IMG/VR virus record: IMGVR_UViG_3300044641_000792
Location: 1 to 58,442 of that record
Direction: 5' to 3' (one strand)
DNA from: a virus
Length of the DNA: 58,442 nt
Shown here one piece after another: positions 1 through 58,442 of the stretch. Within the stretch, counting starts at the first letter, position 1. The number at the start of each line of letters is the position of its first letter. The position numbers were made by a program, and so were the translations under genes. Below the pieces are notes generated by a model, which saw nothing but the letters and a program-made list of their open reading frames with translations, did no database searches and was not told where the DNA came from.

Positions 1-1728
1 ACCATCAGACAGCACGATGTGGTTGCTTGCTGTGCGAATGTCTAGGCCACCTTGGTTGCCCGTAAATGCGCCAAGAATGGTGTTTTTAGAACCCGTGGTC
101 ATTACTTGACCAGCACCGCCAACTGAGTCGTTATAAGCACCAACAAAAGTATTACGGATTCCGCTTGTAACGCTATAGCCAGAAGCACGACCTACAAAAC
201 AGTTACCTTCGCTTGTTGTTGAATAACCAGAAAGATGCCCTAAAAATGTATTAAAAGCACCAGTTTGGTTTGTATACCCCGCCTGATAACCCAAAGCGGT
301 GTTGTTAGATGCTGTGGTGTTGCTATTTAAAGCCTGTTGACCAACTGCCACATTGGTTGTACCGCTAGTATTTGAATACAACGCTCTTGTTCCAATACCA
401 GTGTTGCTATCACCAGTATTTGCTTCAAGTGCTTGTCTACCAACGGCAGTATTGCTACCACCTGTGGAGTTTGTATATAAAGCCCTTACACCAATGGCTG
501 TGTTTTGACCGCCAGTTGTGTTTGAGTAACCAGCCAAGTAACCAAAATAAGCTAAATCAGTACCCGTAGTGTTTGTATACCCCGCCTGATAACCTACAGC
601 AGTGTTGTTAGATGCTGTGGTGTTTTGGTTAAGAGCCTGATGACCAAAAGCGGCATTATTAGAGCCTGTGCTATTTGCCCCTAATGCCGCCGCACCAAAA
701 GCGTTATTGCTTGCCCCAGTTGTGTTTCCTGTTAATGCGTTATAACCAAGTGCGTTATTAAAATTAGCGGTGGTGTTGGCATTTAAAGCTAATGAACCTA
801 CTGCCGTGTTGTAGCTTCCTGTGCTTGAAGTCTGCAAAGCCGCATAACCAACAGCAACACTATCTTGAGTTGTTGTAGATTGTTGCAAAGCTAATCGACC
901 TACTGCCACATTTTGTACGCCAGTTGTGTTTGAACCAAGTGCTGAACTACCAATACCTGTGTTCTCACCACCAGAGCCTGTCATAGCACTAGCACCCAAT
1001 GCCGTGTTAGTAGACACAGCACCTGCACCTTTACCAACAGTCAGACCGCTGATAGAGGCATCATTAGCCATCGTTACAGTAGTGCCGTTGAATGTGAAGT
1101 TGGCAGAGTCAACTAAATTACCTGATGCACCCGCATAGAGAACACGACCAGATGTCAAAGAAGAATCAGTCAGGTCATTGACAGTCAGCGTAGTGCCGTT
1201 GAATGTCATGTTGGAAGAACCAGCCAATACGCCCGAACTGTTGAACTGAACCTGAGTGTTAGAACCACCAGCCGCGCCAGCCGTAGCCGTACCAACAACC
1301 TTCACATAGTCTGTGCCGTTGAAGTAAACAAACGCTGTCTCGCCTACAGCCACAGAAACACCAGTCTGGCCTGATGCTTTGAACGTAACGATGCCGCCCG
1401 TAGCAGCGTTCACCACTGTGTATGTCTTGCTGTAACTTGGGCCTGTGACCACTTTGGCAGTTGTTAGCGTACCTGTGACTCTAACAATGGCAAACTGGGC
1501 TGTAACTGTACCCGCGCCCGTGAGGGTGGATGTGATGTTAGAAGCTGATGCATCACCAGTGGTGTTAGCCAGAGTGACTGCGCCGTCATCTGTTAGAGTT
1601 AACGTACCAGCAATAGCAATATTGGTGTACTGCGTAATACCATTGTTAACGGTATCGCCCCATGTGCCAGATAGTTCGCCCTGTACGGGAAGAGCTAAAC
1701 CTAGTTGTCCTGTTGTGCCTGTAGCCAT
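1..1728 (-). CDS. Repeat-rich tail fibre protein (C-terminus cut by window edge)
   Basis: Open from the ATG at 1728 to base 1 without a stop (576 codons seen), behind a good ribosome site (TTAGGAGTTTTAA). The N-terminal ~230 residues are beta-rich, small-residue phage fibre sequence. From about residue 240 onward a ~15-25 residue unit repeats many times, with cores such as NTAVGYQAGYTNTTG and NTALGYQALNSNTT. These repeats are known in phage fibres and trimeric adhesin-like proteins; they likely form a long beta-helical or trimeric shaft that reaches the host surface. Such fibres often end in a chaperone (S74-like) domain, which would lie off the window. It is the last gene of late block A. 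Confidence 0.85.
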   Translation of the reverse strand, partial: MATGTTGQLGLALPVQGELSGTWGDTVNNGITQYTNIAIAGTLTLTDDGAVTLANTTGDASASNITSTLTGAGTVTAQFAIVRVTGTLTTAKVVTGPSYSKTYTVVNAATGGIVTFKASGQTGVSVAVGETAFVYFNGTDYVKVVGTATAGAAGGSNTQVQFNSSGVLAGSSNMTFNGTTLTVNDLTDSSLTSGRVLYAGASGNLVDSANFTFNGTTVTMANDASISGLTVGKGAGAVSTNTALGASAMTGSGGENTGIGSSALGSNTTGVQNVAVGRLALQQSTTTQDSVAVGYAALQTSSTGSYNTAVGSLALNANTTANFNNALGYNALTGNTTGASNNAFGAAALGANSTGSNNAAFGHQALNQNTTASNNTAVGYQAGYTNTTGTDLAYFGYLAGYSNTTGGQNTAIGVRALYTNSTGGSNTAVGRQALEANTGDSNTGIGTRALYSNTSGTTNVAVGQQALNSNTTASNNTALGYQAGYTNQTGAFNTFLGHLSGYSTTSEGNCFVGRASGYSVTSGIRNTFVGAYNDSVGGAGQVMTTGSKNTILGAFTGNQGGLDIRTASNHIVLSDG

Positions 1729-1737
1729 TTAAAACTC

Positions 1738-2457
1738 CTAATTCGTTGAAACATCAGCCCAAGCTGCTGTCTGTGTGTTACCAATATTCTGCCAATTGGC
1801 TGTCTGCGTGTTACCGATATTCTGCCAGTTTGCGGTCTGCGTGTCATCTATAACACTCCACCCAAACGCCTGTGAAAATGCGTTAACCGCTCCAGTTGCC
1901 GATACGCCCGTTAAGGCTATTGACTTGTTAATTCCTATTGACCCAACTGCGCCTGTTGCAGCTACACCCGTTAAAGCCGGAGAATGCAAAACACCCAGTG
2001 TTCCAACCGCACCCGCCGATACCACACCTGTCAAAGCTACGGAGAACGCTGGAACCACCGTCCCAACAAACCCGCTGGCAAAAGTCCCATTCTCAACAAT
2101 AATGTACGATGGTACGACCGTTCCTACATCACCCGTTGCCGATACACCCGTCAGAGCTATCGCTGTACTACTTACTACCGTTCCGACCTCGCCGGTTGCT
2201 TGAACACCTGTCAGGGCTATTGCTTTTTCAATACCTACTGACCCTACGGCTCCCGTTGCCGCTACGCCTGTGATAGCTGTCTCAGTGCTTGCTACAACCG
2301 TCCCAACCAACCCAGATGCCGTTACACCTGAGAGAGCTACCTCAACACTTATCTTTACTAACCCAACTGCGCCCGTTGCTTCAACGCCCGTGATGGCAAG
2401 TTCACCGCCGCCCCAGACACTACTACCCCATGTACCATCGCCCCATCCAAGAGACAT
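1738..2457 (-). CDS. Beta-repeat virion protein
   Basis: 239 residues, almost wholly repetitive. A unit of about 17 residues of the form ALTGVxATGxVGTV recurs about ten times, which suggests a beta-solenoid or fibre. The C-terminus carries three near-identical decapeptides (cores DTQTANWQNI, NTQTANWQNI, NTQTAAWADV). Rich in G, A, T, V; no Cys. It lies 5 bases after the previous gene and just upstream of the tail fibre, so a fibre or decoration role is likely. This is inferred from composition and context; no catalytic motif is seen. The ribosome site is weak, so coupled translation is likely. Confidence 0.75.
   Translation of the reverse strand: MSLGWGDGTWGSSVWGGGELAITGVEATGAVGLVKISVEVALSGVTASGLVGTVVASTETAITGVAATGAVGSVGIEKAIALTGVQATGEVGTVVSSTAIALTGVSATGDVGTVVPSYIIVENGTFASGFVGTVVPAFSVALTGVVSAGAVGTLGVLHSPALTGVAATGAVGSIGINKSIALTGVSATGAVNAFSQAFGWSVIDDTQTANWQNIGNTQTANWQNIGNTQTAAWADVSTN
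1770..1860. repeat. Three tandem ~33-bp repeats
   Basis: Near-identical tandem units (each containing a TGTGTTACCAATATTCTGCC-like core) encode the repeated TQTANWQNIGN segment at the C-terminus of the overlapping beta-repeat protein. The unit length keeps the reading frame, so copy number can change without a frameshift. Confidence 0.75.
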
Positions 2458-2461
2458 GACA

Positions 2462-2962
2462 TCAAGTTGTAGACAAACGCAATAACGCAGTTGTCGTTGA
2501 ACTTGTCGGCATCGTCAACGTAAACACCCCAGACGTAATGGTCTGGCTACTGAATGTGTGAACGCTAACCGCTGTGTCGCCCTGTGTGGAGTTGTAAATC
2601 AACACCGCATCAAAAGCAGCAAAGGTTACAGGTGTTGCCGTGGCCCCGTAGACAATACTTGCCGAAGGAGTCCAATACGCCACCCCTGCGGTAGCTGAAG
2701 CGTTTGTAGCTACAGGCACATTGGCATTGGTAATTGCCACACCACCAGCCGAATAGTTGGCTGACGACACTTCATTGCTCGCACTGTAAGCAGTGGTTGA
2801 TGCGTTAACAGTGGCACCCACCAAATACAAAGCCGCCTTAAACGTGTCTACAGTTGGGGCAGTCAAACTACCCCTGCTGGTCAACGTAATAGTGCCAAAT
2901 TGGTGACCGCCATTCAATAACTGCCCCATGAAAGAGGTGCACATACTTTGAGTATTCGCCAT
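2462..2962 (-). CDS. Minor virion protein, paralogue of the gene at 3154-3570
   Basis: 166 residues, preceded by AGGATAAATC. Shares a clear pattern with the product of 3154-3570: an FKxxLY start, an EV...Y.AGGV segment, then a DAVLIYN-TQGD block and a C-terminal FTLTMPxxxxxxALLR. The pair therefore looks like a tandem duplication. Members of this family occur among phage tail and fibre genes and are probably structural; the fold looks all-beta. No enzyme motif is seen. Confidence 0.75.
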   Translation of the reverse strand: MANTQSMCTSFMGQLLNGGHQFGTITLTSRGSLTAPTVDTFKAALYLVGATVNASTTAYSASNEVSSANYSAGGVAITNANVPVATNASATAGVAYWTPSASIVYGATATPVTFAAFDAVLIYNSTQGDTAVSVHTFSSQTITSGVFTLTMPTSSTTTALLRLSTT

Positions 2963-2965
2963 GAT

Positions 2966-3157
2966 TTATCCTAGTGATGCTGCTTCAAGACCCGCCAACA
3001 TGGATTTTTTCAAAGCCACATGAGCAGAACGATGTACTAATTCGCCGTCCAACCAATACTCCACCCATGTGGTTGTTTCGTTGTCATTATCCAATGAACC
3101 TTCACGCTTTTCAAGCAATGATTCGTCCATGTCACCTTTGGTTGTTGTAACAATCAA
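2966..3157 (-). CDS. Small conserved phage protein (TTG start)
   Basis: 63 residues, acidic N-terminal half (KGDMDESLLEKREGS) and a WVEYWLDGELVHRSAH core. The best start is the TTG at 3157: an AGGAG box sits 6 bases before it, and TTGA overlaps the upstream gene's stop. An ATG nine codons later is the alternative. Similar short proteins sit among tail genes of freshwater phages. Function unknown. Confidence 0.65.
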   Translation of the reverse strand: MIVTTTKGDMDESLLEKREGSLDNDNETTTWVEYWLDGELVHRSAHVALKKSMLAGLEAASLG

Positions 3158-3570
3158 TTTGAACTCCTAATAAGAGCCGCCGTAGCTGTATTGGCAGGCA
3201 TTGTGATGGTGAAATTTGTAGATGTTTTGTCAGACCCAAAGTCCAACACCGCAATAGATTTATTACCTTGCGTGACGTTATAGATCAAAGCACAACGAGC
3301 CGTAACGGATGCGTTAAACACCACATCAGCAAAGTCTACAAAAGCTGTATACCCGGAGGAATTAATGGTTACGCCTGTCAGCGTTACGCCACCCGCCACG
3401 TAGCCGCCACCGGTAACTTCTGCAGTTGTCGTGTAAACAGTTGTTTCTTCGTTTAAATTAGCATTGGCTGTGTATAGGGCGATCTTTAGCGTATTGGTCG
3501 CTAAGTTGTGAACGCCTGTGTATAGCTCTGTTTTAAAGCTAGTAGTCTGGGTTTGGAGAATGCTACTCAT
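3154..3570 (-). CDS. Minor virion protein, paralogue of the gene at 2462-2962
   Basis: 138 residues with the same pattern as its neighbour two genes on: FKTELY near residue 12, a GGGYVAGGV segment near 54, RCALIYNVTQGN near 90-103 and FTITMPANTATAALIR at the end. It is shorter at the N-terminus and in the middle. The start overlaps the previous stop as ATGA, so the two are translationally coupled. Likely a tail or fibre-base component; the exact role is not visible. Confidence 0.75.
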   Translation of the reverse strand: MSSILQTQTTSFKTELYTGVHNLATNTLKIALYTANANLNEETTVYTTTAEVTGGGYVAGGVTLTGVTINSSGYTAFVDFADVVFNASVTARCALIYNVTQGNKSIAVLDFGSDKTSTNFTITMPANTATAALIRSSN

Positions 3571-4406
3571 GTGACCGCCACTCTATATTGACCATCACGA
3601 TAAGCATCAGCACGTTGCTTGCCATCTGACAAGTTTTTATACAGAGCAATAGCCTGGACGTAACGCTCTTGGGCCAGCTTAACCATATCCGCTTCACCTT
3701 TCATGTAGGTGTAAGCCTCACAGATAGTTCCATACAACAATACAGAATCAAAGTTATCACCTAGCCAAGTAGTTCCAGCAGTAACAATAGACTCAGGATA
3801 GTAGTTGTAGTGAAGCTCTGCGATGTATGCGGCACTTGGAGTAGGCCCAACAATGAACGTCAATTCATTTACATCATCTGACCGGGGGCCAAAGATTGCG
3901 TAGTGTTTGGGTTCACTGACCTGTGCAGACAAGGGATAAGCTTCACGGATGAAGTTAACGTCCTTGTTCAAGAGATACAAGTAATCACCTTGGAAGACAA
4001 TAGAGCCTGATACCGTACCGCTATTTGCAACAGTTAATGTGATTGTGGTTCCAGCAATGCTACGAACCTGTGCATTAGTGCCAATCCCTGTCCCAGTTGC
4101 CTGCTGGCCCACAGCAATACCTGTCGTACTAGCCACCACAATTGTTTTCTGCCCAGATGTTCCTGTAGCAGTTGTAGTGTTATACGGATATACGGCAAGG
4201 CTATATACCGACAGAAAGTCTGTCGGGCACTGGAGGTACTTATTACCAGTAGTTAATGCGCCCGTCACGTTCTTTCGCAAATTAGCAGGCTGCGCGGTGT
4301 TATAGATGCGCTGCTCCGCCTGACGAATAAACGTATTTATATTGTCAGTTGGGAAAGAGTTCTCGCAGTAATCGCTTACCTGCGTGACAAGCTCACTGTA
4401 GTTCAC
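3567..4406 (-). CDS. Head-to-tail adaptor-like protein (GTG start)
   Basis: 279 residues. The N-terminus MNYSELVTQVSDYCENSF followed by an IRQAEQRIYN helix, and a late segment WLGDNFDSVLLYGTICEAYTF, match a family of phage adaptor proteins that sit in the head-to-tail gene cluster. Residues ~80-125 are a beta-rich insert (GTSGQKTIVVAS...) of the kind seen elsewhere in this genome. The GTG at 4406 overlaps the upstream stop (GTGA). Probably forms part of the neck ring; inferred from family resemblance and position next to the gp4-like gene. Confidence 0.65.
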   Translation of the reverse strand: MNYSELVTQVSDYCENSFPTDNINTFIRQAEQRIYNTAQPANLRKNVTGALTTGNKYLQCPTDFLSVYSLAVYPYNTTTATGTSGQKTIVVASTTGIAVGQQATGTGIGTNAQVRSIAGTTITLTVANSGTVSGSIVFQGDYLYLLNKDVNFIREAYPLSAQVSEPKHYAIFGPRSDDVNELTFIVGPTPSAAYIAELHYNYYPESIVTAGTTWLGDNFDSVLLYGTICEAYTYMKGEADMVKLAQERYVQAIALYKNLSDGKQRADAYRDGQYRVAVT

Positions 4407-4666
4407 GCCATCGGCCCTCTAGACATAAAGCCTTTGGTGGCCGCGCCAGCCCCACGCATTTTGATACCAGTTGTTTTAGTTGCTGGCTGAGGACGACGAT
4501 AAACATTGCCTACAGCCATATTGACTGTTCCGGCATCGCTGTGATCTGGGCCAGAACCTGGGTTCTCAGAAGCTTTAACAACTTTACCAGTCATTGTGTG
4601 CGGTGTGGCATAGACTTCAGCATCGCCAACTTCTTTACCCATCAATTTTTTGCTAAATGTAGCCAT
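4403..4666 (-). CDS. Small basic virion-cluster protein
   Basis: 87 residues, preceded by GAGGTTAATC. N-terminus MATFSKKLMGKEVGDAEVYA and a Gly/Lys/Ala-rich C-terminus (GAATKGFMSRGPMA). Conserved in position among the small basic genes that lie between adaptor and capsid genes in related phages. Function unknown; no Cys and no membrane segment. Confidence 0.65.
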   Translation of the reverse strand: MATFSKKLMGKEVGDAEVYATPHTMTGKVVKASENPGSGPDHSDAGTVNMAVGNVYRRPQPATKTTGIKMRGAGAATKGFMSRGPMA

Positions 4667-4668
4667 GA

Positions 4669-4857
4669 TTAACCTCGTTTCTGTGCGGCAATCTTTGCCA
4701 AGTTACGACCCATAGTCCTCATGTCAGAGTTAGTTTTACCTTTACCCTTACCTGTTCCGCCCATCATTTCTTTCTGGGAGGGGCCGCTCGTAGGAAAAAC
4801 TTGAACATCAGTCTTACCTTTTTTAACGATTCCATCGGCTGATTTTGTATATGCCAT
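4669..4857 (-). CDS. Small lysine/glycine-rich protein
   Basis: 62 residues when started at the ATG at 4857, which has an AAGGAG box at the right distance; the longer frame from 4893 overlaps the upstream gene and is not needed. Product is very basic (KKGKTDVQVF, GGTGKGKGKTNSDM). Unknown function; may bind nucleic acid or virion surfaces by charge alone. Confidence 0.6.
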   Translation of the reverse strand: MAYTKSADGIVKKGKTDVQVFPTSGPSQKEMMGGTGKGKGKTNSDMRTMGRNLAKIAAQKRG

Positions 4858-4867
4858 TTTAAGCTCC

Positions 4868-5251
4868 TTAAGATACTGTAACTGTACCAACAAATGTGGT
4901 TGCCACCAAGTAGTTTGGTGTCAATCCTGCATCATTTAAACTAGCCCCACCCACAGGTGCCCAGCCCCACTGAATGTTTCTTGAACCACCAGATAGATTT
5001 CCAGCAGAGTTAACACCAGAAGTTACATACGTTGTATCCCTGCGAGGATTACGTAGTGCCTGTGGATCATCTACTGGAAACGTACCTAACATCAACTGAG
5101 GCTGATCGGGATCCCAGCATTCTGGACAAACCAACAACTGATATTTACGTTGCTTAATGATCTCAGTCTTAAGCGCCTTCAGCTGATACTGTTGACCACA
5201 ACGATCACATTCAGCAATCGCTATCTTGCCGGATGCAAACCTATTACCCAT
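4868..5251 (-). CDS. Zinc-ribbon virion-cluster protein
   Basis: 127 residues. Residues 15-45 hold a zinc-ribbon-like pair, CDRCG and CPECW, separated by a KALKTEIIKQRKYQLLV hairpin. The C-terminal half is Gly/Ser/Asn-rich (GNLSGGSRNIQWGW). The start overlaps the stop of the upstream gp4-like gene as TAATG. Homologues are common beside adaptor genes in environmental phages; role in assembly unknown. Confidence 0.7.
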   Translation of the reverse strand: MGNRFASGKIAIAECDRCGQQYQLKALKTEIIKQRKYQLLVCPECWDPDQPQLMLGTFPVDDPQALRNPRRDTTYVTSGVNSAGNLSGGSRNIQWGWAPVGGASLNDAGLTPNYLVATTFVGTVTVS

Positions 5252-6177
5252 TACGTGCTACCAATAAACATCTGACGAGGAACAAACCGAATAGCCGCTT
5301 TCTCTCGGTCTTCACCAGCCGCTATTTCAAATGTTTCGTCGTATATCTGTTTTAACATCTGAATACGCGGCATCAATTCAGGTACTTTGATAGCAATGTG
5401 ATACGCCAAGCCAGCTACCAAACAAGGCAGAAAGCGGAAGTTCATGTCTGCTGTTTCCATACCAGCACCAGCATCTTGTACGCGACGCAAACGATAGTAC
5501 ACAAATTGGTACGGCGTAGAGTTATCTGGCGTAGGCCAAACAGTTACCGCTGGAAGCTGGGGAACAAACACGGGTGTCGCAACGTTGTGAGACACGGCAG
5601 TTGTATTGTTCTGTCCACGGAACACTCCACCTAGTACATTTCCTGTTACATAGGTGTAGTAAATGTCTTCTGAATCAAGGCGAATAAACCCTGATCCAGC
5701 TATTCCAACTACAGAATTAAGCGTAATCGTTGTATCCGTAGCAGAGATTGCTGATGCAAGAATTAATGCAGTTGGATTAGTCTCACCAGAAAGCCTTTGA
5801 ATCCAGACCTGAATTGGACGAGCTTGCTGAAGTTTGTTAGGAATGGTTGCATAAGTAGAAACACTAATGCGAGTAATAGTCAGGTCAGCCTGAGTAGAGG
5901 CTGTATTCTGCCCAGTACGAATAACGTGCTCTAACAAATCAATGGTGTCTGTAGGTAATGCGTATGTGGACAGGCCAGGAGTTAGGTTAATAATACCTTG
6001 CTCCATTGTCCACATATTGATACCTTTAGACTGCCACTCAATGGTCATTAGATTCATAGAGCGACGAGCAGTTCTTAGGTCATAACCAGACCGCATCTCA
6101 CGGCCAGCACGTTCCCATGCCTCTTCAGCAATCTCCGTGAAGTCCATATTGAAAAGCGTTGATCCAGTAGTGCTCAT
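5251..6177 (-). CDS. P22 gp4-like head-to-tail / DNA stabilisation protein
   Basis: 308 residues. The N-terminal helical segment (DFTEIAEEAWERAGREMRSG, then YDLRTARRSMNLMTIEWQSK) and the Pro/Tyr-rich stretch after it resemble the P22 gp4 type of neck proteins, which form the first ring below the portal and help retain packaged DNA. A beta-rich insert lies at ~165-210. The position after portal and capsid, with a gp10-like protein elsewhere in the genome, fits a P22-type short tail. One copy of the dispersed palindrome (5575-5590) lies within this coding sequence. Confidence 0.75.
   Translation of the reverse strand: MSTTGSTLFNMDFTEIAEEAWERAGREMRSGYDLRTARRSMNLMTIEWQSKGINMWTMEQGIINLTPGLSTYALPTDTIDLLEHVIRTGQNTASTQADLTITRISVSTYATIPNKLQQARPIQVWIQRLSGETNPTALILASAISATDTTITLNSVVGIAGSGFIRLDSEDIYYTYVTGNVLGGVFRGQNNTTAVSHNVATPVFVPQLPAVTVWPTPDNSTPYQFVYYRLRRVQDAGAGMETADMNFRFLPCLVAGLAYHIAIKVPELMPRIQMLKQIYDETFEIAAGEDREKAAIRFVPRQMFIGST
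5575..5590. repeat. Dispersed palindrome, copy 1 (inside the gp4-like gene)
   Basis: TGTCGCAACGTTGTGA; identical over 19 bases (with the preceding GGG) to the copy at 18297-18312. The core AACGTT is palindromic and the arms match TGTCR / YGACA. Other copies lie at 29345 and 38345. Confidence 0.75.
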
Positions 6178-6407
6178 CTAAATCCTGCCGTTTTCTTTGC
6201 TATTGCTTTAGGTTGAGCTACAAACTGTTTGCCAGATGCCTTGCCAGCACGTTTGGCTTTGGTTGTAGCCGCATATTCTTGCGGAGACAAAGACTTAATA
6301 GCCTTCTCTGGTAAGTATCGCTCACCTGTTTTACTTGACGGCTTTCCACTCTTGGTGCGCCACTTCTGGTCGCCCCAATCTTTGAGGGATTGCTGTGGTG
6401 CTTTCAT
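6174..6407 (-). CDS. Small basic conserved protein (DUF5872-like)
   Basis: 77 residues. The pattern QQSLKDWGDQKWRTKSGKPS, then TGERYLPEKAIKSLSP and AATTKAKRAGK, matches a small family often listed as DUF5872 in viruses. Highly basic. The stop overlaps the next start as ATGA. Function unknown; possibly a virion-packaged nucleic-acid-binding protein. The family name is from memory. Confidence 0.65.
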   Translation of the reverse strand: MKAPQQSLKDWGDQKWRTKSGKPSSKTGERYLPEKAIKSLSPQEYAATTKAKRAGKASGKQFVAQPKAIAKKTAGFR

Positions 6408-6706
6408 TTATATCTACCACCTGCGGCTTTGTAGCGTTTAGCCATTAGCTGAGCTTTACGAGCTGACCACTGGCCTGCACCCGTACCCTGTACTGCGGCG
6501 GCTTTAACGCTGTTAAAGATCCGTTTACGTAACTCAGGCTTGGTATAGTTACCAGCTTCGTTTACCTTGGACTTTACTTCGCCGCCTTCAGCATATTGCG
6601 TGAAGTCAGTATTATCCCGACGAGCTTTACGCTTGCCTTTGGGCATCTTACTGGGGAGGATGGCTCCCATTCCACGGCTGGCTAACATATCAGCAAATCC
6701 CACCAT
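6404..6706 (-). CDS. Small basic virion-cluster protein
   Basis: 100 residues. Basic centre KMPKGKRKARRDN and a conserved C-terminal block (VNEAGNYTKPELRKRIFNSV, then GQWSARKAQLMAKRYKAAGG). It overlaps the upstream gene by 17 bases and the downstream one by ATGA-type coupling. Homologues occur in phage structural clusters; unknown function. Confidence 0.65.
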   Translation of the reverse strand: MVGFADMLASRGMGAILPSKMPKGKRKARRDNTDFTQYAEGGEVKSKVNEAGNYTKPELRKRIFNSVKAAAVQGTGAGQWSARKAQLMAKRYKAAGGRYK

Positions 6707-7052
6707 TTTTCATGGTAATCATTGTACCTTTAGTCTTACCTTTAGTAATGCAACCATCAGCACGTTTAGATGCAGAAGAAACTTTACCGCCCTTAGCCAT
6801 CTCACGAGGAGATGGAGGCATACGTTTTTCTTTGGTAAAAATGTTAGCGTTAGCTTTATCGCTATCGTCAGTAGACTCTGGCGGCATTGCGGCTTTACGA
6901 CGACCTTCATTGCCAGGGTTTTTATTCCCTTGTCTAACTTTTTCGTCTAACTCTTCTTTAGATTTTTTATCAGCCTCATCTTTTTTGCCTTTGGCATATA
7001 GACCACCCATGATAGGTGCCGCCGCTAATAATCTTGATCCCATGGTAAACAT
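6690..7052 (-). CDS. Basic protein with shared C-terminal Cys tail
   Basis: 120 residues from the ATG at 7052, which has AAGGAG six bases upstream; the longer frame would overlap the previous gene. Starts with a short hydrophobic segment (GSRLLAAAPIMGGLYA), then a charged middle. It ends in the tail ASKRADGCITKGKTKGTM followed by ITMKNGGIC. Very similar tails close three neighbouring proteins. Function unknown; the shared tail suggests a common targeting or docking signal. Confidence 0.65.
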   Translation of the reverse strand: MFTMGSRLLAAAPIMGGLYAKGKKDEADKKSKEELDEKVRQGNKNPGNEGRRKAAMPPESTDDSDKANANIFTKEKRMPPSPREMAKGGKVSSASKRADGCITKGKTKGTMITMKNGGIC

Positions 7053-7063
7053 AATGAACTCCT

Positions 7064-8101
7064 TTAGCAGATCTTGCAACGAGTCTTGCCTTTAGTGGCA
7101 ATACCGTCAGCACGTTTAGAGGCAGATGAAACCATTCCACCGGAAGCATACTTCTTAACTGCGCCGCCGCGTTTCTTGGCGGTAACATCAGTTACGTCAG
7201 TGTCTTTGCTATAACCCAATTGCTTTTTGGGAGCGCCTTTAGATCCAGCTTTTGCCGCGCCTTCGTAGTCACGAACAAGAAAGTCTTTGCCAGTTACTGT
7301 GCCTGGACGCTCTAGTCTTTTGGCATCTGATGCTTTTGCGCGTTTAAACAATTTGCCAAACTTACCCAATTTAGTTTTTGCTAACAATGCGGCGGCGGCG
7401 GCGGCAGCGGCACCACCGCCCATCATCAAAGCACTTGGATCTTCTTCCAAAGCTTTCTTAGCATCATCGCGCATCTTGGGGATGTTCATTTTATTGGCAG
7501 CCTTCTCTTCATCACGAGGGCCACCATGTGTAGCAATAGGAGGGCTTGTGCCAGCATCACTTCGCATACCGCGCATTGCGCCTGCATACTGAGGAGACTT
7601 ATTTGTCTCTTTAGGTTTAGACGCAACAGGCTTAACTGGAGTTTTTACAATTGGCTTTGTACGGGGGCCAGTATTTTCAGTAATTTTATCCGAGTCAAAT
7701 GCGCCTTCAAGCATAGCGCGTTCGCTTGCCGTACCTGCATTTGGTCTGTATCCCTCATCTTGATTTCTACTACTAAAATCAGAACCCGCTGAAATCAAGT
7801 TTTGCATCTTCCCGCTTTCTTCATTAGGAGAGGGCATTCTTGGTGCAGGTGGAATACGCGGAACAATCTGAGGTTTACTCTCGGTAGTTGTTGCGGCAGT
7901 AGCGCGACCACGGCCAGCACCAAAGCGCTTGTAAGCTTCAGAGGAGGGGTCGTCAATGTTACCTGCGCGAATACGCTCAAAGAAACCTACGGGAGCTTCT
8001 TTGTTAGAAGCGTTTAAGCCACGTTGCTTAGCGGTTGCCTCATCAACTGGGCCACCCTCATCAAAGCGTTTAAATTTCTTCATTGGTTTTTTGGTAGCCA
8101 T
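7064..8101 (-). CDS. Virion-cluster protein with Ala-rich segment and shared Cys tail
   Basis: 345 residues, preceded by AAGGAGTTGAT. Mostly disordered, rich in K, P, S, with an alanine-rich hydrophobic segment near residues 222-243 (GGGAAAAAAAALLAKTK) that could insert in a membrane. Ends in SSASKRADGIATKGKTRCKIC, a form of the tail shared with three neighbours. Likely a minor virion component; unrecognised otherwise. Confidence 0.65.
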   Translation of the reverse strand: MATKKPMKKFKRFDEGGPVDEATAKQRGLNASNKEAPVGFFERIRAGNIDDPSSEAYKRFGAGRGRATAATTTESKPQIVPRIPPAPRMPSPNEESGKMQNLISAGSDFSSRNQDEGYRPNAGTASERAMLEGAFDSDKITENTGPRTKPIVKTPVKPVASKPKETNKSPQYAGAMRGMRSDAGTSPPIATHGGPRDEEKAANKMNIPKMRDDAKKALEEDPSALMMGGGAAAAAAAALLAKTKLGKFGKLFKRAKASDAKRLERPGTVTGKDFLVRDYEGAAKAGSKGAPKKQLGYSKDTDVTDVTAKKRGGAVKKYASGGMVSSASKRADGIATKGKTRCKIC

Positions 8102-8110
8102 ATCAACTCC

Positions 8111-8605
8111 TTAGCAGGCCATGCCGCCGCGTTTCATTGCAATCATTGTGCCCTTGGTTTTGCCTTTAGTAGCAACACCATTGGGAGTTTTACCAGTCTT
8201 TACTGCGCCCATTTTAGATGGAGCCACTCCACCTTTGGCAAGTTTAGTCATGGTTGCACCTTTGTGCAAACGGCCTTCGTGTTTGTTCACGGCCTTTTGC
8301 ATCATCTTCTTATCCATCTTGACATCTTTGTGGGCCATGCCACCTTTAGCCATTTTGCCTACGCCGTCAGCGGCAAAAGACGGAACTTTTTTTCCATCTT
8401 TCATAACCATTGGCATGCCGCCATCTGCATATCCGCCCATGTTCATCTTTTTCATATCGCCACCTTTAGAAAATTTCTTGCCTTTATCGGCAGTTACAAA
8501 GTCTTTACCCACTGATGTAGGCACTCCGGCTTTCTTAGCAAACGATGGCGAATTAGCTATCGCGGCCATGAAATTGTGTTGCTTCTTACTTGTGCTCGGC
8601 ATCAT
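8111..8605 (-). CDS. Lys/Met/Gly-rich virion-cluster protein with shared Cys tail
   Basis: 164 residues. The N-terminus STSKKQHNFMAAIANSPSFA, continuing AKKAGVPTSVGKDF, is conserved in many phages. The middle is unusually rich in K, M and G (MKKMNMGGYADGGMPMV). Ends GVATKGKTKGTMIAMKRGG plus MAC, another copy of the shared tail. ATGA coupling to the upstream gene. Function unknown. Confidence 0.65.
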   Translation of the reverse strand: MMPSTSKKQHNFMAAIANSPSFAKKAGVPTSVGKDFVTADKGKKFSKGGDMKKMNMGGYADGGMPMVMKDGKKVPSFAADGVGKMAKGGMAHKDVKMDKKMMQKAVNKHEGRLHKGATMTKLAKGGVAPSKMGAVKTGKTPNGVATKGKTKGTMIAMKRGGMAC

Positions 8606-8844
8606 TTCCCCGCTGAAAGAAGCTGGTCAATTTTTGCTTCAAGCTTGTTAAAACGTTGGTCAATGTGGTTAGTAATTTTGTCAATTTCTGCTTGAGTAAC
8701 GTTATCACGGGCAACCTCCTCACGAGTTTTGTTCAACAGGATCGTGACACGAGCCAGCTCCCTGAACTTTTCATTCATCATATAGCCTAACAATCCAATC
8801 ACTAAGGACAGGACGGCAGACCAAGCGGTGTTTAGATCTAGCAC
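8602..8844 (-). CDS. Small membrane protein with coiled coil (GTG start)
   Basis: 80 residues from the GTG at 8844 (AAGG six bases upstream). One N-terminal membrane segment (~residues 7-22, SAVLSLVIGLLGYMM) followed by a charged helix with coiled-coil character (ITNHIDQRFNKLEAKIDQLL). Resembles small membrane-anchored phage proteins; a role in lysis or virion entry is possible but not shown. Confidence 0.6.
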   Translation of the reverse strand: MLDLNTAWSAVLSLVIGLLGYMMNEKFRELARVTILLNKTREEVARDNVTQAEIDKITNHIDQRFNKLEAKIDQLLSAGK

Positions 8845-9185
8845 ATCCGACCTTTTGTTTTGCCACGTTGGGCTATACCATCAGCGCGTTTAGAAGCAGG
8901 CACCTTTCCTCCGCGTGAATAATCATCACTCATCCTTGGAGTTCTATTGCTACTACTTTGGCGTGGAGAACCAAAATTTAATTGACCTGTTATTTCCGGC
9001 TCTCGTTCTCTTTCTTTGTAATCTTTTGCAGAACGTGAACCAGTAATTCGATCAAAAGTATATTTATCAGGAAATGTTTTTGTTTTAGGTTTAGCGCCAC
9101 CAACGCCGCCGCTTGTTGGTGAGGAAGAACCGCCGCCGCCACCACCACCACGATTTGGATCGTATTCATTAATACTGCGTTTCAT
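8838..9185 (-). CDS. Gly-rich basic protein with shared Cys tail
   Basis: 115 residues, good ribosome site (AAGGAAGTGCT). Contains a run of seven glycines near residue 12 and a disordered basic middle. Ends GGKVPASKRADGIAQRGKTK plus GRMC, the shared tail. Function unknown. Confidence 0.6.
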   Translation of the reverse strand: MKRSINEYDPNRGGGGGGGSSSPTSGGVGGAKPKTKTFPDKYTFDRITGSRSAKDYKEREREPEITGQLNFGSPRQSSSNRTPRMSDDYSRGGKVPASKRADGIAQRGKTKGRMC

Positions 9186-9194
9186 AGCACTTCC

Positions 9195-9440
9195 TTAACA
9201 ATTCCAAGCTCTAAGAGCTTTATTGATTCTTGAATCTGGATCGTTGGCGGTCTTGGCAGAGGTTAGCTTCTTTTTCATCCCGCCCATCCTCGCACAGAAA
9301 GAGTCGCGCCGAGAGCCGCCTTCCGGCTGGGGAGGTTTCAAGTTCATACCTTGCGCTTTCGCGGAGGCCCGACCCTTGGCGTTTAAACCGCCCTTCTCGG
9401 ACTTGCCCTCTTTCCTCTGCCATGCTGGAGACTTAGCCAT
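9195..9440 (-). CDS. DUF6321-like small basic protein
   Basis: 81 residues from the ATG at 9440 (overlaps the upstream stop). Pattern AWQRKEGKSEKGGLNAKGRA, then LKPPQPEGGSRRDSFCARMG, ending KALRAWNC. This matches a small phage family I know as DUF6321. Conserved Cys in SFCARM and at the C-terminus. Role unknown; found in structural clusters of many environmental phages. Confidence 0.7.
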   Translation of the reverse strand: MAKSPAWQRKEGKSEKGGLNAKGRASAKAQGMNLKPPQPEGGSRRDSFCARMGGMKKKLTSAKTANDPDSRINKALRAWNC

Positions 9441-9945
9441 AATAAATCTGCGCCGCGTCAATTGCGCTCATGTAGGCATAAATCCCATTGACTGCCAACA
9501 CGCCTTCGCCGGGAATCATGGGGGCGTTTTGGAATTCATCTGATGAATGGGTTTCGTAAGTCATTAACCAACGATTTGCGCCACTGACATACAAAGCCGC
9601 AGTAGAAGTTATGTTTCCAGTGTTAATGTCATTTAACGTAAACGTGTCAGCGCCTGTCTTAGTAATTGTGTAATTACCGTCTGTGGCTGAAACGCCTGCA
9701 TTGCTGGCAAAGTGAATACCAACAACGTTTCCAGTTGACAACCCGTGAGCAGTTTTGGTAACAGTTACAACCGTGTTTGTACGAGCATAAGTTACGCTTG
9801 AAGTTACTGGGGCTGTGGTTGTATCAAACAAAACCAAAGTTCCGCTGCCACCGTAAAAAGAAACGCCTTTTACACGGTTGCGCCCAAGTACAAAAAAACC
9901 GCTTTGATTTAAGTGCCCTTGTTTTACATCATATTGCATCGTCAT
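9433..9945 (-). CDS. Virion protein with inserted beta domain
   Basis: 170 residues. The N-terminal (MQYDVKQGHLNQSGF) and C-terminal parts belong to a short phage family found next to capsid genes. Residues ~58-115 (VTKTAHGLSTGNVVGIHF..., DTFTLND) look like an inserted immunoglobulin-like or beta domain; similar inserts occur in the gp10-like protein. Probably a capsid-associated or neck protein. Confidence 0.65.
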   Translation of the reverse strand: MTMQYDVKQGHLNQSGFFVLGRNRVKGVSFYGGSGTLVLFDTTTAPVTSSVTYARTNTVVTVTKTAHGLSTGNVVGIHFASNAGVSATDGNYTITKTGADTFTLNDINTGNITSTAALYVSGANRWLMTYETHSSDEFQNAPMIPGEGVLAVNGIYAYMSAIDAAQIYYG

Positions 9946-10099
9946 TTTGCTGCTCCAATTCCGGTGCGTCTAGCCTGTTTATAAGCATCTTGTACGCTTG
10001 GATTGTGGCTTGAGCCTGAGTCAAAAAAGTTTGCGCTTTCTGTGTTTCAGTCTCAAGTTCACGAATCTCAGTCTCCAAGAATTCCTTGGTGATCTGCAT
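9929..10099 (-). CDS. Small coiled-coil protein (56 aa)
   Basis: ATG at 10099 overlaps the previous stop (TAATG); stop at 9929 inside the next gene. Product begins MQITKEFLETEIRELETETQ and continues as a charged helix with heptad pattern, ending in an acidic segment. Short proteins of this kind are found right after capsid genes in freshwater phages. Function unknown. Confidence 0.7.
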   Translation of the reverse strand: MQITKEFLETEIRELETETQKAQTFLTQAQATIQAYKMLINRLDAPELEQQNDDAI

Positions 10100-10692
10100 T
10101 AGGCTACTGCGCTAGCAACAACCAAAAAGTAATCAGCACCGGCAATACGAACTCTGAGGCCACCAGCCAAAGTGCTTGAGCTAGTAGCCGCAGTGAACAA
10201 GCCTGTACCTGTACCAACGTTCATCAAGCGAGTCATCTTGCCTGTGCCAGCACCCGAGTCAGTTACGCGGATGAAAGCACTTTCAGCACCAAGAGTTGTG
10301 CCAGAAGCAAAGTCAGTATCCAACTGCAAAGCAGCCAATGTACCGCCGGGAGCGGCAACAGCAGCACCAATGGTTGCACGGATTGCGTTAGCCGCACCAG
10401 AAATTGTGCCGCCCGTGTTAATTGAAGTAGAGATATGAGCACCGTTGATTGTGCCGCCTGTAGCGCCGTTAGCACCCGTTACTCGGGTCAAAGCACGAAA
10501 TGTTTCGCCTGAACCTGTAGAGGTAAAAGTCAACCGGTTATACGACAAACGTGTATCGCCAGTGGTGGCAGATGTCGTAGCGTAAGATTCAGAAATATTG
10601 CCAGCAGTTGTTACTGCAATGGGGGAGGTTGCTGTGCCGCCGATAAAACCGTTTAACGATTTGACTGGGCCGGAGAATGTGGTCAATGCCAT
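10099..10692 (-). CDS. Small-residue-rich virion protein
   Basis: 197 residues, very rich in G, A, T, S; good ribosome site (AAGGAAAAATC). Beta-rich pattern (TTFSGPVKSLNGFIGG, LAALQLDTDFASGTTLG, LRVRIAGADYFLVV). It is the first gene after the terminator that follows the major capsid gene and has its own promoter (10780-10808), which suggests separate dosing. Likely a capsid decoration or fibre protein. Confidence 0.7.
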   Translation of the reverse strand: MALTTFSGPVKSLNGFIGGTATSPIAVTTAGNISESYATTSATTGDTRLSYNRLTFTSTGSGETFRALTRVTGANGATGGTINGAHISTSINTGGTISGAANAIRATIGAAVAAPGGTLAALQLDTDFASGTTLGAESAFIRVTDSGAGTGKMTRLMNVGTGTGLFTAATSSSTLAGGLRVRIAGADYFLVVASAVA

Positions 10693-10716
10693 GATTTTTC
10701 CTTACATACAAGTTAA

Positions 10717-10759
10717 GTGCATTAGTCTGTATGTCGTCAGCCGGGACTGTCTAATGCAC
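10717..10759 (-). promoter_or_regulatory. 5'-leader hairpin
   Basis: Nine-base inverted repeat GTGCATTAG / CTAATGCAC separated by 25 bases, in the leader between the promoter at 10780-10808 and the gene starting at 10692. It could stabilise the mRNA or gate translation. Confidence 0.6.
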
Positions 10760-10779
10760 CGGAAAACCCCGGATGTGTA

Positions 10780-10808
10780 TTTATACCACTACGTTTAAAC
10801 CAATGCAA
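10780..10808 (-). promoter_or_regulatory. sigma70-type promoter after the capsid gene
   Basis: On the minus strand: TTGCAT, 17-base spacer, TATAAA, with a TGG just before the -10 (extended -10). It lies directly downstream of the capsid terminator and would drive the virion genes from 10692 leftward. Confidence 0.7.
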
Positions 10809-10813
10809 GAAAA

Positions 10814-10840
10814 AAGGGAGCCGAAGCTCCCCTTTTTTTT
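10814..10840 (-). terminator. Rho-independent terminator after the major capsid gene
   Basis: On the minus strand GGGAGC-TTCG-GCTCCC followed by TTTTTT: a GC stem with the very stable UUCG loop. The other strand also has a T-run (eight T), so it could act both ways. It ends the capsid mRNA only 8 bases after the capsid stop codon. Confidence 0.85.
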
Positions 10841-10847
10841 AGACCTA

Positions 10848-11759
10848 TTAGGCTCCGGGCGAACCGAAGATACCCAATGGATCTGACACACCGAAGCTGT
10901 AACGCTCACGGGCTTTGTAACGAACGTTACCTGTGTCAAAGTCACCGTCCATGCCAGTAGACATAGGAGTACGGATGAAGTGCTTCAAACCATTAGGCAC
11001 ATCAGTCAACAGGAACCAAGCATTGGTGTCTGTCAAGTAGTGGTTAATGGTATAGCCTTCAGGGATGGAACCATTGTTCTTCAAAGCGTTGATATCATTG
11101 TCGGCTGTAGAAACACGGAGTTCGGTTTCGAGCAAACGAGTAGCAACGAATTGCAGAGCAGGTGGAATCACCAACTTCTTAGGCTTAGCGGCGATCAACA
11201 AGCTACGCTCATCTGTCCAAGCGGCGATCTGAATAACGGCATTCTCAAGAGAAGTCTCATTCAAATCGGAAGGAGTAGATGGAGTGTTACTGTTAACACC
11301 ACCAGAAACCAGTGGGTGGGCAGTGTTACACAAAGTAACGCCGTCACCGTAGGTTATGCCAGAGCCAGTAAAGGCGTTGTTCAACACAAAAGCGGCTTTA
11401 ACCTGTTTTGTGTAAGCCATACCACGGGCCAGAGCCTTGGTATAACGTGAAGACAAAGAGTCATACAAGTTATCTTCCACAGCTTCCTCTGTGATGGCAA
11501 AGCCCATCGCAATGGTTTCGTGTGTATAACGTGCAGTAAATGCTTCCTGTGCATTGTCATAAGCGATGGCTGAGCCCTCGTTCTTGACAGGTGCGGCAGC
11601 AAAGCCAGACAACTTTGTCTCTTCTTCGAAGCTACGCTCAGATGACTCTGTTTCGTAGATTTCTTTGTGCTCTTCGCCGTATTTAGCGTACTCAAGACCG
11701 AACAAAGCGTTCAAGCCGGGGAGTAATTCTTTGAGCAGTTGTGCGCGTGAAATAGCCAT
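10848..11759 (-). CDS. Major capsid protein (Mu gpT-like / HK97 fold)
   Basis: 303 residues, strong ribosome site (AAGGAGCTAAATC). Resembles the Mu-like major head subunit family: N-terminal helix (RAQLLKELLPGLNALFGLEY), E-loop region with FEEETKLSGFAAAP, and a late ALKNNGSIPEGYTINHYLTD / NAWFLLTDVPNGLKHF block. Forms the icosahedral shell. Flanked upstream by a decoration-like gene and scaffold, downstream by a strong terminator, as expected for the most abundant virion protein. Confidence 0.85.
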   Translation of the reverse strand: MAISRAQLLKELLPGLNALFGLEYAKYGEEHKEIYETESSERSFEEETKLSGFAAAPVKNEGSAIAYDNAQEAFTARYTHETIAMGFAITEEAVEDNLYDSLSSRYTKALARGMAYTKQVKAAFVLNNAFTGSGITYGDGVTLCNTAHPLVSGGVNSNTPSTPSDLNETSLENAVIQIAAWTDERSLLIAAKPKKLVIPPALQFVATRLLETELRVSTADNDINALKNNGSIPEGYTINHYLTDTNAWFLLTDVPNGLKHFIRTPMSTGMDGDFDTGNVRYKARERYSFGVSDPLGIFGSPGA

Positions 11760-11770
11760 GATTTAGCTCC

Positions 11771-12373
11771 TTAGATGCCAACGGCGTTAGTGAAAGCGGA
11801 AGCGCCGGGATTGAACTTAACAAACACTTCAGTGTAAGTATCAGTCAATGGGGAGGCAAAACCGATGATCTTGAACGCGGCGGCAGTAGTAACTACTGTG
11901 CTTTCCAAGGCGCTGGTAGAGTTACCTGTACGGGTGTTACCTGTAGAAGTAGACTGAACTGCGGCAAAGAAAGTGTTTGCGCCAAGAGCGGCTTGAGTAA
12001 CTTGGCCATCCAATTGAGCTTGGAAAGTCACGTTAGGGTCAGTGATCACGTATGCAGTCACCACGCCGGTTGTGCCGGAGGGGTAGTACTGACCGTAAAT
12101 CTGCTGACCTTGTGCGTTGATGTATGAAGCACCAACAAAAACGCCCCAAGCACCCATATCTGTACCACCAAGATTATTGGTAGTCAAATCTGCGCCGGTA
12201 GCAGTGGACAAAGCGATATAACCGTCAGCGCCAATGATAACTGCTTGTCCAAAGAACAAGTTAGTACCTTCACCAGCGGGGTCGATTAAGAACTGACTCG
12301 TAGCGCCAGCATAGGGCATGCCGTCGTTACGGTTAATGGCTCGTAGGCCATAGGGGGTATTGGTCATTGACAT
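11771..12373 (-). CDS. Capsid decoration-like protein
   Basis: 200 residues from the ATG at 12373 (GGAG seven bases upstream); the open frame continues to 12616 but that part overlaps the upstream gene and is not coding. Starts MSMTNTPYGLRAINRNDGMP and is beta-rich, Gly/Thr-rich. Genes with an NTPYGLR start sit between scaffold and capsid in many environmental phages and probably encode a head decoration or capsid-stabilising protein. Confidence 0.75.
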   Translation of the reverse strand: MSMTNTPYGLRAINRNDGMPYAGATSQFLIDPAGEGTNLFFGQAVIIGADGYIALSTATGADLTTNNLGGTDMGAWGVFVGASYINAQGQQIYGQYYPSGTTGVVTAYVITDPNVTFQAQLDGQVTQAALGANTFFAAVQSTSTGNTRTGNSTSALESTVVTTAAAFKIIGFASPLTDTYTEVFVKFNPGASAFTNAVGI

Positions 12374-12392
12374 TTTAAGTCTCCAAAAAAAT

Positions 12393-12851
12393 TTAAGTAC
12401 CTTTTCCGAAAGTGACCGTGGACTTACGTTCTTTGAACATAGGCATCCGTGGATCATTTTCGCGCATGTATGTGTTGTCAACTGATTGCATTTGCGCTTC
12501 CGCTTGATTGCGATAGTACGCATTACGCTGTTCAGTAAATTCCACGGGTGTTTTGCAAAGTAACAGACCACTGACTTGGACGCTATCTGGAAACTGTGCA
12601 TTACTGTCAGATCCAAACAAACGGATTTCAGGATGGTCAGAAGCCTTTACAGGTTCCCAGCCCTCGCGCAGTTTTGAAGAAATATTGGTAGCGTCTTGTT
12701 TATTCAAGGTACTAACACGGATCCAACGGAAAGCATAACCTGGCTCTGGATGAGGATCAGGCAGGAGCTGGGGCGGCATCCAATGTTTTGGACGGGCATA
12801 AGCTTCACGGCTTTCAGTTTCACGTTTAGCGCGAGTTTGATTTTCAGACAT
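12393..12851 (-). CDS. Conserved head-cluster protein
   Basis: 152 residues. Conserved core PGYAFRWIRVSTLNKQDATN, then REGWEPVKASDHPE and a LLLCKTPVEFTEQRN helix. Lies between scaffold and decoration genes, spaced by one base from the scaffold stop. Similar genes are found at this spot in related phages; a head-assembly role is inferred. No enzyme motif. Confidence 0.65.
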   Translation of the reverse strand: MSENQTRAKRETESREAYARPKHWMPPQLLPDPHPEPGYAFRWIRVSTLNKQDATNISSKLREGWEPVKASDHPEIRLFGSDSNAQFPDSVQVSGLLLCKTPVEFTEQRNAYYRNQAEAQMQSVDNTYMRENDPRMPMFKERKSTVTFGKGT

Positions 12852-12852
12852 A

Positions 12853-13785
12853 TCAATTACCTTTTCTTAATTCTGCAATTTTTTGAGCCATAAGTTCGTG
12901 GGATACGCCGAACTTTTTAGCCATCGTTACCTGAAATGGAGTGAGCCTGATCTTGGAAGATGAGGTGCTCCTTGTCGCAGGTGCGACGACATTCGATTTT
13001 TGACGAGGAGCGGATTGACTCTGTGGAGTTTCCGTTTCGTTGTTGTCCAGATCGAAGTTCTCTGGAAACACTTGGCGAATTCGCGAATTTATCTTCGCAT
13101 AATATTCGTCGGAGTTAGGGTCGATTCCATTCTTAATGAGCTTGGTATGCAAGCCCAGAGCAAAGCTGGTCATCTCATCATCACTACCGAACCAAGAATT
13201 CTCGCTTTGCCATCTTGCAGCTTTAGGGTCTGCTTGCGGCTGACGAGGGACTTCCCTAGGTGCGATTTTTACATTACTTTCTTCATCTTGTAAAGCAGGT
13301 TTGAAATTATTTACACGATCCATCTTAATTTTGGCCGATGTCAATAACTCCTGAGCTTCAACCAAAGCATCAGAATCACCTGATTCGTAAGCTAATTTGT
13401 AACGTCTTTTGGCATCATCCACCTCATTTGACACTACCTTTTTAGCCTGCTCTAGTAGGGCAGTCTGTCCTACATTTAAAGAACCTTTTAGCTTTTTGTT
13501 CTCTTCAGCTATAGATTGGGCAAAAGCTAGGGCTTCATCCTTCTCTCTAGCGGCTTCTTCCGCACGGCGACGTTCGTTGTGAAAGCCAGACTGTAAGTCG
13601 GAGATACGTTTCTTAACCTTTTCGTCGTATCTCTCAATCTCATCGTCTTCGCTCTTGGCTTCTTGCTCTGGCTCTTTCTTATTAGAGACTTCAATCTCTA
13701 CATCTACTCCGCCATCGTCTTCAGCCTCTGGTTTCTTTTCCACCTCATCTGGAAAACTAAATTCTTGCTTTTCAATTTCGGCCAT
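12853..13785 (-). CDS. Scaffolding protein
   Basis: 310 residues, highly charged. Acidic N-terminus (residues 1-50), long helical coiled-coil middle (RISDLQSGFHNERRRAEEAA ... EENKKLKG), and a C-terminal helix ending KKFGVSHELMAQKIAELRKG. Charge, coiled coil and position directly before the capsid genes are typical of phage scaffolds, which shape the procapsid and leave before maturation. Good ribosome site AAGGAGTAACTC. Confidence 0.8.
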   Translation of the reverse strand: MAEIEKQEFSFPDEVEKKPEAEDDGGVDVEIEVSNKKEPEQEAKSEDDEIERYDEKVKKRISDLQSGFHNERRRAEEAAREKDEALAFAQSIAEENKKLKGSLNVGQTALLEQAKKVVSNEVDDAKRRYKLAYESGDSDALVEAQELLTSAKIKMDRVNNFKPALQDEESNVKIAPREVPRQPQADPKAARWQSENSWFGSDDEMTSFALGLHTKLIKNGIDPNSDEYYAKINSRIRQVFPENFDLDNNETETPQSQSAPRQKSNVVAPATRSTSSSKIRLTPFQVTMAKKFGVSHELMAQKIAELRKGN

Positions 13786-13795
13786 GAGTTACTCC

Positions 13796-14203
13796 TTAAA
13801 AGTTTGGTCGTTGAATTCCACGGGGATCCTGGACTACCGCTTCAATGCTGTCGTCATTGATTAGTCGCCACTCGGTACCGTGTATTTTCATACGTGTCCC
13901 AGTATTGGGGCGCGTAATGATGAAGTCTCCAACTTTGCAGGAAGCGCCTGAAGGAAATCGTTTTTCGTCTTTGAAAGCGTCTGGGCCAATTTTGGCTACA
14001 AACAAGACGGGAGAAAGCAATTCTTCATGGTGCATTGCAGTTGCAGATTTTAGGATGCCGGTTTCGCTAAATTCCTCTTCGGCTTTGGGAAGCATACAAA
14101 GAATATGGTAAGTAACGGGATCGGGCACCTGTCTTGCTTTTTCTACTGGGTCTTTATTCAAAACACCAGATAGATCAACAGCAGACACATCAAATTCACT
14201 CAT
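13796..14203 (-). CDS. GroES-like co-chaperonin
   Basis: About 135 residues. Cpn10-family features: PVTYHILCMLPKAEEEFSET with a mobile-loop-like SETGILKSATAMHHEE, then VKVGDF-like CKVGDFIITRPNTGTRMKI and a C-terminal EWRLINDDSIEAVV. Phage co-chaperonins (like T4 gp31) replace host GroES so that GroEL can fold the capsid protein; the gene sits among capsid genes, and no GroEL is encoded here. Start at the ATG at 14203 is favoured by AAGGA 8 bases upstream; two more ATGs lie just before it. Confidence 0.8.
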   Translation of the reverse strand: MSEFDVSAVDLSGVLNKDPVEKARQVPDPVTYHILCMLPKAEEEFSETGILKSATAMHHEELLSPVLFVAKIGPDAFKDEKRFPSGASCKVGDFIITRPNTGTRMKIHGTEWRLINDDSIEAVVQDPRGIQRPNF

Positions 14204-14393
14204 CGTCATCATCCTTAATTTTTCTTAAAAGGTCATTTAACTCAAACTGTGCGGTTCGTAGACCCTTGATTACTCCGCACATTCCTTTGTAATCGGCATA
14301 GTCTTTAGCTACGCCGTCACATAAAGATCCACTTAAATCCTGAACCCGTTCATTGATTTTCTGGTTCAAAACATCAAATATTTTCAATTCCAT
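14196..14393 (-). CDS. Small helical protein
   Basis: 65 residues, mainly helical (MELKIFDVLNQKINERVQDL, then TAQFELNDLLRKI), with an acidic DDDDE end. Overlaps the start of the co-chaperonin gene. Such genes follow the portal gene in related phages; function unknown. Confidence 0.65.
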   Translation of the reverse strand: MELKIFDVLNQKINERVQDLSGSLCDGVAKDYADYKGMCGVIKGLRTAQFELNDLLRKIKDDDDE

Positions 14394-14408
14394 CGCAGTT
14401 CTCCACCC

Positions 14409-16775
14409 TTATTTTCTTGACATTTTGGTAATAACATCAGCTTTAATCTTCTGTTCAGTCTGTTTCTGCTGGGATTGCAGGCGCATAGCCTCTCTTTGGC
14501 CTTCTGCTTGGATTCTTTGAGCATCAATTTGCAATCTAGCCTGCGCCAGCGCCATATCCGCCTGATCTTTTGCAGTTTTACGCTTAACTTCCTCAGCTTT
14601 GATCTGCAATTCAGCCTGTTGCATCTGAATTAAGGGGTCTTGCGCCTGTTGTTGAGCCTGTTTTTGCTGAGCTTCTGCCATATTTGTCTGTAAAAGCTGG
14701 GCACTTGCCTCTGCAATGAGTTTTGACAACTGAACTTCCACATCTTCTGGCAGTTTTTCGTTTGGAGGAGGCAATGGAACACCCATTTGCTCTTCAATTT
14801 TGCGTCTGTACAAGAATCCTAGGTGTTCTGCGATGTGCGCCTGAACAGCGGCCATCATTTGCTGGGCCATAGGGTTCTGTCCCATCGTTGCTGCAATCAT
14901 TGGATCTTGCATAAACGTCGTATGAGCCGCAATGTGAGCATCTTGATCCTGATAAATGAACGCTTTAGTAGGCTCACCCTTCAAGAACGCCATGTTCTCG
15001 GAGATAGGATCTCTTGGCTCTTCATCGTCTGGAGTTGGGACTAACTTCTCGCCATTCTTAATACCCAAAACCTCAATCATTTGTCTATGGAGATTAGGTA
15101 AGTTGTAGATCTGGGGAGCTTGCTGAGCCATCTGCATCACAGCTTGATACTGCATGATGCGTTGAGCCATCGTAGAACTATTAGGATCAGACACAGGGAT
15201 CACATCCACCATGTCATAGTCTTCCTGTTTAGCCATGCGGGTGCCAGAAGACGGTTCGTACTCATACTCTGTAGGAGCATAGTCACGAATGATCGCCTTT
15301 AGGATCTTGAACTCTTGCTTCATAGAGTAGTGAACCCGTGCCTGCACCGCAGACATCGTTTTCAACTGACGTTCTAATAGAGCTAAAGTAGTTCCCACGG
15401 GAGCGTTAGCGCTCATGTCACTGACGTTCATGTCAGCAATAGAACCTAAACGGCGGCCTTCTTCGGTGACTTTATCTAGTAAAGCGGCCAAGACCTGAGA
15501 TGGTTCCTTATATGGAAGCATCATGATGTTGTCTTTGATAGACCCGCTTGGTACGTCTACGTCACGGAACTCGCCTGGCGCGATAGGGGTGTCATCTCCC
15601 TTAACCCGTAGGCCACGGGATTTCATTCCTCCTGGGAGATTACTTAGTGTGCCAGCGTCAATAAGCTGTCTAATAATAGAAGTACCGGCTCTGGCATAAC
15701 CACCAATAAGGTGTATGAAACCAAAGCCATAAGCACCAAAGCCGGGTACATAATCGTACTGAACAAAATGCTGACGCTTAAGGCGCTTCTTATCTGCCTC
15801 ATTCCAGTTTCTATAGATTGAAAGAATCTTGTTAGTTCCAACGTCAATCGTGATGATGTAAGGTAAAGCAATACCGTCTTCATCTTCATAGCCAGGTAAG
15901 TCATAGTCAACTTGAATCTCATAAATCTGGTAGCGGTCATCGTCAGTTACTGAGTAACCCTGCTCATCCGCTTTTTTCTTTTCTACGTCAGTGTGTAAAT
16001 TACTAGGTTCTCCTAGCTCTACGTCACAGTAGAAACCAGCTACTTGTAGTTTCTTTAGTTCATTTTTAGACTTACGCATGATGTGCGTAACTCTCTCAGC
16101 AGTCCTAGAGTTACTAGAGCCGTAGGGAATAATCACATCTTCTGCTGGTACGTAGACAGAAGTCTGCCTTCCTAAACTAGGGTCGTAGTAGACCTTCTTA
16201 AAAGCTGAGCCAGCAAGTCCTAAGTTAAACAACATACGCTCATGTTCAGGGCGATACTCAGGCATCTCCTCTGTGAGCTTGTAGTTCATGTCCTCTTGGA
16301 CTCGCGCGGCAGCCTCAGTTTTAAGACGATCAATTGCGCCAATGATTTCCGTTTTGACAGGGCCCGCAGCCGGGAAAGTCTCAATGATAGTTTCGCTCTG
16401 GAAACGTACCGCCGCCTCAGTGAGTATTGTAGAAAATACGCCACAGGCTCCGTTCCAAGGTTCAGTTCTTTCTTCATACTTCATCCCCAAAACGTCTAAA
16501 CCTTTAACGTACATCTCCACCCAGTCTTTGCGGGATGTGATGTCACTGGATACATCTTCTACCAGATCAGATCCAATGGTAGCCAGCGTTCCTTCATCTA
16601 TGTACTCAGCCAGGTTATCGCTAAATTCATCTTCTCCATCTTTAGGAGGAGTTAAGTCAATTTCAATCCCGTCTATCTCAATAGACATGGATTCAGGATT
16701 TTCTACCTCAATTTCAATTTCTGGGCCTTCCAGAGCTTCAATACCGCGTGGCATTTCGTATAAAGATTTTTCCAT
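14409..16775 (-). CDS. Portal protein
   Basis: 788 residues from the ATG at 16775 (GAGG five bases upstream); a TTG start at 16814 would overlap the terminase gene and has no ribosome site. Large podovirus-type portal: conserved stretches include KDWVEMYVKGLDVLGMKYEE, EPWNGACGVFSTILTEAAVR, YVPAEDVIIPYGSS and GGYARAGTSIIRQLIDAGTL. The C-terminal ~130 residues are a Gln/Ala-rich helix (QQAQDPLIQMQQAELQIK) like a portal barrel. Forms the 12-mer ring through which terminase pumps DNA. Next to large terminase as usual. Confidence 0.9.
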   Translation of the reverse strand: MEKSLYEMPRGIEALEGPEIEIEVENPESMSIEIDGIEIDLTPPKDGEDEFSDNLAEYIDEGTLATIGSDLVEDVSSDITSRKDWVEMYVKGLDVLGMKYEERTEPWNGACGVFSTILTEAAVRFQSETIIETFPAAGPVKTEIIGAIDRLKTEAAARVQEDMNYKLTEEMPEYRPEHERMLFNLGLAGSAFKKVYYDPSLGRQTSVYVPAEDVIIPYGSSNSRTAERVTHIMRKSKNELKKLQVAGFYCDVELGEPSNLHTDVEKKKADEQGYSVTDDDRYQIYEIQVDYDLPGYEDEDGIALPYIITIDVGTNKILSIYRNWNEADKKRLKRQHFVQYDYVPGFGAYGFGFIHLIGGYARAGTSIIRQLIDAGTLSNLPGGMKSRGLRVKGDDTPIAPGEFRDVDVPSGSIKDNIMMLPYKEPSQVLAALLDKVTEEGRRLGSIADMNVSDMSANAPVGTTLALLERQLKTMSAVQARVHYSMKQEFKILKAIIRDYAPTEYEYEPSSGTRMAKQEDYDMVDVIPVSDPNSSTMAQRIMQYQAVMQMAQQAPQIYNLPNLHRQMIEVLGIKNGEKLVPTPDDEEPRDPISENMAFLKGEPTKAFIYQDQDAHIAAHTTFMQDPMIAATMGQNPMAQQMMAAVQAHIAEHLGFLYRRKIEEQMGVPLPPPNEKLPEDVEVQLSKLIAEASAQLLQTNMAEAQQKQAQQQAQDPLIQMQQAELQIKAEEVKRKTAKDQADMALAQARLQIDAQRIQAEGQREAMRLQSQQKQTEQKIKADVITKMSRK

Positions 16776-16782
16776 GAGAGCC

Positions 16783-18276
16783 TCAATAGTAAGAATGTTT
16801 TTTTCTAAAGCCAATTAGATCTTCGCGCTCATCTGTGTCGAGTCGCAAAAATCCACCTTGTCTGAAACGAATCAGCGCTTGCACACAAGCATCAACCAAG
16901 TCATCATGCTCAGCGTTCGGGAAAGCCGCCATCTGTTCAACCAACTCGTGCGCCCACCTCGTATCAGGTGCCCATACTTTACCCGACTTGAACAAATCAG
17001 TCACCGAATTTAGACGCACAAACTTATCGTTACCTCTGGACGGGGTGTATTCACTCACCACAATACCCATCCGTCGTAATTCAAAAATGAGCGGCGCGCC
17101 AGCCGCCTTAGCCTCAACCACAAAAGCATCTGGCTCCCAATCCTTATAGTGGTTGAAAGCCTTTTCTTTCAATTCAGGAAACTCCATCCTCTTTTGGAAA
17201 GCATCTAAGACAATAATATTGATGTCCTCTGGGTTTTCTTCATAGTGAAAAACACCTAAAGTCACACAGGCCGAGTAGTCTGATCGCTCACTCTTCGTAA
17301 AAGCCGTATCCCAAGACTGAATGATAAATTCACACCGAGGAGGGTCTTCTTCCGGCCAGACCTTCCACCAGTCTCTCTTTACTAAAGCACCCTCTTCTCC
17401 CGTGGGAGTTTGTTGGTACTGGGCGTTCCACTTACTTACAGGGAGTTCTTCCCTCAAAGCGGATAATTCTTCTAAGCTCCAAAACTCAGGCCATAGAGGA
17501 TTTCCACTGGGCATAATCGCTGGGAGTTCGATAACTTCCCACTCTTCGCCCTTATCACGACTCGCCGCATCTTTAATGATCCGGCCAGTTAAATCCTTCT
17601 CACCCCAGCGGGTCATCACTATGACGATAGCTCCACCTGGCTGTAAACGCTGACGCGGCCCAGAGGTGTACCACTCATACACCTTGTCAAATACTTCAGG
17701 GTTCCCTTGAGCTAAAGCGGCCTCTTGTTCAGAATGGGGATCGTCAATAATCAGCAGATCTGCACCCTTACCCGTAACCGTACCTCCAACGCCGATAGCG
17801 AAGTATTCTCCCCCACCATTAGTAGCCCAACGGCCAGCGGCTTTACTGTCTTGCCTTAGAGCTACATTGGGAAAGACTTTAGCATACTGCTCTGAATCTA
17901 CTAAGTTACGAACCTTCCGTCCAAATCCCACAGCCAGATCCGCTGTGTTAGAACACTGGATTACCTTCTTATGGGGGTTCTTTCCTAAGAACCAACTTGG
18001 CAAAAGATACGAAGCAAACTCAGACTTAGTATGACGCGGGGCCATATTGATAATTAATCTTTTAATCTTCCCGCTCGCTATATCCTCAAATTTCTTAGCC
18101 ATCAATGAATGGTGCCTACCTGCTACAAACCCCGGCCACATACTACGTATATAGTCCATAAAAGAAGCATGACACTTCTCCCTCTCAAGAGCGCTTTTCC
18201 ACGCATCCACCTCGTGAAATATCAACTCCTGCTCGTTCTCAGGAAGTGTCTCAATGAACTTCTCTAAGCTGCTCAT
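16783..18276 (-). CDS. terL: Terminase large subunit
   Basis: 497 residues, usual length. ATPase domain: a Walker-A-like APRHTKSE at 79-86 (degenerate, as in many TerL), Walker B LLIIDDP at 174-180, coupling region VMTRWGEKDLTGRI. RNase-H-like nuclease: SWDTAF at 321-326, VVEAK at 386-390, and HDDLVDA at 457-463 supply the acidic residues. Cuts and pumps concatemeric DNA into the procapsid together with the small subunit and portal. Start at 18276 has only a weak ribosome site; a repeat element with the dispersed palindrome lies directly upstream. Confidence 0.95.
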   Translation of the reverse strand: MSSLEKFIETLPENEQELIFHEVDAWKSALEREKCHASFMDYIRSMWPGFVAGRHHSLMAKKFEDIASGKIKRLIINMAPRHTKSEFASYLLPSWFLGKNPHKKVIQCSNTADLAVGFGRKVRNLVDSEQYAKVFPNVALRQDSKAAGRWATNGGGEYFAIGVGGTVTGKGADLLIIDDPHSEQEAALAQGNPEVFDKVYEWYTSGPRQRLQPGGAIVIVMTRWGEKDLTGRIIKDAASRDKGEEWEVIELPAIMPSGNPLWPEFWSLEELSALREELPVSKWNAQYQQTPTGEEGALVKRDWWKVWPEEDPPRCEFIIQSWDTAFTKSERSDYSACVTLGVFHYEENPEDINIIVLDAFQKRMEFPELKEKAFNHYKDWEPDAFVVEAKAAGAPLIFELRRMGIVVSEYTPSRGNDKFVRLNSVTDLFKSGKVWAPDTRWAHELVEQMAAFPNAEHDDLVDACVQALIRFRQGGFLRLDTDEREDLIGFRKKHSYY

Positions 18277-18277
18277 A

Positions 18278-18313
18278 AGGGTTTACACCTACAGGGTGTC
18301 GCAACGTTGTGAC
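18278..18313. repeat. 37-bp repeat element with palindrome, copy 2
   Basis: AGGGTTTACACCTACAGGG followed by TGTCGCAACGTTGTGACC. Matches the element at 38327-38363 in all but a few bases over 36-37 positions. It lies in the gap between the winged-helix and terL genes and could be a protein-binding, packaging or partition-type site. Confidence 0.75.
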
Positions 18314-18337
18314 CTTTTTTTAGCACTTTGAATACTT

Positions 18338-18646
18338 TCATTCTAACGTTCTAAAGTTAATGTATACCGGCCTTATAGTCCTGCCTTTTCCGCCCTGCTT
18401 TTTCAAAACACCGATCTCAACTAATCTATCCACAATTTTCATCGTATTAGCCAGTGATGTTTTTCCACGTTGATAAGCAATATCTCTTAAAGAAGGACTG
18501 TATCCAAACTCCTTCCACCACTCATCCACAATCAAAAAGACCTCTCTCTGAACCTTAGTCATATCCTTCTCCCAACACTCCTCAAAAGTAGGCAATACAC
18601 GGGGCGCAATCATTTTTCGATTTATACATACCTCCCCCCACTTCAT
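18338..18646 (-). CDS. Winged-helix DNA-binding protein
   Basis: 102 residues. Residues ~30-95 fit a LexA-N-like winged helix: TKVQREVFLIVDEWWKEFGY, then SPSLRDIAYQRGKTSLANTM as helix-turn-helix, and a wing GVLKKQGGKGRTIRP. No peptidase domain. It overlaps terS (ATGA) and sits between the two terminase genes, so it may regulate late genes or assist packaging; both are inferences. A start at Met29 would keep the whole domain. Confidence 0.75.
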   Translation of the reverse strand: MKWGEVCINRKMIAPRVLPTFEECWEKDMTKVQREVFLIVDEWWKEFGYSPSLRDIAYQRGKTSLANTMKIVDRLVEIGVLKKQGGKGRTIRPVYINFRTLE

Positions 18647-19389
18647 TTTGAATCCTCTATGGGGGGGTCTTCCTCAAACGAGGGGGTGGGGTCATCCCAA
18701 TCTAATTCATTTAGGGGTGGGTCTGGTAAATTTTGGGATGGTTTGTGTGGAATAGTATGTAATGTATGTGGGGTACCTGGCTCCACAGCTTGGGGGGTGC
18801 CCACTGGGTGGGTGTCGCCATCGCCCACTTCGTCAACGGGTGCCGCCAACTCCATCAAGAGCGAATCTGCGTCGATCACTGTCGCATCTGTCGCGTTTGA
18901 TTTCATCATGTCGCGAAGCTTCGCCAGTAGTTTAGCTTTCGCATCCTCGCTTGAGGTGATTGTGCGAATCTCTTTGCGCTCAGTGAACGCCGCCACTTCT
19001 GTAACAGTGCCCAAAGTTTTAGCCGCCGCCACTTTCACAGAGTCTTTCGCTTCGGGGTCGATCATTGTTTGCACGAGGGTTTGAATAACCAAAGCTCTCA
19101 AGCCCGCAGGGGTTTGATATTCCGCCGCCCTAATTGCCCCTTCCATTGCTTCAATCGTCGCCTTTATATCGGGACGTTTTTTCAGCTTGTATGCATCGTT
19201 GGCGTTTGTCTTAGTCTTTCCCTTGCGGTTATACGCCTTGCGGATGGCTTCCGCGCCAGTCGATCCCATAGCAACCTCTTTGCAAAATGCTTTTTGTTTA
19301 GACGTTAACGCTTTACTGGAAACGCCCAATATGGTTTGCATGGGTATTTGTTCCAGTCCTGCCTTTATCTGTGACCTTGTTAATTTCAT
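18643..19389 (-). CDS. terS: Terminase small subunit
   Basis: 248 residues from the ATG at 19389. N-terminal HTH-type region: LTSKQKAFCKEVAMGSTGAE, AIRKAYNRKG, then a central helical oligomerisation region and a Pro/acidic tail. This is the terminase_2-type pattern; the protein binds the packaging site and recruits TerL. No ribosome site is seen, and a promoter is placed so that transcription would begin at or next to the ATG (possible leaderless mRNA). A longer TTG-started frame to 19425 is unlikely. Confidence 0.8.
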   Translation of the reverse strand: MKLTRSQIKAGLEQIPMQTILGVSSKALTSKQKAFCKEVAMGSTGAEAIRKAYNRKGKTKTNANDAYKLKKRPDIKATIEAMEGAIRAAEYQTPAGLRALVIQTLVQTMIDPEAKDSVKVAAAKTLGTVTEVAAFTERKEIRTITSSEDAKAKLLAKLRDMMKSNATDATVIDADSLLMELAAPVDEVGDGDTHPVGTPQAVEPGTPHTLHTIPHKPSQNLPDPPLNELDWDDPTPSFEEDPPIEDSK

Positions 19390-19395
19390 GCTTGC

Positions 19396-19425
19396 ATTGT
19401 AGGGTAACAAGGAACAAAACTGCAA
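19396..19425 (-). promoter_or_regulatory. Late promoter before terS
   Basis: Minus strand: TTGCAG, 18-base spacer, TACAAT. The expected start of transcription, about 7 bases after the -10, falls at the terS ATG. Confidence 0.55.
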
Positions 19426-19488
19426 GGCTTCGCCTTTAAAGCCCCGCCGCCGACCTTCAAAATTTCAAAACCCCAAAAACCTGGACTA

Positions 19489-19504
19489 CTGTATACGCAT
19501 ACAG
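19489..19504. promoter_or_regulatory. LexA (SOS) box
   Basis: CTGTATACGCATACAG: perfect CTGT-N8-ACAG with six-base palindromic arms, flanked TA/CA. Matches the LexA operator of beta- and gammaproteobacteria. It lies between the divergent late and early promoters. Confidence 0.7.
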
Positions 19505-19540
19505 CATGGATAAACGATCAGTGCTTTTCTAGGGTTATCC

Positions 19541-19569
19541 CTGACAAATATTGCAATAAACTGTAGAAA
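19541..19569 (+). promoter_or_regulatory. Early promoter (weak match)
   Basis: CTGACA, 17-base spacer, TAGAAA, 67 bases upstream of the first early gene. The -35 matches 5/6, the -10 only 4/6. Confidence 0.45.
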
Positions 19570-19635
19570 AACGCTTAAAAGTGTGATACAAACGGGCTCA
19601 GGGAATGACCCCTGCAACCCACTAAGGAAGCGACT

Positions 19636-19821
19636 ATGAAAACAAAGCAGTACACCTTTACAGAGCGCGAACTAATCGTTTTGCGTAATGCGCTTGCAAA
19701 CTATAAATTTACTCTGCCGCTTACAAACCCAAAAAGCGAGTTAAGCGAAAACGCCAAAAAAGAAATGACGCTCACTTATGCGTTACACGATCAATTTAAA
19801 ACCGATGCCCGCATCATTTAA
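19636..19821 (+). CDS. Early protein, unknown
   Basis: 61 residues, first gene of the early operon, ribosome site AAGGAAGCGACT. Helical, with FTERELIVLRNALANYKF. A short charged protein typical of phage early regions, which often encode host-takeover peptides. No family recognised. Confidence 0.7.
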   Translation: MKTKQYTFTERELIVLRNALANYKFTLPLTNPKSELSENAKKEMTLTYALHDQFKTDARII

Positions 19822-19831
19822 GGAACTCACC

Positions 19832-20056
19832 ATGCAAGCCAGTACAGAACTAATGCCGACCATCATCCGCGCATTTTGCGAGGAAATAGCACCACTCAAA
19901 GGAACAGAGAAAACCCCCGCCAACATGGAAAAGGGCGCGGAGATCATAAACAGATATGCGGGTTTAGTTCAACTCGCCAACCTTGAAATTCCCCGCGATG
20001 TAGCTTTGCAGATTTTGAAATTCAATTACGCCAACATTAAGAAAGCCGACCAATGA
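19832..20056 (+). CDS. Early protein, unknown
   Basis: 74 residues from the ATG at 19832 (AAGGAACTCACC before it); the frame is open further upstream but overlaps the previous gene. Helical; contains IIRAFCEEIAPLKGTEKTPA and a C-terminal LQILKFNYANIKKA. Not recognised. Confidence 0.65.
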   Translation: MQASTELMPTIIRAFCEEIAPLKGTEKTPANMEKGAEIINRYAGLVQLANLEIPRDVALQILKFNYANIKKADQ

Positions 20057-20193
20057 CAGTAAATCAATTTTCAATACTTTGCCACGAATACGGCATCCAT
20101 CCCGACATTGCATTAGAAAACGAGGAATTACGCGAAGCCCTAAAAGCCCGCGACGATAAAAAAGTAATTGAAATTTTAACTAACGAATTTTGA
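20053..20193 (+). CDS. Early protein, unknown (46 aa)
   Basis: ATGA overlap with the previous stop. Product starts MTVNQFSILCHEYGIHPDIA and ends with an acidic-basic helix. The short length and coupled start support it being real; function unknown. Confidence 0.6.
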   Translation: MTVNQFSILCHEYGIHPDIALENEELREALKARDDKKVIEILTNEF

Positions 20194-20204
20194 AAGGCTA
20201 CCCC

Positions 20205-20369
20205 ATGAACTCTCACATTTTCACCATTCGCGACAACCTCAAAATTTTAGGTTTTCATTATGTTTTATGGGCGGAGGGTTTATCCATCCGCACCATCTAC
20301 AAAATTTGGATTGCCTACGGGATGACACGCCACGAAGCAAGCCGCCATAGTTCCACTAATTACATCTGA
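20205..20369 (+). CDS. Early protein, unknown (54 aa)
   Basis: Starts MNSHIFTIRDNLKILGFHYV; contains a SIRTIYKIWIAYGMTRHEAS segment that looks like a small helical DNA-binding motif, but this is only an impression. Tightly packed between neighbours (11 and 9 base gaps). Confidence 0.55.
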   Translation: MNSHIFTIRDNLKILGFHYVLWAEGLSIRTIYKIWIAYGMTRHEASRHSSTNYI

Positions 20370-20378
20370 GCCCGACCA

Positions 20379-20579
20379 ATGAAAACCCTTCCTAAATCTT
20401 TGCACACTGTCACCGCATGGGCAAATGTTGCCCGCCACTTAGCCAGTCAGAACGGGCTCTCACCCAATAACGCCGCCCACGCCGCCGCCCACGTTTTGGG
20501 GCTCGAAGAAATGGCGGACACCTACGCCCTGCGCGAAGCAGTAATTAAACAACTTGAAAAGGCTACACCATGCAAATAA
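20379..20579 (+). CDS. Early protein, unknown (66 aa)
   Basis: Helical, Ala-rich (NNAAHAAAHVLGLEEMADTY). No ribosome site is obvious. The stop overlaps the next start. No family recognised. Confidence 0.55.
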   Translation: MKTLPKSLHTVTAWANVARHLASQNGLSPNNAAHAAAHVLGLEEMADTYALREAVIKQLEKATPCK

Positions 20580-20749
20580 CTGTCACCATCCGCGAAGTGT
20601 ACGGAATAAAAACAGTCTACCCCGTATGCATTACGGCGAAGGTTTTCGCCAGTATCGCGGGCACCAAAACCCTCACCCTTGCAACCCTAAAGAAAATTGA
20701 AGCTTTGGGTTATTCCATCATGCAACAAACTGAGCCGCTCGCGCTCTGA
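20570..20749 (+). CDS. Early protein, conserved small family (59 aa)
   Basis: Begins MQITVTIREVYGIKTVYPVC, then TAKVFASIAGTKTLTLATLK. This pattern recurs in freshwater betaproteobacterial phages. Overlaps the previous gene by 10 bases. Function unknown. Confidence 0.65.
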   Translation: MQITVTIREVYGIKTVYPVCITAKVFASIAGTKTLTLATLKKIEALGYSIMQQTEPLAL

Positions 20750-20759
20750 AAGGTAAACA

Positions 20760-21035
20760 ATGAGCCACACTCCCGCCCCATGGAAAATTGACGGCGCACA
20801 TAGCACCCGCGTTCTACTGATAAACGATGCCAAAGGCTACGCCATAGGCGAAATTGTAGACACGCGCAACCCTGCCAATGCAAAGCTTATCGCCGCCGCG
20901 CCCGACCTGCTAGAAGCTTTATTGACCGCGCTCCCATTCGTGGAAGATCACGAGGGAAGCGACATATACAAAAGCGGCGCAGTAGCTCGCGCCGTTAAAG
21001 AGATTAGAAACGCAATCGACAGAGCCACTAAATAA
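20760..21035 (+). CDS. Early protein of the NAKLIAAAPDLLEAL family
   Basis: 91 residues. N-terminus SHTPAPWKIDG and the signature PANAKLIAAAPDLLEALLTA are shared by many small phage proteins (Ead/Ea22-like region of lambdoid phages). Spread among unrelated phages as an accessory gene; molecular role unknown. Confidence 0.7.
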   Translation: MSHTPAPWKIDGAHSTRVLLINDAKGYAIGEIVDTRNPANAKLIAAAPDLLEALLTALPFVEDHEGSDIYKSGAVARAVKEIRNAIDRATK

Positions 21036-21046
21036 AGGAAAAAATC

Positions 21047-21322
21047 ATGATTACGCCCGACAATTTCACACGCATCAAAAACGACATAAACGGAAACCCG
21101 CGTTACGTCTGCCATTTTCTAGAATTAGACGTGCATGGCTACCAATCAAACATTTCATTGTCAGATCGCTACGCGATAGCCTGCCGACTGGCGAACACAA
21201 TCGGCGGCAGAAAATACCACAACAAAAGTTACGGCGGCGGAATTGTTTTCCAGTCCTATAACTTGCAACAATTGAGCAACCGCATAAACGAATTGACCAA
21301 CAAACAAGAGGTAACAGTATGA
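21047..21322 (+). CDS. Early protein, unknown (91 aa)
   Basis: Good ribosome site (AAGGAAAAAATC). Mixed alpha/beta sequence with RYVCHFLELDVHGYQSNISL and KYHNKSYGGGIVFQSYNL. Not recognised. Stop overlaps the next gene's start. Confidence 0.65.
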   Translation: MITPDNFTRIKNDINGNPRYVCHFLELDVHGYQSNISLSDRYAIACRLANTIGGRKYHNKSYGGGIVFQSYNLQQLSNRINELTNKQEVTV

Positions 21323-21594
21323 AAAAACTAGAATGGCAACCCCTTTGGGATGCAATGGAAGCAGACCCCGCCGCATGGATTCCCACCACTAAAGCAATGT
21401 ATTGGGAAATGCTCGAAGTGCTACCGCCGCGAGCACAAACCCGCCGCGCTTTTTTGGTGGGCGAGCCGCTCACCAGTAACGCCGAAGGCTTTCCCGTTTA
21501 CTCATGCTTTAAGAAAACGGGCGACGACTATCACGCAAAAAATATGACACTCGAAGAATTTAGAAACATTACCGCTTGGGAGATGACGACATGA
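21319..21594 (+). CDS. Early protein, unknown (91 aa)
   Basis: Contains WDAMEADPAAWIPTTKAMYW and LPPRAQTRRAFLVGEPLTSN. ATGA coupled on both sides. Function unknown. Confidence 0.65.
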   Translation: MKKLEWQPLWDAMEADPAAWIPTTKAMYWEMLEVLPPRAQTRRAFLVGEPLTSNAEGFPVYSCFKKTGDDYHAKNMTLEEFRNITAWEMTT

Positions 21595-22073
21595 AAATCG
21601 AATTAAAAGCCCTCAAATATTCAGACTTTGCCAGTCAGGAAACGCATTGCTTTCATGCCAATATTTATATTGACGGGAAAAAAGCAGGATGGGCAGAGAA
21701 CAACGGGCATGGAGGAATGACCTCAATTCACCCTCACCAACTCTACACGACGATTAGACAATGCACAGACAAAATACCGCCGCGCATCGTCAAATACGGC
21801 GACACAGAAATGAGCATCGACACTTCGCCCGATTCTTACATCGACGAATTGGTGACTCTCGCGCTACATGAAAGGGACTTGAAAAGGGCAATGAAAACGC
21901 GGATTTTATTCACACGCGGAAACCAGGTTTTTGAGACGCAAAAATTTGATGCGGCAAAACTTAGCGCGGCAGTCAATCACCCGCAGGTCTGCGAAAAGTT
22001 AGACGCTGACAAAATTCTAAACCTTCTGCCAATTGCTGAAGCTTTGGAAATCTACGCAACGAGGATGCGATGA
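21591..22073 (+). CDS. Early protein, unknown (160 aa)
   Basis: Start at 21591 by ATGA overlap with the previous gene. N-terminal half has a double-stranded beta pattern (FHANIYIDGKKAGWAENNGH); C-terminal half is helical (SAAVNHPQVCEKLDADKILN). Not recognised as an enzyme. Confidence 0.65.
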   Translation: MKIELKALKYSDFASQETHCFHANIYIDGKKAGWAENNGHGGMTSIHPHQLYTTIRQCTDKIPPRIVKYGDTEMSIDTSPDSYIDELVTLALHERDLKRAMKTRILFTRGNQVFETQKFDAAKLSAAVNHPQVCEKLDADKILNLLPIAEALEIYATRMR

Positions 22074-22273
22074 AAATTTGGGAGCAATACACAGAGGATG
22101 GCATAAACGACTTAGCCCGCGAAGCATTAGACGCGGCTTGTCTACTGATACAAACGCGCCTCGGCGTAGAGACTGGCGACCTCGCGGGAATGTTTTTTGA
22201 CGATGACCGCGTAGAGGAAAGCTTTAGAAATTACATCCGCTCCGAACTACATTGGGCACAATATGAAGACTGA
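22070..22273 (+). CDS. Early protein, unknown (67 aa)
   Basis: Acidic helical protein (LGVETGDLAGMFFDDDRVEE). ATGA overlap with its upstream gene and 11-base overlap with the next. No family recognised. Confidence 0.6.
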   Translation: MKIWEQYTEDGINDLAREALDAACLLIQTRLGVETGDLAGMFFDDDRVEESFRNYIRSELHWAQYED

Positions 22274-22439
22274 AAACGATTACATAAAGGCGGGCTACCG
22301 CTACGAAAAAGCAAAGAGTAACACCCAAGCCCACAAGCTTAGGGCGTGGCTTGTCTCTGAGGTTGAGCAAAACCAGGAATTTAAAACCTTAATTCTGCGG
22401 CTCTTTGAACAGGGCAGATCGGAGGCGCGACTATCCTAA
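22263..22439 (+). CDS. Early protein, unknown (58 aa)
   Basis: ATG at 22263 inside the end of the previous gene. Basic helical protein beginning MKTENDYIKAGYRYEKAKSN. Last gene of the first early transcript; a new promoter follows 24 bases later. Confidence 0.6.
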   Translation: MKTENDYIKAGYRYEKAKSNTQAHKLRAWLVSEVEQNQEFKTLILRLFEQGRSEARLS

Positions 22440-22462
22440 GCACAGATAAATTAAAAAAACCC

Positions 22463-22491
22463 TTGACAACTTAGAATGTACCTGATACATA
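22463..22491 (+). promoter_or_regulatory. Early promoter with operator-like motif
   Basis: Perfect TTGACA, 17-base spacer, then TGA-TACATA (weak -10 with an extended TG). The -10 region contains CCTGATACAT, whose complement recurs at 33042-33051 over the plus-strand promoter there, so a shared repressor is possible. Confidence 0.65.
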
Positions 22492-22522
22492 GGCAACATA
22501 CCAACCACACAGGAGCAATCAA

Positions 22523-22744
22523 ATGTATGAAGTAATTGAACACAAAGTATGGAAGCACACCAACGGGCGAACCGCCTCGCTTTATGGTTCCGTACCTTAT
22601 TTGTCTGCCGAAGAAAAGCAGAACTGGAAAGTTGAAACAGTTGGTTTTACTGTACGCAACAACCACACAAACACTGTCGGCATTGGTCGCAAACCTTGGG
22701 CAACCAAGGCGGAGGCTGAAGCTTGGATCAATTCACACCAGTAA
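22523..22744 (+). CDS. Early protein, unknown (73 aa)
   Basis: First gene after the TTGACA promoter; ribosome site AGGAGCAATCAA. Beta-rich start (YEVIEHKVWKHTNGRTASLY) and a C-terminal KAEAEAWINSHQ helix typical of small phage proteins. Function unknown. Confidence 0.65.
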   Translation: MYEVIEHKVWKHTNGRTASLYGSVPYLSAEEKQNWKVETVGFTVRNNHTNTVGIGRKPWATKAEAEAWINSHQ

Positions 22745-22755
22745 GGAGAAACAAA

Positions 22756-23256
22756 ATGTTACAACTTGAAAGATTTAATGTCCGCATCTTAAACAAAGGC
22801 GACAAGTACGGGCGCGAGTTTTGCCTGACGCATGACGAAGACAAACCGATTGTGGAGTTTTACGACCGCCGCTATCCGCACACGCAATACGGGCAGTTTG
22901 TGAGCCGCTACTATGTGGGCACCCTGCTTGGGCTTGACGGATTCTATGGGGGCGAACCGACTGGCGGGCTTTGCTTGGATGGCGGCAACGCTGATTCATG
23001 GACTGTATCCGCCGAAGACATGATCTTGGTTCGCGCCTACCTTCAGGCGATGACGGGCACACCCATGAAATTAGATGCACCCTCTCCCAAGGCTATCAGG
23101 TGGGAACTGAGGGTTATATGGAGTGACGGCGAAGTGGAAGTGATGAGCAAATCCCTGCCCGAATCGTTGTTCAATGAGATTCAGCAACACATCGTTGACT
23201 TAGAAGATCTGCGCGAACACGACCCAGAAATGTACTTTTTGGAGAACGGGAAATGA
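22756..23256 (+). CDS. Early protein, unknown (166 aa)
   Basis: Start at 22756 from the AAGGAGAAACAAA box. N-terminal part reads like a compact beta domain (ERFNVRILNKGDKYGREFCL ... IVEFYDRRYPHTQYGQFVSR) with LDGFYGGEPTGGLCLDGGNA in the middle, followed by WELRVIWSDGEVEVMSKSL. Conserved in phages; function unknown. Confidence 0.65.
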   Translation: MLQLERFNVRILNKGDKYGREFCLTHDEDKPIVEFYDRRYPHTQYGQFVSRYYVGTLLGLDGFYGGEPTGGLCLDGGNADSWTVSAEDMILVRAYLQAMTGTPMKLDAPSPKAIRWELRVIWSDGEVEVMSKSLPESLFNEIQQHIVDLEDLREHDPEMYFLENGK

Positions 23257-23438
23257 AACCCTACGAAGTAATCATTAGAGCGATCATTGTTAAATCAATT
23301 CGCGTACAGGCTGACTCACAGGAGGAGGCTATTGAAACGGCACACGATCTGTTTACATCAGATTGCGACGACCAAGAACTGAGATACGAACAAGAAACGA
23401 TAGACGTTTTACAACCCGAACTAATCACAGGAGAATAA
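23253..23438 (+). CDS. Early protein of a small ferredoxin-like fold family
   Basis: 61 residues: beta strand, then ADSQEEAIETAHDLF helix, then beta strand. Two more genes here (24021-24206 and 25527-25703) have the same plan, so this looks like an expanded family of small early proteins. No cysteine cluster; function unknown. Confidence 0.6.
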   Translation: MKPYEVIIRAIIVKSIRVQADSQEEAIETAHDLFTSDCDDQELRYEQETIDVLQPELITGE

Positions 23439-23440
23439 TC

Positions 23441-23821
23441 ATGGGCTTTTTTTCTAAAACTTGCGCTAAAACACACCTGCCAGTCGTTGCTGACTGCAAA
23501 GGACTGCCACGCCTGAACGAGATCGTCGTTCTATATCCCAACGGGACAAAGTTGGAGGGTTCCTACGACGGCTACGGCAGGGTGAACGGCATTGATCTAC
23601 TGCCTGACGGCTACGTTGAGAAGAAGTGGGATGCAATTAAGTTTGTCCTGAAAGACAAGTACGCGGGCGAATCCTACAAAGAGTTGGGCAAATCAGGGGA
23701 CGAGTTGGCACAGGGCTACTTCATGTCCGACCGCTTCCTACTGCACTGCATGAAGGTTGGATCGTTCGCAAGCTACGCCGACTACAAGAAGGCGATGCAC
23801 AAGTACGGCGACTGGCTATGA
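23441..23821 (+). CDS. Early protein, unknown (126 aa)
   Basis: Start at 23441 from AGGAGAATAATC; the longer frame upstream is not supported. Contains DCKGLPRLNEIVVLYPNGTK and DRFLLHCMKVGSFASYADYK. Not recognised. Its stop overlaps the next gene. Confidence 0.65.
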   Translation: MGFFSKTCAKTHLPVVADCKGLPRLNEIVVLYPNGTKLEGSYDGYGRVNGIDLLPDGYVEKKWDAIKFVLKDKYAGESYKELGKSGDELAQGYFMSDRFLLHCMKVGSFASYADYKKAMHKYGDWL

Positions 23822-24024
23822 ATTACGAGGACTACCCGCACGAGATAGTCCACATTGAAACCAATCGGACTATCGGCGAATACAAGAACTACGCACAAGC
23901 ATACGCCGCCTATGAAAGACTGGGCACAGGCAACGATGGCATGACCGATCACGCCATAGCACCAATCATGGTATACGATAAAACTACCCGCACCTATGTG
24001 CCAAAACCAGGAAAAAGTAAATGA
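23818..24024 (+). CDS. Early protein, unknown (68 aa)
   Basis: ATGA coupled to its upstream gene. Tyr/Asp-rich start (NYEDYPHEIVHIETNRTIGE) and an AQAYAAYERLGTG helix. Function unknown. Confidence 0.6.
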   Translation: MNYEDYPHEIVHIETNRTIGEYKNYAQAYAAYERLGTGNDGMTDHAIAPIMVYDKTTRTYVPKPGKSK

Positions 24025-24206
24025 AAACATATCAAGCAATGATTCAGGTCAGCTACTGGGTTCAAGTAGAGGCTGAAGCAATGACCGAAGAACAAGCAAG
24101 AGAATTGCTAGAAGCAAAGGCATGGTCTGACCATCTTCGCGCCGATGGTGAGGTGACAGTCTTTGATGTAGAAGAAGTAAAAATCTATGGGCTTGAGGAA
24201 GCATGA
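24021..24206 (+). CDS. Early protein of the small beta-alpha-beta family
   Basis: 61 residues: KTYQAMIQVSYWVQVEAEAM, then TEEQARELLEAKAW helix, then VTVFDVEEVKIYG. Same plan as the gene at 23253. Overlaps the previous gene by ATGA. Confidence 0.6.
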   Translation: MKTYQAMIQVSYWVQVEAEAMTEEQARELLEAKAWSDHLRADGEVTVFDVEEVKIYGLEEA

Positions 24207-24221
24207 AGGCAAGATAAGCCA

Positions 24222-24836
24222 ATGAAGATACTGCCGATAAACAGGTTTGAGGTTGAGCCTTGGCTACTCAAGAAACATTACGCAAGAAGAATGTGTTCAA
24301 TCTCTTTTGCTTTTGGGCTTTACATCAATGAACAGTTGGAGGGTGTCATAACCTACGGCTTACCCGCAAGCCCATTCCTTTGCATGGGCGTATGCGGGAT
24401 TGACAACAAGGATATTGTTCTTGAGTTGAGTAGGGTCTGCCTGAATGACGGCATAAAAAATGGTGCGTCTTTCCTAGTTGGTAAGAGTTTGCAGATGCTA
24501 CCCAAGCCCACCATCGTTGTGTCCTATGCGGATACGGCGATGGATCACATTGGGTACATCTATCAGGCAAGTAACTTTTTATTTACAGGCACAACCAAAG
24601 AGAGAACCGACATGGCGGGCGAAGATGGGAAGCACTCACGACACAACCTTGGGAACTCAGACAACAGGATCAACAGGAGCGCGAAGCACCGCTATATCTT
24701 TTTTGTGGGCACCAAGGCACAGAAAAGAAACCTGCTCATGCAATTGAACTATGAAATCCAACCCTACCCGAAAGGAGAATCAAAAAAATACGATGCCAGT
24801 CACCCAGTCATAACGCAAAAAATGCTATTCACATAA
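24222..24836 (+). CDS. Mom-like DNA modification enzyme (GNAT fold)
   Basis: 204 residues. Matches the Mu Mom family along its length: KKHYARRM near 17-24, FGLYINEQLEGVITYG (31-46), LELSR (67-71), NGASFLVGKSL (80-90), VSYAD (100-104), GYIYQASNFLFTG (111-123), KHRYIFF (155-161) and YEIQPYPKG. Mom modifies adenine in phage DNA so that host restriction enzymes fail. In Mu the gene is tightly regulated because it is toxic; here it sits late in the early operon with no clear ribosome site of its own. I am fairly sure of the family, not of the exact modification. Confidence 0.8.
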   Translation: MKILPINRFEVEPWLLKKHYARRMCSISFAFGLYINEQLEGVITYGLPASPFLCMGVCGIDNKDIVLELSRVCLNDGIKNGASFLVGKSLQMLPKPTIVVSYADTAMDHIGYIYQASNFLFTGTTKERTDMAGEDGKHSRHNLGNSDNRINRSAKHRYIFFVGTKAQKRNLLMQLNYEIQPYPKGESKKYDASHPVITQKMLFT

Positions 24837-24860
24837 ACCAGGATATTCAAAGGAAACAAA

Positions 24861-25361
24861 ATGCCAAATTGGTGCAACAACGAAATGACAATCTCACACG
24901 CCGACCCATACATGATTCAACGGGCGGCAGACGCATGGAACAGGGGAGAATTCTTAAGTGACTTTATCCCTGAGCCGAAGTACATTGAACCGACAGAAGG
25001 CGGCGGGCAGATGCCCGACTGGTGGCACTGGAGGATCGCCAACTGGGGAGTAAAGTGGGACTTAGGCAAAGGCAAGTACAACGAAGAAGCAGAAGTTCAG
25101 AATGGTAGCTTCAGTGTAGGGTTTGAAAGCCCTTGGTCGCCGCCAGTCGAAGCTTACAAGAAGCTGGTCGAGATGGGATTCAAGATCGAAGCCTACTATT
25201 TTGAAGGCGGCATAGGTTTCTGCGGCTCATTCATTGAGTACGACAATGAGTATTCCTTAGAGGGTCTGACTCCCGCGCAGATACGCAAGCGAATCCCTTC
25301 TAAGTTAAACAAGATGTTTGGCATAGCCGAGTGGTACGAGGAGATGTTAAGTGAGCAATAA
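24861..25361 (+). CDS. DUF1281 / YubB ferredoxin-like protein
   Basis: 166 residues, ribosome site AAAGGAAACAAA. Opening MPNWCNNEMTISH and the middle WWHWRIANWGVKWDLG with FESPWSPPVEAYKKL are the signature of the DUF1281 / YubB-like family found on plasmids and phages. Function unknown. Confidence 0.8.
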   Translation: MPNWCNNEMTISHADPYMIQRAADAWNRGEFLSDFIPEPKYIEPTEGGGQMPDWWHWRIANWGVKWDLGKGKYNEEAEVQNGSFSVGFESPWSPPVEAYKKLVEMGFKIEAYYFEGGIGFCGSFIEYDNEYSLEGLTPAQIRKRIPSKLNKMFGIAEWYEEMLSEQ

Positions 25362-25530
25362 TCAAACCCGCAAATACCCGCGCACAATGAACGAGGCATT
25401 TCCTAATTCGCCTGAGTACGCACAGGCTATTGAGAGATGCGACACACACGCAGGATCAGGTCTGTTTGAATTCATCCTGCTCCTGATTATCCTAGCCGCG
25501 CTCGCCTTTTCTATTGCTTGGTGGCTATGA
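25351..25530 (+). CDS. Small membrane protein (59 aa, GTG start)
   Basis: GTG at 25351 overlaps the previous stop. The N-terminal part has RKYPRTMNEAFPNSPEYAQA, a pattern seen in many small phage and plasmid membrane proteins, and the C-terminus is one membrane helix (FEFILLLIILAALAFSIAWW). Role unknown. Confidence 0.7.
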   Translation: MSNNQTRKYPRTMNEAFPNSPEYAQAIERCDTHAGSGLFEFILLLIILAALAFSIAWWL

Positions 25531-25703
25531 AATACCGCGTTAGGTTACAAAGAACCTACGAGTTTGAGCTGGAGCTGGACGCAGAATCTAAAGAGGAGAT
25601 AATGCGTTTAGTTCTAAGCACAGACGACACACCCGAAGCACACACTACTAGGATCGTGAGTATCAATGAAGAAGCAAGCCCTATTCGCGATCTTTTTACA
25701 TGA
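25527..25703 (+). CDS. Early protein of the small beta-alpha-beta family
   Basis: 58 residues from the ATG at 25527 (ATGA overlap). KYRVRLQRTYEFELELDAES, then a KEEIMRLVL helix and a RIVSINEEA strand. Third member of this small family in the operon. Confidence 0.6.
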   Translation: MKYRVRLQRTYEFELELDAESKEEIMRLVLSTDDTPEAHTTRIVSINEEASPIRDLFT

Positions 25704-25863
25704 GATGGACGATGGCACAGTATATGTCACCGCCGACATTATCGGCGAGGGAGATCACATCTTTGACATAGGCAGTGACATCCTCCAAAGCATCAAACTT
25801 ATGAGCCAGTTAGATGATAACGTGAGGCTAGTTAAGCCTCAAGTATCACAATACTTTCAGTAA
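25666..25863 (+). CDS. Early protein, unknown (65 aa)
   Basis: Overlaps the previous gene by 38 bases; a second possible start at 25705 avoids this. Core DDGTVYVTADIIGEGDHIFD followed by a DILQSIKLMSQL helix. Ends 18 bases inside the convergent minus-strand toprim gene. Confidence 0.5.
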   Translation: MKKQALFAIFLHEMDDGTVYVTADIIGEGDHIFDIGSDILQSIKLMSQLDDNVRLVKPQVSQYFQ

Positions 25864-26661
25864 GCTTTGCCCGAAGGTGAAATTGCCAAGCCTGACATGA
25901 GTGTCGTTGGCATCTTCCCCGACCACATCGCTCATCCAATACTTCCAACCTATCTCTTTAGCTACCCGCTCCCCTGTCCCGCTCGCATCGTTGTCAGCCA
26001 CCACAATTCCAGGCTTTAAGTCTGCCGCGATCTTCTTCATGTTCCCTGCGCTAAAGCACACATGAATAACATACCTCCGTTTGAACCGCTTAAGCACGGA
26101 TTGAATGGACAATGCGGTAGCGTACCCTTCGCAAAGAATATCCACCCCGCCGTTGTCAATCTTGATCTCGGCATTACTGGTGCGCTGGCCGTACAGAAAC
26201 TTCTTTCCCCCGTCTTGGTCGATCATCTGACAACCTACCAAGTGACCCTGCACACGCATAGGCAAAATCAAAAACTGTTTACCCTCATGCACCCAGATAT
26301 AACCCTCGGCATCAGGGAACCCCTTGCGTTTGAGGTAGTCGTGCCGACCCAACTGACATGACTTCATTATGAAAGCCGCCTTGTTTGCCGCCTCCCTTTG
26401 GTCTGCCCTGCGCTTATCCTCTACCGCCTGTAGATCACGGGCAATCTTAGCCCTGTCAATCTTGACTGGCGTATCCGGTTGCCACACGGACACCTCAGTA
26501 TCCATCGCGTGGTTCTGCACAAAAGCATGGTCGCCCATGAACTTGACCGCGCCGTTTCTTTTATTGGGATGGTCGTCAGTCGGGTACCTACGCCACACAC
26601 CGATAGGTGGGGGCGAGTCGATCAGAATCCCATGCGCTCTGCAAAAGTTAATCAGTTCCAT
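25846..26661 (-). CDS. Toprim-domain protein, primase-like
   Basis: 271 residues from the ATG at 26661 (TGATG overlap with the upstream stop). The C-terminal half has toprim features: VDILCEGYATALSI with the catalytic Glu and GIVVADNDASGTGERVAKEI with the DxD pair. The middle carries the phage/plasmid primase-associated segment FLILPMRVQGHLVGCQMID. No helicase domain and no zinc finger, so it is shorter than a full primase-helicase. May prime replication together with the DEAH helicase two genes upstream. Confidence 0.8.
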   Translation of the reverse strand: MELINFCRAHGILIDSPPPIGVWRRYPTDDHPNKRNGAVKFMGDHAFVQNHAMDTEVSVWQPDTPVKIDRAKIARDLQAVEDKRRADQREAANKAAFIMKSCQLGRHDYLKRKGFPDAEGYIWVHEGKQFLILPMRVQGHLVGCQMIDQDGGKKFLYGQRTSNAEIKIDNGGVDILCEGYATALSIQSVLKRFKRRYVIHVCFSAGNMKKIAADLKPGIVVADNDASGTGERVAKEIGWKYWMSDVVGEDANDTHVRLGNFTFGQSLLKVL

Positions 26662-27242
26662 CAGGCAGTCCACCATTGTTCAGCCATCGCATCAGCTATC
26701 CCCTGAAAGGTTTCGCTCCGAAGCTTCCACCTGTCATCGCTTGGTGGGAGGTAATGCAACCGCTCCCGCTTGTTCTTGGGTAGCTCCATCATCTGCGCTT
26801 TCACATCGTTGGTTGGATAAAGCACAGGCAAATTCTTTAACCACAGACAGGTAGCTTTCTGCTCCATGTGACCAAACATCCAAGGCTGAATGATCTGATC
26901 GGGCTTTCGCCACAACCTAGACATGATGCAGATAGGATTCTCAATCGCTATCCGAGGGATATCAGACTTGGCAAGCATCATAAAGAACGAGGCACTCATC
27001 TGCTGAGAGCCATTCATTTTCTTTCTCTCAAACCAAGCCGCGCCAGACACAGACAAGTCGGTGCATGGTGGGTGGGCAATCATCAAGTCCCAAGGGTAGT
27101 CCATCACATCTCGCACATCCCCTTGATAGTGAGGGCCAGGTTTTTCTGTCGGGAGCAGGTCACATGACATGGCCTCATGCCCCTTGGCTATGAACGAATC
27201 ACGCACACGCCCTGAGTATTCACACGCTACTAGAACTCTCAT
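26661..27242 (-). CDS. C5-methyltransferase-fold DNA modification protein
   Basis: 193 residues. Starts with a SAM-binding-like strand-loop (MRVLVACEYSGRVRDSFIAK), then HPPCT at 57-61 in the place of the catalytic PC motif of cytosine-C5 methyltransferases, IENP at 100-103 in place of ENV, and a GHMEQKATCLWLKNLPVL block. Target-recognition domain is minimal, as in a widespread phage family. Likely methylates phage DNA; activity and target are not provable here. Confidence 0.7.
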   Translation of the reverse strand: MRVLVACEYSGRVRDSFIAKGHEAMSCDLLPTEKPGPHYQGDVRDVMDYPWDLMIAHPPCTDLSVSGAAWFERKKMNGSQQMSASFFMMLAKSDIPRIAIENPICIMSRLWRKPDQIIQPWMFGHMEQKATCLWLKNLPVLYPTNDVKAQMMELPKNKRERLHYLPPSDDRWKLRSETFQGIADAMAEQWWTA

Positions 27243-28717
27243 TGCTTTCTCCTGATCTGCCTGATGTACCGCTTGATGCCAGCGTCTACAAAGTTAGCCA
27301 CATCCCTACTTGGTAGCTTGGGCATATCGTGCAACTGCCTAGGCCACACGCCAAACTTTTCTTTGTACACGTTCGCGGCTCGCCCGCTCGACCACCCTTG
27401 GTTCCTGACGTAGTACTGAAGCATCGACCAAAACTCCTGCTTCACATCCCGCGTTGCCAAGTTGGAACCCAACTCAACCAACTCACCCTCTACCTCGGTG
27501 ATCTTGTTCTTACGCTCGCGTACATGACCACAGTTAAGGCAAGAGTCTAGGCGCGGAGGGAAGTACGCCTCACACTTGGGACACTTGCACTCAGACTTTT
27601 CCTTATCGCTTGGCTCGGTCTTGGGCTTCTCTTTCCCGTCATCCAGTACATGAACACCGTTCTCAAACACATCGTCCCACTCCTCGCGGAACCGCATATA
27701 GTTTCCGGAATGGTCAAGCCACACCGCGTATTCTTTGGACGTATGACCACGCATAACCCGCCCCATCTGTTGGATGTGGGAGGAGAGAGACTTGGTGAAA
27801 GGTCTAGCCGACACGCCGATCATTACGTCAGGCACATCAAACCCCTTGGTCAGGATGTCAGTGGCAATCAGGCCGTGGATGGTGGTATCAGGCTTAGAGA
27901 AGTCTTCAATCACATCCTTCTTGAACTCATCGTCATCTCTGTAGCTGATGCTCACAAAGTTAAACCCCGCCTTGGCAAACTCTTGGGCTAAGTGGGCACC
28001 ATGAGCCACGCCCGAACAGAACACAATGGTCTTGACTGGCTTACCAAATATCTCATTGGTCTTACGTACCCACGTAGCCACGATGTCGCCCGTGATCTTG
28101 ATGCCGCGCTCGGTAGATTCCTTCTGCGACCACTCGCCCGCCACCTTCTTGGCTCCCGTCATGTCAATCTCTTTAGAGATAAACACACGCAAGGGCACAA
28201 GAACCTTGGCCTCCACCAACTCTTTCGTTGTGACTGTAGAGATTACGTTCTCATACACCCGACCCAATCCCTTGGTGAATGGGGTAGCCGTCAGGCCAAT
28301 GACCCGAACGTCAGGATTGTTGTTGATGAAATCAACTGTAGCTTGCCGCGTCTGATGCGCTTCATCCACAATCATTAGGTTCAAACCAGGAAACTCACCC
28401 CTTCTCTCAAGCGTCTGAGCAGAGCAGACTTGAATGTTCTCGTATGGCCTGTCCCGCCAATGACCTGACTGTAGTACGCCATGATCTATGTCGTACTTGT
28501 CTAGGCGTAGGCTTGTCTGATCGCACAGGATGATCCTGTCCACAATCATCGCGCCCTTGTTGCCCTTCTTCTTGGTGGCTTCTAGCAATGCTATCGCCAT
28601 CTCAGTCTTGCCCGCCCCCGTAGGTGCGTAAAGGATTTGTCTACGCATTCCTGCGGCAAACCCCTTACGCAAGGCTTCCAATGTACTGGCCTGATACGGC
28701 CTTAGTTCTAGTCCCAT
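27239..28717 (-). CDS. DEAH-box (superfamily 2) helicase
   Basis: 492 residues from the ATG at 28717 (GGAG five bases upstream). Q-like RPYQ at 6-9; Walker A APTGAGKTE at 31-39; DEAH at 118-121; TAT at 143-145; motif VI QQMGRVMRG at 316-324. A four-Cys zinc-ribbon-like cluster follows at 377-396, then a helical C-terminal domain. Resembles phage SSL2/RAD25-type helicases that act in replication, repair or recombination. Overlaps the methyltransferase gene by 4 bases. Confidence 0.9.
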   Translation of the reverse strand: MGLELRPYQASTLEALRKGFAAGMRRQILYAPTGAGKTEMAIALLEATKKKGNKGAMIVDRIILCDQTSLRLDKYDIDHGVLQSGHWRDRPYENIQVCSAQTLERRGEFPGLNLMIVDEAHQTRQATVDFINNNPDVRVIGLTATPFTKGLGRVYENVISTVTTKELVEAKVLVPLRVFISKEIDMTGAKKVAGEWSQKESTERGIKITGDIVATWVRKTNEIFGKPVKTIVFCSGVAHGAHLAQEFAKAGFNFVSISYRDDDEFKKDVIEDFSKPDTTIHGLIATDILTKGFDVPDVMIGVSARPFTKSLSSHIQQMGRVMRGHTSKEYAVWLDHSGNYMRFREEWDDVFENGVHVLDDGKEKPKTEPSDKEKSECKCPKCEAYFPPRLDSCLNCGHVRERKNKITEVEGELVELGSNLATRDVKQEFWSMLQYYVRNQGWSSGRAANVYKEKFGVWPRQLHDMPKLPSRDVANFVDAGIKRYIRQIRRKQ

Positions 28718-28762
28718 ATAAACTCCACTGTCGGCACACAAGCCCGCCGACTTGGGCTTTTC

Positions 28763-29572
28763 TTACAACCCCGCCGCCTTGAGTTTCTTTTGAAGCATGG
28801 CGACCTGCTTCTTGAGTTGTCCGTTCTCTGTCTGGTATGAGTTACGGGTGATCTTGATGGCCTCTAACTCCGCCTCAAGCACACGAATTCTTTCCCTTAA
28901 CTCTGCGATTTTTTCTGTCGCATTGTTCTTTTCCTCGGCAGTTCCCGTCATCTGCTTAACCGCCAGCTTGTCCTTTAACTGCTCATTCTCTGCGGCAAGG
29001 GACTCTAATAGCTCAGCCTGTGGGTCGTACTTGAACTCCTCTTCCTTCGGTGGGATCGGCTCCGCCTTGGTGTTGATTGCTTCGCTTGTGGCCTTGCGCT
29101 CAAAGGTATTGCCACCCATCTTGTACTTGACTGTATCGGGCTTGACGTTCAGCTCGGCCTTGATCTTGCGAACGTACTCACCAGATACGCGGCAAGCCTT
29201 GGCGATCTCAGCGTTGTTCCACTCGCACCACTCAAAGTCTTGGAGCATATCCACGACACACTTGCGCTTGTCTGCATTGGTTCTCGGCAACCCGTTGTCA
29301 GCATTGGCACCCTTGGAAAAGAGGATGGCATCCCGAAGTGTGCCTGTCACAACGTTGCAACACATGCTCGTCTTACCTAGCTTTTTGGTAGCAAAGTAAC
29401 GATGGAAGCCATCGGCCAAGTAATACTCTAGCCCATTGAAATAGACTGTAACTTCAGGGAACTTATCCCCTGCCGCCATGTCTTGGGCGTAGTTGTCGAT
29501 CTGCTCCTGGTTAATGACGGCGCGGGACTGGGTGCCTCCGTCTATGCGAAGCACGTTTAGATTCAAGATCAT
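28763..29572 (-). CDS. ParB/Srx-domain DNA-binding protein with coiled coil
   Basis: 269 residues. ParB-like nuclease/CTPase fold at the N-terminus: SRAVINQEQIDNYAQDMAAG and ADGFHRYFATKKLG (53-66). A helix-turn-helix follows at about 119-140 (NNAEIAKACRVSGEYVRKIK), and residues 184-266 are a long coiled coil. Such proteins act in plasmid partition, transcription control or nuclease roles. No ParA partner is seen. One copy of the dispersed palindrome lies in its coding sequence. Confidence 0.8.
   Translation of the reverse strand: MILNLNVLRIDGGTQSRAVINQEQIDNYAQDMAAGDKFPEVTVYFNGLEYYLADGFHRYFATKKLGKTSMCCNVVTGTLRDAILFSKGANADNGLPRTNADKRKCVVDMLQDFEWCEWNNAEIAKACRVSGEYVRKIKAELNVKPDTVKYKMGGNTFERKATSEAINTKAEPIPPKEEEFKYDPQAELLESLAAENEQLKDKLAVKQMTGTAEEKNNATEKIAELRERIRVLEAELEAIKITRNSYQTENGQLKKQVAMLQKKLKAAGL
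29345..29362. repeat. Dispersed palindrome, copy 3 (inside the ParB-like gene)
   Basis: TGTCACAACGTTGCAACA; matches TGTCRCAACGTTGYGACA at 17 of 18 positions. Confidence 0.6.
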
Positions 29573-29733
29573 TTAATTCCTCTCAGCGACCATCCCAGTT
29601 GGAAGTAGTGCCATTTAGTTTGTATGTTGGGGTTTGTGTAACGCTTGCCGTTCCACAACTCCGCCACTTGCTTGGACTTCGTAGCCATAAAAGACTCAAA
29701 GACTTGCCTCACATCCATTAATTCCGTTTTCAT
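29569..29733 (-). CDS. Small unknown protein (54 aa)
   Basis: ATG at 29733 overlaps the previous stop as ATGA; its stop overlaps the ParB-like gene's start. Product includes VRQVFESFMATKSKQVAELW and a Trp-rich end. Small basic protein of unknown function. Confidence 0.7.
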   Translation of the reverse strand: MKTELMDVRQVFESFMATKSKQVAELWNGKRYTNPNIQTKWHYFQLGWSLRGIK

Positions 29734-29840
29734 TCTCTGCCCTTCCAAAAGTTAACCTCTTTCTGATAGTGACAGACCAGCTCTTCTAGCATATCTATGT
29801 ACTTGCTATTCCAAGCTAGCTTGTCACGCATTTCTTTCAT
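29730..29840 (-). CDS. Very small acidic-basic peptide (36 aa)
   Basis: Start chosen at 29840 because ATGA overlaps the upstream stop there; a longer frame to 29960 would overlap the upstream gene by 124 bases. Product starts MKEMRDKLAWNSKYIDMLEE. Both ends are coupled by ATGA, matching the chain of small genes around it. Confidence 0.5.
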   Translation of the reverse strand: MKEMRDKLAWNSKYIDMLEELVCHYQKEVNFWKGRE

Positions 29841-30025
29841 TGCCTCTGTTTCAAGTGACGGGTCGCAGATTTGTGCGCCCAACAACCCGCGCAATACCAT
29901 TTGTTCTGACTCATTTGGATACCGCCCTCCGGTACTTTCATCTCGTTGCATTTGTTGCACTCCTTTGTTTGATGGACTGGCTGTTTCCCGCCAATTGATA
30001 GTTGTTGTTTAACGAATCCGTTCAT
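29837..30025 (-). CDS. Small zinc-ribbon protein (62 aa)
   Basis: Contains CNKCNEMKVPEGG and WYCAGCWAHK, a two-CxxC zinc ribbon at residues ~23-48. ATGA coupling to the upstream gene at 30022-30025. Possibly DNA- or RNA-binding; function unknown. Confidence 0.65.
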   Translation of the reverse strand: MNGFVKQQLSIGGKQPVHQTKECNKCNEMKVPEGGIQMSQNKWYCAGCWAHKSATRHLKQRQ

Positions 30026-30264
30026 TTCTTCATGCCCCTTACATAGGCCGCGAAGCTAGCCGTTGTATCCCCGCCGTTCTTCATGCCGTCAAACTCTTTA
30101 GCCACCTCCTCTAGGGCATCGTTCCTGATCTTGTTGGAGATGGGGTCTAGCTGACGTTGGATCATCTGCCGCTTACGCCAACCCAGTGCCCGCTCCCAAA
30201 TGTTTAATTCGTACTTAGCTTCAATAGCTTTTACGTCTTCTGGTGTGTGTGTTCTGCTTGTCAT
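30022..30264 (-). CDS. Small unknown protein (80 aa)
   Basis: Charged, helical (TPEDVKAIEAKYELNIWERA, RNDALEEVAKEFDGMK). Overlaps the upstream gene's stop. No family recognised. Confidence 0.65.
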   Translation of the reverse strand: MTSRTHTPEDVKAIEAKYELNIWERALGWRKRQMIQRQLDPISNKIRNDALEEVAKEFDGMKNGGDTTASFAAYVRGMKK

Positions 30265-30422
30265 GCTAACTCCGGAAATGCTTTATTTACCATTGCCATA
30301 ATTCGGTCATTCCTTTCTTTTAACTTGGCCGACCTTGCAAGGATCGGGGCAAACAACCAAGCCCTTGTTTTGTTGTAACTAAGTTTTCTCAAGGTTCTTT
30401 TTCGGTTTGTTCTTACTTTCAT
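30261..30422 (-). CDS. Small very basic protein (53 aa)
   Basis: ATG at 30422 behind AGGAAACAAA. Product is Arg/Lys-rich (MKVRTNRKRTLRKLSYNKTR, then AWLFAPILARSAKLKERND) and ends in NKAFPELA. A conserved small family in freshwater phages. Overlaps the upstream gene by 44 bases. May bind nucleic acid. Confidence 0.7.
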   Translation of the reverse strand: MKVRTNRKRTLRKLSYNKTRAWLFAPILARSAKLKERNDRIMAMVNKAFPELA

Positions 30423-30570
30423 TTTGTTTCCTGTATTCAATTACCTCATTTAACAACCGCTCCATCTCATCAGCCGCCATCAAGTGAAACGGACTGATCG
30501 GTTTATGACTGGCTATTGAGCGCATCATGCCGATGGTTGTTCGTGCAGTTGTTTCACTCAAGGGCTTCAT
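30379..30570 (-). CDS. Small unknown protein (63 aa)
   Basis: Start at 30570 by ATGA overlap; the longer frame upstream is not needed. Helical (TTARTTIGMMRSIASHKPIS; LMAADEMERLLNEVIEYRKQ) with a very basic tail. Confidence 0.65.
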   Translation of the reverse strand: MKPLSETTARTTIGMMRSIASHKPISPFHLMAADEMERLLNEVIEYRKQNESKNKPKKNLEKT

Positions 30571-31199
30571 GCGCTCTTCTCCTTTATGTCGTAAAACCAA
30601 TCCTCCCCAGCCGACCATTTTCGGGTGCCGTCTACTGTCCACAAAGTCTTTGCCGCTTGAAAGTCAGGGAACTTTGTCTCAGCAGGAATTAAACTTTGGT
30701 CGTACCACAGGCACCGATTGTTTGGCTGACAAGCAAACTGCCCGTTATCAAGGGCAATCCAATTAAAAGACTTGTGCTCCTCGGCTTGCTCAGTAAACCC
30801 AGTGTCCAAGTCCATACCTTCGGCGCAGAAGTCCACAGTAAACAGGTAACGACCAAAGTGCCACTCCCTGTCTTTACCCAAGAACTTCACGCCCAAATTA
30901 CGCAAGCCAATCTTTTCAATGATTGTGAAGCGGTAGCCCATGCAGTCCCAAAGCTGAAGCGTATCGACTGGCAGATCGCCATGCTCCTCTTGCCACACAT
31001 AGGCGTGGATAGGTAGCTTGTCGTACAACGCGCCATAAGCTGGGAGCAAAGACTCAATGCGGAACACTTGCCCGCGCAAAGCTTTTAAACTAACCCAAAC
31101 CGCAGGCTCCAACTCGCCATGACCCTTTTGAAAGTTGTAAAGAAACTCTTTACGAACAAAACATTTAAGGGGCGGTAGTGATGCCACGATGTAGCTCAT
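30567..31199 (-). CDS. Conserved phage protein, unknown (210 aa)
   Basis: Beta-rich throughout. Conserved stretches: PPLKCFVRKEFLYNFQKGHG, YDKLPIHAYVW, LQLWDCMGYRFTIIEK, and a C-terminal TLWTVDGTRKWSAGEDWFYD. Homologues are widespread in phage accessory regions. I do not recognise a catalytic centre. Confidence 0.7.
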   Translation of the reverse strand: MSYIVASLPPLKCFVRKEFLYNFQKGHGELEPAVWVSLKALRGQVFRIESLLPAYGALYDKLPIHAYVWQEEHGDLPVDTLQLWDCMGYRFTIIEKIGLRNLGVKFLGKDREWHFGRYLFTVDFCAEGMDLDTGFTEQAEEHKSFNWIALDNGQFACQPNNRCLWYDQSLIPAETKFPDFQAAKTLWTVDGTRKWSAGEDWFYDIKEKSA

Positions 31200-31432
31200 G
31201 TGTTCTTCTCCTTAAGCTTGGCTTCACGCCACTTGCCAATAGATCCAAGATTCTTGTCGCATTGTTTGCAGATAGCATCACAAGCCATAGTTTCGTTAAC
31301 TCCACCATCGTGCTTGCATCTTGATTGCCTCCACGCTTGTCTTGCATAAACAACACCAACAACCAACAAGAAAGCGGCAAGTGCAATCAATCCAAACACA
31401 TCGCCAAAAGTAATTACAAATACAGGGGTCAT
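31196..31432 (-). CDS. Small membrane-anchored zinc-ribbon protein (78 aa)
   Basis: One membrane segment at 9-30 (GDVFGLIALAAFLLVVGVVY) then a Cys cluster CKHDGGVNETMACDAICKQC and DKNLG, as in zinc ribbons. A common phage accessory family; function unknown. Confidence 0.65.
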   Translation of the reverse strand: MTPVFVITFGDVFGLIALAAFLLVVGVVYARQAWRQSRCKHDGGVNETMACDAICKQCDKNLGSIGKWREAKLKEKNT

Positions 31433-31596
31433 GTGTTCTTCTCCTTGAGCGCCCTTTGAATCACCCTAGCAAACGCTATCTCACGCTCGCTTCTGCCACC
31501 TTCTGCGTAAAACCCGTTGAGCAGTTCTAATATCTCGTTACGCGTTAGGTCAACCCAAGGGCGAACGTAGTCTTGGATGTCATCGTCATCAGTCAT
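31429..31596 (-). CDS. Small acidic protein (55 aa)
   Basis: ATGA overlaps at both ends. Acidic N-terminus (MTDDDDIQDYVRPWVDLTRN), then EILELLNGFYAEGG and a helical end. Conserved among related phages; unknown role. Confidence 0.7.
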   Translation of the reverse strand: MTDDDDIQDYVRPWVDLTRNEILELLNGFYAEGGRSEREIAFARVIQRALKEKNT

Positions 31597-31820
31597 GCTT
31601 GTCCCCTTGCTCGGATGTCGTTCACAATTTCAAATGCCCATACTGGTGACGTATATTGATAAGCCTCGTTTAAAACAATCTTTGCACACGCCTCACGCTC
31701 ATGCTCAATGGCTAAGTTGACCAATGCAACCAAGTGCGGGGTTGATACAGTCCACGTCGTGTAGTGCTTGTTCTCTTGCACCACTTTGTGTAGTGCATCT
31801 AGGATTTCATCTTGTGTCAT
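31593..31820 (-). CDS. Small unknown protein (75 aa)
   Basis: First gene of the minus accessory operon, ribosome site AAGGAGGGGCG. Helical; contains LVALVNLAIEHEREACAKIV, a pattern common in small phage proteins. Directly downstream of a promoter with a perfect TATAAT. Confidence 0.7.
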   Translation of the reverse strand: MTQDEILDALHKVVQENKHYTTWTVSTPHLVALVNLAIEHEREACAKIVLNEAYQYTSPVWAFEIVNDIRARGQA

Positions 31821-31838
31821 CGCCCCTCCTTTTGTAGA

Positions 31839-31860
31839 TTAGTGTGCCATTATACACTAA
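31839..31860 (-). promoter_or_regulatory. Promoter -10 box inside an inverted repeat
   Basis: Minus strand TATAAT (31849-31854) lies between TTAGTGT and ACACTAA, seven-base inverted arms with an eight-base centre. No good -35 was found, so an activator, or a repressor bound to the repeat, may control it. Confidence 0.55.
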
Positions 31861-31869
31861 ATCACAGCT

Positions 31870-32564
31870 AAGTACAGAGAAGTTCAATAGTACTTACCCG
31901 TAGCCTGTAAAAAGGCATAGGTTCCCCAAGGGTGAGAAGCTCTCTCCCTCTCCCAGCGAAGCTCACTTGGGGCTTGCCTAGAGTACGCAGAACGTAGCGA
32001 TTCGTCGATAGAGGTCTTGTCTCACCATGTCCCTCTATCTTGCCCAGTCCCTCGCTAACAGGCTGGACGGCGTTTCCTGGGGGTGTAGCCAGTGCCGGTG
32101 TTCTCTTCCGCGCCACCCATGCAGGTGCTTGATACGTTCGGAGTACGGCTGTCGAGGGAGGAGAAACTAAGTCGGCTCACATAAAGCAGTGTAGCTTTTG
32201 CATTTCGTCTGACTTTAAAATCTGCGGAGGCGCTAACCCACCGCCCGACCTAGTTCCTGAAACAAAAAAGCCACTTACAACTGCCCCGTCGAAGTTCCCC
32301 TAAACGGGGCGAGGCATGTGTAAATGGCTTTAGAGTGTTGACTTCGACGACAACGAGCGGAATATACCAAACGCTAATAGGCTTGTCAAGAGGTTTCAAA
32401 TACGACACGGTGTCGCTTTTGAAGATGTTGGTGGGCACATGAAGCAGTGTTTGTGTAAAAACCGAACTAAGGAAAAATACAAGCGGCGCTAACCCGCTTA
32501 CCACCAACACGACTGGAGACTGTAGCCAGAGAGCAGGCGTTCACACTCTTAACCTGACTGGCAT
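31870..32564 (-). ncRNA. Large ornate structured RNA (GOLLD/ROOL-like class)
   Basis: About 695 nt without a credible gene. Many helices fit the minus strand, several with G-U pairs that would be A-C mismatches on the plus strand. These include a 14-bp closing helix (32245-32259 with 32161-32175), an 11-bp helix (32269-32279 with 32319-32329), a 10-bp helix (32425-32434 with 32501-32510) and a 7-bp helix (32048-32054 with 32153-32159). There is a likely pseudoknot (32288-32294 with 32342-32348). The heptamer GTTAGCG occurs in three apical loops. The first helix begins at 32562, two bases from the predicted start of transcription. Class membership is an inference. Confidence 0.8.
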
Positions 32565-32570
32565 TCGCTG

Positions 32571-32597
32571 AATATAATCAACGGGCCTGTGCCTCAA
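32571..32597 (-). promoter_or_regulatory. Possible promoter of the structured RNA
   Basis: Minus strand TTGAGG, 15-base spacer, TATATT. The short spacer makes it a weak match, but it lies between the terminator and the first helix of the RNA, at the right distance. Confidence 0.4.
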
Positions 32598-32618
32598 TCC
32601 CCATGCGTGATGCCTCTG

Positions 32619-32647
32619 AAAAAAGTGGCCCCAGTTACGGAGCCACT
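32619..32647 (-). terminator. Rho-independent terminator after the VRR-NUC gene
   Basis: Minus strand AGTGGCTCC-GTAACT-GGGGCCACT (9 bp with one G-U) followed by six T. It separates the nuclease transcript from the structured RNA. Confidence 0.85.
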
Positions 32648-32704
32648 AAAACCAATCAAAGGAAACAAGCAACTTACAACCCAGCCCTCTGGCATGCCTC
32701 AATA

Positions 32705-32992
32705 CTAACCACAATTTTCTAGGATTTCAAGAGCCTCTTCAGGAGAATTTACAACCACGCACAAGCCACCCTCCCACTCATTGAAGAACTTCTGCTCCGC
32801 CTCGGTCAGCTTCCTCGCAGACGGAACCTTGCCCCCGTCCTTAACTTCCATCAGGATCGTGAACCCCCTGTACCCAACCAAGAGATCAGGTATTCCATCC
32901 CCCTGAGAGATGATTCGCACGACCGCGCCCACCTTACGCATGGCATCTACGATCTGGTTCTGGTTCGCATCTATTCTGTTGGCGTATCTCAT
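32705..32992 (-). CDS. VRR-NUC-type nuclease (95 aa)
   Basis: Matches the small phage VRR-NUC / resolvase-like nuclease family. ANRIDANQNQIVDAMRKVGA leads in, then GIPDLLVGYRGFTILMEVKD supplies the D...ExK catalytic core at about residues 36-51, and KLTEAEQKFFNEW follows. Cuts structured or branched DNA in related systems. It has its own promoter (33015-33042) and terminator, overlapping the divergent recombination operon promoter. Confidence 0.85.
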   Translation of the reverse strand: MRYANRIDANQNQIVDAMRKVGAVVRIISQGDGIPDLLVGYRGFTILMEVKDGGKVPSARKLTEAEQKFFNEWEGGLCVVVNSPEEALEILENCG

Positions 32993-33003
32993 AAAGCTCC
33001 TGT

Positions 33004-33057
33004 CTGATACAAATATTTTATCATACCTGTTGCAAGTTACAATGTATCAGGTATAAT
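33004..33057. promoter_or_regulatory. Overlapping divergent promoters with operator-like repeats
   Basis: Plus strand: TTGCAA (33030-33035), 16 bases, TATAAT (33052-33057). Minus strand: TTGTAA (33037-33042), 16 bases, TAAAAT (33015-33020) with extended TG. The two cores overlap, so only one can be used at a time. Inverted repeats flank them: CTGATACA (33004-33011) with TGTATCAG (33043-33050), and ATACCTG (33023-33029) with CAGGTAT (33049-33055). Confidence 0.75.
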
Positions 33058-33084
33058 CGGCACCAACCTAACTGGTTTTGATAC

Positions 33085-33375
33085 GGCGCGGTTCGGCTGG
33101 GTAACGTTCGGCTGGGTATGGCAGAGCAAGGACTGGTCTGGCATGGTTCGGCGTGGGAGGGCAAGGGCTGACAACAGCCGATTGAGCATTCTAAAGAGTG
33201 TTCCTTCGAGTGTGAGGCAAGGAAGGGAGCGGCGGGGATGGGCAGGGTCGGGCACGGAAAGGTGCGGCACGGAACTAGAAATAGTCGATAGGGTATTGGC
33301 AACAGTACCACTTCGAGTGTTATGGCATGACGAGGAGAGGCATGGAAAGGTCAGGTCAGGCGGGGACAGGCAAGG
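33085..33375 (+). repeat. Three blocks of GG doublets phased every 5 nt
   Basis: Block 1: 33085-33166, GG at 15 of 17 five-base steps. Block 2: 33216-33272, 12 of 12. Block 3: 33324-33375, 10 of 11. Blocks are separated by ~50-nt spacers that share CTTCGAGTGT (33204 and 33311) and ATTGGCAACAGT (33295 and 33396), giving a ~100-nt higher repeat. Open frames across it on both strands are low-complexity and not genes. It is the untranslated leader of the recombination operon. Confidence 0.9.
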
Positions 33376-33448
33376 GCTAATGTAGCGGCTATCAGATTGG
33401 CAACAGTCTTATGGTCGATGCAAAGTGTGCATCAATCAAAGGAAAAAA

Positions 33449-34018
33449 ATGAAATCTATTAAAGTAAAAATCGCAGGATCATCCCCTCTTCTCATGCACT
33501 CTGATCGCTTTGCGAACCCGTTAGACCCACTAACCAAGGCTCACAAAGAGATGACTGGCAAGCGCAAGAAAACTGACGATGACTTTATCGCCATTGCCAA
33601 GAGTGAATTTATTGGTGGCTGTTACTGGAACGAAGACACCGGCTTCTTTATTCCTTCACAGAACCTGGACTCATGCCTGATCGCGGCGGCTAAGCTTCAG
33701 AAGCTTGGCGTTAAATTCAAGCAAGGCATAGTGGTATTAGAAGACGAGCTACCCCTAGACGGTTTTAAAAACATGACACCAGAGAAGCTTTGGGAAAACC
33801 CAAAGAACGTCGATGCCCGTGGCGTGAAGGTCGGCATGGCTAAGATCATGCGCTACCGACCCATCTTCCGCAATTGGTCACTGTCTGCCACGGTGATGGT
33901 GAATGAAGACGTAGTTAACCTCAATGAAGTTAAAAAGGCTATGGTTGATGCCGGTGATTTGATTGGCTTGGGTGACTACCGCCCCCGCTTTGGCCGTTTC
34001 AAGGTTGAGTTTGCATGA
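33449..34018 (+). CDS. Unknown protein, first gene of the recombination operon
   Basis: 189 residues from the ATG at 33449 (AAAGGAAAAAA). Opens IKVKIAGSSPLLMHSDRFAN, has a middle FFIPSQNLDSCLIAAAKLQK and RYRPIFRNWSLSATVMVN, and ends in LIGLGDYRPRFGRFKVEF, a Gly-rich loop before a last strand. This layout recalls RAMP-type (Cas7-like) folds, but that is only a pattern impression. The protein is common upstream of exonuclease and annealing genes in related phages. Confidence 0.6.
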   Translation: MKSIKVKIAGSSPLLMHSDRFANPLDPLTKAHKEMTGKRKKTDDDFIAIAKSEFIGGCYWNEDTGFFIPSQNLDSCLIAAAKLQKLGVKFKQGIVVLEDELPLDGFKNMTPEKLWENPKNVDARGVKVGMAKIMRYRPIFRNWSLSATVMVNEDVVNLNEVKKAMVDAGDLIGLGDYRPRFGRFKVEFA

Positions 34019-34494
34019 GCGATACAAAGCTTTATCCCGCTTGGAAACAGGCGGTCAGAACGCTACTGGACAACGGACTCACATACGGAAGTGTGCTCAA
34101 GCGTAGCTACATTTCCGAGCTATGCGAAGTTCCTAAGCCAGTCGATATTGATGATGTTCGCCGCTACGATTTAGAAGTGTTGCGGTGCATTACCGAGATC
34201 AAAGACATACTGCTTACAGCCCACTGTATGCTGATGGTCAGCGACCACGCGGGTAACTACATCATCATTGAACCTGAATCCCAAACTCAACACGCCGTTG
34301 ACATAGGGGTCAAAGCAATCAGCCGAGAGATGAAGCGCATGGCTATGGGCGTGAGCTTCACCAAGACTGAACTACTCACAGACGAAGGCCGAAAGAAAAA
34401 CGCAGATGCTCAGGCCAAGATCTCAAAGCTAGCCGGAATGCTAAGCATTGAGAAGCGCGAACTTCAACAAATAGCAGATAGGAGTCAGCCATGA
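34015..34494 (+). CDS. Recombination-operon protein, unknown (159 aa)
   Basis: ATGA overlaps at both ends. Helical; contains CITEIKDILLTAHCMLMVSD and a C-terminal DAQAKISKLAGMLSIEKREL. Lies directly before the nuclease gene; may be an accessory to it. No family recognised. Confidence 0.65.
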   Translation: MSDTKLYPAWKQAVRTLLDNGLTYGSVLKRSYISELCEVPKPVDIDDVRRYDLEVLRCITEIKDILLTAHCMLMVSDHAGNYIIIEPESQTQHAVDIGVKAISREMKRMAMGVSFTKTELLTDEGRKKNADAQAKISKLAGMLSIEKRELQQIADRSQP

Positions 34495-35387
34495 AATTCA
34501 CAAACAAGTTCAACTTACCGCAGACATTTGTCAATGTCATTCACCGCCCGACCTACTCTAAAGGTAAGGCGCACATCTCTGCCACAGAGATCATCAACTC
34601 ACCCCGTATCGTTCAGCTTAAGAAGAAATACTGGGACGAGATAGAACAAGACGCAAGCGAGATGGTCTGGTCACTGTTCGGCTCTGCCGTCCACAATATT
34701 CTTGAACATGGTAAAGGCGACAACCACGTAGTCGAAGAGCGACTGCACCTAGAGTTTGAGGGATGGCGTATCTCAGGTGCTATTGACCTACAAGAAGTAG
34801 AACCCAATGGCACGATCACCATCTCAGATTACAAAGTCACAGGTGCATGGGCAGTGATGAATGAGAAGGATGACTGGCACCGCCAACTGAATATCTATGC
34901 GTGGATGGTAGAGAAGGTTAAGAAGGTACCCGTTGGGAAGCTTCAGATTATTGCCATCATTCGTGACTGGTCTGCCCGCGATGCTCAGACCAAAGAGAAC
35001 TACCCGAACTCGCCAGTCGCGACCATTGACATTCCCCTTTGGTCATTTGAAGAGCGCGAGAAGTTTATGACCAAGCGCATCTACGAACACGGAACCGCCC
35101 TCTTTGAGATGGAGACTGACGGCGACCTGCCTGACTGCACCGCCGAAGAGATGTGGGAAAAGAAAACTAGCTACGCCTTGAAGAAGGATGGCAACGTCAG
35201 AGCCAAGAGTGTTCACGAGACACAAGAGGCGGCAGAAGAAGCCTTAGTCAAAGCCCTCGGCACGGCTAAGAAGAACGAAGGATTCTCTATTGAGATCCGT
35301 CAGGGTGAGAGAACACGTTGCAAAAGCTACTGCCAAGTTGCGCCGTTCTGTAACCAATACCAAAACTATATGAAGGAAATGCCATGA
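34491..35387 (+). CDS. PD-(D/E)XK exonuclease
   Basis: 298 residues. RecB/Cas4-type nuclease: SLFGSAVHNILEHG helix with His, then WRISGAIDLQEV, DYKVTGAW supplying D and K of the active site, and HRQLNIYAWMVEKV as the QxxxY motif. The C-terminus has three clustered Cys (CKSYCQVAPFC), a partial form of the Cas4/AddB iron-sulphur site. Makes 3' single strands for the ERF annealer encoded next. Confidence 0.85.
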   Translation: MKFTNKFNLPQTFVNVIHRPTYSKGKAHISATEIINSPRIVQLKKKYWDEIEQDASEMVWSLFGSAVHNILEHGKGDNHVVEERLHLEFEGWRISGAIDLQEVEPNGTITISDYKVTGAWAVMNEKDDWHRQLNIYAWMVEKVKKVPVGKLQIIAIIRDWSARDAQTKENYPNSPVATIDIPLWSFEEREKFMTKRIYEHGTALFEMETDGDLPDCTAEEMWEKKTSYALKKDGNVRAKSVHETQEAAEEALVKALGTAKKNEGFSIEIRQGERTRCKSYCQVAPFCNQYQNYMKEMP

Positions 35388-36088
35388 GCGCACACAAGAA
35401 ACTAATGCAAGCTAGGGTCAAGCTCCAGTCTACCGAGATGAAGAAGTCAGGACTGAATAAGTTCGCGGGCTATAGCTACTTTGAACTGGGTGACTTTATC
35501 CCCCACATTCAAACAATCTTTAACGAAGTAGGTCTGTGCGGCGTGGTGTCGTTTGATACCGCCCAAGCTACCCTATGTATCACCGACACAGAAGACGGCT
35601 CACAGATCGTTGTGACCTCTCCTATGGCCGAGGCTAACCTGAAGGGTGCTCACCCCATCCAAAATTTGGGCGCGGTTTTGTCTTACCAACGTCGCTATCT
35701 TTGGATGGCCGCCATGGAAATTGTGGAACATGACATCATTGACTCCGGCCCTGCCGCCGAACCTAAGCCAGAACCTAAACCTGAGTCCAAGCCCGCACCA
35801 AAGCTAAAGGCAACAGGCAAGCCCCCTGCATTGATAGAGGGCAAGGACGAAATGGAACACTGGTACTTGAAGGTAACGACAGAACCAGGCACATCCATTG
35901 AAGAGTGGGCTCGCCTTGTAACAGATATGACGAAGTTGGGATTGGAGCAGATCGGGTCAGAGGCTGACATCATGAAGCTCTTCACTCTCAACAGAGTCAT
36001 ATTCGACAGACTCAAAGCCGAAGACGAAGTAAGTCACAAAGCTTTGATGGCTGAATTTAAAAACGCTAAAGAAAAATTGAAAGGTTAA
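35384..36088 (+). CDS. erf: ERF-family single-strand annealing protein
   Basis: 234 residues. Residues 1-115 match ERF: KFAGYSYFELGDFIPHIQTI, SPMAEANLKGAHPIQNLGAV, LSYQRRYLWMAAMEI. Then a Pro/Lys/Glu-rich linker and a helical C-terminal domain. Anneals complementary strands during phage recombination and genome circularisation. ATGA coupling with the exonuclease gene. Confidence 0.88.
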   Translation: MSAHKKLMQARVKLQSTEMKKSGLNKFAGYSYFELGDFIPHIQTIFNEVGLCGVVSFDTAQATLCITDTEDGSQIVVTSPMAEANLKGAHPIQNLGAVLSYQRRYLWMAAMEIVEHDIIDSGPAAEPKPEPKPESKPAPKLKATGKPPALIEGKDEMEHWYLKVTTEPGTSIEEWARLVTDMTKLGLEQIGSEADIMKLFTLNRVIFDRLKAEDEVSHKALMAEFKNAKEKLKG

Positions 36089-36090
36089 TC

Positions 36091-36372
36091 ATGTCTCAAT
36101 ACCCAAACTCAGGAATGCTCGGCAAGGCTAAGCAACCTAAAGTAAATCCTAAGTCTCCCGACTACACCGGCCACATTGACATTGACATCTCCCTCTTGAA
36201 GGAGATGATTGAAGAAGCCAAAGCTGAGCAAGCTGACTCCGTGAAGATCAAGCTCGGTGCTTGGATCAAAGAGGGTCAATACGGGAAGTTCTTCAGCATC
36301 AAGATTAGTACATACAAGAAGCCTGATGCCGCGCCAGCCCCTAAGATTGACGACGAAGATGTGCCATTTTAG
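36091..36372 (+). CDS. Putative single-stranded DNA-binding protein
   Basis: 93 residues. The C-terminal tip DDEDVPF closely resembles the acidic tip of SSB (DDDIPF) that recruits partner proteins. Before it lies a beta region SVKIKLGAWIKEGQYGKFFS. Short for an SSB but next to the ERF gene, so an ssDNA-binding role is likely. Confidence 0.65.
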   Translation: MSQYPNSGMLGKAKQPKVNPKSPDYTGHIDIDISLLKEMIEEAKAEQADSVKIKLGAWIKEGQYGKFFSIKISTYKKPDAAPAPKIDDEDVPF

Positions 36373-36387
36373 TACTAAAGTATTAAA

Positions 36388-36807
36388 GTGAAAACATCCA
36401 ACTTTGAGGCGGTCAAGGTCGCCCTTAAGCAGGACAAATCAGGATTCGTTCTTACTTTGTCCATACATCCAGACGAGGTACCGGAGGAAATCCTCCGTGA
36501 CTTCGTGGGTGCTAGATATCAAGTGGTCATGGTCAGGCTTAACTCTGACGAACGACCCATGAACAGGGAGCAAGATCACGGGCACGACCCCGTTCGCATG
36601 GCGGGGATGCTATGCCGTGAGCTAGCTTTCCACAAGTTCCTCTGCGACGGAGGCCATATCTTTATGGCTAACGAAGAAGAGGCCACCGACTGGCTCAAAG
36701 AATACCTAAGTGTAGAGTCCAGAACAGAGATCAAAGACAACGCGAACGCTCAACAAAAGCTACGCGGCTTATATCAGGAGTTTCAATCATGGAAGACAAC
36801 CGCCTAG
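36388..36807 (+). CDS. Conserved phage protein, unknown (139 aa, GTG start)
   Basis: Mixed alpha/beta: FVLTLSIHPDEVPEEILRDF, RYQVVMVRLNSDERPM, and a C-terminal helix. Conserved next to SSB-like genes in other phages; role unknown. No clear ribosome site. Confidence 0.65.
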   Translation: MKTSNFEAVKVALKQDKSGFVLTLSIHPDEVPEEILRDFVGARYQVVMVRLNSDERPMNREQDHGHDPVRMAGMLCRELAFHKFLCDGGHIFMANEEEATDWLKEYLSVESRTEIKDNANAQQKLRGLYQEFQSWKTTA

Positions 36808-37109
36808 TCCCTTACTCGGTGCACCTTAAACGAGAGGTGTACGACAAACTAAAGCTCGCCGCCGGTCAGAGGAAAGCTTCTGCCCTAGTGCGCGATGCCA
36901 TTACGATGATCGTCGAGGGAGATGACGAGTTCAATGGCGGATACAACAAGGGTATCCGCGATGCAATGAGTTTGATTGAGAGTGATCTAATAGCCAGTCG
37001 GCTTAGCATTGACGACACAACTGTCTCCATCCATCTATGCAATCAGCTAGAAGGCATGATCGTTAACCAAAATGTGAAGGGGAAGAAAAATGGCAAAGCG
37101 AAAACCTGA
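36789..37109 (+). CDS. Ribbon-helix-helix-like protein
   Basis: 106 residues. The N-terminal VPYSVHLKREVYDKLKLAAG, then RKASALVRDAITMIVEG looks like an Arc/MetJ-type strand-helix-helix. The C-terminus is basic (KGKKNGKAK). Possible DNA-binding regulator. Overlaps both neighbours. Confidence 0.6.
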   Translation: MEDNRLVPYSVHLKREVYDKLKLAAGQRKASALVRDAITMIVEGDDEFNGGYNKGIRDAMSLIESDLIASRLSIDDTTVSIHLCNQLEGMIVNQNVKGKKNGKAKT

Positions 37110-37287
37110 AGGCGTGGAAGGGCTCATTAAAGTTGAGGACGTTGATCTACAACAGATGACGCTAAGAGACTTCTTTGTTGCATTCTCCCTGCTTAATATG
37201 ATCTCTGGAGATAGCCCAGAGCAAGATGCCCAACGTGCCTATGACAGGGCTGATGCGCTAATGCGCGAGAGGTCTGCTAGATTGTGA
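37090..37287 (+). CDS. Small unknown protein (65 aa)
   Basis: Helical; TLRDFFVAFSLLNMISGDSP is conserved in related phages. Overlaps the RHH gene and the HNH gene (ATGA style). Function unknown. Confidence 0.65.
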   Translation: MAKRKPEGVEGLIKVEDVDLQQMTLRDFFVAFSLLNMISGDSPEQDAQRAYDRADALMRERSARL

Positions 37288-37559
37288 ACAATAAGCTAAC
37301 CGCCAAGCAACGTTTGCACATAGCCCGCGTTAAGGCTTTGCCTTGCTCAGTCTGTGACGAACCAGGCCCCAGTGCGGCTCACCACGTAAAGCAACATCAG
37401 CAATATACTGTCGTGGCTTTGTGTACGAGCTGTCACCAAGGGCCGGTCTTGGGCTGGCACGGGCAGAAACGGATGTGGGCTATCAAGAAGATGGACGAGC
37501 TTGATGCCCTAGCAATCACCATAGAGAGACTACTGGATGAACCCTTACAAGATAGATGA
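37284..37559 (+). CDS. HNH-like nuclease, Ref-type
   Basis: 91 residues. CSVCDEPGPSAAHHVKQHQQ and VVALCTSCHQGPVLGWHGQK give paired CxxC zinc ligands and a His cluster, as in small phage HNH or Ref-type (RecA-dependent) nucleases. Gene order after ERF and SSB suggests a recombination role. Confidence 0.7.
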   Translation: MNNKLTAKQRLHIARVKALPCSVCDEPGPSAAHHVKQHQQYTVVALCTSCHQGPVLGWHGQKRMWAIKKMDELDALAITIERLLDEPLQDR

Positions 37560-38328
37560 ACCTACTGTCATCAGCTTCTCCGGCGGTAGAACGTCGGGGT
37601 ATATGTTGTGGAAGGTTCTCCAGTATTACGAGGGCACACTACCAGAGGATGCCGTGGTCTGCTTCTGCAACACTGGCAAAGAAGATGATGTCACCCTACA
37701 GTTTGTCCATGATTGCGAGACTAACTGGAATGTAAAGATCCACTGGTTAGAGTATCAGCCTGAAGACCCAAAGTTTAAGGAGGTTACGTTTGAGACTGCC
37801 AGTCGCAACGGCGAACCCTTTGATGCCCTGACCACCAAGAGGAAGTACCTGCCCAATCCGGTGGCTAGGTTCTGTACGTCCGAGCTAAAGATCCTGACCA
37901 TTGAAAGGTTCCTTAAGTCCAAAGGTTATCCTGAGTTTGAAACAATGGTGGGGATTAGAGCTGATGAGAAGCGGCGAGCGGCCAAGATGAAAGACGGCAA
38001 ACTCTTGCCGCTTATCCATGACAACGTTTACCAAGAGACTGTCCAAGACTTTTGGAGAAGCAACTCCTTTGACCTTGGCCTTAGCTTCAGGGACGGCGTA
38101 ACGCCCCTTGGGAATTGCGATCTATGCTTCCTCAAAGGGCCGAACCAAATCCTATCTTTAATCGCTCAGAAGCCCGATAGAGCCGTCTGGTGGGCAGAGC
38201 AGGAGAAGAAGATCAACGGCACATTCAGGAACGACCGGCCATCCTACGCCGACATGATGAAGTTCTCTATCCAGCAGACGGATATGTTTGACAACGAAGG
38301 TGGCATCTCCTGCTTCTGCGGAGACTAG
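37537..38328 (+). CDS. PP-loop ATPase, PAPS-reductase family
   Basis: 263 residues. PP-loop SGGRTS at 15-20, then CFCNTGKEDD near 43, RFCTSELKILTIERFLKSKG, GNCDLCFLKG, and a C-terminal CFCGD. This phage family resembles PAPS reductase and DndC; in DndC the fold supports DNA phosphorothioation, but no other dnd gene is here. Cysteine pairs could hold a cluster. Start at 37537 overlaps the HNH gene by 23 bases. Real substrate unknown. Confidence 0.8.
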   Translation: MNPYKIDEPTVISFSGGRTSGYMLWKVLQYYEGTLPEDAVVCFCNTGKEDDVTLQFVHDCETNWNVKIHWLEYQPEDPKFKEVTFETASRNGEPFDALTTKRKYLPNPVARFCTSELKILTIERFLKSKGYPEFETMVGIRADEKRRAAKMKDGKLLPLIHDNVYQETVQDFWRSNSFDLGLSFRDGVTPLGNCDLCFLKGPNQILSLIAQKPDRAVWWAEQEKKINGTFRNDRPSYADMMKFSIQQTDMFDNEGGISCFCGD

Positions 38329-38363
38329 GGTTTATACCTACGGGTGTCACAACGTTGCGACAC
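38327..38363. repeat. 37-bp repeat element with palindrome, copy 4
   Basis: AGGGTTTATACCTACGGG then TGTCACAACGTTGCGACACC. Second copy of the element at 18278-18313. Here it fills the whole gap between two convergent operons. GGTGTC / GACACC arms (38343-38364) could also form a hairpin, but no T-run follows. Confidence 0.75.
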
Positions 38364-38364
38364 C

Positions 38365-41300
38365 TTAAACCTGAGCCATCTTCCGTAGTTCTTTTACATT
38401 GATTGTCTTGAGGATCTCGCGCTCAGTTTCCCGTAGCTCTTTGATTGCCTCTTGCTTTTCAGCAGAACTCATCTCAGAAGATGGCCGGTTTGTAATGTAG
38501 GTAATAGCCTTGCGAACCTTGCCAAGCTGATCGGTTATCTTATTGACACCCTTAGCCAGTCCATACCTAGCCATCTTCTCCTCTGAAGATAGGTACTCCT
38601 CTATCTTCTCTGGGCTTGTGGTCTTCAGGTCTGACACCGTGGCGGCGACCTTGGCTACTTCATCCCTCAGAACATAGAAGTCATTCTTAAGTCCTGACTC
38701 ATACTCTCTGGAGATAAAGCCGCTGGTTCCTGGCAACGTGGCCATAGCATCACGTAAGCTCAGGCTTGGGCGGTCAACGTTGGGGTCGCTATGTAGGACA
38801 GGGTTAGTCATGTAGATAACCAAGCCGCCAGCAGAGCCAAACATACCGCGTATCAAGTGATCGACCGCGATAGGTGACACCAGACCAGTCGCGCCAAGTA
38901 GCTTTGCAATCTCAGAAGTTGTATCGCTAAACTGCTGGGCGGTTTCTTTCTTCTTCTCAAACTCACCAATCAGTGGGCGACCAGAGAAGAAATTGTAGTT
39001 AATACCCACCTCAACCAACGGCTTGATAGCTTGTGGCACAACAGTCGGGCTAAGCAGGGCGGAACCCAGCGCGGCTTTGATAGAGTCCCTGAACTTACGG
39101 CCATCCTCATAACCTTGGTCTGTGAGCAACAGGTATGTGTGCTCAGTGATAATTTTAGGCAGAGTAAATAGATCAGCACGTAAAGGTATGCTTAAACCAC
39201 CGGTGCCTGGAATCATCAGCAGGCGATCACGCACCACGGCAGGCTTGTTCTCGTAGTCCTCATCGTCCCCGTTCAACATTACATACAAGAGGGATAGAGT
39301 CATTACTGAGCCAGTCGTGGCGATCAGTGTCTTGAAAGCATTCTCTCTCTCGGTAGGAGAGGAGCCAACGCCGGTGATAGTTTTATACGCCACGTTCTGG
39401 GCGGCAAGGTAGGCATTAAAGAATGGAATGACCTGACCAGCCAAGGCTAGCGTCTTACTGCTACCCTTGCGACGTACATTCCAAATCTCAAACGCTTTCT
39501 CTAAAGCTTCAGCTTCGCTCAGACCTTGATCTATAGAAGCTGTATACACCGCCTGACGGACGGCATTGTCAGATGCCATAGCAATGTGGGAGAGAAGATC
39601 TTTTGTTCTACCCAACACACCAGGCTTAGCTTTAAAGCCCGCATAGACCTCCGCATCAAGGCGAACCATCTCGGCAGTGAAGTCTCTTACACCCACGACA
39701 CCATACTTCTTAAGATTCTCATGCGTCTGGCTTTGCTTAAATAGCGTAGTAAGAAACTCTTTAGCGGCGCGAGCGGGGATGGTCAGTGCGTACCTAGGCT
39801 TAAGCCCAGAGGTAAACATGGCGGCAAAGGAGTCCTGCGGTAACTGGGACACAGAGAACAATGGGTACAAAACCACAGTCTGACGAAGCCAGTTAGACAA
39901 CTCAGACATCCACTTCCACGATGGAATGACGATGGCTTCTAAGCCATTGAACGCTTCCATGTACATGGGGTCTTCCATGCTGTACTCAACTTGCTTGCCG
40001 TTCTTCCAGACCTTAGCAACGTTTACTCTCTCAACCTTCGGTGTTAAGAGATACTTTGTGTTGCCGTCCTCATCTTCAAAGTCAACAACCTCAAAGCCGT
40101 CAAGCTCTTTGTTCGCAATACCGGCTTGCTTGAGTGAGTCAAATGGTTTGGCACCGCTAGAAATCTTGCCAACTATTGGCTGTTTGTTTGCGTCTACACC
40201 AGTGATTCCTAGGTTCTCTTTGTTCTTTACGTCTTTAATCTTTATGGCGGCACCGACCTCTTCGGCGGCATCAGCCAATGCGACGGCAGACTTGTTCCGC
40301 ACGGCACGGTTCACTGAGTATTGAGTCCAGCGAATCATGTTGTCAAAGATGTCATTGACAGGCTTGTCTGATCCTTTGAGCTTTTTCTCTTTAGCCTGAA
40401 CCATCAGACCACGGATGTATTCCTTCGGGCCTTTGCCTTCTTCAAGTTGCTCCTCGCGGAAGAACGGAACGTAGTCGGCGTTGTCCAGTAAGAACTCGGC
40501 CTCTTCTTCCGTCCACAGTCCAGAGTCAACCAGAATCCTAGAGGTGTTTGCACGAATAGAATTCCAAGTCTTTACCGCCGCATTCAACTCAGGCATCACA
40601 GCGAACAAGGACATACCTGCGGCAATCTGATCCTCAACACTTAGATCGCTTTCGCCGTTGATCTTATGAATAAACTTCTTTTCTTTTAGGCGGTTAGAAG
40701 CTTTCTCACTCAGGGCGCTAGATGCTACTGGCTTGCTTGAACGAATGGAGGCGGCCTCGGCCTTCATCGCGGCGACCTCGCGGTCAATCTGATTGTTGAA
40801 CTCAACCATTGACTTAAGACGCTTAGCTTCAAAAGCCGTGTGAGCAATGACCTCTGCCTCTGCCTTTGTCTTGCCGTACTTCTCTGCTATGACATCAATG
40901 TCTTTGGATAGCTGGATGAAGTTGGCATCGTCATTAAAAGCTTCCCACTTATGAAGCTCTCGGTTGTACTTTAAATTTCCCAAAGTAATGAACAAGCTAG
41001 CAAGCGCATCGGCGTGGACAGTCTGACTGATACTTGTATTAAGCAGAGTACCAATCTTATCTTTGGCGGCCATCGTGGAATCATAGATGGCACGGCGGAT
41101 CCGGTTGTTCAGGGCGGCATCGCTAGAGAACGCCATGGTCTGAACCTTATCCAAGAAAGTGGTGACAGACTTACCCGCCTCTTCAGCTGTAAGCTTTGGA
41201 TTGTCTTTGACATTATCCCAAGACTGACGAACCTTAGCCCTGTAGCTGGGCTCAGGCGGCTTAACCTTGCGACCCAGTTGAGCCATTATGCTGTCTGCAT

Positions 41301-44300
41301 CTTTAGATGGCGTACCCTCTTGATTGGCAAACAACTCCTGAACTTTTTTAGAGAACAAACTTTGTTGTACGCCAGTGGTAGCCTTCTTTTTACCAGGCCC
41401 AAAAGAGTAGCCCTGCCTCTCTATGCCCTCAGAAATCTCTTCAATATCCACAGAGAGAAGCTCATCTGTCGTCCTGACTAAGCGGTCTAATGCACTCTCG
41501 TAAGGAGGAGCAACGCCCAGAATCTTACGAATCAATTCAATAAGCTTACTGAAAACAGTACCTTCTCCGACCTTGATGCCGGACATATACTTTTGCATCC
41601 GCTCATCAGTAATACCCCAAGAGACTAACTCATCATCATTTCTAAAGGCATTGTTTTTTCTGTCGTAATAATCTTTAGCAATACCAGACAGGGTGCCATT
41701 CTTAAAATCCTTTTGGTAATGTGCAATGACTTGATTAAACAAAAGCCTAATCTCTTTGACCATCGGATCACTGGCCTGTAAGAAGTGCAACTGACCACGG
41801 GTGGCTACGTGCAACAACTCATGCAAGATTGTGCGGTACTCAACTCCAGGAGGATAGCCGTCTTGGTTTTTAAATACCGTTGGGCCATTTAAAACAATAC
41901 GGATAGTTGTATCTTCGCCCTTAGATTTATCACCCCAGATAAAACTAGCCACACCTCTGGCATTTCTCATTGGCAGTGCGGGTGTATTTGGGCGGGTATC
42001 TCCAGTCAAAACATCAAACCCAAAGCGAACCCCCTTGGCTTCCATCTGTTTGATGCGGGCGTAAACCTTCTGAGCAAAGTATTTTGCTACAGCGTTAGGA
42101 GCATTGTCTATTGCCCACTTTGATACCTCAACCAAAGTCTTACCTTTGATTTGTTTGGCAATCTCTAAGTTTTCTTTGGTATTGTTAAAGCCTAGGGTTG
42201 AACCTTCTGCTGAGTATAGGAAGTCTTCCTTTGGTGCGTACTCTACATCTTTGGCAAGGATAAAGTTACCAACTTGAATTAACTCAGAAGCCTTTACCAC
42301 AGGCTCACCAGTTACGCGGTCGTAGAAGTAACCTCGTTGCGCAGGATTAACATTGACTTGTGTCCAAGCGGGGTCATTGCCTAAACGTTTAACTTCTGCA
42401 AAAGCTTGCTCCGGCGTAATAGGAACCCACGTTCCCTCTGCGGTTTGAAGTCGCTCTTTAACTGGGTTAATACCCATGTTCAAGCCTTTCTCCTGATCGC
42501 GAGGAGCAAAGAACACATCTTTAATGCGGGCTACGCTTGCGTAAGAGATAAGACTACCGGCAGATGAATACGCTTCGCCAGTCTTTGGATTGTTATTGGC
42601 TTTGCCCTCGTGGATGGATACCACGTTAGCCCCTGCTTCGCGAGCGGGCAAGTCCATACGCAAGCCTACTCGCGTACCCTCTTTAATAGGAGCATTCAAC
42701 ACGCCTCTACCACCACCGCGTAGTGCGGCTTCCATCTGCTCATTACTAGCAGGAGGCTGTAGCTTTTGTATGTCTACGTCTTTGATGGGCGTGTAGTAAT
42801 CAACGTACTTTGTAAACTCCTCACGGCTCATTGTTCCTTCTTGGAACTTTTTACCTGCGGCTTGAACCTGTAGGTTTCTACCCTTGCTGGGTTTGATTCC
42901 AGTTGTATCTAGCTCTGGTGGCTTTACCTTTGCGGATGTAGTAAAGATGTCCTTCTGCCCACGGGCGGCGGCCTCGTCAGCCTCACGGTCACTGCCGGTT
43001 AGGGTAAAGTCAGCCTTAGCCGCATCAGCTTTGGCTTTGTCTTCCTTGGCCTTCTCTTCATCTTTGCGTTGCTTCTCCGCTTTGGCGGCGGCCTCTTGTT
43101 TGTCAATGATGTCTTGAGGCGTAGGACTGGTTAGCCCTTCTGCCGGAGTAGCATCTTTTCCTTCGCGTTCTGGAGTAACTCTAGTCTCGCTTTCGGCGGG
43201 AGCTTCCTCAGTTGCTCTATCAATTTCTGCTTGTTCATCGGTTGCTTTTTGGATTTCAAGATTGACCTCCTTTAATGTTAAAAACTCACGGATAGCTTTC
43301 TCTAGCTCATCCACGGTGTTATCTAAATTTTGGATAGCCATAGTGGTATCAAAGGTGTAGTAGTTCTGTCTACGTACCTTCTCTTTGATGTACTCGACCG
43401 ACTCTTGCTCATCATAGAACTCTGACATTGGCCTCATACGTGGAGGCAAGAAGTCATCAAGCTTGCTATCGGATACTAAGGAGGACATATCTGTGCCGCC
43501 TACTCCGCCCTTCTTTTGCAATGACTTGAACATTAAGCCTGGCCCAATGTCTTCTACTTCTTCGGGCGTAAGTTTTCCGCGCAGGGCAGTCCACAAGCTC
43601 AGACCCTTGTCCTTGCCTTGAGTAAAGCGCCTACGTGACTTCTCCGCTCTATCCAAATCTTTCTGTAAGTCTGTAATTTCCTCAAGCTGGGGAGCGGGCT
43701 CGCCCACAATAGGTGTAGCTTCAACAAAAGGAGGAGCCTCTTCTAGGATAGCAGGCGTAATGGGAGGAGTTATATCCTCTTCAGTCTGAGTCTCCAGCTT
43801 GGCGGCGGCAATAGCATCTTCTTCAGGCTTGACCTCTTGCTCATAGATCTTCATAAACCCCTGCTCAAGAATAGCAATGGTTTCTTCTAAATCGGCCTTC
43901 TCTTTAACAATCCTAGCTCTGGCTTCCAAGATAACTGGATTGGTGTTTGCGTCAACACGTTGCTCCAAGTCTTTTATCTGTGTGTTGTACTGCTTAAGCT
44001 TAGCCTTCTCAGCATCAAGGCGGTTCTTCTCCACGATGGCGGCCAAAGGATCTACTGGAGCGCCAAGCAAAGAACGCTCATAACCAACCTCGGCAGGCTT
44101 CATCTCAGAGATGGGACTAACGGCCTCTTTCTCAACAGGCTGAGGAGCATACTGATCTTCAAACTTCTTTTTATCGTATGCGTCCAACTCTTCTTGAGTG
44201 TTAGCCACAGAGCCATCAGGCAAGATCCTAGGAGTAAAAGGCTCTGACATTCCAATTGCCAAAGGCTCTGCTGGGGCAACTGGGGCAACCGGAGCAGGCT

Positions 44301-45306
44301 CTGGGGCAACAGGTGCTTGCGCCGCAGGAGGCGTTACAACTGGAGGAGGTGTAGGTCTGCCGGACAGGGCGGCAATAGGAGCGGCACCTAATGCACCAGC
44401 CAATGCTTCACCCGTTGCGGCACCAGCCACACCAGAGAACGTATCCACATCAAACCCACCACGTTGGAGCGCAATGTTCTGAGCCAGTCTTTCTTGGCCG
44501 CCTTGTACACCTTCTGGGATAGATTCTTTTACGACAGTCTCGCCAACTCGTCTAGCCAAACCAGGAGCCGCGCCAGCACGACCTGCGGGTGTTAAGAACT
44601 TCTCAACACCAGAGGTACCAGCAAGGCGGCCTAACGCTCCGCCAAGAGCAATCTGTTCAAAGTTAGTGCCAAAGTAATTCTGTGCAGAGTCAGCCTTCTG
44701 CTTTGCAATATCAGGGCTAGTACCGGCATCAACCTCTGCCTGATACACGCCATCATAGATAGAGCCCTTTACCGCACCTAGACCTTGGGCAGTAGCAATA
44801 CTCGCAGGAGCCTTCTCTGCAACGGCGGCAATCGCTCTAACGGCACCAGGGCCTAAGCGCATAGCGGCGGCAACAGGGGCGGCAAACATTGCGGGCAAGT
44901 AAGGAACAAACGATCCAATTGCTTGTGCGGCAGTTTGTAGAGGAGCTTCCAGTACGTTTTGTCCAGCCGCCTTAACCTCTTGCAAGAAGCTTCCGCTCTG
45001 CTCTGCGGCCTTCATGCGCTCGGCTTGACGTTGCATCTCAGCCTGACGCTCAGGGGTCATGCCCGTTTGCAAACCTTGTATGCCTTGAGATAGCTTGGAG
45101 GATGCAATATTCTCTGCACCAGCTACATCAGTTAAAGCTTTAGTGCTACCTAAAGCGCCAATGCCAAATGATGCGCCAAGATCCCCCAAGGAGAATCCTG
45201 CTGGGCCAGTAGGCTTTTTACCAAACAGGTCAGCGCTAAGATCTCGACCTTTAGATTTATCCCCTTCGGGGCCAAATAGCTCCGAACTTAGATCGCGTCC
45301 AGCCAT
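38365..45306 (-). CDS. Giant polyvalent ejection protein (2313 aa)
   Basis: N-terminus has two copies of GRDLS..LFG (residues ~3-28) and then Ala/Gly/Pro-rich hydrophobic stretches. Residues ~500-900 are charged and disordered. A metallopeptidase-like HELLH lies near residue 1161 (TILHELLHVATRG), with beta-rich sequence around it. A region near 1930-1965 (RRKGSSKTLALAGQVIPFFN) matches large polyvalent domain LPD38. Such proteins are packed in the head and injected with DNA to process host or phage targets. Last gene of late block B. Confidence 0.8.
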   Translation of the reverse strand: MAGRDLSSELFGPEGDKSKGRDLSADLFGKKPTGPAGFSLGDLGASFGIGALGSTKALTDVAGAENIASSKLSQGIQGLQTGMTPERQAEMQRQAERMKAAEQSGSFLQEVKAAGQNVLEAPLQTAAQAIGSFVPYLPAMFAAPVAAAMRLGPGAVRAIAAVAEKAPASIATAQGLGAVKGSIYDGVYQAEVDAGTSPDIAKQKADSAQNYFGTNFEQIALGGALGRLAGTSGVEKFLTPAGRAGAAPGLARRVGETVVKESIPEGVQGGQERLAQNIALQRGGFDVDTFSGVAGAATGEALAGALGAAPIAALSGRPTPPPVVTPPAAQAPVAPEPAPVAPVAPAEPLAIGMSEPFTPRILPDGSVANTQEELDAYDKKKFEDQYAPQPVEKEAVSPISEMKPAEVGYERSLLGAPVDPLAAIVEKNRLDAEKAKLKQYNTQIKDLEQRVDANTNPVILEARARIVKEKADLEETIAILEQGFMKIYEQEVKPEEDAIAAAKLETQTEEDITPPITPAILEEAPPFVEATPIVGEPAPQLEEITDLQKDLDRAEKSRRRFTQGKDKGLSLWTALRGKLTPEEVEDIGPGLMFKSLQKKGGVGGTDMSSLVSDSKLDDFLPPRMRPMSEFYDEQESVEYIKEKVRRQNYYTFDTTMAIQNLDNTVDELEKAIREFLTLKEVNLEIQKATDEQAEIDRATEEAPAESETRVTPEREGKDATPAEGLTSPTPQDIIDKQEAAAKAEKQRKDEEKAKEDKAKADAAKADFTLTGSDREADEAAARGQKDIFTTSAKVKPPELDTTGIKPSKGRNLQVQAAGKKFQEGTMSREEFTKYVDYYTPIKDVDIQKLQPPASNEQMEAALRGGGRGVLNAPIKEGTRVGLRMDLPAREAGANVVSIHEGKANNNPKTGEAYSSAGSLISYASVARIKDVFFAPRDQEKGLNMGINPVKERLQTAEGTWVPITPEQAFAEVKRLGNDPAWTQVNVNPAQRGYFYDRVTGEPVVKASELIQVGNFILAKDVEYAPKEDFLYSAEGSTLGFNNTKENLEIAKQIKGKTLVEVSKWAIDNAPNAVAKYFAQKVYARIKQMEAKGVRFGFDVLTGDTRPNTPALPMRNARGVASFIWGDKSKGEDTTIRIVLNGPTVFKNQDGYPPGVEYRTILHELLHVATRGQLHFLQASDPMVKEIRLLFNQVIAHYQKDFKNGTLSGIAKDYYDRKNNAFRNDDELVSWGITDERMQKYMSGIKVGEGTVFSKLIELIRKILGVAPPYESALDRLVRTTDELLSVDIEEISEGIERQGYSFGPGKKKATTGVQQSLFSKKVQELFANQEGTPSKDADSIMAQLGRKVKPPEPSYRAKVRQSWDNVKDNPKLTAEEAGKSVTTFLDKVQTMAFSSDAALNNRIRRAIYDSTMAAKDKIGTLLNTSISQTVHADALASLFITLGNLKYNRELHKWEAFNDDANFIQLSKDIDVIAEKYGKTKAEAEVIAHTAFEAKRLKSMVEFNNQIDREVAAMKAEAASIRSSKPVASSALSEKASNRLKEKKFIHKINGESDLSVEDQIAAGMSLFAVMPELNAAVKTWNSIRANTSRILVDSGLWTEEEAEFLLDNADYVPFFREEQLEEGKGPKEYIRGLMVQAKEKKLKGSDKPVNDIFDNMIRWTQYSVNRAVRNKSAVALADAAEEVGAAIKIKDVKNKENLGITGVDANKQPIVGKISSGAKPFDSLKQAGIANKELDGFEVVDFEDEDGNTKYLLTPKVERVNVAKVWKNGKQVEYSMEDPMYMEAFNGLEAIVIPSWKWMSELSNWLRQTVVLYPLFSVSQLPQDSFAAMFTSGLKPRYALTIPARAAKEFLTTLFKQSQTHENLKKYGVVGVRDFTAEMVRLDAEVYAGFKAKPGVLGRTKDLLSHIAMASDNAVRQAVYTASIDQGLSEAEALEKAFEIWNVRRKGSSKTLALAGQVIPFFNAYLAAQNVAYKTITGVGSSPTERENAFKTLIATTGSVMTLSLLYVMLNGDDEDYENKPAVVRDRLLMIPGTGGLSIPLRADLFTLPKIITEHTYLLLTDQGYEDGRKFRDSIKAALGSALLSPTVVPQAIKPLVEVGINYNFFSGRPLIGEFEKKKETAQQFSDTTSEIAKLLGATGLVSPIAVDHLIRGMFGSAGGLVIYMTNPVLHSDPNVDRPSLSLRDAMATLPGTSGFISREYESGLKNDFYVLRDEVAKVAATVSDLKTTSPEKIEEYLSSEEKMARYGLAKGVNKITDQLGKVRKAITYITNRPSSEMSSAEKQEAIKELRETEREILKTINVKELRKMAQV

Positions 45307-45315
45307 GACTATTCC

Positions 45316-47160
45316 TTATTGAATTGTGTAACCGCGAGCTTTTGCGGCCTCAATCACCTGTTGTTCTGTCTTACCACTAGAGGCGGCAGTAGTTTTTACA
45401 TCGGCCATGCTCATAGTCTTACCACCTGCAATAGACCCAATACCAGCCATCTGTGAAATCTTAGCATTAACGCCTTGTAATAGCACGGCATCTCTTTCCC
45501 GTTGTTCTTTAGGTGTCGTTAGATCTTTAACGCTATCACTATAAACTTTTTGCAAAGCTTTAAGTTCATTTAAGTCTTGACGCTCACCAACGCCGGTCTG
45601 AGCATTACGATAGGCTTGGAAGCCATCAAAGTATGACTTGCCTGGGTTCTTTTCCAAGTAACTACCAATGACCTTCTCAGCCATCCGTTGTTCAGCAGAC
45701 GGCATACCCGCAACACTGGCGCGAGCCTGACGATCTAGGTTAGACATTCTCTCGCGAGAGCCAATCTCTTTATCGCTAATGCGTTCAGCACTTTCAATGC
45801 GAGCAGTCTGACCTGCGGCTTGAACGGCCAAATCTCTATCCTTTTGTTGATACTCAAAGATCTTGACTTTACTGTCATAGACGCTCTTAGCATCGCCACG
45901 CTCTTCCGCACGGCGCAGGTTAGCAATCTCAAACTTAAGCTTGGCATTGTTATCTAAACGCTCTTGTTGAACCTTTTCATAGGCGGCTTGGCGCTCATCA
46001 GCTTCAGTAGCAGACTTGCCATAAGACCTGCCAAATCCAGCAAACACAGAACCAATTCCCTTTTGACCGCGAGAAGCCTCACCAGATTCAATTAAAGCCT
46101 GGAAGAAGTCACGCTTAGCACGGGAGGCTTCACGCTCCTTAAACTTCTCTTCATCTTTTTTGTTTCTGCCTTCTCTCTCGGCTACATAATTTAAATACTC
46201 TTCTCCAATAGGAGTTTGTTTTGGAGGAGCAAACTCGGTCAGAGGTGTAGGTCTAGTAGACGCACTCATCTCACTATTAAGCAACTGCATAGCGGCACTT
46301 ACTGGCGCAGGTGCGGATGGGGCGGCAGGGGCGGAGATAGCTTGGGGCATTTCAGGGCGTGGCGCACTGGGTGCGGGAGCCGGTGGAGGAGCAATACTGC
46401 CAATACCTGCGTTCTGACGAAGCAATCTAGCTGTCTCCGCCGCGCTTTGATTGCTAGGATTCACGACGGGTTGAGGGAGAGCTTGCTGGACATTTACAGG
46501 GGCGGGAGCATTTAAGCCCATCTGCGCCTTCAGTGCGCCCACATCACCTCTGTTAAAGGCGGCTTTATCAACGCCAGCCTGAGCCATCTCTCGCTCATAC
46601 TGTTGTCTAGCAACTTGAAAAGCGGCTTGAGCGGCGGCATCCGCCTGTTGTGCGGCGGCGTAGCCTTCGGGATCCCGTCTTCTTTCTAGTGTGCCGTACT
46701 GACGTAACTTTTGTTTGGCGGCTTCAGCATTGCGAGCGGCTTCATCAATCACCAAATCACCCTCGGCAAAGGCAATAATGCCACCAGAGGCAAAGTTCAT
46801 ATTACTAGCTGGCAAACGAGTAATGCCACCAGCGGCCATAGCCATTTCTTCTTCAGGCTGTTCAGTAGGCTCAGGCGTATTCTCTGGAATCGTAGGAGCT
46901 TGAGCACCCTGCATGGCAGACTGCTGAGCCATCTGGCCTTGACGTAATTTCTGCAAGCTCAACAAACCAACTTGCTGTTCAATGTTTTCTTTAACCGTGC
47001 CTTGGGGTGCCTTGGCAGACTTTTGCTCCATCTGTTTGCGGCGGTTTAGCTCACCTAAAGCTAGATACGGGGGAACCTGTGGGTTCTCACCATTTGCATA
47101 GCCCATGACGGCCTGCATTGGAAGATCTTTTAAGCGATCTTGGATCTGTATTAAATTCAT
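45316..47160 (-). CDS. Internal virion / ejection protein
   Basis: 614 residues from the ATG at 47160 (AAGGA six bases upstream; the TTG at 47166 sits too near it). N-terminus NLIQIQDRLKDLPMQAVMGY is conserved in podoviruses of this type; the middle is Ala/Pro/Gln-rich, and a basic coiled-coil part follows. Probably assembled in the head and ejected. No catalytic motif. Confidence 0.7.
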   Translation of the reverse strand: MNLIQIQDRLKDLPMQAVMGYANGENPQVPPYLALGELNRRKQMEQKSAKAPQGTVKENIEQQVGLLSLQKLRQGQMAQQSAMQGAQAPTIPENTPEPTEQPEEEMAMAAGGITRLPASNMNFASGGIIAFAEGDLVIDEAARNAEAAKQKLRQYGTLERRRDPEGYAAAQQADAAAQAAFQVARQQYEREMAQAGVDKAAFNRGDVGALKAQMGLNAPAPVNVQQALPQPVVNPSNQSAAETARLLRQNAGIGSIAPPPAPAPSAPRPEMPQAISAPAAPSAPAPVSAAMQLLNSEMSASTRPTPLTEFAPPKQTPIGEEYLNYVAEREGRNKKDEEKFKEREASRAKRDFFQALIESGEASRGQKGIGSVFAGFGRSYGKSATEADERQAAYEKVQQERLDNNAKLKFEIANLRRAEERGDAKSVYDSKVKIFEYQQKDRDLAVQAAGQTARIESAERISDKEIGSRERMSNLDRQARASVAGMPSAEQRMAEKVIGSYLEKNPGKSYFDGFQAYRNAQTGVGERQDLNELKALQKVYSDSVKDLTTPKEQRERDAVLLQGVNAKISQMAGIGSIAGGKTMSMADVKTTAASSGKTEQQVIEAAKARGYTIQ

Positions 47161-47176
47161 TTTCAATCCTTACGCA

Positions 47177-48067
47177 TTAAAACTTTAAGCCAAGATTCTT
47201 TAAACCTTCTACCAAATTACCCATGCCGCCAACTGTAGAAGTTAAGCTACCCAATCCGCTCATCTGAGCTGGCTGGTTGCTGACCGTAGAAATAGGCAAG
47301 CCCTGAAGCATTGACTGCTGAAACTGAAGCATATTTTTTGGGTAGTCACGTTGAGCTAAGAACTCATTGTAATCTGCGCTAATGCCTTGTTGTTCAATGC
47401 CACGTTGTGTTCCGCCTTGCTCTGCAATCAACTCAGCCAAAGTCTTGGCTTGACCTTGCTCAACATTAAACTGACCCATGGCTTTGTCAAACGCATTTGC
47501 GTACCCTTGACCAATAGTTTTGTTCTGCTCTTGGAGCAAATTACGGTTGGCTTCAGATTCCATAATGGCTTGACGGCCACCGCCATAGCCACCAGCTTGA
47601 GTAAGCTTAGCCATGCTAGGTTGTAAGTTCATCTGAGACTGACGACGTAGTTCATCCATCTGCGGAGTCAATACGTTTTGCAAGTACGGGTTCATGTACT
47701 GAGCGGCAATACCTGTGGGCGCAGTAGGCTGACCGCCCATAGGAGCGCCCATAGGAGCGCCAGCACCCATGCCTATTGGAGCAGGAGCAAATGGGTTAGC
47801 CCCCATAGAAGGTGGTTGATATGCACCTGTAGAGCTAAACGTTTGACCAAGTTGACTTGGGAATGACAAGTTACCCAGACCTTGGAATACCTTAGACTGA
47901 AGGCCGGATTCGGCGGCAGTCTGTGGGCCGCCATAGACCTGATAAGGTTGCTCGGAAAGCGCTTCGGCTTTACCAAGCATACTGGTTACATACGGGCCTG
48001 CATACTCAGACAGTGTTTGCTGAGAAGAACCTATGGTAGAGGGCGATGATGGTGCTGGTGCGGCCAT
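47177..48067 (-). CDS. Internal virion protein
   Basis: 296 residues. Conserved core AAQYMNPYLQNVLTPQMDEL, then QAGGYGGGRQAIMESEANRN, seen in tail/ejection proteins of many podoviruses. N-terminus is Pro/Gly/Met-rich. Position between ejection proteins supports the role. Confidence 0.7.
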   Translation of the reverse strand: MAAPAPSSPSTIGSSQQTLSEYAGPYVTSMLGKAEALSEQPYQVYGGPQTAAESGLQSKVFQGLGNLSFPSQLGQTFSSTGAYQPPSMGANPFAPAPIGMGAGAPMGAPMGGQPTAPTGIAAQYMNPYLQNVLTPQMDELRRQSQMNLQPSMAKLTQAGGYGGGRQAIMESEANRNLLQEQNKTIGQGYANAFDKAMGQFNVEQGQAKTLAELIAEQGGTQRGIEQQGISADYNEFLAQRDYPKNMLQFQQSMLQGLPISTVSNQPAQMSGLGSLTSTVGGMGNLVEGLKNLGLKF

Positions 48068-48076
48068 GATAATTCC

Positions 48077-48988
48077 TTATGCGGGTAAATGTTTGTCGGC
48101 TTTACTGTTAGCCGCAATATTCTTCATACTCTTTCTGCGAGCCTTCTTGATGCGATCCATCATGGCGTAGAGCTTTCTTGCTCCTGCCTCTGTCGATCCA
48201 TTACCCAGTTCAGAAACAATGCGAGCAGGGATAACAAACTCACCATCAGCAAGACGGGCGGGTTGCTTATCACCAATGGTTGCAGGGATGTCATCAGAGA
48301 CACCATCACCAGGGCCACGGAGTAGTTGTCCACCATCTGAGTATCCTCCTAAGCTAGCTATGCCACCTCCAGCATATCTTTCTGGTTCAACCACGGCAGG
48401 CGCGGCGGGAGCTGGAGTGACTGGTGCGGCTGGCGCGGCGGCGGCCTGTGGCGTGTAAACCATAGGAGAGAAGTACGTCACACCACCAGAACCAGGACGG
48501 CGGGCAATGCCAGCATTTGGGCCCATCGCGGCTTGATAGCGGGACTGAATATCTGCCAAAGGCATTTTAGTTACATCTGAAATTTGCTGTGGAGATACAC
48601 CATACTCATTCATGGAACGGGCAATCATGGCATCACTTAAACCAGGCCGCTTTAGGTAATCCAGTACTGCTTCATTTGGAGGTGCGGGGCCACGATTTAC
48701 AGTGCTAACCGGAGGTGCGTACTGTGTACGTGAGGCTGTGTACTTAGGAATACCACCACGGTATCCAGCAAAACCACCGCCACTTCCACCGCCAATACTG
48801 TTAATTAAAGCACCAATACCACCAAGGCTGGCTAGTTGCGCCGCAGTTCCTGACCCTCCAGACAATATTCCCTTAAGCGAATTAAGCAAGTCGGGGGTGA
48901 TGCCGGAAGAAGTGTAAGCATCTGGCATTACATAGTTGTCAGAGGTATTGCCCGCTGGTTCTAACGCCAATAAATCTTCTAAGTCCAT
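48077..48988 (-). CDS. Virion protein with conserved C-terminal block
   Basis: 303 residues. The C-terminal half has LLRGPGDGVSDDIPATIGDK, then PARLADGEFVIPARIVSELG, a block shared by many phage structural proteins. Residues ~110-150 hold a short repeat (MIARSMNEYGVSPQQISDVT) also found twice in the next protein. Function unknown, likely ejected or tail-associated. Confidence 0.7.
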   Translation of the reverse strand: MDLEDLLALEPAGNTSDNYVMPDAYTSSGITPDLLNSLKGILSGGSGTAAQLASLGGIGALINSIGGGSGGGFAGYRGGIPKYTASRTQYAPPVSTVNRGPAPPNEAVLDYLKRPGLSDAMIARSMNEYGVSPQQISDVTKMPLADIQSRYQAAMGPNAGIARRPGSGGVTYFSPMVYTPQAAAAPAAPVTPAPAAPAVVEPERYAGGGIASLGGYSDGGQLLRGPGDGVSDDIPATIGDKQPARLADGEFVIPARIVSELGNGSTEAGARKLYAMMDRIKKARRKSMKNIAANSKADKHLPA

Positions 48989-48989
48989 A

Positions 48990-51900
48990 TTAGCCTCTTG
49001 ATTGAATAATTTGCATTAAGTCTTCTTGCGTCATGTCATTGCCGCTTGAAGAAAATATTTGTTGCAACAACGCAGATATGTCATTTTCGCTTTCTTTTGG
49101 CGCTTGTGCAACAGAAATAGGTTGAGGAGCTGGTTCCGCTCCTGGCCTAGTAACACTTAGCTCCTGATATGGAGTAATCATCAACTCTCCAGTTGGAGAA
49201 AGTTGTTGCTTCTGCCCGCCAAAGTCTTTGCCGTAATAGAACACATTAGCCAAAGGAGCCACCTCAGAAATCAACCCGCCCGTAGTTGGCATCTGAGTTG
49301 GTGTTGTTGGTGTTTTCTTGGTTGGCGTTTTAGTAACGGGTGTAGTTGGTGTTACTGGTGTAGTTGTAATTGGCGTAGTAGGCGTAATTGGTGTGACTGG
49401 TGTAGTCGGAATTATAGGAGTTACAGGTGTAATTGGAGTGGTTGGCGTAGTAGGAGTAATTGGGGTTGTAGGTATTGTTGGCGTAGTTGGTGTTGTAGGC
49501 GTTGTAGGCGTAGTCGGCGTTGTAGGTGTAGTCGGTGTAGTGGGCGCAGTAGGAGTAGTAGGGGTGGTAGGAGTAGTGGGGATGGTCGTAGGCGTAGTAG
49601 GTGTAGTAGGGGTTGTAGGAGTTGTAGGCGTAACTGGCGTAGTTGGTGTAATAGGCCGAGTAGGTGTAGTTGGGATCGTAGGCGTTGTGGCTACAGTTAA
49701 ATTTGGTGGAGTTGTAGTTTTGGGCGTAACTGTAGGCAATGTAGTAACAGTTGGAGTTGGACTAACTGTAGGCGTAGTTGTTTTAGATAAATCGATAGTA
49801 GGCTGGAGTGCGCCAGCAGGTACAGCCTCAAGAATACTATTTGGATCAAAAGATATTGTTAAATCTGGGTTCAATATGTAATCACCAAGATCAATACCGC
49901 CCTTATCGGTAGTTCTTAATCCAATGCTTGCAATCTGGTTTAAATCAAAACCATCCAAACCACCCATGTCATCTCCGGTGCGACCGCTACCTATCAAATC
50001 TAATAGCGCATCAATATTGGACGTAGTAGTTGTATTTGTAAATCCTCTATTTAATAATTCATTTAACGTTGCAGCGGTAGCCGCTGTATTAAATGTTGTT
50101 GATGCACCAGTTCTTCCTTCATTGCTATATGAAGGAGTGTATTCAACACCAGTTATCTTGGTATATTCTTCATTTAAGTTTTTATCATTTGGATTTTTAG
50201 CTAACTCCGTTTCTAAATCTCTTACATAAAGATCTTTAGGATAAACACCAGTTGGATAAATATTAGAATATTCATCATAACCACCACCTCTAATAATAGT
50301 ATTTATATTAGGTTTGTTTGTAGTGGTAGCTGGATTTACTTCTTTGGCTGTAGTATTAATTGTTGTAACAGGTTTAGCCTGAGTATCGCCAGCACCCGGC
50401 ACATTAGCTAAACGAGCATTAATTTCATCAAGATTTGAAACGCCATAATATCTATTGACCATATCAAGATATGCGGCTGGATTAGACTTATAAAAAGCTC
50501 TTTCAAATTGAGATTGGTTAATTGCGGTAGGAGATTTGGTGTATGGATCAGTGTAGACAAGATTGCCGCCACGATCACGAGATACAGGAACCTCTATATA
50601 TTTCAATGTATTGGGATCCATAACGCTAATGCGTGTAGGCATACCACTGGAATCAACAGATATTGATCCTGCTGACAATGGCTTATTAAGGCCACCAGGC
50701 CCTGCTACTAAGTTATCATCAAACTCAACATCACTTATATCTGACCCAGTAGAAAGTGGTATATCTGTCGGTAAAGTACTTCCAGTTAAACTTGCAAGTA
50801 AACTATTAACATCATTAAATGTATTATCAGAACCAGTGATATTTGTAACATCAGATAACGTAGTTGAGCCTGGAGTATTAACTAAACCAGAGTTTTGCAA
50901 CTGAGTTACAACATTGTTATTTCTAGCTTTAGTATCAGCTATTGCATTATTTGCAGCGGCAATAGCACTGTTAATAACAATCTGATCTAAAGGTTTGCCA
51001 GAGACTACACCCGTTACGGCATTAGTAACTATTTTCTTTTGATTGGGGGTTAAGTCTCCAAACCCTTCAATGTTACCCAAGAGAGAATTAACCGCGCCGT
51101 TAACGCCACCGGTAGCCGCGCCTCTAAGCATGGCCCCGCCAATATCATCGCCCGAAAGAAGAGCGGTACCGCCTGCAACTGCCGCGTTTTGGAAAGAATT
51201 AGTTAGGGTTTTTGTAAGGTCGGTTGATAAGCCAAGGTCTTTAATAAAGGAAGCGCCATCCTTCATAAAGTCCATGCCAGGAATTTGTGCACCGGCAAAA
51301 CTAATTGCCGCGCCTTTAATTGCATCACCAATATCATTACCGCTCAAAACACTGATAGCCATGTTAGCCGCAATTTGTTGCGGTATAGACAAACCACCCG
51401 TTGCAATTGCAAGACCAATTTGTCCTATTGGCCCCAGATCCTGCATCAAGATTGCAAGGTCATTAGATGTTGCTTGTGTCGTATAGAAAATAGGAGAGCC
51501 ATCTGCACCAAACTGCACTCGGTAGCCGGTGTTACCCTTACCCTCAAACGTACCGCCAAAAGCATTGCCTGTCTGACGTTCTCCGTATGTACTAGCAACT
51601 TCTTGCCCAGTTAGCTTATTACCAAATACTTCTTGCTTGCCTACGGGGGCAACATAGACAGTTTGGTCACTTCCGCTTTCACCGCCATAAACAGTTTCAG
51701 TTTTAACCAACTTAGGGTCAACTGGCTTGCCATCTTGGTCTACGTAACCAACAATCTTTTGAGTGTAGATGGGGCCATTTTCATCATATCCTACGATATC
51801 ACCAGACTCAAAAATAGGTTGCACGGCAGCATCAACAGTTTTAGTTACCTTACCAAACTGGTTAATGTCAGTAACACCTGTCTCGGCAATAATCTTAGCC

Positions 51901-52598
51901 ATATCCTCTGCGTTCTTTTGAGCAGAGCCTTTTCCCTCACCCTTCCACTTATCAGTAGTTCCTTGTGAAAGAATCTGTGCAGTCAAATATTGCGTAGCCG
52001 CTTTTGTAGAGCCTTTTAGCGCTTCAGACATCTGGTCGCTACTTACATTAGCCTCTTGCATTGTCTTAGCAATTAATGCGGCATCAGCATTAGGATTGGC
52101 ATTAAACCAACCCAAGATGTCTGCACTTGTTACTTTATTAGCGGGTGCTGGAGTAGCCACTGGCGCGGCTGGCAATGAAGCAATACCCGTGGGCGCGGCG
52201 GCTACCGGAGGTGGCGTGTAAACAGGCTCCGGCGGAGGTGGCGGCGGTGGAGGAGGGGGTGGAGGTGGCGCAACTTCAGCCGCACTTGGTGAAGAAGCCG
52301 CACGGCCTTCATTAACTCCGTAATTGGTGTAATGGAAATCAGCAAACTCCTGTGGAGTCATGCCGTAGCTATTGTCCTGATATGCGTTGGCTACATCTGG
52401 GTTAGCGTTAAAGTATGTAGGTTCTGGAGCAAGCGCGGCTTCATACCTAGCTGTAACATCAGCAACGTTAGTGCCTGTTGCTGCCGCCATTTGCGAAGGC
52501 GAAACTCCCGCCTCTTGCATTGTCTGGGCAATCAGTTCGTCACTGGCTCCGGGATTAGCGTTTAACCAGCCTAGAATATCTGCGTTAGTTACTGCCAT
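48990..52598 (-). CDS. Large repetitive tail / ejection protein (1202 aa)
   Basis: Residues 1-55 and ~160-205 hold two copies of a helical repeat (ELIAQTMQEAGVSPSQMAAA type). YFNANPDVANAYQDNSYGMT at ~62 is a motif common to phage structural proteins. A central hydrophobic Gly/Ala region (~430-600) could enter membranes. Residues ~953-1093 are nearly pure Thr/Pro repeats (TPTTPTTP). C-terminus acidic. Probably part of the injection apparatus. Confidence 0.7.
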   Translation of the reverse strand: MAVTNADILGWLNANPGASDELIAQTMQEAGVSPSQMAAATGTNVADVTARYEAALAPEPTYFNANPDVANAYQDNSYGMTPQEFADFHYTNYGVNEGRAASSPSAAEVAPPPPPPPPPPPPPEPVYTPPPVAAAPTGIASLPAAPVATPAPANKVTSADILGWFNANPNADAALIAKTMQEANVSSDQMSEALKGSTKAATQYLTAQILSQGTTDKWKGEGKGSAQKNAEDMAKIIAETGVTDINQFGKVTKTVDAAVQPIFESGDIVGYDENGPIYTQKIVGYVDQDGKPVDPKLVKTETVYGGESGSDQTVYVAPVGKQEVFGNKLTGQEVASTYGERQTGNAFGGTFEGKGNTGYRVQFGADGSPIFYTTQATSNDLAILMQDLGPIGQIGLAIATGGLSIPQQIAANMAISVLSGNDIGDAIKGAAISFAGAQIPGMDFMKDGASFIKDLGLSTDLTKTLTNSFQNAAVAGGTALLSGDDIGGAMLRGAATGGVNGAVNSLLGNIEGFGDLTPNQKKIVTNAVTGVVSGKPLDQIVINSAIAAANNAIADTKARNNNVVTQLQNSGLVNTPGSTTLSDVTNITGSDNTFNDVNSLLASLTGSTLPTDIPLSTGSDISDVEFDDNLVAGPGGLNKPLSAGSISVDSSGMPTRISVMDPNTLKYIEVPVSRDRGGNLVYTDPYTKSPTAINQSQFERAFYKSNPAAYLDMVNRYYGVSNLDEINARLANVPGAGDTQAKPVTTINTTAKEVNPATTTNKPNINTIIRGGGYDEYSNIYPTGVYPKDLYVRDLETELAKNPNDKNLNEEYTKITGVEYTPSYSNEGRTGASTTFNTAATAATLNELLNRGFTNTTTTSNIDALLDLIGSGRTGDDMGGLDGFDLNQIASIGLRTTDKGGIDLGDYILNPDLTISFDPNSILEAVPAGALQPTIDLSKTTTPTVSPTPTVTTLPTVTPKTTTPPNLTVATTPTIPTTPTRPITPTTPVTPTTPTTPTTPTTPTTIPTTPTTPTTPTAPTTPTTPTTPTTPTTPTTPTTPTIPTTPITPTTPTTPITPVTPIIPTTPVTPITPTTPITTTPVTPTTPVTKTPTKKTPTTPTQMPTTGGLISEVAPLANVFYYGKDFGGQKQQLSPTGELMITPYQELSVTRPGAEPAPQPISVAQAPKESENDISALLQQIFSSSGNDMTQEDLMQIIQSRG
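49318..49740. repeat. Thr/Pro-coding minisatellite
   Basis: Imperfect 9-base units (type GTAGTTGGC on the plus strand) encode TPTTPTT repeats over ~140 residues of the minus-strand gene. Units of 3n bases keep frame. A long plus-strand open frame here is a by-product of the repeat. Confidence 0.8.
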
Positions 52599-52607
52599 TT
52601 CTAAACC

Positions 52608-53273
52608 TTAAGGTGGCGTTGGGCGGGGGCTAGGCAACCGCGCAACAAAGTTTACAGCCATTACCGCTGAAGCAACAGCAGGATATGGAGCAGATGCGGC
52701 AATAGCTTCCATCGTCACGTTTGTATCGTCTGCGCCCCAGTACATCTCAATGTATTCACCAGCAGCCAAGTCAATGTCAAATATCCAATTGACGTTCATG
52801 TGATTGTCTGAGCCTTCAACGGTGTACCTGTGACCCGAATAACCAATCGTTGTTGTACCACGCTTGATCCAAATCTGAACATCTTTGGCTGATGCGTTAG
52901 TGCTTTTTAACTGAGCCGACAACTGAAAGTTATATACACCGGAAACAGCCACCTCAATCTTAGAAGTGCTGGCGGTTTGGAGGGCCACAAAATTATTAAG
53001 GTACGTTTGGTTAAACGTGATGGGATAGCCTGTATCTACAGCCGCCAGCGTTTGGTCTGCGGTGTTAAAGAACAAACCATTTGGGAAATTGACGTTAGCG
53101 GGATCAATATCATCGGATGTCTTTAACTGATTTAAAATAGCATCAAGCCTGTTGAAATACAGGCGAAGCACGTTGTTTAGTTGATCTGCATACAGACGAT
53201 CATATTCAAACGGAGCCAGTGGCAAGTTAGGCGCGGCTACCTGATTAAGTTCAGATTCAGAAATAACAATCAT
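52608..53273 (-). CDS. Virion protein with C1q-like beta domain
   Basis: 221 residues. N-terminal helix (EYDRLYADQLNNVLRLYFNR), then TSKIEVAVSGVYNFQLSAQL and GEYIEMYWGADDTNVTMEAI, a jelly-roll pattern as in C1q/TNF-like receptor or fibre domains. The last ten residues are Pro/Arg-rich. Start overlaps the gp10-like gene's stop. Probably on the tail tip. Confidence 0.7.
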   Translation of the reverse strand: MIVISESELNQVAAPNLPLAPFEYDRLYADQLNNVLRLYFNRLDAILNQLKTSDDIDPANVNFPNGLFFNTADQTLAAVDTGYPITFNQTYLNNFVALQTASTSKIEVAVSGVYNFQLSAQLKSTNASAKDVQIWIKRGTTTIGYSGHRYTVEGSDNHMNVNWIFDIDLAAGEYIEMYWGADDTNVTMEAIAASAPYPAVASAVMAVNFVARLPSPRPTPP

Positions 53274-55387
53274 GAGTTACCTCTTCTGCCATCTTGCTTG
53301 ATGTCAATACGTGGTGAACCCAACTGCCAAGCGCATCCTAGTTGAGTAGATTCAACTTGGATAATCATCTGACGGCCTCGCACCCTGACATACACCTGAC
53401 CTGTAAACTGCTCAATCACAGAGGTAGATGTGCGAGTTACTGTAGCGTCCGAGTTCCCACCCAAAGAAATAGGATTGTTATATCCTGAACCAGCGTTCTG
53501 CATGGGAATCAGTGTCATTGTGACTTGGGGTGAAGCCGCAGTAGAGCCTCGGAATGTAATGTCTGGGAGCATCCTCCAGACAAATCCAAAGTGATCGCCA
53601 TCGTCAATGTCAAACTCAGCAGAACCAATGACAGCATTGATAGCCACGGGTGTGCCTGTTTGGTTGTCGTCATTACCTTGCTCATGGTCAACAAGGTTAT
53701 ATGAGTATGTAGCGGCTATTGGGTGGTCGCGCAGTCCTGAGTCAAGCCACGCTGTACGGCCTAATGTTCCATAAGACCAGACATCTTCTGAGTAGTTATA
53801 GATGACATACAGGTCAATTGCAGTGCTATTGGCAGAACAATAGAACCACCAGACTTCATTAAAGCCTTCGTTAGTTCCAGCAAACACTTGGGATGCTTGT
53901 GCTAAGTTAATGTCTTGGAAAATATGACGGAGTAAATCGCAACGCATAGTCTGAGTACGACCATCGTATTTATAGAACTTCTCTACGCCCATCCAGTAGA
54001 TAACGCCAGATGCAACAACAGCCGCATTGGGGCCGATGATGGAGATGTTGTCTCCCAGAAGCTGGCTAGACCAAACAACAGGTGATCCTTGGTATTGAAG
54101 TGAATATATAGACGAGTCAGTCCAAACCACAATCTCTTGACGGGTCTGTACGCAAGTTACGATTTCAGAGCCGTGAGACAGTCGGATACTACCGGCTTGA
54201 TTTGTGGCTGATGGTGTCCAGTTTGTTACTGATTCTTGGTCAGACCAGCGAAGCAACATAGGGTCTTGAACCGTACTGCTGTAGTCGTTACAGCCAAACG
54301 CAAACACAAAGCGGCTTACATCAGCAACAAAAATAAAGTTCTGGACAGTCGGGCAGTCTGATGCTCCACCTAATTGGGTAATATCAATGCCTCTGGCGGA
54401 GATTGTTTGAGTCCCCGACTGAGAACCGCTGGTGTTAATAGCCGCACCGCCAAAAGTAGCCGATAGATTACAAGTTGTGCCTGTAGTACCAACCACGTAG
54501 TAGACCGTGCCTACAGACAGACCAGTTGGCAAAGCGCCTGTTGTGTTTAGCACGACCGCAGTGCCGTTCCTTAAAGCTACAGTTAACACAGCAGGAGTAG
54601 CAATAGTTACTGTAAACACCAGAGGCGTAACACCAATCTGAGCAGACCAGTAGTAAATACCACCACCTCTTGGGGCGTAGATTAGATCTTCACCAAAGTT
54701 ATTCTGGCTCCACAACTGGATAGCATTAACTGTTGTGACTCCAACGCCCCATGTTCCAGCACCCCAAGCACCACCGCCCCAGCCCGTCAAAGCCACCGCA
54801 TACGCAGGGCCAGTATGAATTTCATAAGCCGCTATGACACCACTCCCGCCTCCGGGAGAAGCCGAAATAGCCGTAGCATTTGGTGTTACAGATATAACGA
54901 TGGTGTACGTGTTTGCGTCAATAACCGTAACTTGGAAGTTTCGGTTTAAGACAGACGCAGTAACGTTAGTGCCGCCACCGCCAATATCTGTAGCCCCGCT
55001 AAAGGTTACAAAGTCACCCGTGTAGCATCCATGAGCCGTGTCAGTCACGGTAACTGTTGTAGAGGCAGTCAGTGCAAACGGGTTGTTATTGATCGTTACT
55101 GTAGTTCGGATAGGCGTGATGTCGTTGTATGCCCCACCAGACTCAATGTAAAACTTTAAGTTAGTGCCTACACCAATTAGATTTAACGATGTTAACGTGA
55201 CCCAGTTCCACAAAGAACGGCATACGCCTTGAAAAACAGACGAAGAAATACGAACCCAACCACCAATCTTCTCTGGCGTACCCTGACGAAACCGCATCTT
55301 GTCGGAAATAAACCAGCCGTTCTCGGATGTATATCGAGTATTTTCTTTGTTTACACCTGACTTAAGGGTTAGTTTTTTCAGCGGCAT
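53270..55387 (-). CDS. P22 gp10-like tail / DNA stabilisation protein
   Basis: 705 residues. N-terminus TLKSGVNKENTRYTSENGWF, then SDKMRFRQGTPEKIGGWVRI and LWNWVTLTSLNLIGVGTNLK, is the signature of gp10-like stabilisation proteins in P22-type tails. Beta-propeller-like repeats follow, e.g. IVVWTDSSIYSLQYQGSP. Residues ~100-170 hold the same type of beta insert as elsewhere in this genome. Forms the tail hub below gp4-like proteins. Confidence 0.85.
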   Translation of the reverse strand: MPLKKLTLKSGVNKENTRYTSENGWFISDKMRFRQGTPEKIGGWVRISSSVFQGVCRSLWNWVTLTSLNLIGVGTNLKFYIESGGAYNDITPIRTTVTINNNPFALTASTTVTVTDTAHGCYTGDFVTFSGATDIGGGGTNVTASVLNRNFQVTVIDANTYTIVISVTPNATAISASPGGGSGVIAAYEIHTGPAYAVALTGWGGGAWGAGTWGVGVTTVNAIQLWSQNNFGEDLIYAPRGGGIYYWSAQIGVTPLVFTVTIATPAVLTVALRNGTAVVLNTTGALPTGLSVGTVYYVVGTTGTTCNLSATFGGAAINTSGSQSGTQTISARGIDITQLGGASDCPTVQNFIFVADVSRFVFAFGCNDYSSTVQDPMLLRWSDQESVTNWTPSATNQAGSIRLSHGSEIVTCVQTRQEIVVWTDSSIYSLQYQGSPVVWSSQLLGDNISIIGPNAAVVASGVIYWMGVEKFYKYDGRTQTMRCDLLRHIFQDINLAQASQVFAGTNEGFNEVWWFYCSANSTAIDLYVIYNYSEDVWSYGTLGRTAWLDSGLRDHPIAATYSYNLVDHEQGNDDNQTGTPVAINAVIGSAEFDIDDGDHFGFVWRMLPDITFRGSTAASPQVTMTLIPMQNAGSGYNNPISLGGNSDATVTRTSTSVIEQFTGQVYVRVRGRQMIIQVESTQLGCAWQLGSPRIDIKQDGRRGNS

Positions 55388-55395
55388 TGGCAGTC

Positions 55396-55902
55396 CTAGG
55401 ATAGAAACAGTGCTTTTTCAGCGTCCCTGCGCTTTTTTAGCCCTAGCAGTATTTTGCCACCAGCCATGCAATACAGCAAGAGCGCATCGGCTGCGCCCTC
55501 CCAATCACCCCTGTTAATTTTCATCCGAATAGAAGAACGCTGAAAAGCCCCCACTCCGGCGTTGAAGGCAAAGCTGACACACGCATCAAAAGCCCCTTGA
55601 CGACCAGATAAAGCGGGAGCAAGTCGTAGAACACCACGTTCAGTAGGGACGACATCATCTGTGAATAGTTTCTCGATCTCTTCTTTAGTCCAGACACGGT
55701 TGTCCTCCGGTTTCAGTGGCATTTCTTTGCGGATCATGGGCGTTTCTTTTCCCTCTACGCGCACCACTGGTAATCTAATTTGCTCTTGGTACAACACATG
55801 GCCGTAGCCAATTGTCCAAATATGGGCTGGGCAGAGGTACGGCTTAGTGCGATACCCCTCCCACTGGTGCATCAAATCAGCGCCAGCTTTGCCCAGTTTC
55901 AT
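55396..55902 (-). CDS. Endolysin, GH24 lysozyme (T4-like)
   Basis: 168 residues. Catalytic region WEGYRTKPYLCPAHIWTIGY: E15, C24 and T30, spaced 8 and 5 as in the E-8-D/C-5-T motif, with Cys in place of the usual Asp. Later GRQGAFDACVSFAFNAGVGA and the C-terminal GLKKRRDAEKALFL. No signal peptide, so it needs the holin next to it. Cleaves peptidoglycan at lysis. Confidence 0.9.
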   Translation of the reverse strand: MKLGKAGADLMHQWEGYRTKPYLCPAHIWTIGYGHVLYQEQIRLPVVRVEGKETPMIRKEMPLKPEDNRVWTKEEIEKLFTDDVVPTERGVLRLAPALSGRQGAFDACVSFAFNAGVGAFQRSSIRMKINRGDWEGAADALLLYCMAGGKILLGLKKRRDAEKALFLS

Positions 55903-56402
55903 TTCTTGCTCCAGCTTCTACTTCCGAACCAAAATCCTATAATTCCCCCCAACATGGCCATTTCATCGCTGCTAAACAAAATATCAGTTAAACGAACCAA
56001 ATCTTCCATGCTTGTAACCAAACTAGGACGGCTGTAGATGTAGTAGGCAATCCATGCGTTTATTGCACAGAGTTCCAGTACAAAGATGTAGGTGACCATC
56101 GGGCGAACCGTGCCTACAAAGTTCACCACCCAGCGGCTGGCCTCTTCCATGATCTTCTTATCGTGGTCATAGGCCGCTACAGTCATCTGTGCGTCTGTTT
56201 CCATAGCAATCTGGTCGGTACGAATCTCTTCCATCCGCTCTTGAGCCGCAAAGCCTTGAGCCATCATCTGTAGCTGTAGTTCTACTTGGACGCGGGCAAG
56301 AGCCAATTCATGCTTCTGGTCAGCCTTGTTCTGGAAGAAGTCCAGTAGTTTAGGTAAGCCCGATATAAGCAAACCGCCAAGTGTTGAGAATAGTGAAAGC
56401 AT
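55899..56402 (-). CDS. Holin, 3TM family
   Basis: 167 residues. Membrane segments at 3-20, 100-124 and 147-161, with a charged coiled-coil helix (25-90) between the first two. This matches the phage 3TM holin family. ATGA overlap with the endolysin gene. Forms the membrane hole that releases the lysozyme. Confidence 0.8.
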   Translation of the reverse strand: MLSLFSTLGGLLISGLPKLLDFFQNKADQKHELALARVQVELQLQMMAQGFAAQERMEEIRTDQIAMETDAQMTVAAYDHDKKIMEEASRWVVNFVGTVRPMVTYIFVLELCAINAWIAYYIYSRPSLVTSMEDLVRLTDILFSSDEMAMLGGIIGFWFGSRSWSKK

Positions 56403-56554
56403 TATCCGAGTCCTATCATTCCAAGTAGTTTATCGACAATTTTCCCCGCCAACTCATCGGGCAGGAAGCGAAGCAGTCCAAGCACCCACCAAGCAATGCA
56501 CAGCCTGACAAAAACTTTAAGGAAAAGGTCAAACTGTTTTTGGTATTCATTCAC
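56402..56554 (-). CDS. Small hydrophobic protein (50 aa, GTG start)
   Basis: GTG at 56554 overlaps the previous stop (GTGA), and the stop overlaps the holin start (TAATG). FDLFLKVFVRLCIAWWVLGL is one amphipathic or membrane helix. Part of the lysis cassette by position; possible holin modulator. Confidence 0.65.
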   Translation of the reverse strand: MNEYQKQFDLFLKVFVRLCIAWWVLGLLRFLPDELAGKIVDKLLGMIGLG

Positions 56555-57045
56555 CGCCCACACCTTGATCTGGCACACAGATCAGAGACTTCATTGATAC
56601 CCCAACCAACAGCACCAATAAACATCACAATAATAACAATGGCAACCGCCCATTGCATCTGTTCAGCTTCGGCTTCTTTGCGCCTTTTTTCTTCAGCGTG
56701 TAAGGCCGCCATCTCTTTGGCATCATCCCTGTCCATTTCAGCTTGACGGGCTTTGGTTGCATTCCATACGTCTATGCGCCCAGCTTGCATGAACAACATT
56801 TTTAACTGCTCTTCAAACCGCTTGGCTTCATCCAAAGCCATCTCAATTTGCAGGGCCGCACCAAGGTTAGACTTACCACCTGTACGCTTGGCTTGAAGCA
56901 TGGCCTTGGTAGCGGTGCTCTTTGCATCAAAAAGCTTGGCTATTGACGGCGTTAGACCTGCCAGATCACTAGCGACTTTACTAGCTTTCTTAACGACACT
57001 GATTGCAGTTTGCAATCCTTCTAGCGCCGTGATTGGATCTATCAT
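56551..57045 (-). CDS. Membrane protein with long helix
   Basis: 164 residues from the ATG at 57045. Long charged helix (QIEMALDEAKRFEEQLKMLF ... EEKRRKEAEAEQM) and one C-terminal membrane segment near 139-158 (VAIVIIVMFIGAVGWGI). Lies between a secreted-type peptide and the lysis genes; could act with the lysis proteins, like an inner spanin, but the topology (TM at the end) is unusual. Confidence 0.6.
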   Translation of the reverse strand: MIDPITALEGLQTAISVVKKASKVASDLAGLTPSIAKLFDAKSTATKAMLQAKRTGGKSNLGAALQIEMALDEAKRFEEQLKMLFMQAGRIDVWNATKARQAEMDRDDAKEMAALHAEEKRRKEAEAEQMQWAVAIVIIVMFIGAVGWGINEVSDLCARSRCGR

Positions 57046-57197
57046 TTCCGTACAACCTTTTCCCACTGTAGGCAAACAACTTTGCGGTTATAAACATCAC
57101 CCGTCCACGCCCACCGCACACAGCGGTATTCAGTCTTCCTATCTTGGCTGGCTGCTCCCGGTAAAAACACCAAAAAGAACATCAATAGCCAACGCAT
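57042..57197 (-). CDS. Small secreted protein (51 aa)
   Basis: Signal peptide MRWLLMFFLVFLPGAASQ, then a short mature part with YRCVRWAWTGDVYNRKVVCL; two Cys could form a disulphide. No lipobox Cys, so not a classic outer spanin. Conserved in phages near lysis and tail genes. Overlaps the next start by ATGA. Confidence 0.75.
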   Translation of the reverse strand: MRWLLMFFLVFLPGAASQDRKTEYRCVRWAWTGDVYNRKVVCLQWEKVVRK

Positions 57198-57200
57198 TTA

Positions 57201-57293
57201 TCACACCATACTCCATGCAATTATGTATGTACCATAGATGACGAAGGCCACAAGAAGGGCCGCCGCAATGAATGCTTCAGCCCAGTCCCACAT
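57201..57293 (-). CDS. Tiny membrane peptide (30 aa)
   Basis: ATG at 57293; MWDWAEAFIAAALLVAFVIY and a short tail form one membrane helix. No clear ribosome site, but it fills the gap between two genes with an identical transcription direction. Confidence 0.5.
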   Translation of the reverse strand: MWDWAEAFIAAALLVAFVIYGTYIIAWSMV

Positions 57294-57295
57294 AA

Positions 57296-57538
57296 TCAGT
57301 TAACGGTTACGTCAGTCACGGCCTCTTCAGGCTTGGCTTCTAACGCTGTCTTTAACATTGTGAAGAAGGCATCTCTGCCCACTTGCAACTGATCCACCGA
57401 GAACCTAGCCGAGTTTAATTTTCGGTCAAGATCTGCAACGTGTTCTAGCAAAATGCGTTGCTGGTCAGTAAAGTCATCCAATTGGTGATCTACACCATCA
57501 ATCGTAATGGTTTGGGGTTTGTTTGTATCTTTACCCAT
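57296..57538 (-). CDS. Small helical virion-cluster protein (80 aa)
   Basis: Start at 57538 (AAGGAA six bases upstream), overlapping the stop of the endonuclease gene. Pattern ITIDGVDHQLDDFTDQQRIL, then HVADLDRKLNSARFSVDQLQ with VGRDAFF, matches a small phage family I recall as DUF6447. Function unknown. Confidence 0.7.
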   Translation of the reverse strand: MGKDTNKPQTITIDGVDHQLDDFTDQQRILLEHVADLDRKLNSARFSVDQLQVGRDAFFTMLKTALEAKPEEAVTDVTVN

Positions 57539-58256
57539 TTTCATTTCCTTTATGTTTACAGTTATTAAAATGCCATCTTGCCATATTTGGCGGATCGCCA
57601 ATTTTATTGCAATGAGGACACGCTATTGTCTCTGCATTTAAGCGAGTTTGTCTAAGTTTTTCTTTTGCACTATCACTATGTTTTCTACCATAGTTAGGAT
57701 TGTTTTTGCCTGAAAACAAAATAGACAAAGTTTTTTTATGTTCTTCGGTAAGTTTTACTCCTCTTTTTTTCATTGCCATTTGAGCATATGATTCTTCTGA
57801 GTGCTTGCTTCCAATGTTTGCAACTTGTATTTTTCTTTTTGTTTCTTCTGGCATCGGGCCTCTAGACACCCCAGTCTTAAGAATACTTAATTTCTGTTTT
57901 GTACTTTTTTTCATTGGCCCCCTAGGTTTTCCTAATTGAGCAAAAGAAATTTTGTGCTTTGCTTCTTGACTATGCACCAGCCCTGAAGCTCCTTCTCCAC
58001 CAACAGTTAAATTTGTTAGTGCGTACCCTAGTTTTTTTAATTGATCGATACGTTCAATTTCAATTAAAAATGCAAAGTCCTCATCAATATTTTCAATTAT
58101 TTTTGAAACATTGAAACCATCTGTTTTTTTAACCACCCTGTGCCAATAAATGTTTCTTCCCATTTTGCTAAAACATCTATTGCCACTCCCTTTACCCACA
58201 TAAAAGACCGCCCCCGTATCTCTACGGATGTGTTCATACACATAGAAGGCAGTCAT
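57531..58256 (-). CDS. GIY-YIG homing endonuclease with NUMOD repeats
   Basis: 241 residues. GIY-YIG domain at the N-terminus: FYVYEHI (4-10), FYVGKG (18-23), R27, and E66/E68. Several NUMOD3-like DNA-binding repeats follow (HSQEAKHKISFAQLGKPRGP; HSEESYAQMAMKKRG; HSDSAKEKLRQTR). The end has a zinc finger, CPHCNKIGDPPNMARWHFNN plus C. Free-standing homing nuclease, more A-rich than its neighbours, dropped between two small tail-region genes. Confidence 0.85.
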   Translation of the reverse strand: MTAFYVYEHIRRDTGAVFYVGKGSGNRCFSKMGRNIYWHRVVKKTDGFNVSKIIENIDEDFAFLIEIERIDQLKKLGYALTNLTVGGEGASGLVHSQEAKHKISFAQLGKPRGPMKKSTKQKLSILKTGVSRGPMPEETKRKIQVANIGSKHSEESYAQMAMKKRGVKLTEEHKKTLSILFSGKNNPNYGRKHSDSAKEKLRQTRLNAETIACPHCNKIGDPPNMARWHFNNCKHKGNENG

Positions 58257-58270
58257 TTATCAGTCGCCAG

Positions 58271-58442
58271 TTAAGCAACCCAAGGAAGGGCGGTGTTCGC
58301 TGGACTCACTGGAGGATTGGCTAAAGAATCTAGTTGTCCCTGCACACACTGCTGTGCGCTTGTAATGGCTGACTCAGGAATCCAACCAATGACGGTGGCT
58401 TCTGTTAGGCTGGCGTAGGGAATGAATGCACCCTCTTGGTCA
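58271..58442 (-). CDS. DUF7936-like protein (start cut by window edge)
   Basis: Open from 58442 to the stop at 58271. Visible 56 residues contain GAFIPYASLTEATVIGWIPE then SAQQCVQGQLDSLANPP. This fits a short family of podovirus tail-region proteins (I recall DUF7936). The N-terminus lies off the window. Confidence 0.65.
   Translation of the reverse strand, partial: DQEGAFIPYASLTEATVIGWIPESAITSAQQCVQGQLDSLANPPVSPANTALPWVA

What the first reader, a model, noticed from the sequence alone, without database searches (positions are those of the whole stretch)
31870..32564. Large ornate non-coding RNA between two phage operons
About 695 nt hold no credible gene but many long helices. On the minus strand, several helices gain G-U pairs where the plus strand would have A-C mismatches: 14 bp (32245-32259 with 32161-32175), 11 bp (32269-32279 with 32319-32329), 10 bp (32425-32434 with 32501-32510). 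A terminator lies just upstream and a candidate promoter is placed so that transcription starts two bases before the first helix (32525-32562). A 7-bp pseudoknot (32288-32294 with 32342-32348) is likely. Size, phage setting and freshwater-type genome recall GOLLD and ROOL RNAs, large phage RNAs that form cages; it may be a member or a new class.
Basis: partly seen in the sequence, partly recalled or inferred. Interest (0 to 1): 0.93.

Follow-up and report, generated by a model that had tools for sequence, protein, structure and literature searches.

The report
Modular structured phage RNA locus
This phage carries a non-coding stretch built from several separately conserved, intricately folded RNA modules that recur in hundreds of other environmental phage sequences and match no catalogued RNA family, so it appears to be a new class of viral RNA whose function is still unknown.

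Summary
The structured minus-strand RNA is real and conserved, but it is not one 695-nt RNA.

The locus (about 32612 to 31917) is a chain of separable modules:
- hairpin H0 with three-way-junction module M1;
- a conserved sigma-70 promoter (TTGACA-17-TATATT, 32389-32361), predicted start 32354;
- a hairpin with a 9-bp pseudoknot, ending in a U-run;
- a second module, M2;
- a roughly 230-nt domain D with its own pseudoknot.

D mostly occurs without M. Compensatory changes support M, D, H0 and both pseudoknots. G.U pairs far outnumber A.C mismatches on the RNA strand.

Rfam 15 has no relevant match in the window region even at E<=10, so GOLLD/ROOL membership is not supported.

D's neighbouring genes vary widely and the next ORF is often on the opposite strand, so I favour a phage-made RNA acting in trans over a leader of one gene. 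Function is inferred, not shown.

The parts
32504..32612 (-). Hairpin H0: 5' box CATCACGCATGGGGATTG (32612-32595), variable cassette X (32594-32523), 3' box CAGTCTCCAGTCGTGTTGG (32522-32504)
   Evidence: 33 distinct 5'/3' box pairs in homologues; mean 6.91 of 8 paired vs 5.86 shuffled (maximum 6.39 in 2000 shuffles), with compensatory pairs such as GGGTATTG/CAGTACCC and GAGCACTT/AAGTGCTC
32420..32513 (-). Module M, copy 1 (M1): three-way junction, P1 32508-32501/32434-32427, P2 heptaloop GUUAGCG 32493-32487, P3 CACUGCUUCAUGUG
   Evidence: CM R1 66.5 bits, E 2.8e-16; covariation
32361..32389 (-). Conserved sigma-70 promoter TTGACA-17-TATATT with TG; predicted start 32354, the first base of helix S1
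   Evidence: 11/12 match; conserved in 67/69 unique homologues at >=9/12 vs 7/198 control windows
32264..32354 (-). PK-terminator element: S1 (GUUG 32354 / CAAC 32340), pseudoknot PK1 32349-32341 with 32295-32287, long stem S2 32331-32313/32285-32270, U-run
   Evidence: perfect 7-9 bp PK1 complementarity with >20 different sequences across 87 loci; window coordinates; S2 G.U 53 vs A.C 6
32162..32257 (-). Module M, copy 2 (M2): P1 32257-32243/32176-32163, loop GUUAGCG 32237-32231, CACUGCUUUAUGUG
   Evidence: CM R1 63 bits, E 2.6e-15; coordinates
31917..32148 (-). Domain D, type I: multi-helix RNA with pseudoknot PK2 (32057-32052 with 32000-31995)
   Evidence: 35-sequence alignment A2: 24 of 33 pairs with two-sided change, 94.8% cells paired vs 71% shuffled, slid structures collapse; PK2 all 6 bp in 22/22 type Ia sequences
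32624..32647 (-). Terminator-like site of the upstream transcription unit (after the VRR-NUC-like gene)
   Evidence: 10-bp stem plus T-run
32705..32992 (-). Upstream gene: VRR-NUC-type endonuclease / Holliday-junction-resolvase-like, 95 aa
   Evidence: phrog_93 E 6.3e-11 endonuclease, phrog_5702 E 8.3e-5 Holliday junction resolvase; no Pfam match
31593..31820 (-). First ORF downstream (75 aa), preceded by its own TATAAT and ribosome-binding site
   Evidence: sequence read directly; no family

Best explanation
A phage-encoded, modular structured-RNA locus of a class not in Rfam. Shown by comparative sequence evidence: the minus strand holds separately conserved RNA modules (H0, M twice, PK-terminator, D) that occur in many phages in different combinations, each kept by compensatory base changes at RNA level. 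Inferred: host sigma-70 RNA polymerase starts at 32354. The co-transcriptionally folded PK hairpin and U-run release a roughly 90-nt small RNA, and read-through gives a roughly 440-nt RNA carrying M2 and D. Hairpin H0 plus M1 is a separate upstream unit. The products most likely act in trans during infection, as a structured RNA that binds a conserved host partner (a decoy or inhibitor) or assembles with itself, rather than as a leader controlling one downstream gene. M's near-invariant loops (GUUAGCG and UGCUUYAU) fit recognition by a partner conserved across hosts, or loop-loop contact (AGCG/UGCU can pair).
For: M: 89 modules, 421 two-sided changes vs 193 shuffled, covariation 0.453 vs 0.167. 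In Achromobacter dolens a tandem copy has P3 CCC/GGG instead of CAC/GUG and a swapped P2 pair, with the same loops. D: 24/33 pairs covary and PK2 covaries. PK1, H0. RNA-strand G.U asymmetry. Conserved promoter whose predicted start is the first base of S1. One M locus per phage record in 26 of 27 records, two copies at most. D occurs mostly without M: 13 of 113 have M within 260 nt upstream, and 1 of 12 whole records. D loci have 74 downstream-gene clusters among 112 genes and 64 upstream clusters among 114, with the next ORF on the opposite strand in 35 of 119. D can follow the PK-terminator with or without M. L126's RNA ends in a hairpin plus U-run before a gpW-like gene.
Against: No expression data. 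A U-run terminator-like hairpin between the promoter and D requires read-through that is not shown. The 3' end of D in the window is not fixed; a strict scan found a terminator after D in only 2 of 126 loci. Stand-alone M often sits as a 5' leader between a promoter and a ribosome-binding site, which suits a cis role there. D alone is not more stable than shuffles. ORF calls are crude and may overstate gene diversity.
Confidence: 0.55

Rival explanations
1. Cis-acting leader and attenuator. The strong promoter, structured ~90-nt leader and terminator form a switch like lambda pR'-6S-tR', and M (or the PK hairpin) is an RNA antiterminator in the manner of HK022 put, letting polymerase read through into the downstream operon.
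For: Conserved promoter-leader-U-run order. M often lies at a predicted transcription start, before terminase genes or a helicase/primase operon. The upstream gene is often a Holliday-junction resolvase (RusA; VRR-NUC-like), the neighbourhood of the lambdoid late promoter (established knowledge). put RNAs are ~70-nt two-stem elements downstream of early promoters that suppress termination (PMC9378689).
Against: One M locus per phage; M2 lies after, not before, the U-run in the window; D's downstream genes are unrelated and often on the opposite strand; M is a three-way junction, not two stem-loops.
Confidence: 0.22
2. Member of, or divergent relative of, GOLLD/ROOL that forms an RNA cage.
For: Phage setting, aquatic samples, pseudoknots; M loci elsewhere sit near tRNA genes and some D domains carry cassettes that look tRNA-like by eye, as GOLLD linkers sometimes hold tRNAs (PMC12286853).
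Against: No relevant Rfam match in the window region at E<=10; only unrelated weak hits in seven D loci; none over the modules at gathering in other homologues; no tRNA in the window; D is ~230 nt against >800 for many GOLLD.
Confidence: 0.07
3. Decoy array: tRNA-like and other structured cassettes that soak up host nucleases or defence effectors, with cassette turnover driven by an arms race.
For: Cassettes recur and are exchanged between phages; tRNA-like T-arm plus acceptor sequences are seen by eye in some D inserts and array units; 10 of the 11 tRNA genes listed before the script stopped lie within 1 kb of M.
Against: ARAGORN calls no tRNA in the window nor in most cassette loci examined by eye; no target identified; M's loops are almost invariant, unlike an arms-race surface.
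Confidence: 0.12
4. DNA-level element (origin, att site or hairpin DNA) rather than RNA.
For: Intergenic position, inverted repeats, promoter.
Against: G.U far outnumbers A.C on one strand; long-range pseudoknots covary.
Confidence: 0.03

Closest known systems
GOLLD RNA
   Same: Large structured phage RNA, aquatic setting, pseudoknots, modular 5' and 3' regions; tRNAs sometimes nearby or in the linker
   Different: No Rfam match; different sequence and helices; D only ~230 nt; promoter-PK-terminator at the 5' side; modules M, H0 and D shuffle independently; mostly no tRNA island
ROOL RNA
   Same: Phage-encoded ornate RNA with pseudoknots and unknown function
   Different: No Rfam match; no shared conserved motif found; smaller and modular
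HK022 put RNA
   Same: Small structured element near a phage promoter, proposed to act on nascent transcription
   Different: put is two stem-loops of ~70 nt with no terminator inside; M is a ~95-nt three-way junction with invariant loops, one locus per phage
Lambda pR' 6S RNA leader with tR'
   Same: Strong promoter, short structured leader, terminator, near a resolvase gene
   Different: Here the leader has a covarying pseudoknot and is followed by M and/or D; no Q-like gene identified

Membership tests
GOLLD | Match to the Rfam GOLLD model | tested here: not met
   No match at gathering or at E<=10 in the window region; only unrelated weak hits in seven D loci
GOLLD | Length often above 800 nt with a universally conserved 3' region | tested here: not met
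   D ~230 nt; whole locus ~700 nt in at least two units; feature from PMC12286853
GOLLD | Often near tRNA islands | tested here: not met
   No tRNA in the window, though some M loci elsewhere are near tRNAs
GOLLD | Homo-oligomeric nanocage | not testable with these tools
   Needs cryo-EM or mass photometry
ROOL | Match to the Rfam ROOL model | tested here: not met
HK022 put RNA | Two stem-loops, ~70 nt, downstream of an early promoter | tested here: not met
   M is a three-helix junction; put definition from PMC9378689
HK022 put RNA | Suppresses termination through the RNAP beta' zinc-binding domain | not testable with these tools
   Needs a reporter or in vitro assay
Riboswitch or gene-specific leader (for D) | Consistently upstream of one gene family | tested here: not met
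   112 downstream genes in 74 clusters; next ORF opposite strand in 35 of 119 (crude ORF calls)
Structured non-coding RNA in general | Compensatory base changes beyond shuffled and slid controls | tested here: met
Intrinsic terminator (PK-terminator element) | G+C-rich stem directly followed by a U-run | tested here: met
   S2 plus U-run in the window and homologues; efficiency not tested

The most novel reading that the evidence does not exclude
A phage RNA-cassette system: a conserved promoter with a pseudoknotted leader drives an interchangeable set of structured RNA modules (M, D of several body types, H0 with swappable inserts, tRNA-like units) that recombine between phages like gene cassettes and act in trans, possibly through self-assembly by loop-loop contacts.
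Probability: 0.4. Interest if true: 0.93.

Novelty: new variant of a known kind. Interest (0 to 1): 0.85.

Why it matters
Large structured phage RNAs without known function (GOLLD, ROOL) are a long-standing puzzle. This locus adds several strongly covarying RNA modules, spread over hundreds of environmental phage contigs, absent from Rfam 15 and nearly absent from bacterial chromosomes. They are simple enough to transcribe in vitro and test, and the recurring modules and cassette exchange give natural variants for functional mapping. At least two public phage genomes annotate parts of D as hypothetical proteins.

Tried and rejected
Coding potential (only poor GTG ORFs; homologues vary by indels). 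Rfam at both thresholds (nothing relevant). tRNA/tmRNA (none in the window). Purine-riboswitch-like kissing junction for M (P2-P3 linker too long and variable; P3 only 3 bp). Variation in M's UGCUU loop, sought as a loop-loop covariation test: only 4 hits, none convincing, so kissing stays inference. Integron attC resemblance of GUUAGCG (set aside: it lies in an RNA hairpin loop whose stem covaries). MFE z-score for D (not different from shuffles; comparative evidence used instead). Named relatives of the window phage by terminase (023Pt_psg01, DSL-LC04, HTVC027P, HTVC023P, MinM2) and phages related to another M locus by primase (Rollin, RHph_TM3_14A): no M and no exact D-start match (one 1-mismatch hit in Rollin, not followed up). 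D pattern and M in 399 genomes of the Curvibacter order: 0 for D, 2 for M. First H0 helix tests failed through errors in my regular expression or register, corrected. Regex classification of upstream genes as resolvases was too insensitive to give a frequency. One search's script stopped with an error after printing part of its table.

Full report
What is there. The finding describes a 695-nt minus-strand structured RNA in a 58-kb phage record from IMG/VR. The helices are real, but the unit is not. Reading the region against homologues shows, in minus-strand order: a VRR-NUC-like gene (32992-32705) and its terminator-like site (32647-32624); hairpin H0 (32612-32504) enclosing a variable cassette; module M1 (32513-32420); a strong promoter (32389-32361); a pseudoknotted hairpin ending in a U-run (32354-32264); module M2 (32257-32162); domain D (32148-31917); then an ORF with its own -10 element.

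Module M. A pattern seen twice in the window (GTTAGCGCC ... Aligning 89 of them gives a three-way junction whose P1 and P2 covary strongly: 421 two-sided cells versus 193 shuffled, covariation 0.453 versus 0.167, 0 of 500 shuffles reaching it. The search pattern fixed the loops and P3, so their invariance in these sequences is partly by construction. However, a scan allowing any other base at one P3-loop position, with a free P2 loop, returned only four stretches, and the covariance model found almost no degenerate copies. A tandem copy in Achromobacter dolens, found only by the model, has P3 CCC/GGG and a swapped P2 pair with the same loops, a compensatory change supporting P3. The model finds exactly two copies in the window and one M locus, of one or two copies, in 26 of 27 phage records searched whole.

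PK-terminator element. A second pattern gave 83 stretches with a T-run just before a module. Most show a promoter, a short 5' hairpin and a long stem with a U-run. In most of 87 loci the 5' hairpin loop is perfectly complementary over 7-9 nt to the apex of the long stem, with more than 20 different sequences; the window's pair is 32349-32341 with 32295-32287. The promoter scores at least 9/12 in 67 of 69 unique loci against 7 of 198 control windows, and in the window the predicted start is the first base of the 5' hairpin.

In 12 D-bearing records searched whole, M is present in one. Thirty-five type-I D sequences give 33 consensus pairs, 24 with two-sided changes, 94.8% of cells paired versus 71% shuffled, and slid structures collapse. 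A pseudoknot between UAGCGA (32057-32052) and UCGCUA (32000-31995) pairs at all six positions in 22 of 22 type-Ia sequences with covariation at three. The same 5' part of D also heads different bodies. Hairpin H0 covaries too.

RNA, which strand. In fixed P2 columns G.U exceeds A.C 31 to 7; in S2, 53 to 6 (the S2 and best-register P1 counts are biased toward pairing, the P2 count is not). This supports RNA made from the minus strand.

Not a known family. Rfam 15 gives nothing relevant in the window region even at E<=10, nothing over the modules of the homologues at gathering (the one hit, int-alpA in L062, lies elsewhere), and only unrelated weak hits in seven D loci. In INPHARED, D-like DNA appears only in two Manatee Spring metagenomic phages, under hypothetical-protein annotations. 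Of 399 genomes in the Curvibacter order none has the D pattern and two have M; the M pattern hits 8 of the GTDB contigs scanned, three of them the same sequence. My literature search covered open-access papers only, so an unseen description elsewhere is possible.

How it may work. Shown: conserved modules, conserved promoter, covarying folds. Inferred: transcription by host RNA polymerase, partial termination at the U-run, and action in trans. For trans action: 112 downstream genes fall in 74 clusters and 114 upstream genes in 64; the next ORF is on the opposite strand in 35 of 119 (crude ORF calls); D follows the PK-terminator with or without M; in the Halomonas-type sequence L126 the RNA ends in a hairpin with U-run before a gpW-like gene. 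For a cis role: stand-alone M often sits right after a promoter and before a ribosome-binding site, upstream of terminase genes or a helicase/primase operon, and the PK-terminator resembles a phage late-promoter leader. I therefore hold trans action at just over even odds, with put-like or pR'-like cis control as the main rival.

Wider picture. Several loci show arrays in which H0 hairpins alternate with units closed by GUUGGUG/CACCAAC that hold M or other recurring cassettes. Some inserts look tRNA-like by eye, though ARAGORN does not call them. Ten of the eleven tRNA genes listed among the loci before that script stopped lie within 1 kb of M. This modular exchange is the most novel aspect and is described, not explained.

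Noticed in passing
L034, L007, L016, L024, L086, L049, L062: Arrays of RNA units: H0 hairpins with swappable inserts alternating with units closed by GUUGGUG/CACCAAC; recurring cassettes (e.g. AAAGCGGAUGC...GYAGCGAGUA; GGCAGGUAYGAAGYCGGUCA...UUCAUCCCGAUGCUC) shared by different phages.
   Followed up: partly
L066, L077, L120, L102, L034, L138, L035: tRNA genes close to module M (L066, L077, L120: tRNA-Met directly downstream; L102: Tyr and Thr).
   Followed up: partly
window 32705-32992 and genes upstream of D in other loci: The gene just upstream of the RNA locus is often a Holliday-junction resolvase or endonuclease of unrelated families (VRR-NUC-like, RusA, Hjc-like by eye, HNH); frequency not quantified.
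   Followed up: partly
L131 3707-3900, L130 3257-3357, L133 4694-4777: Module M in bacterial contigs: tandem pair in Achromobacter dolens, next to gyrA in Curvibacter, near a VgrG-like ORF in Variovorax (gene names by eye).
   Followed up: partly
L126, L127, L128: The same M-bearing sequence appears in a Vreelandella genome and in Aeriscardovia and Clostridia MAGs from ruminants, suggesting a contaminating phage contig.
   Followed up: no
MW202674.1 5190-5298 and MW202753.1 32462-32515: D-like RNA sequence lies under hypothetical-protein annotations in two Manatee Spring phage records.
   Followed up: no
window 38365-45306: 2313-aa ORF with an LPD38 large polyvalent protein domain.
   Followed up: no
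window 30567-31199: 210-aa ORF downstream of the RNA locus matching PHROG 3704, annotated ferredoxin.
   Followed up: no
L062 588-655: int-alpA RNA (RF02996) found near a module M locus, minus strand.
   Followed up: no
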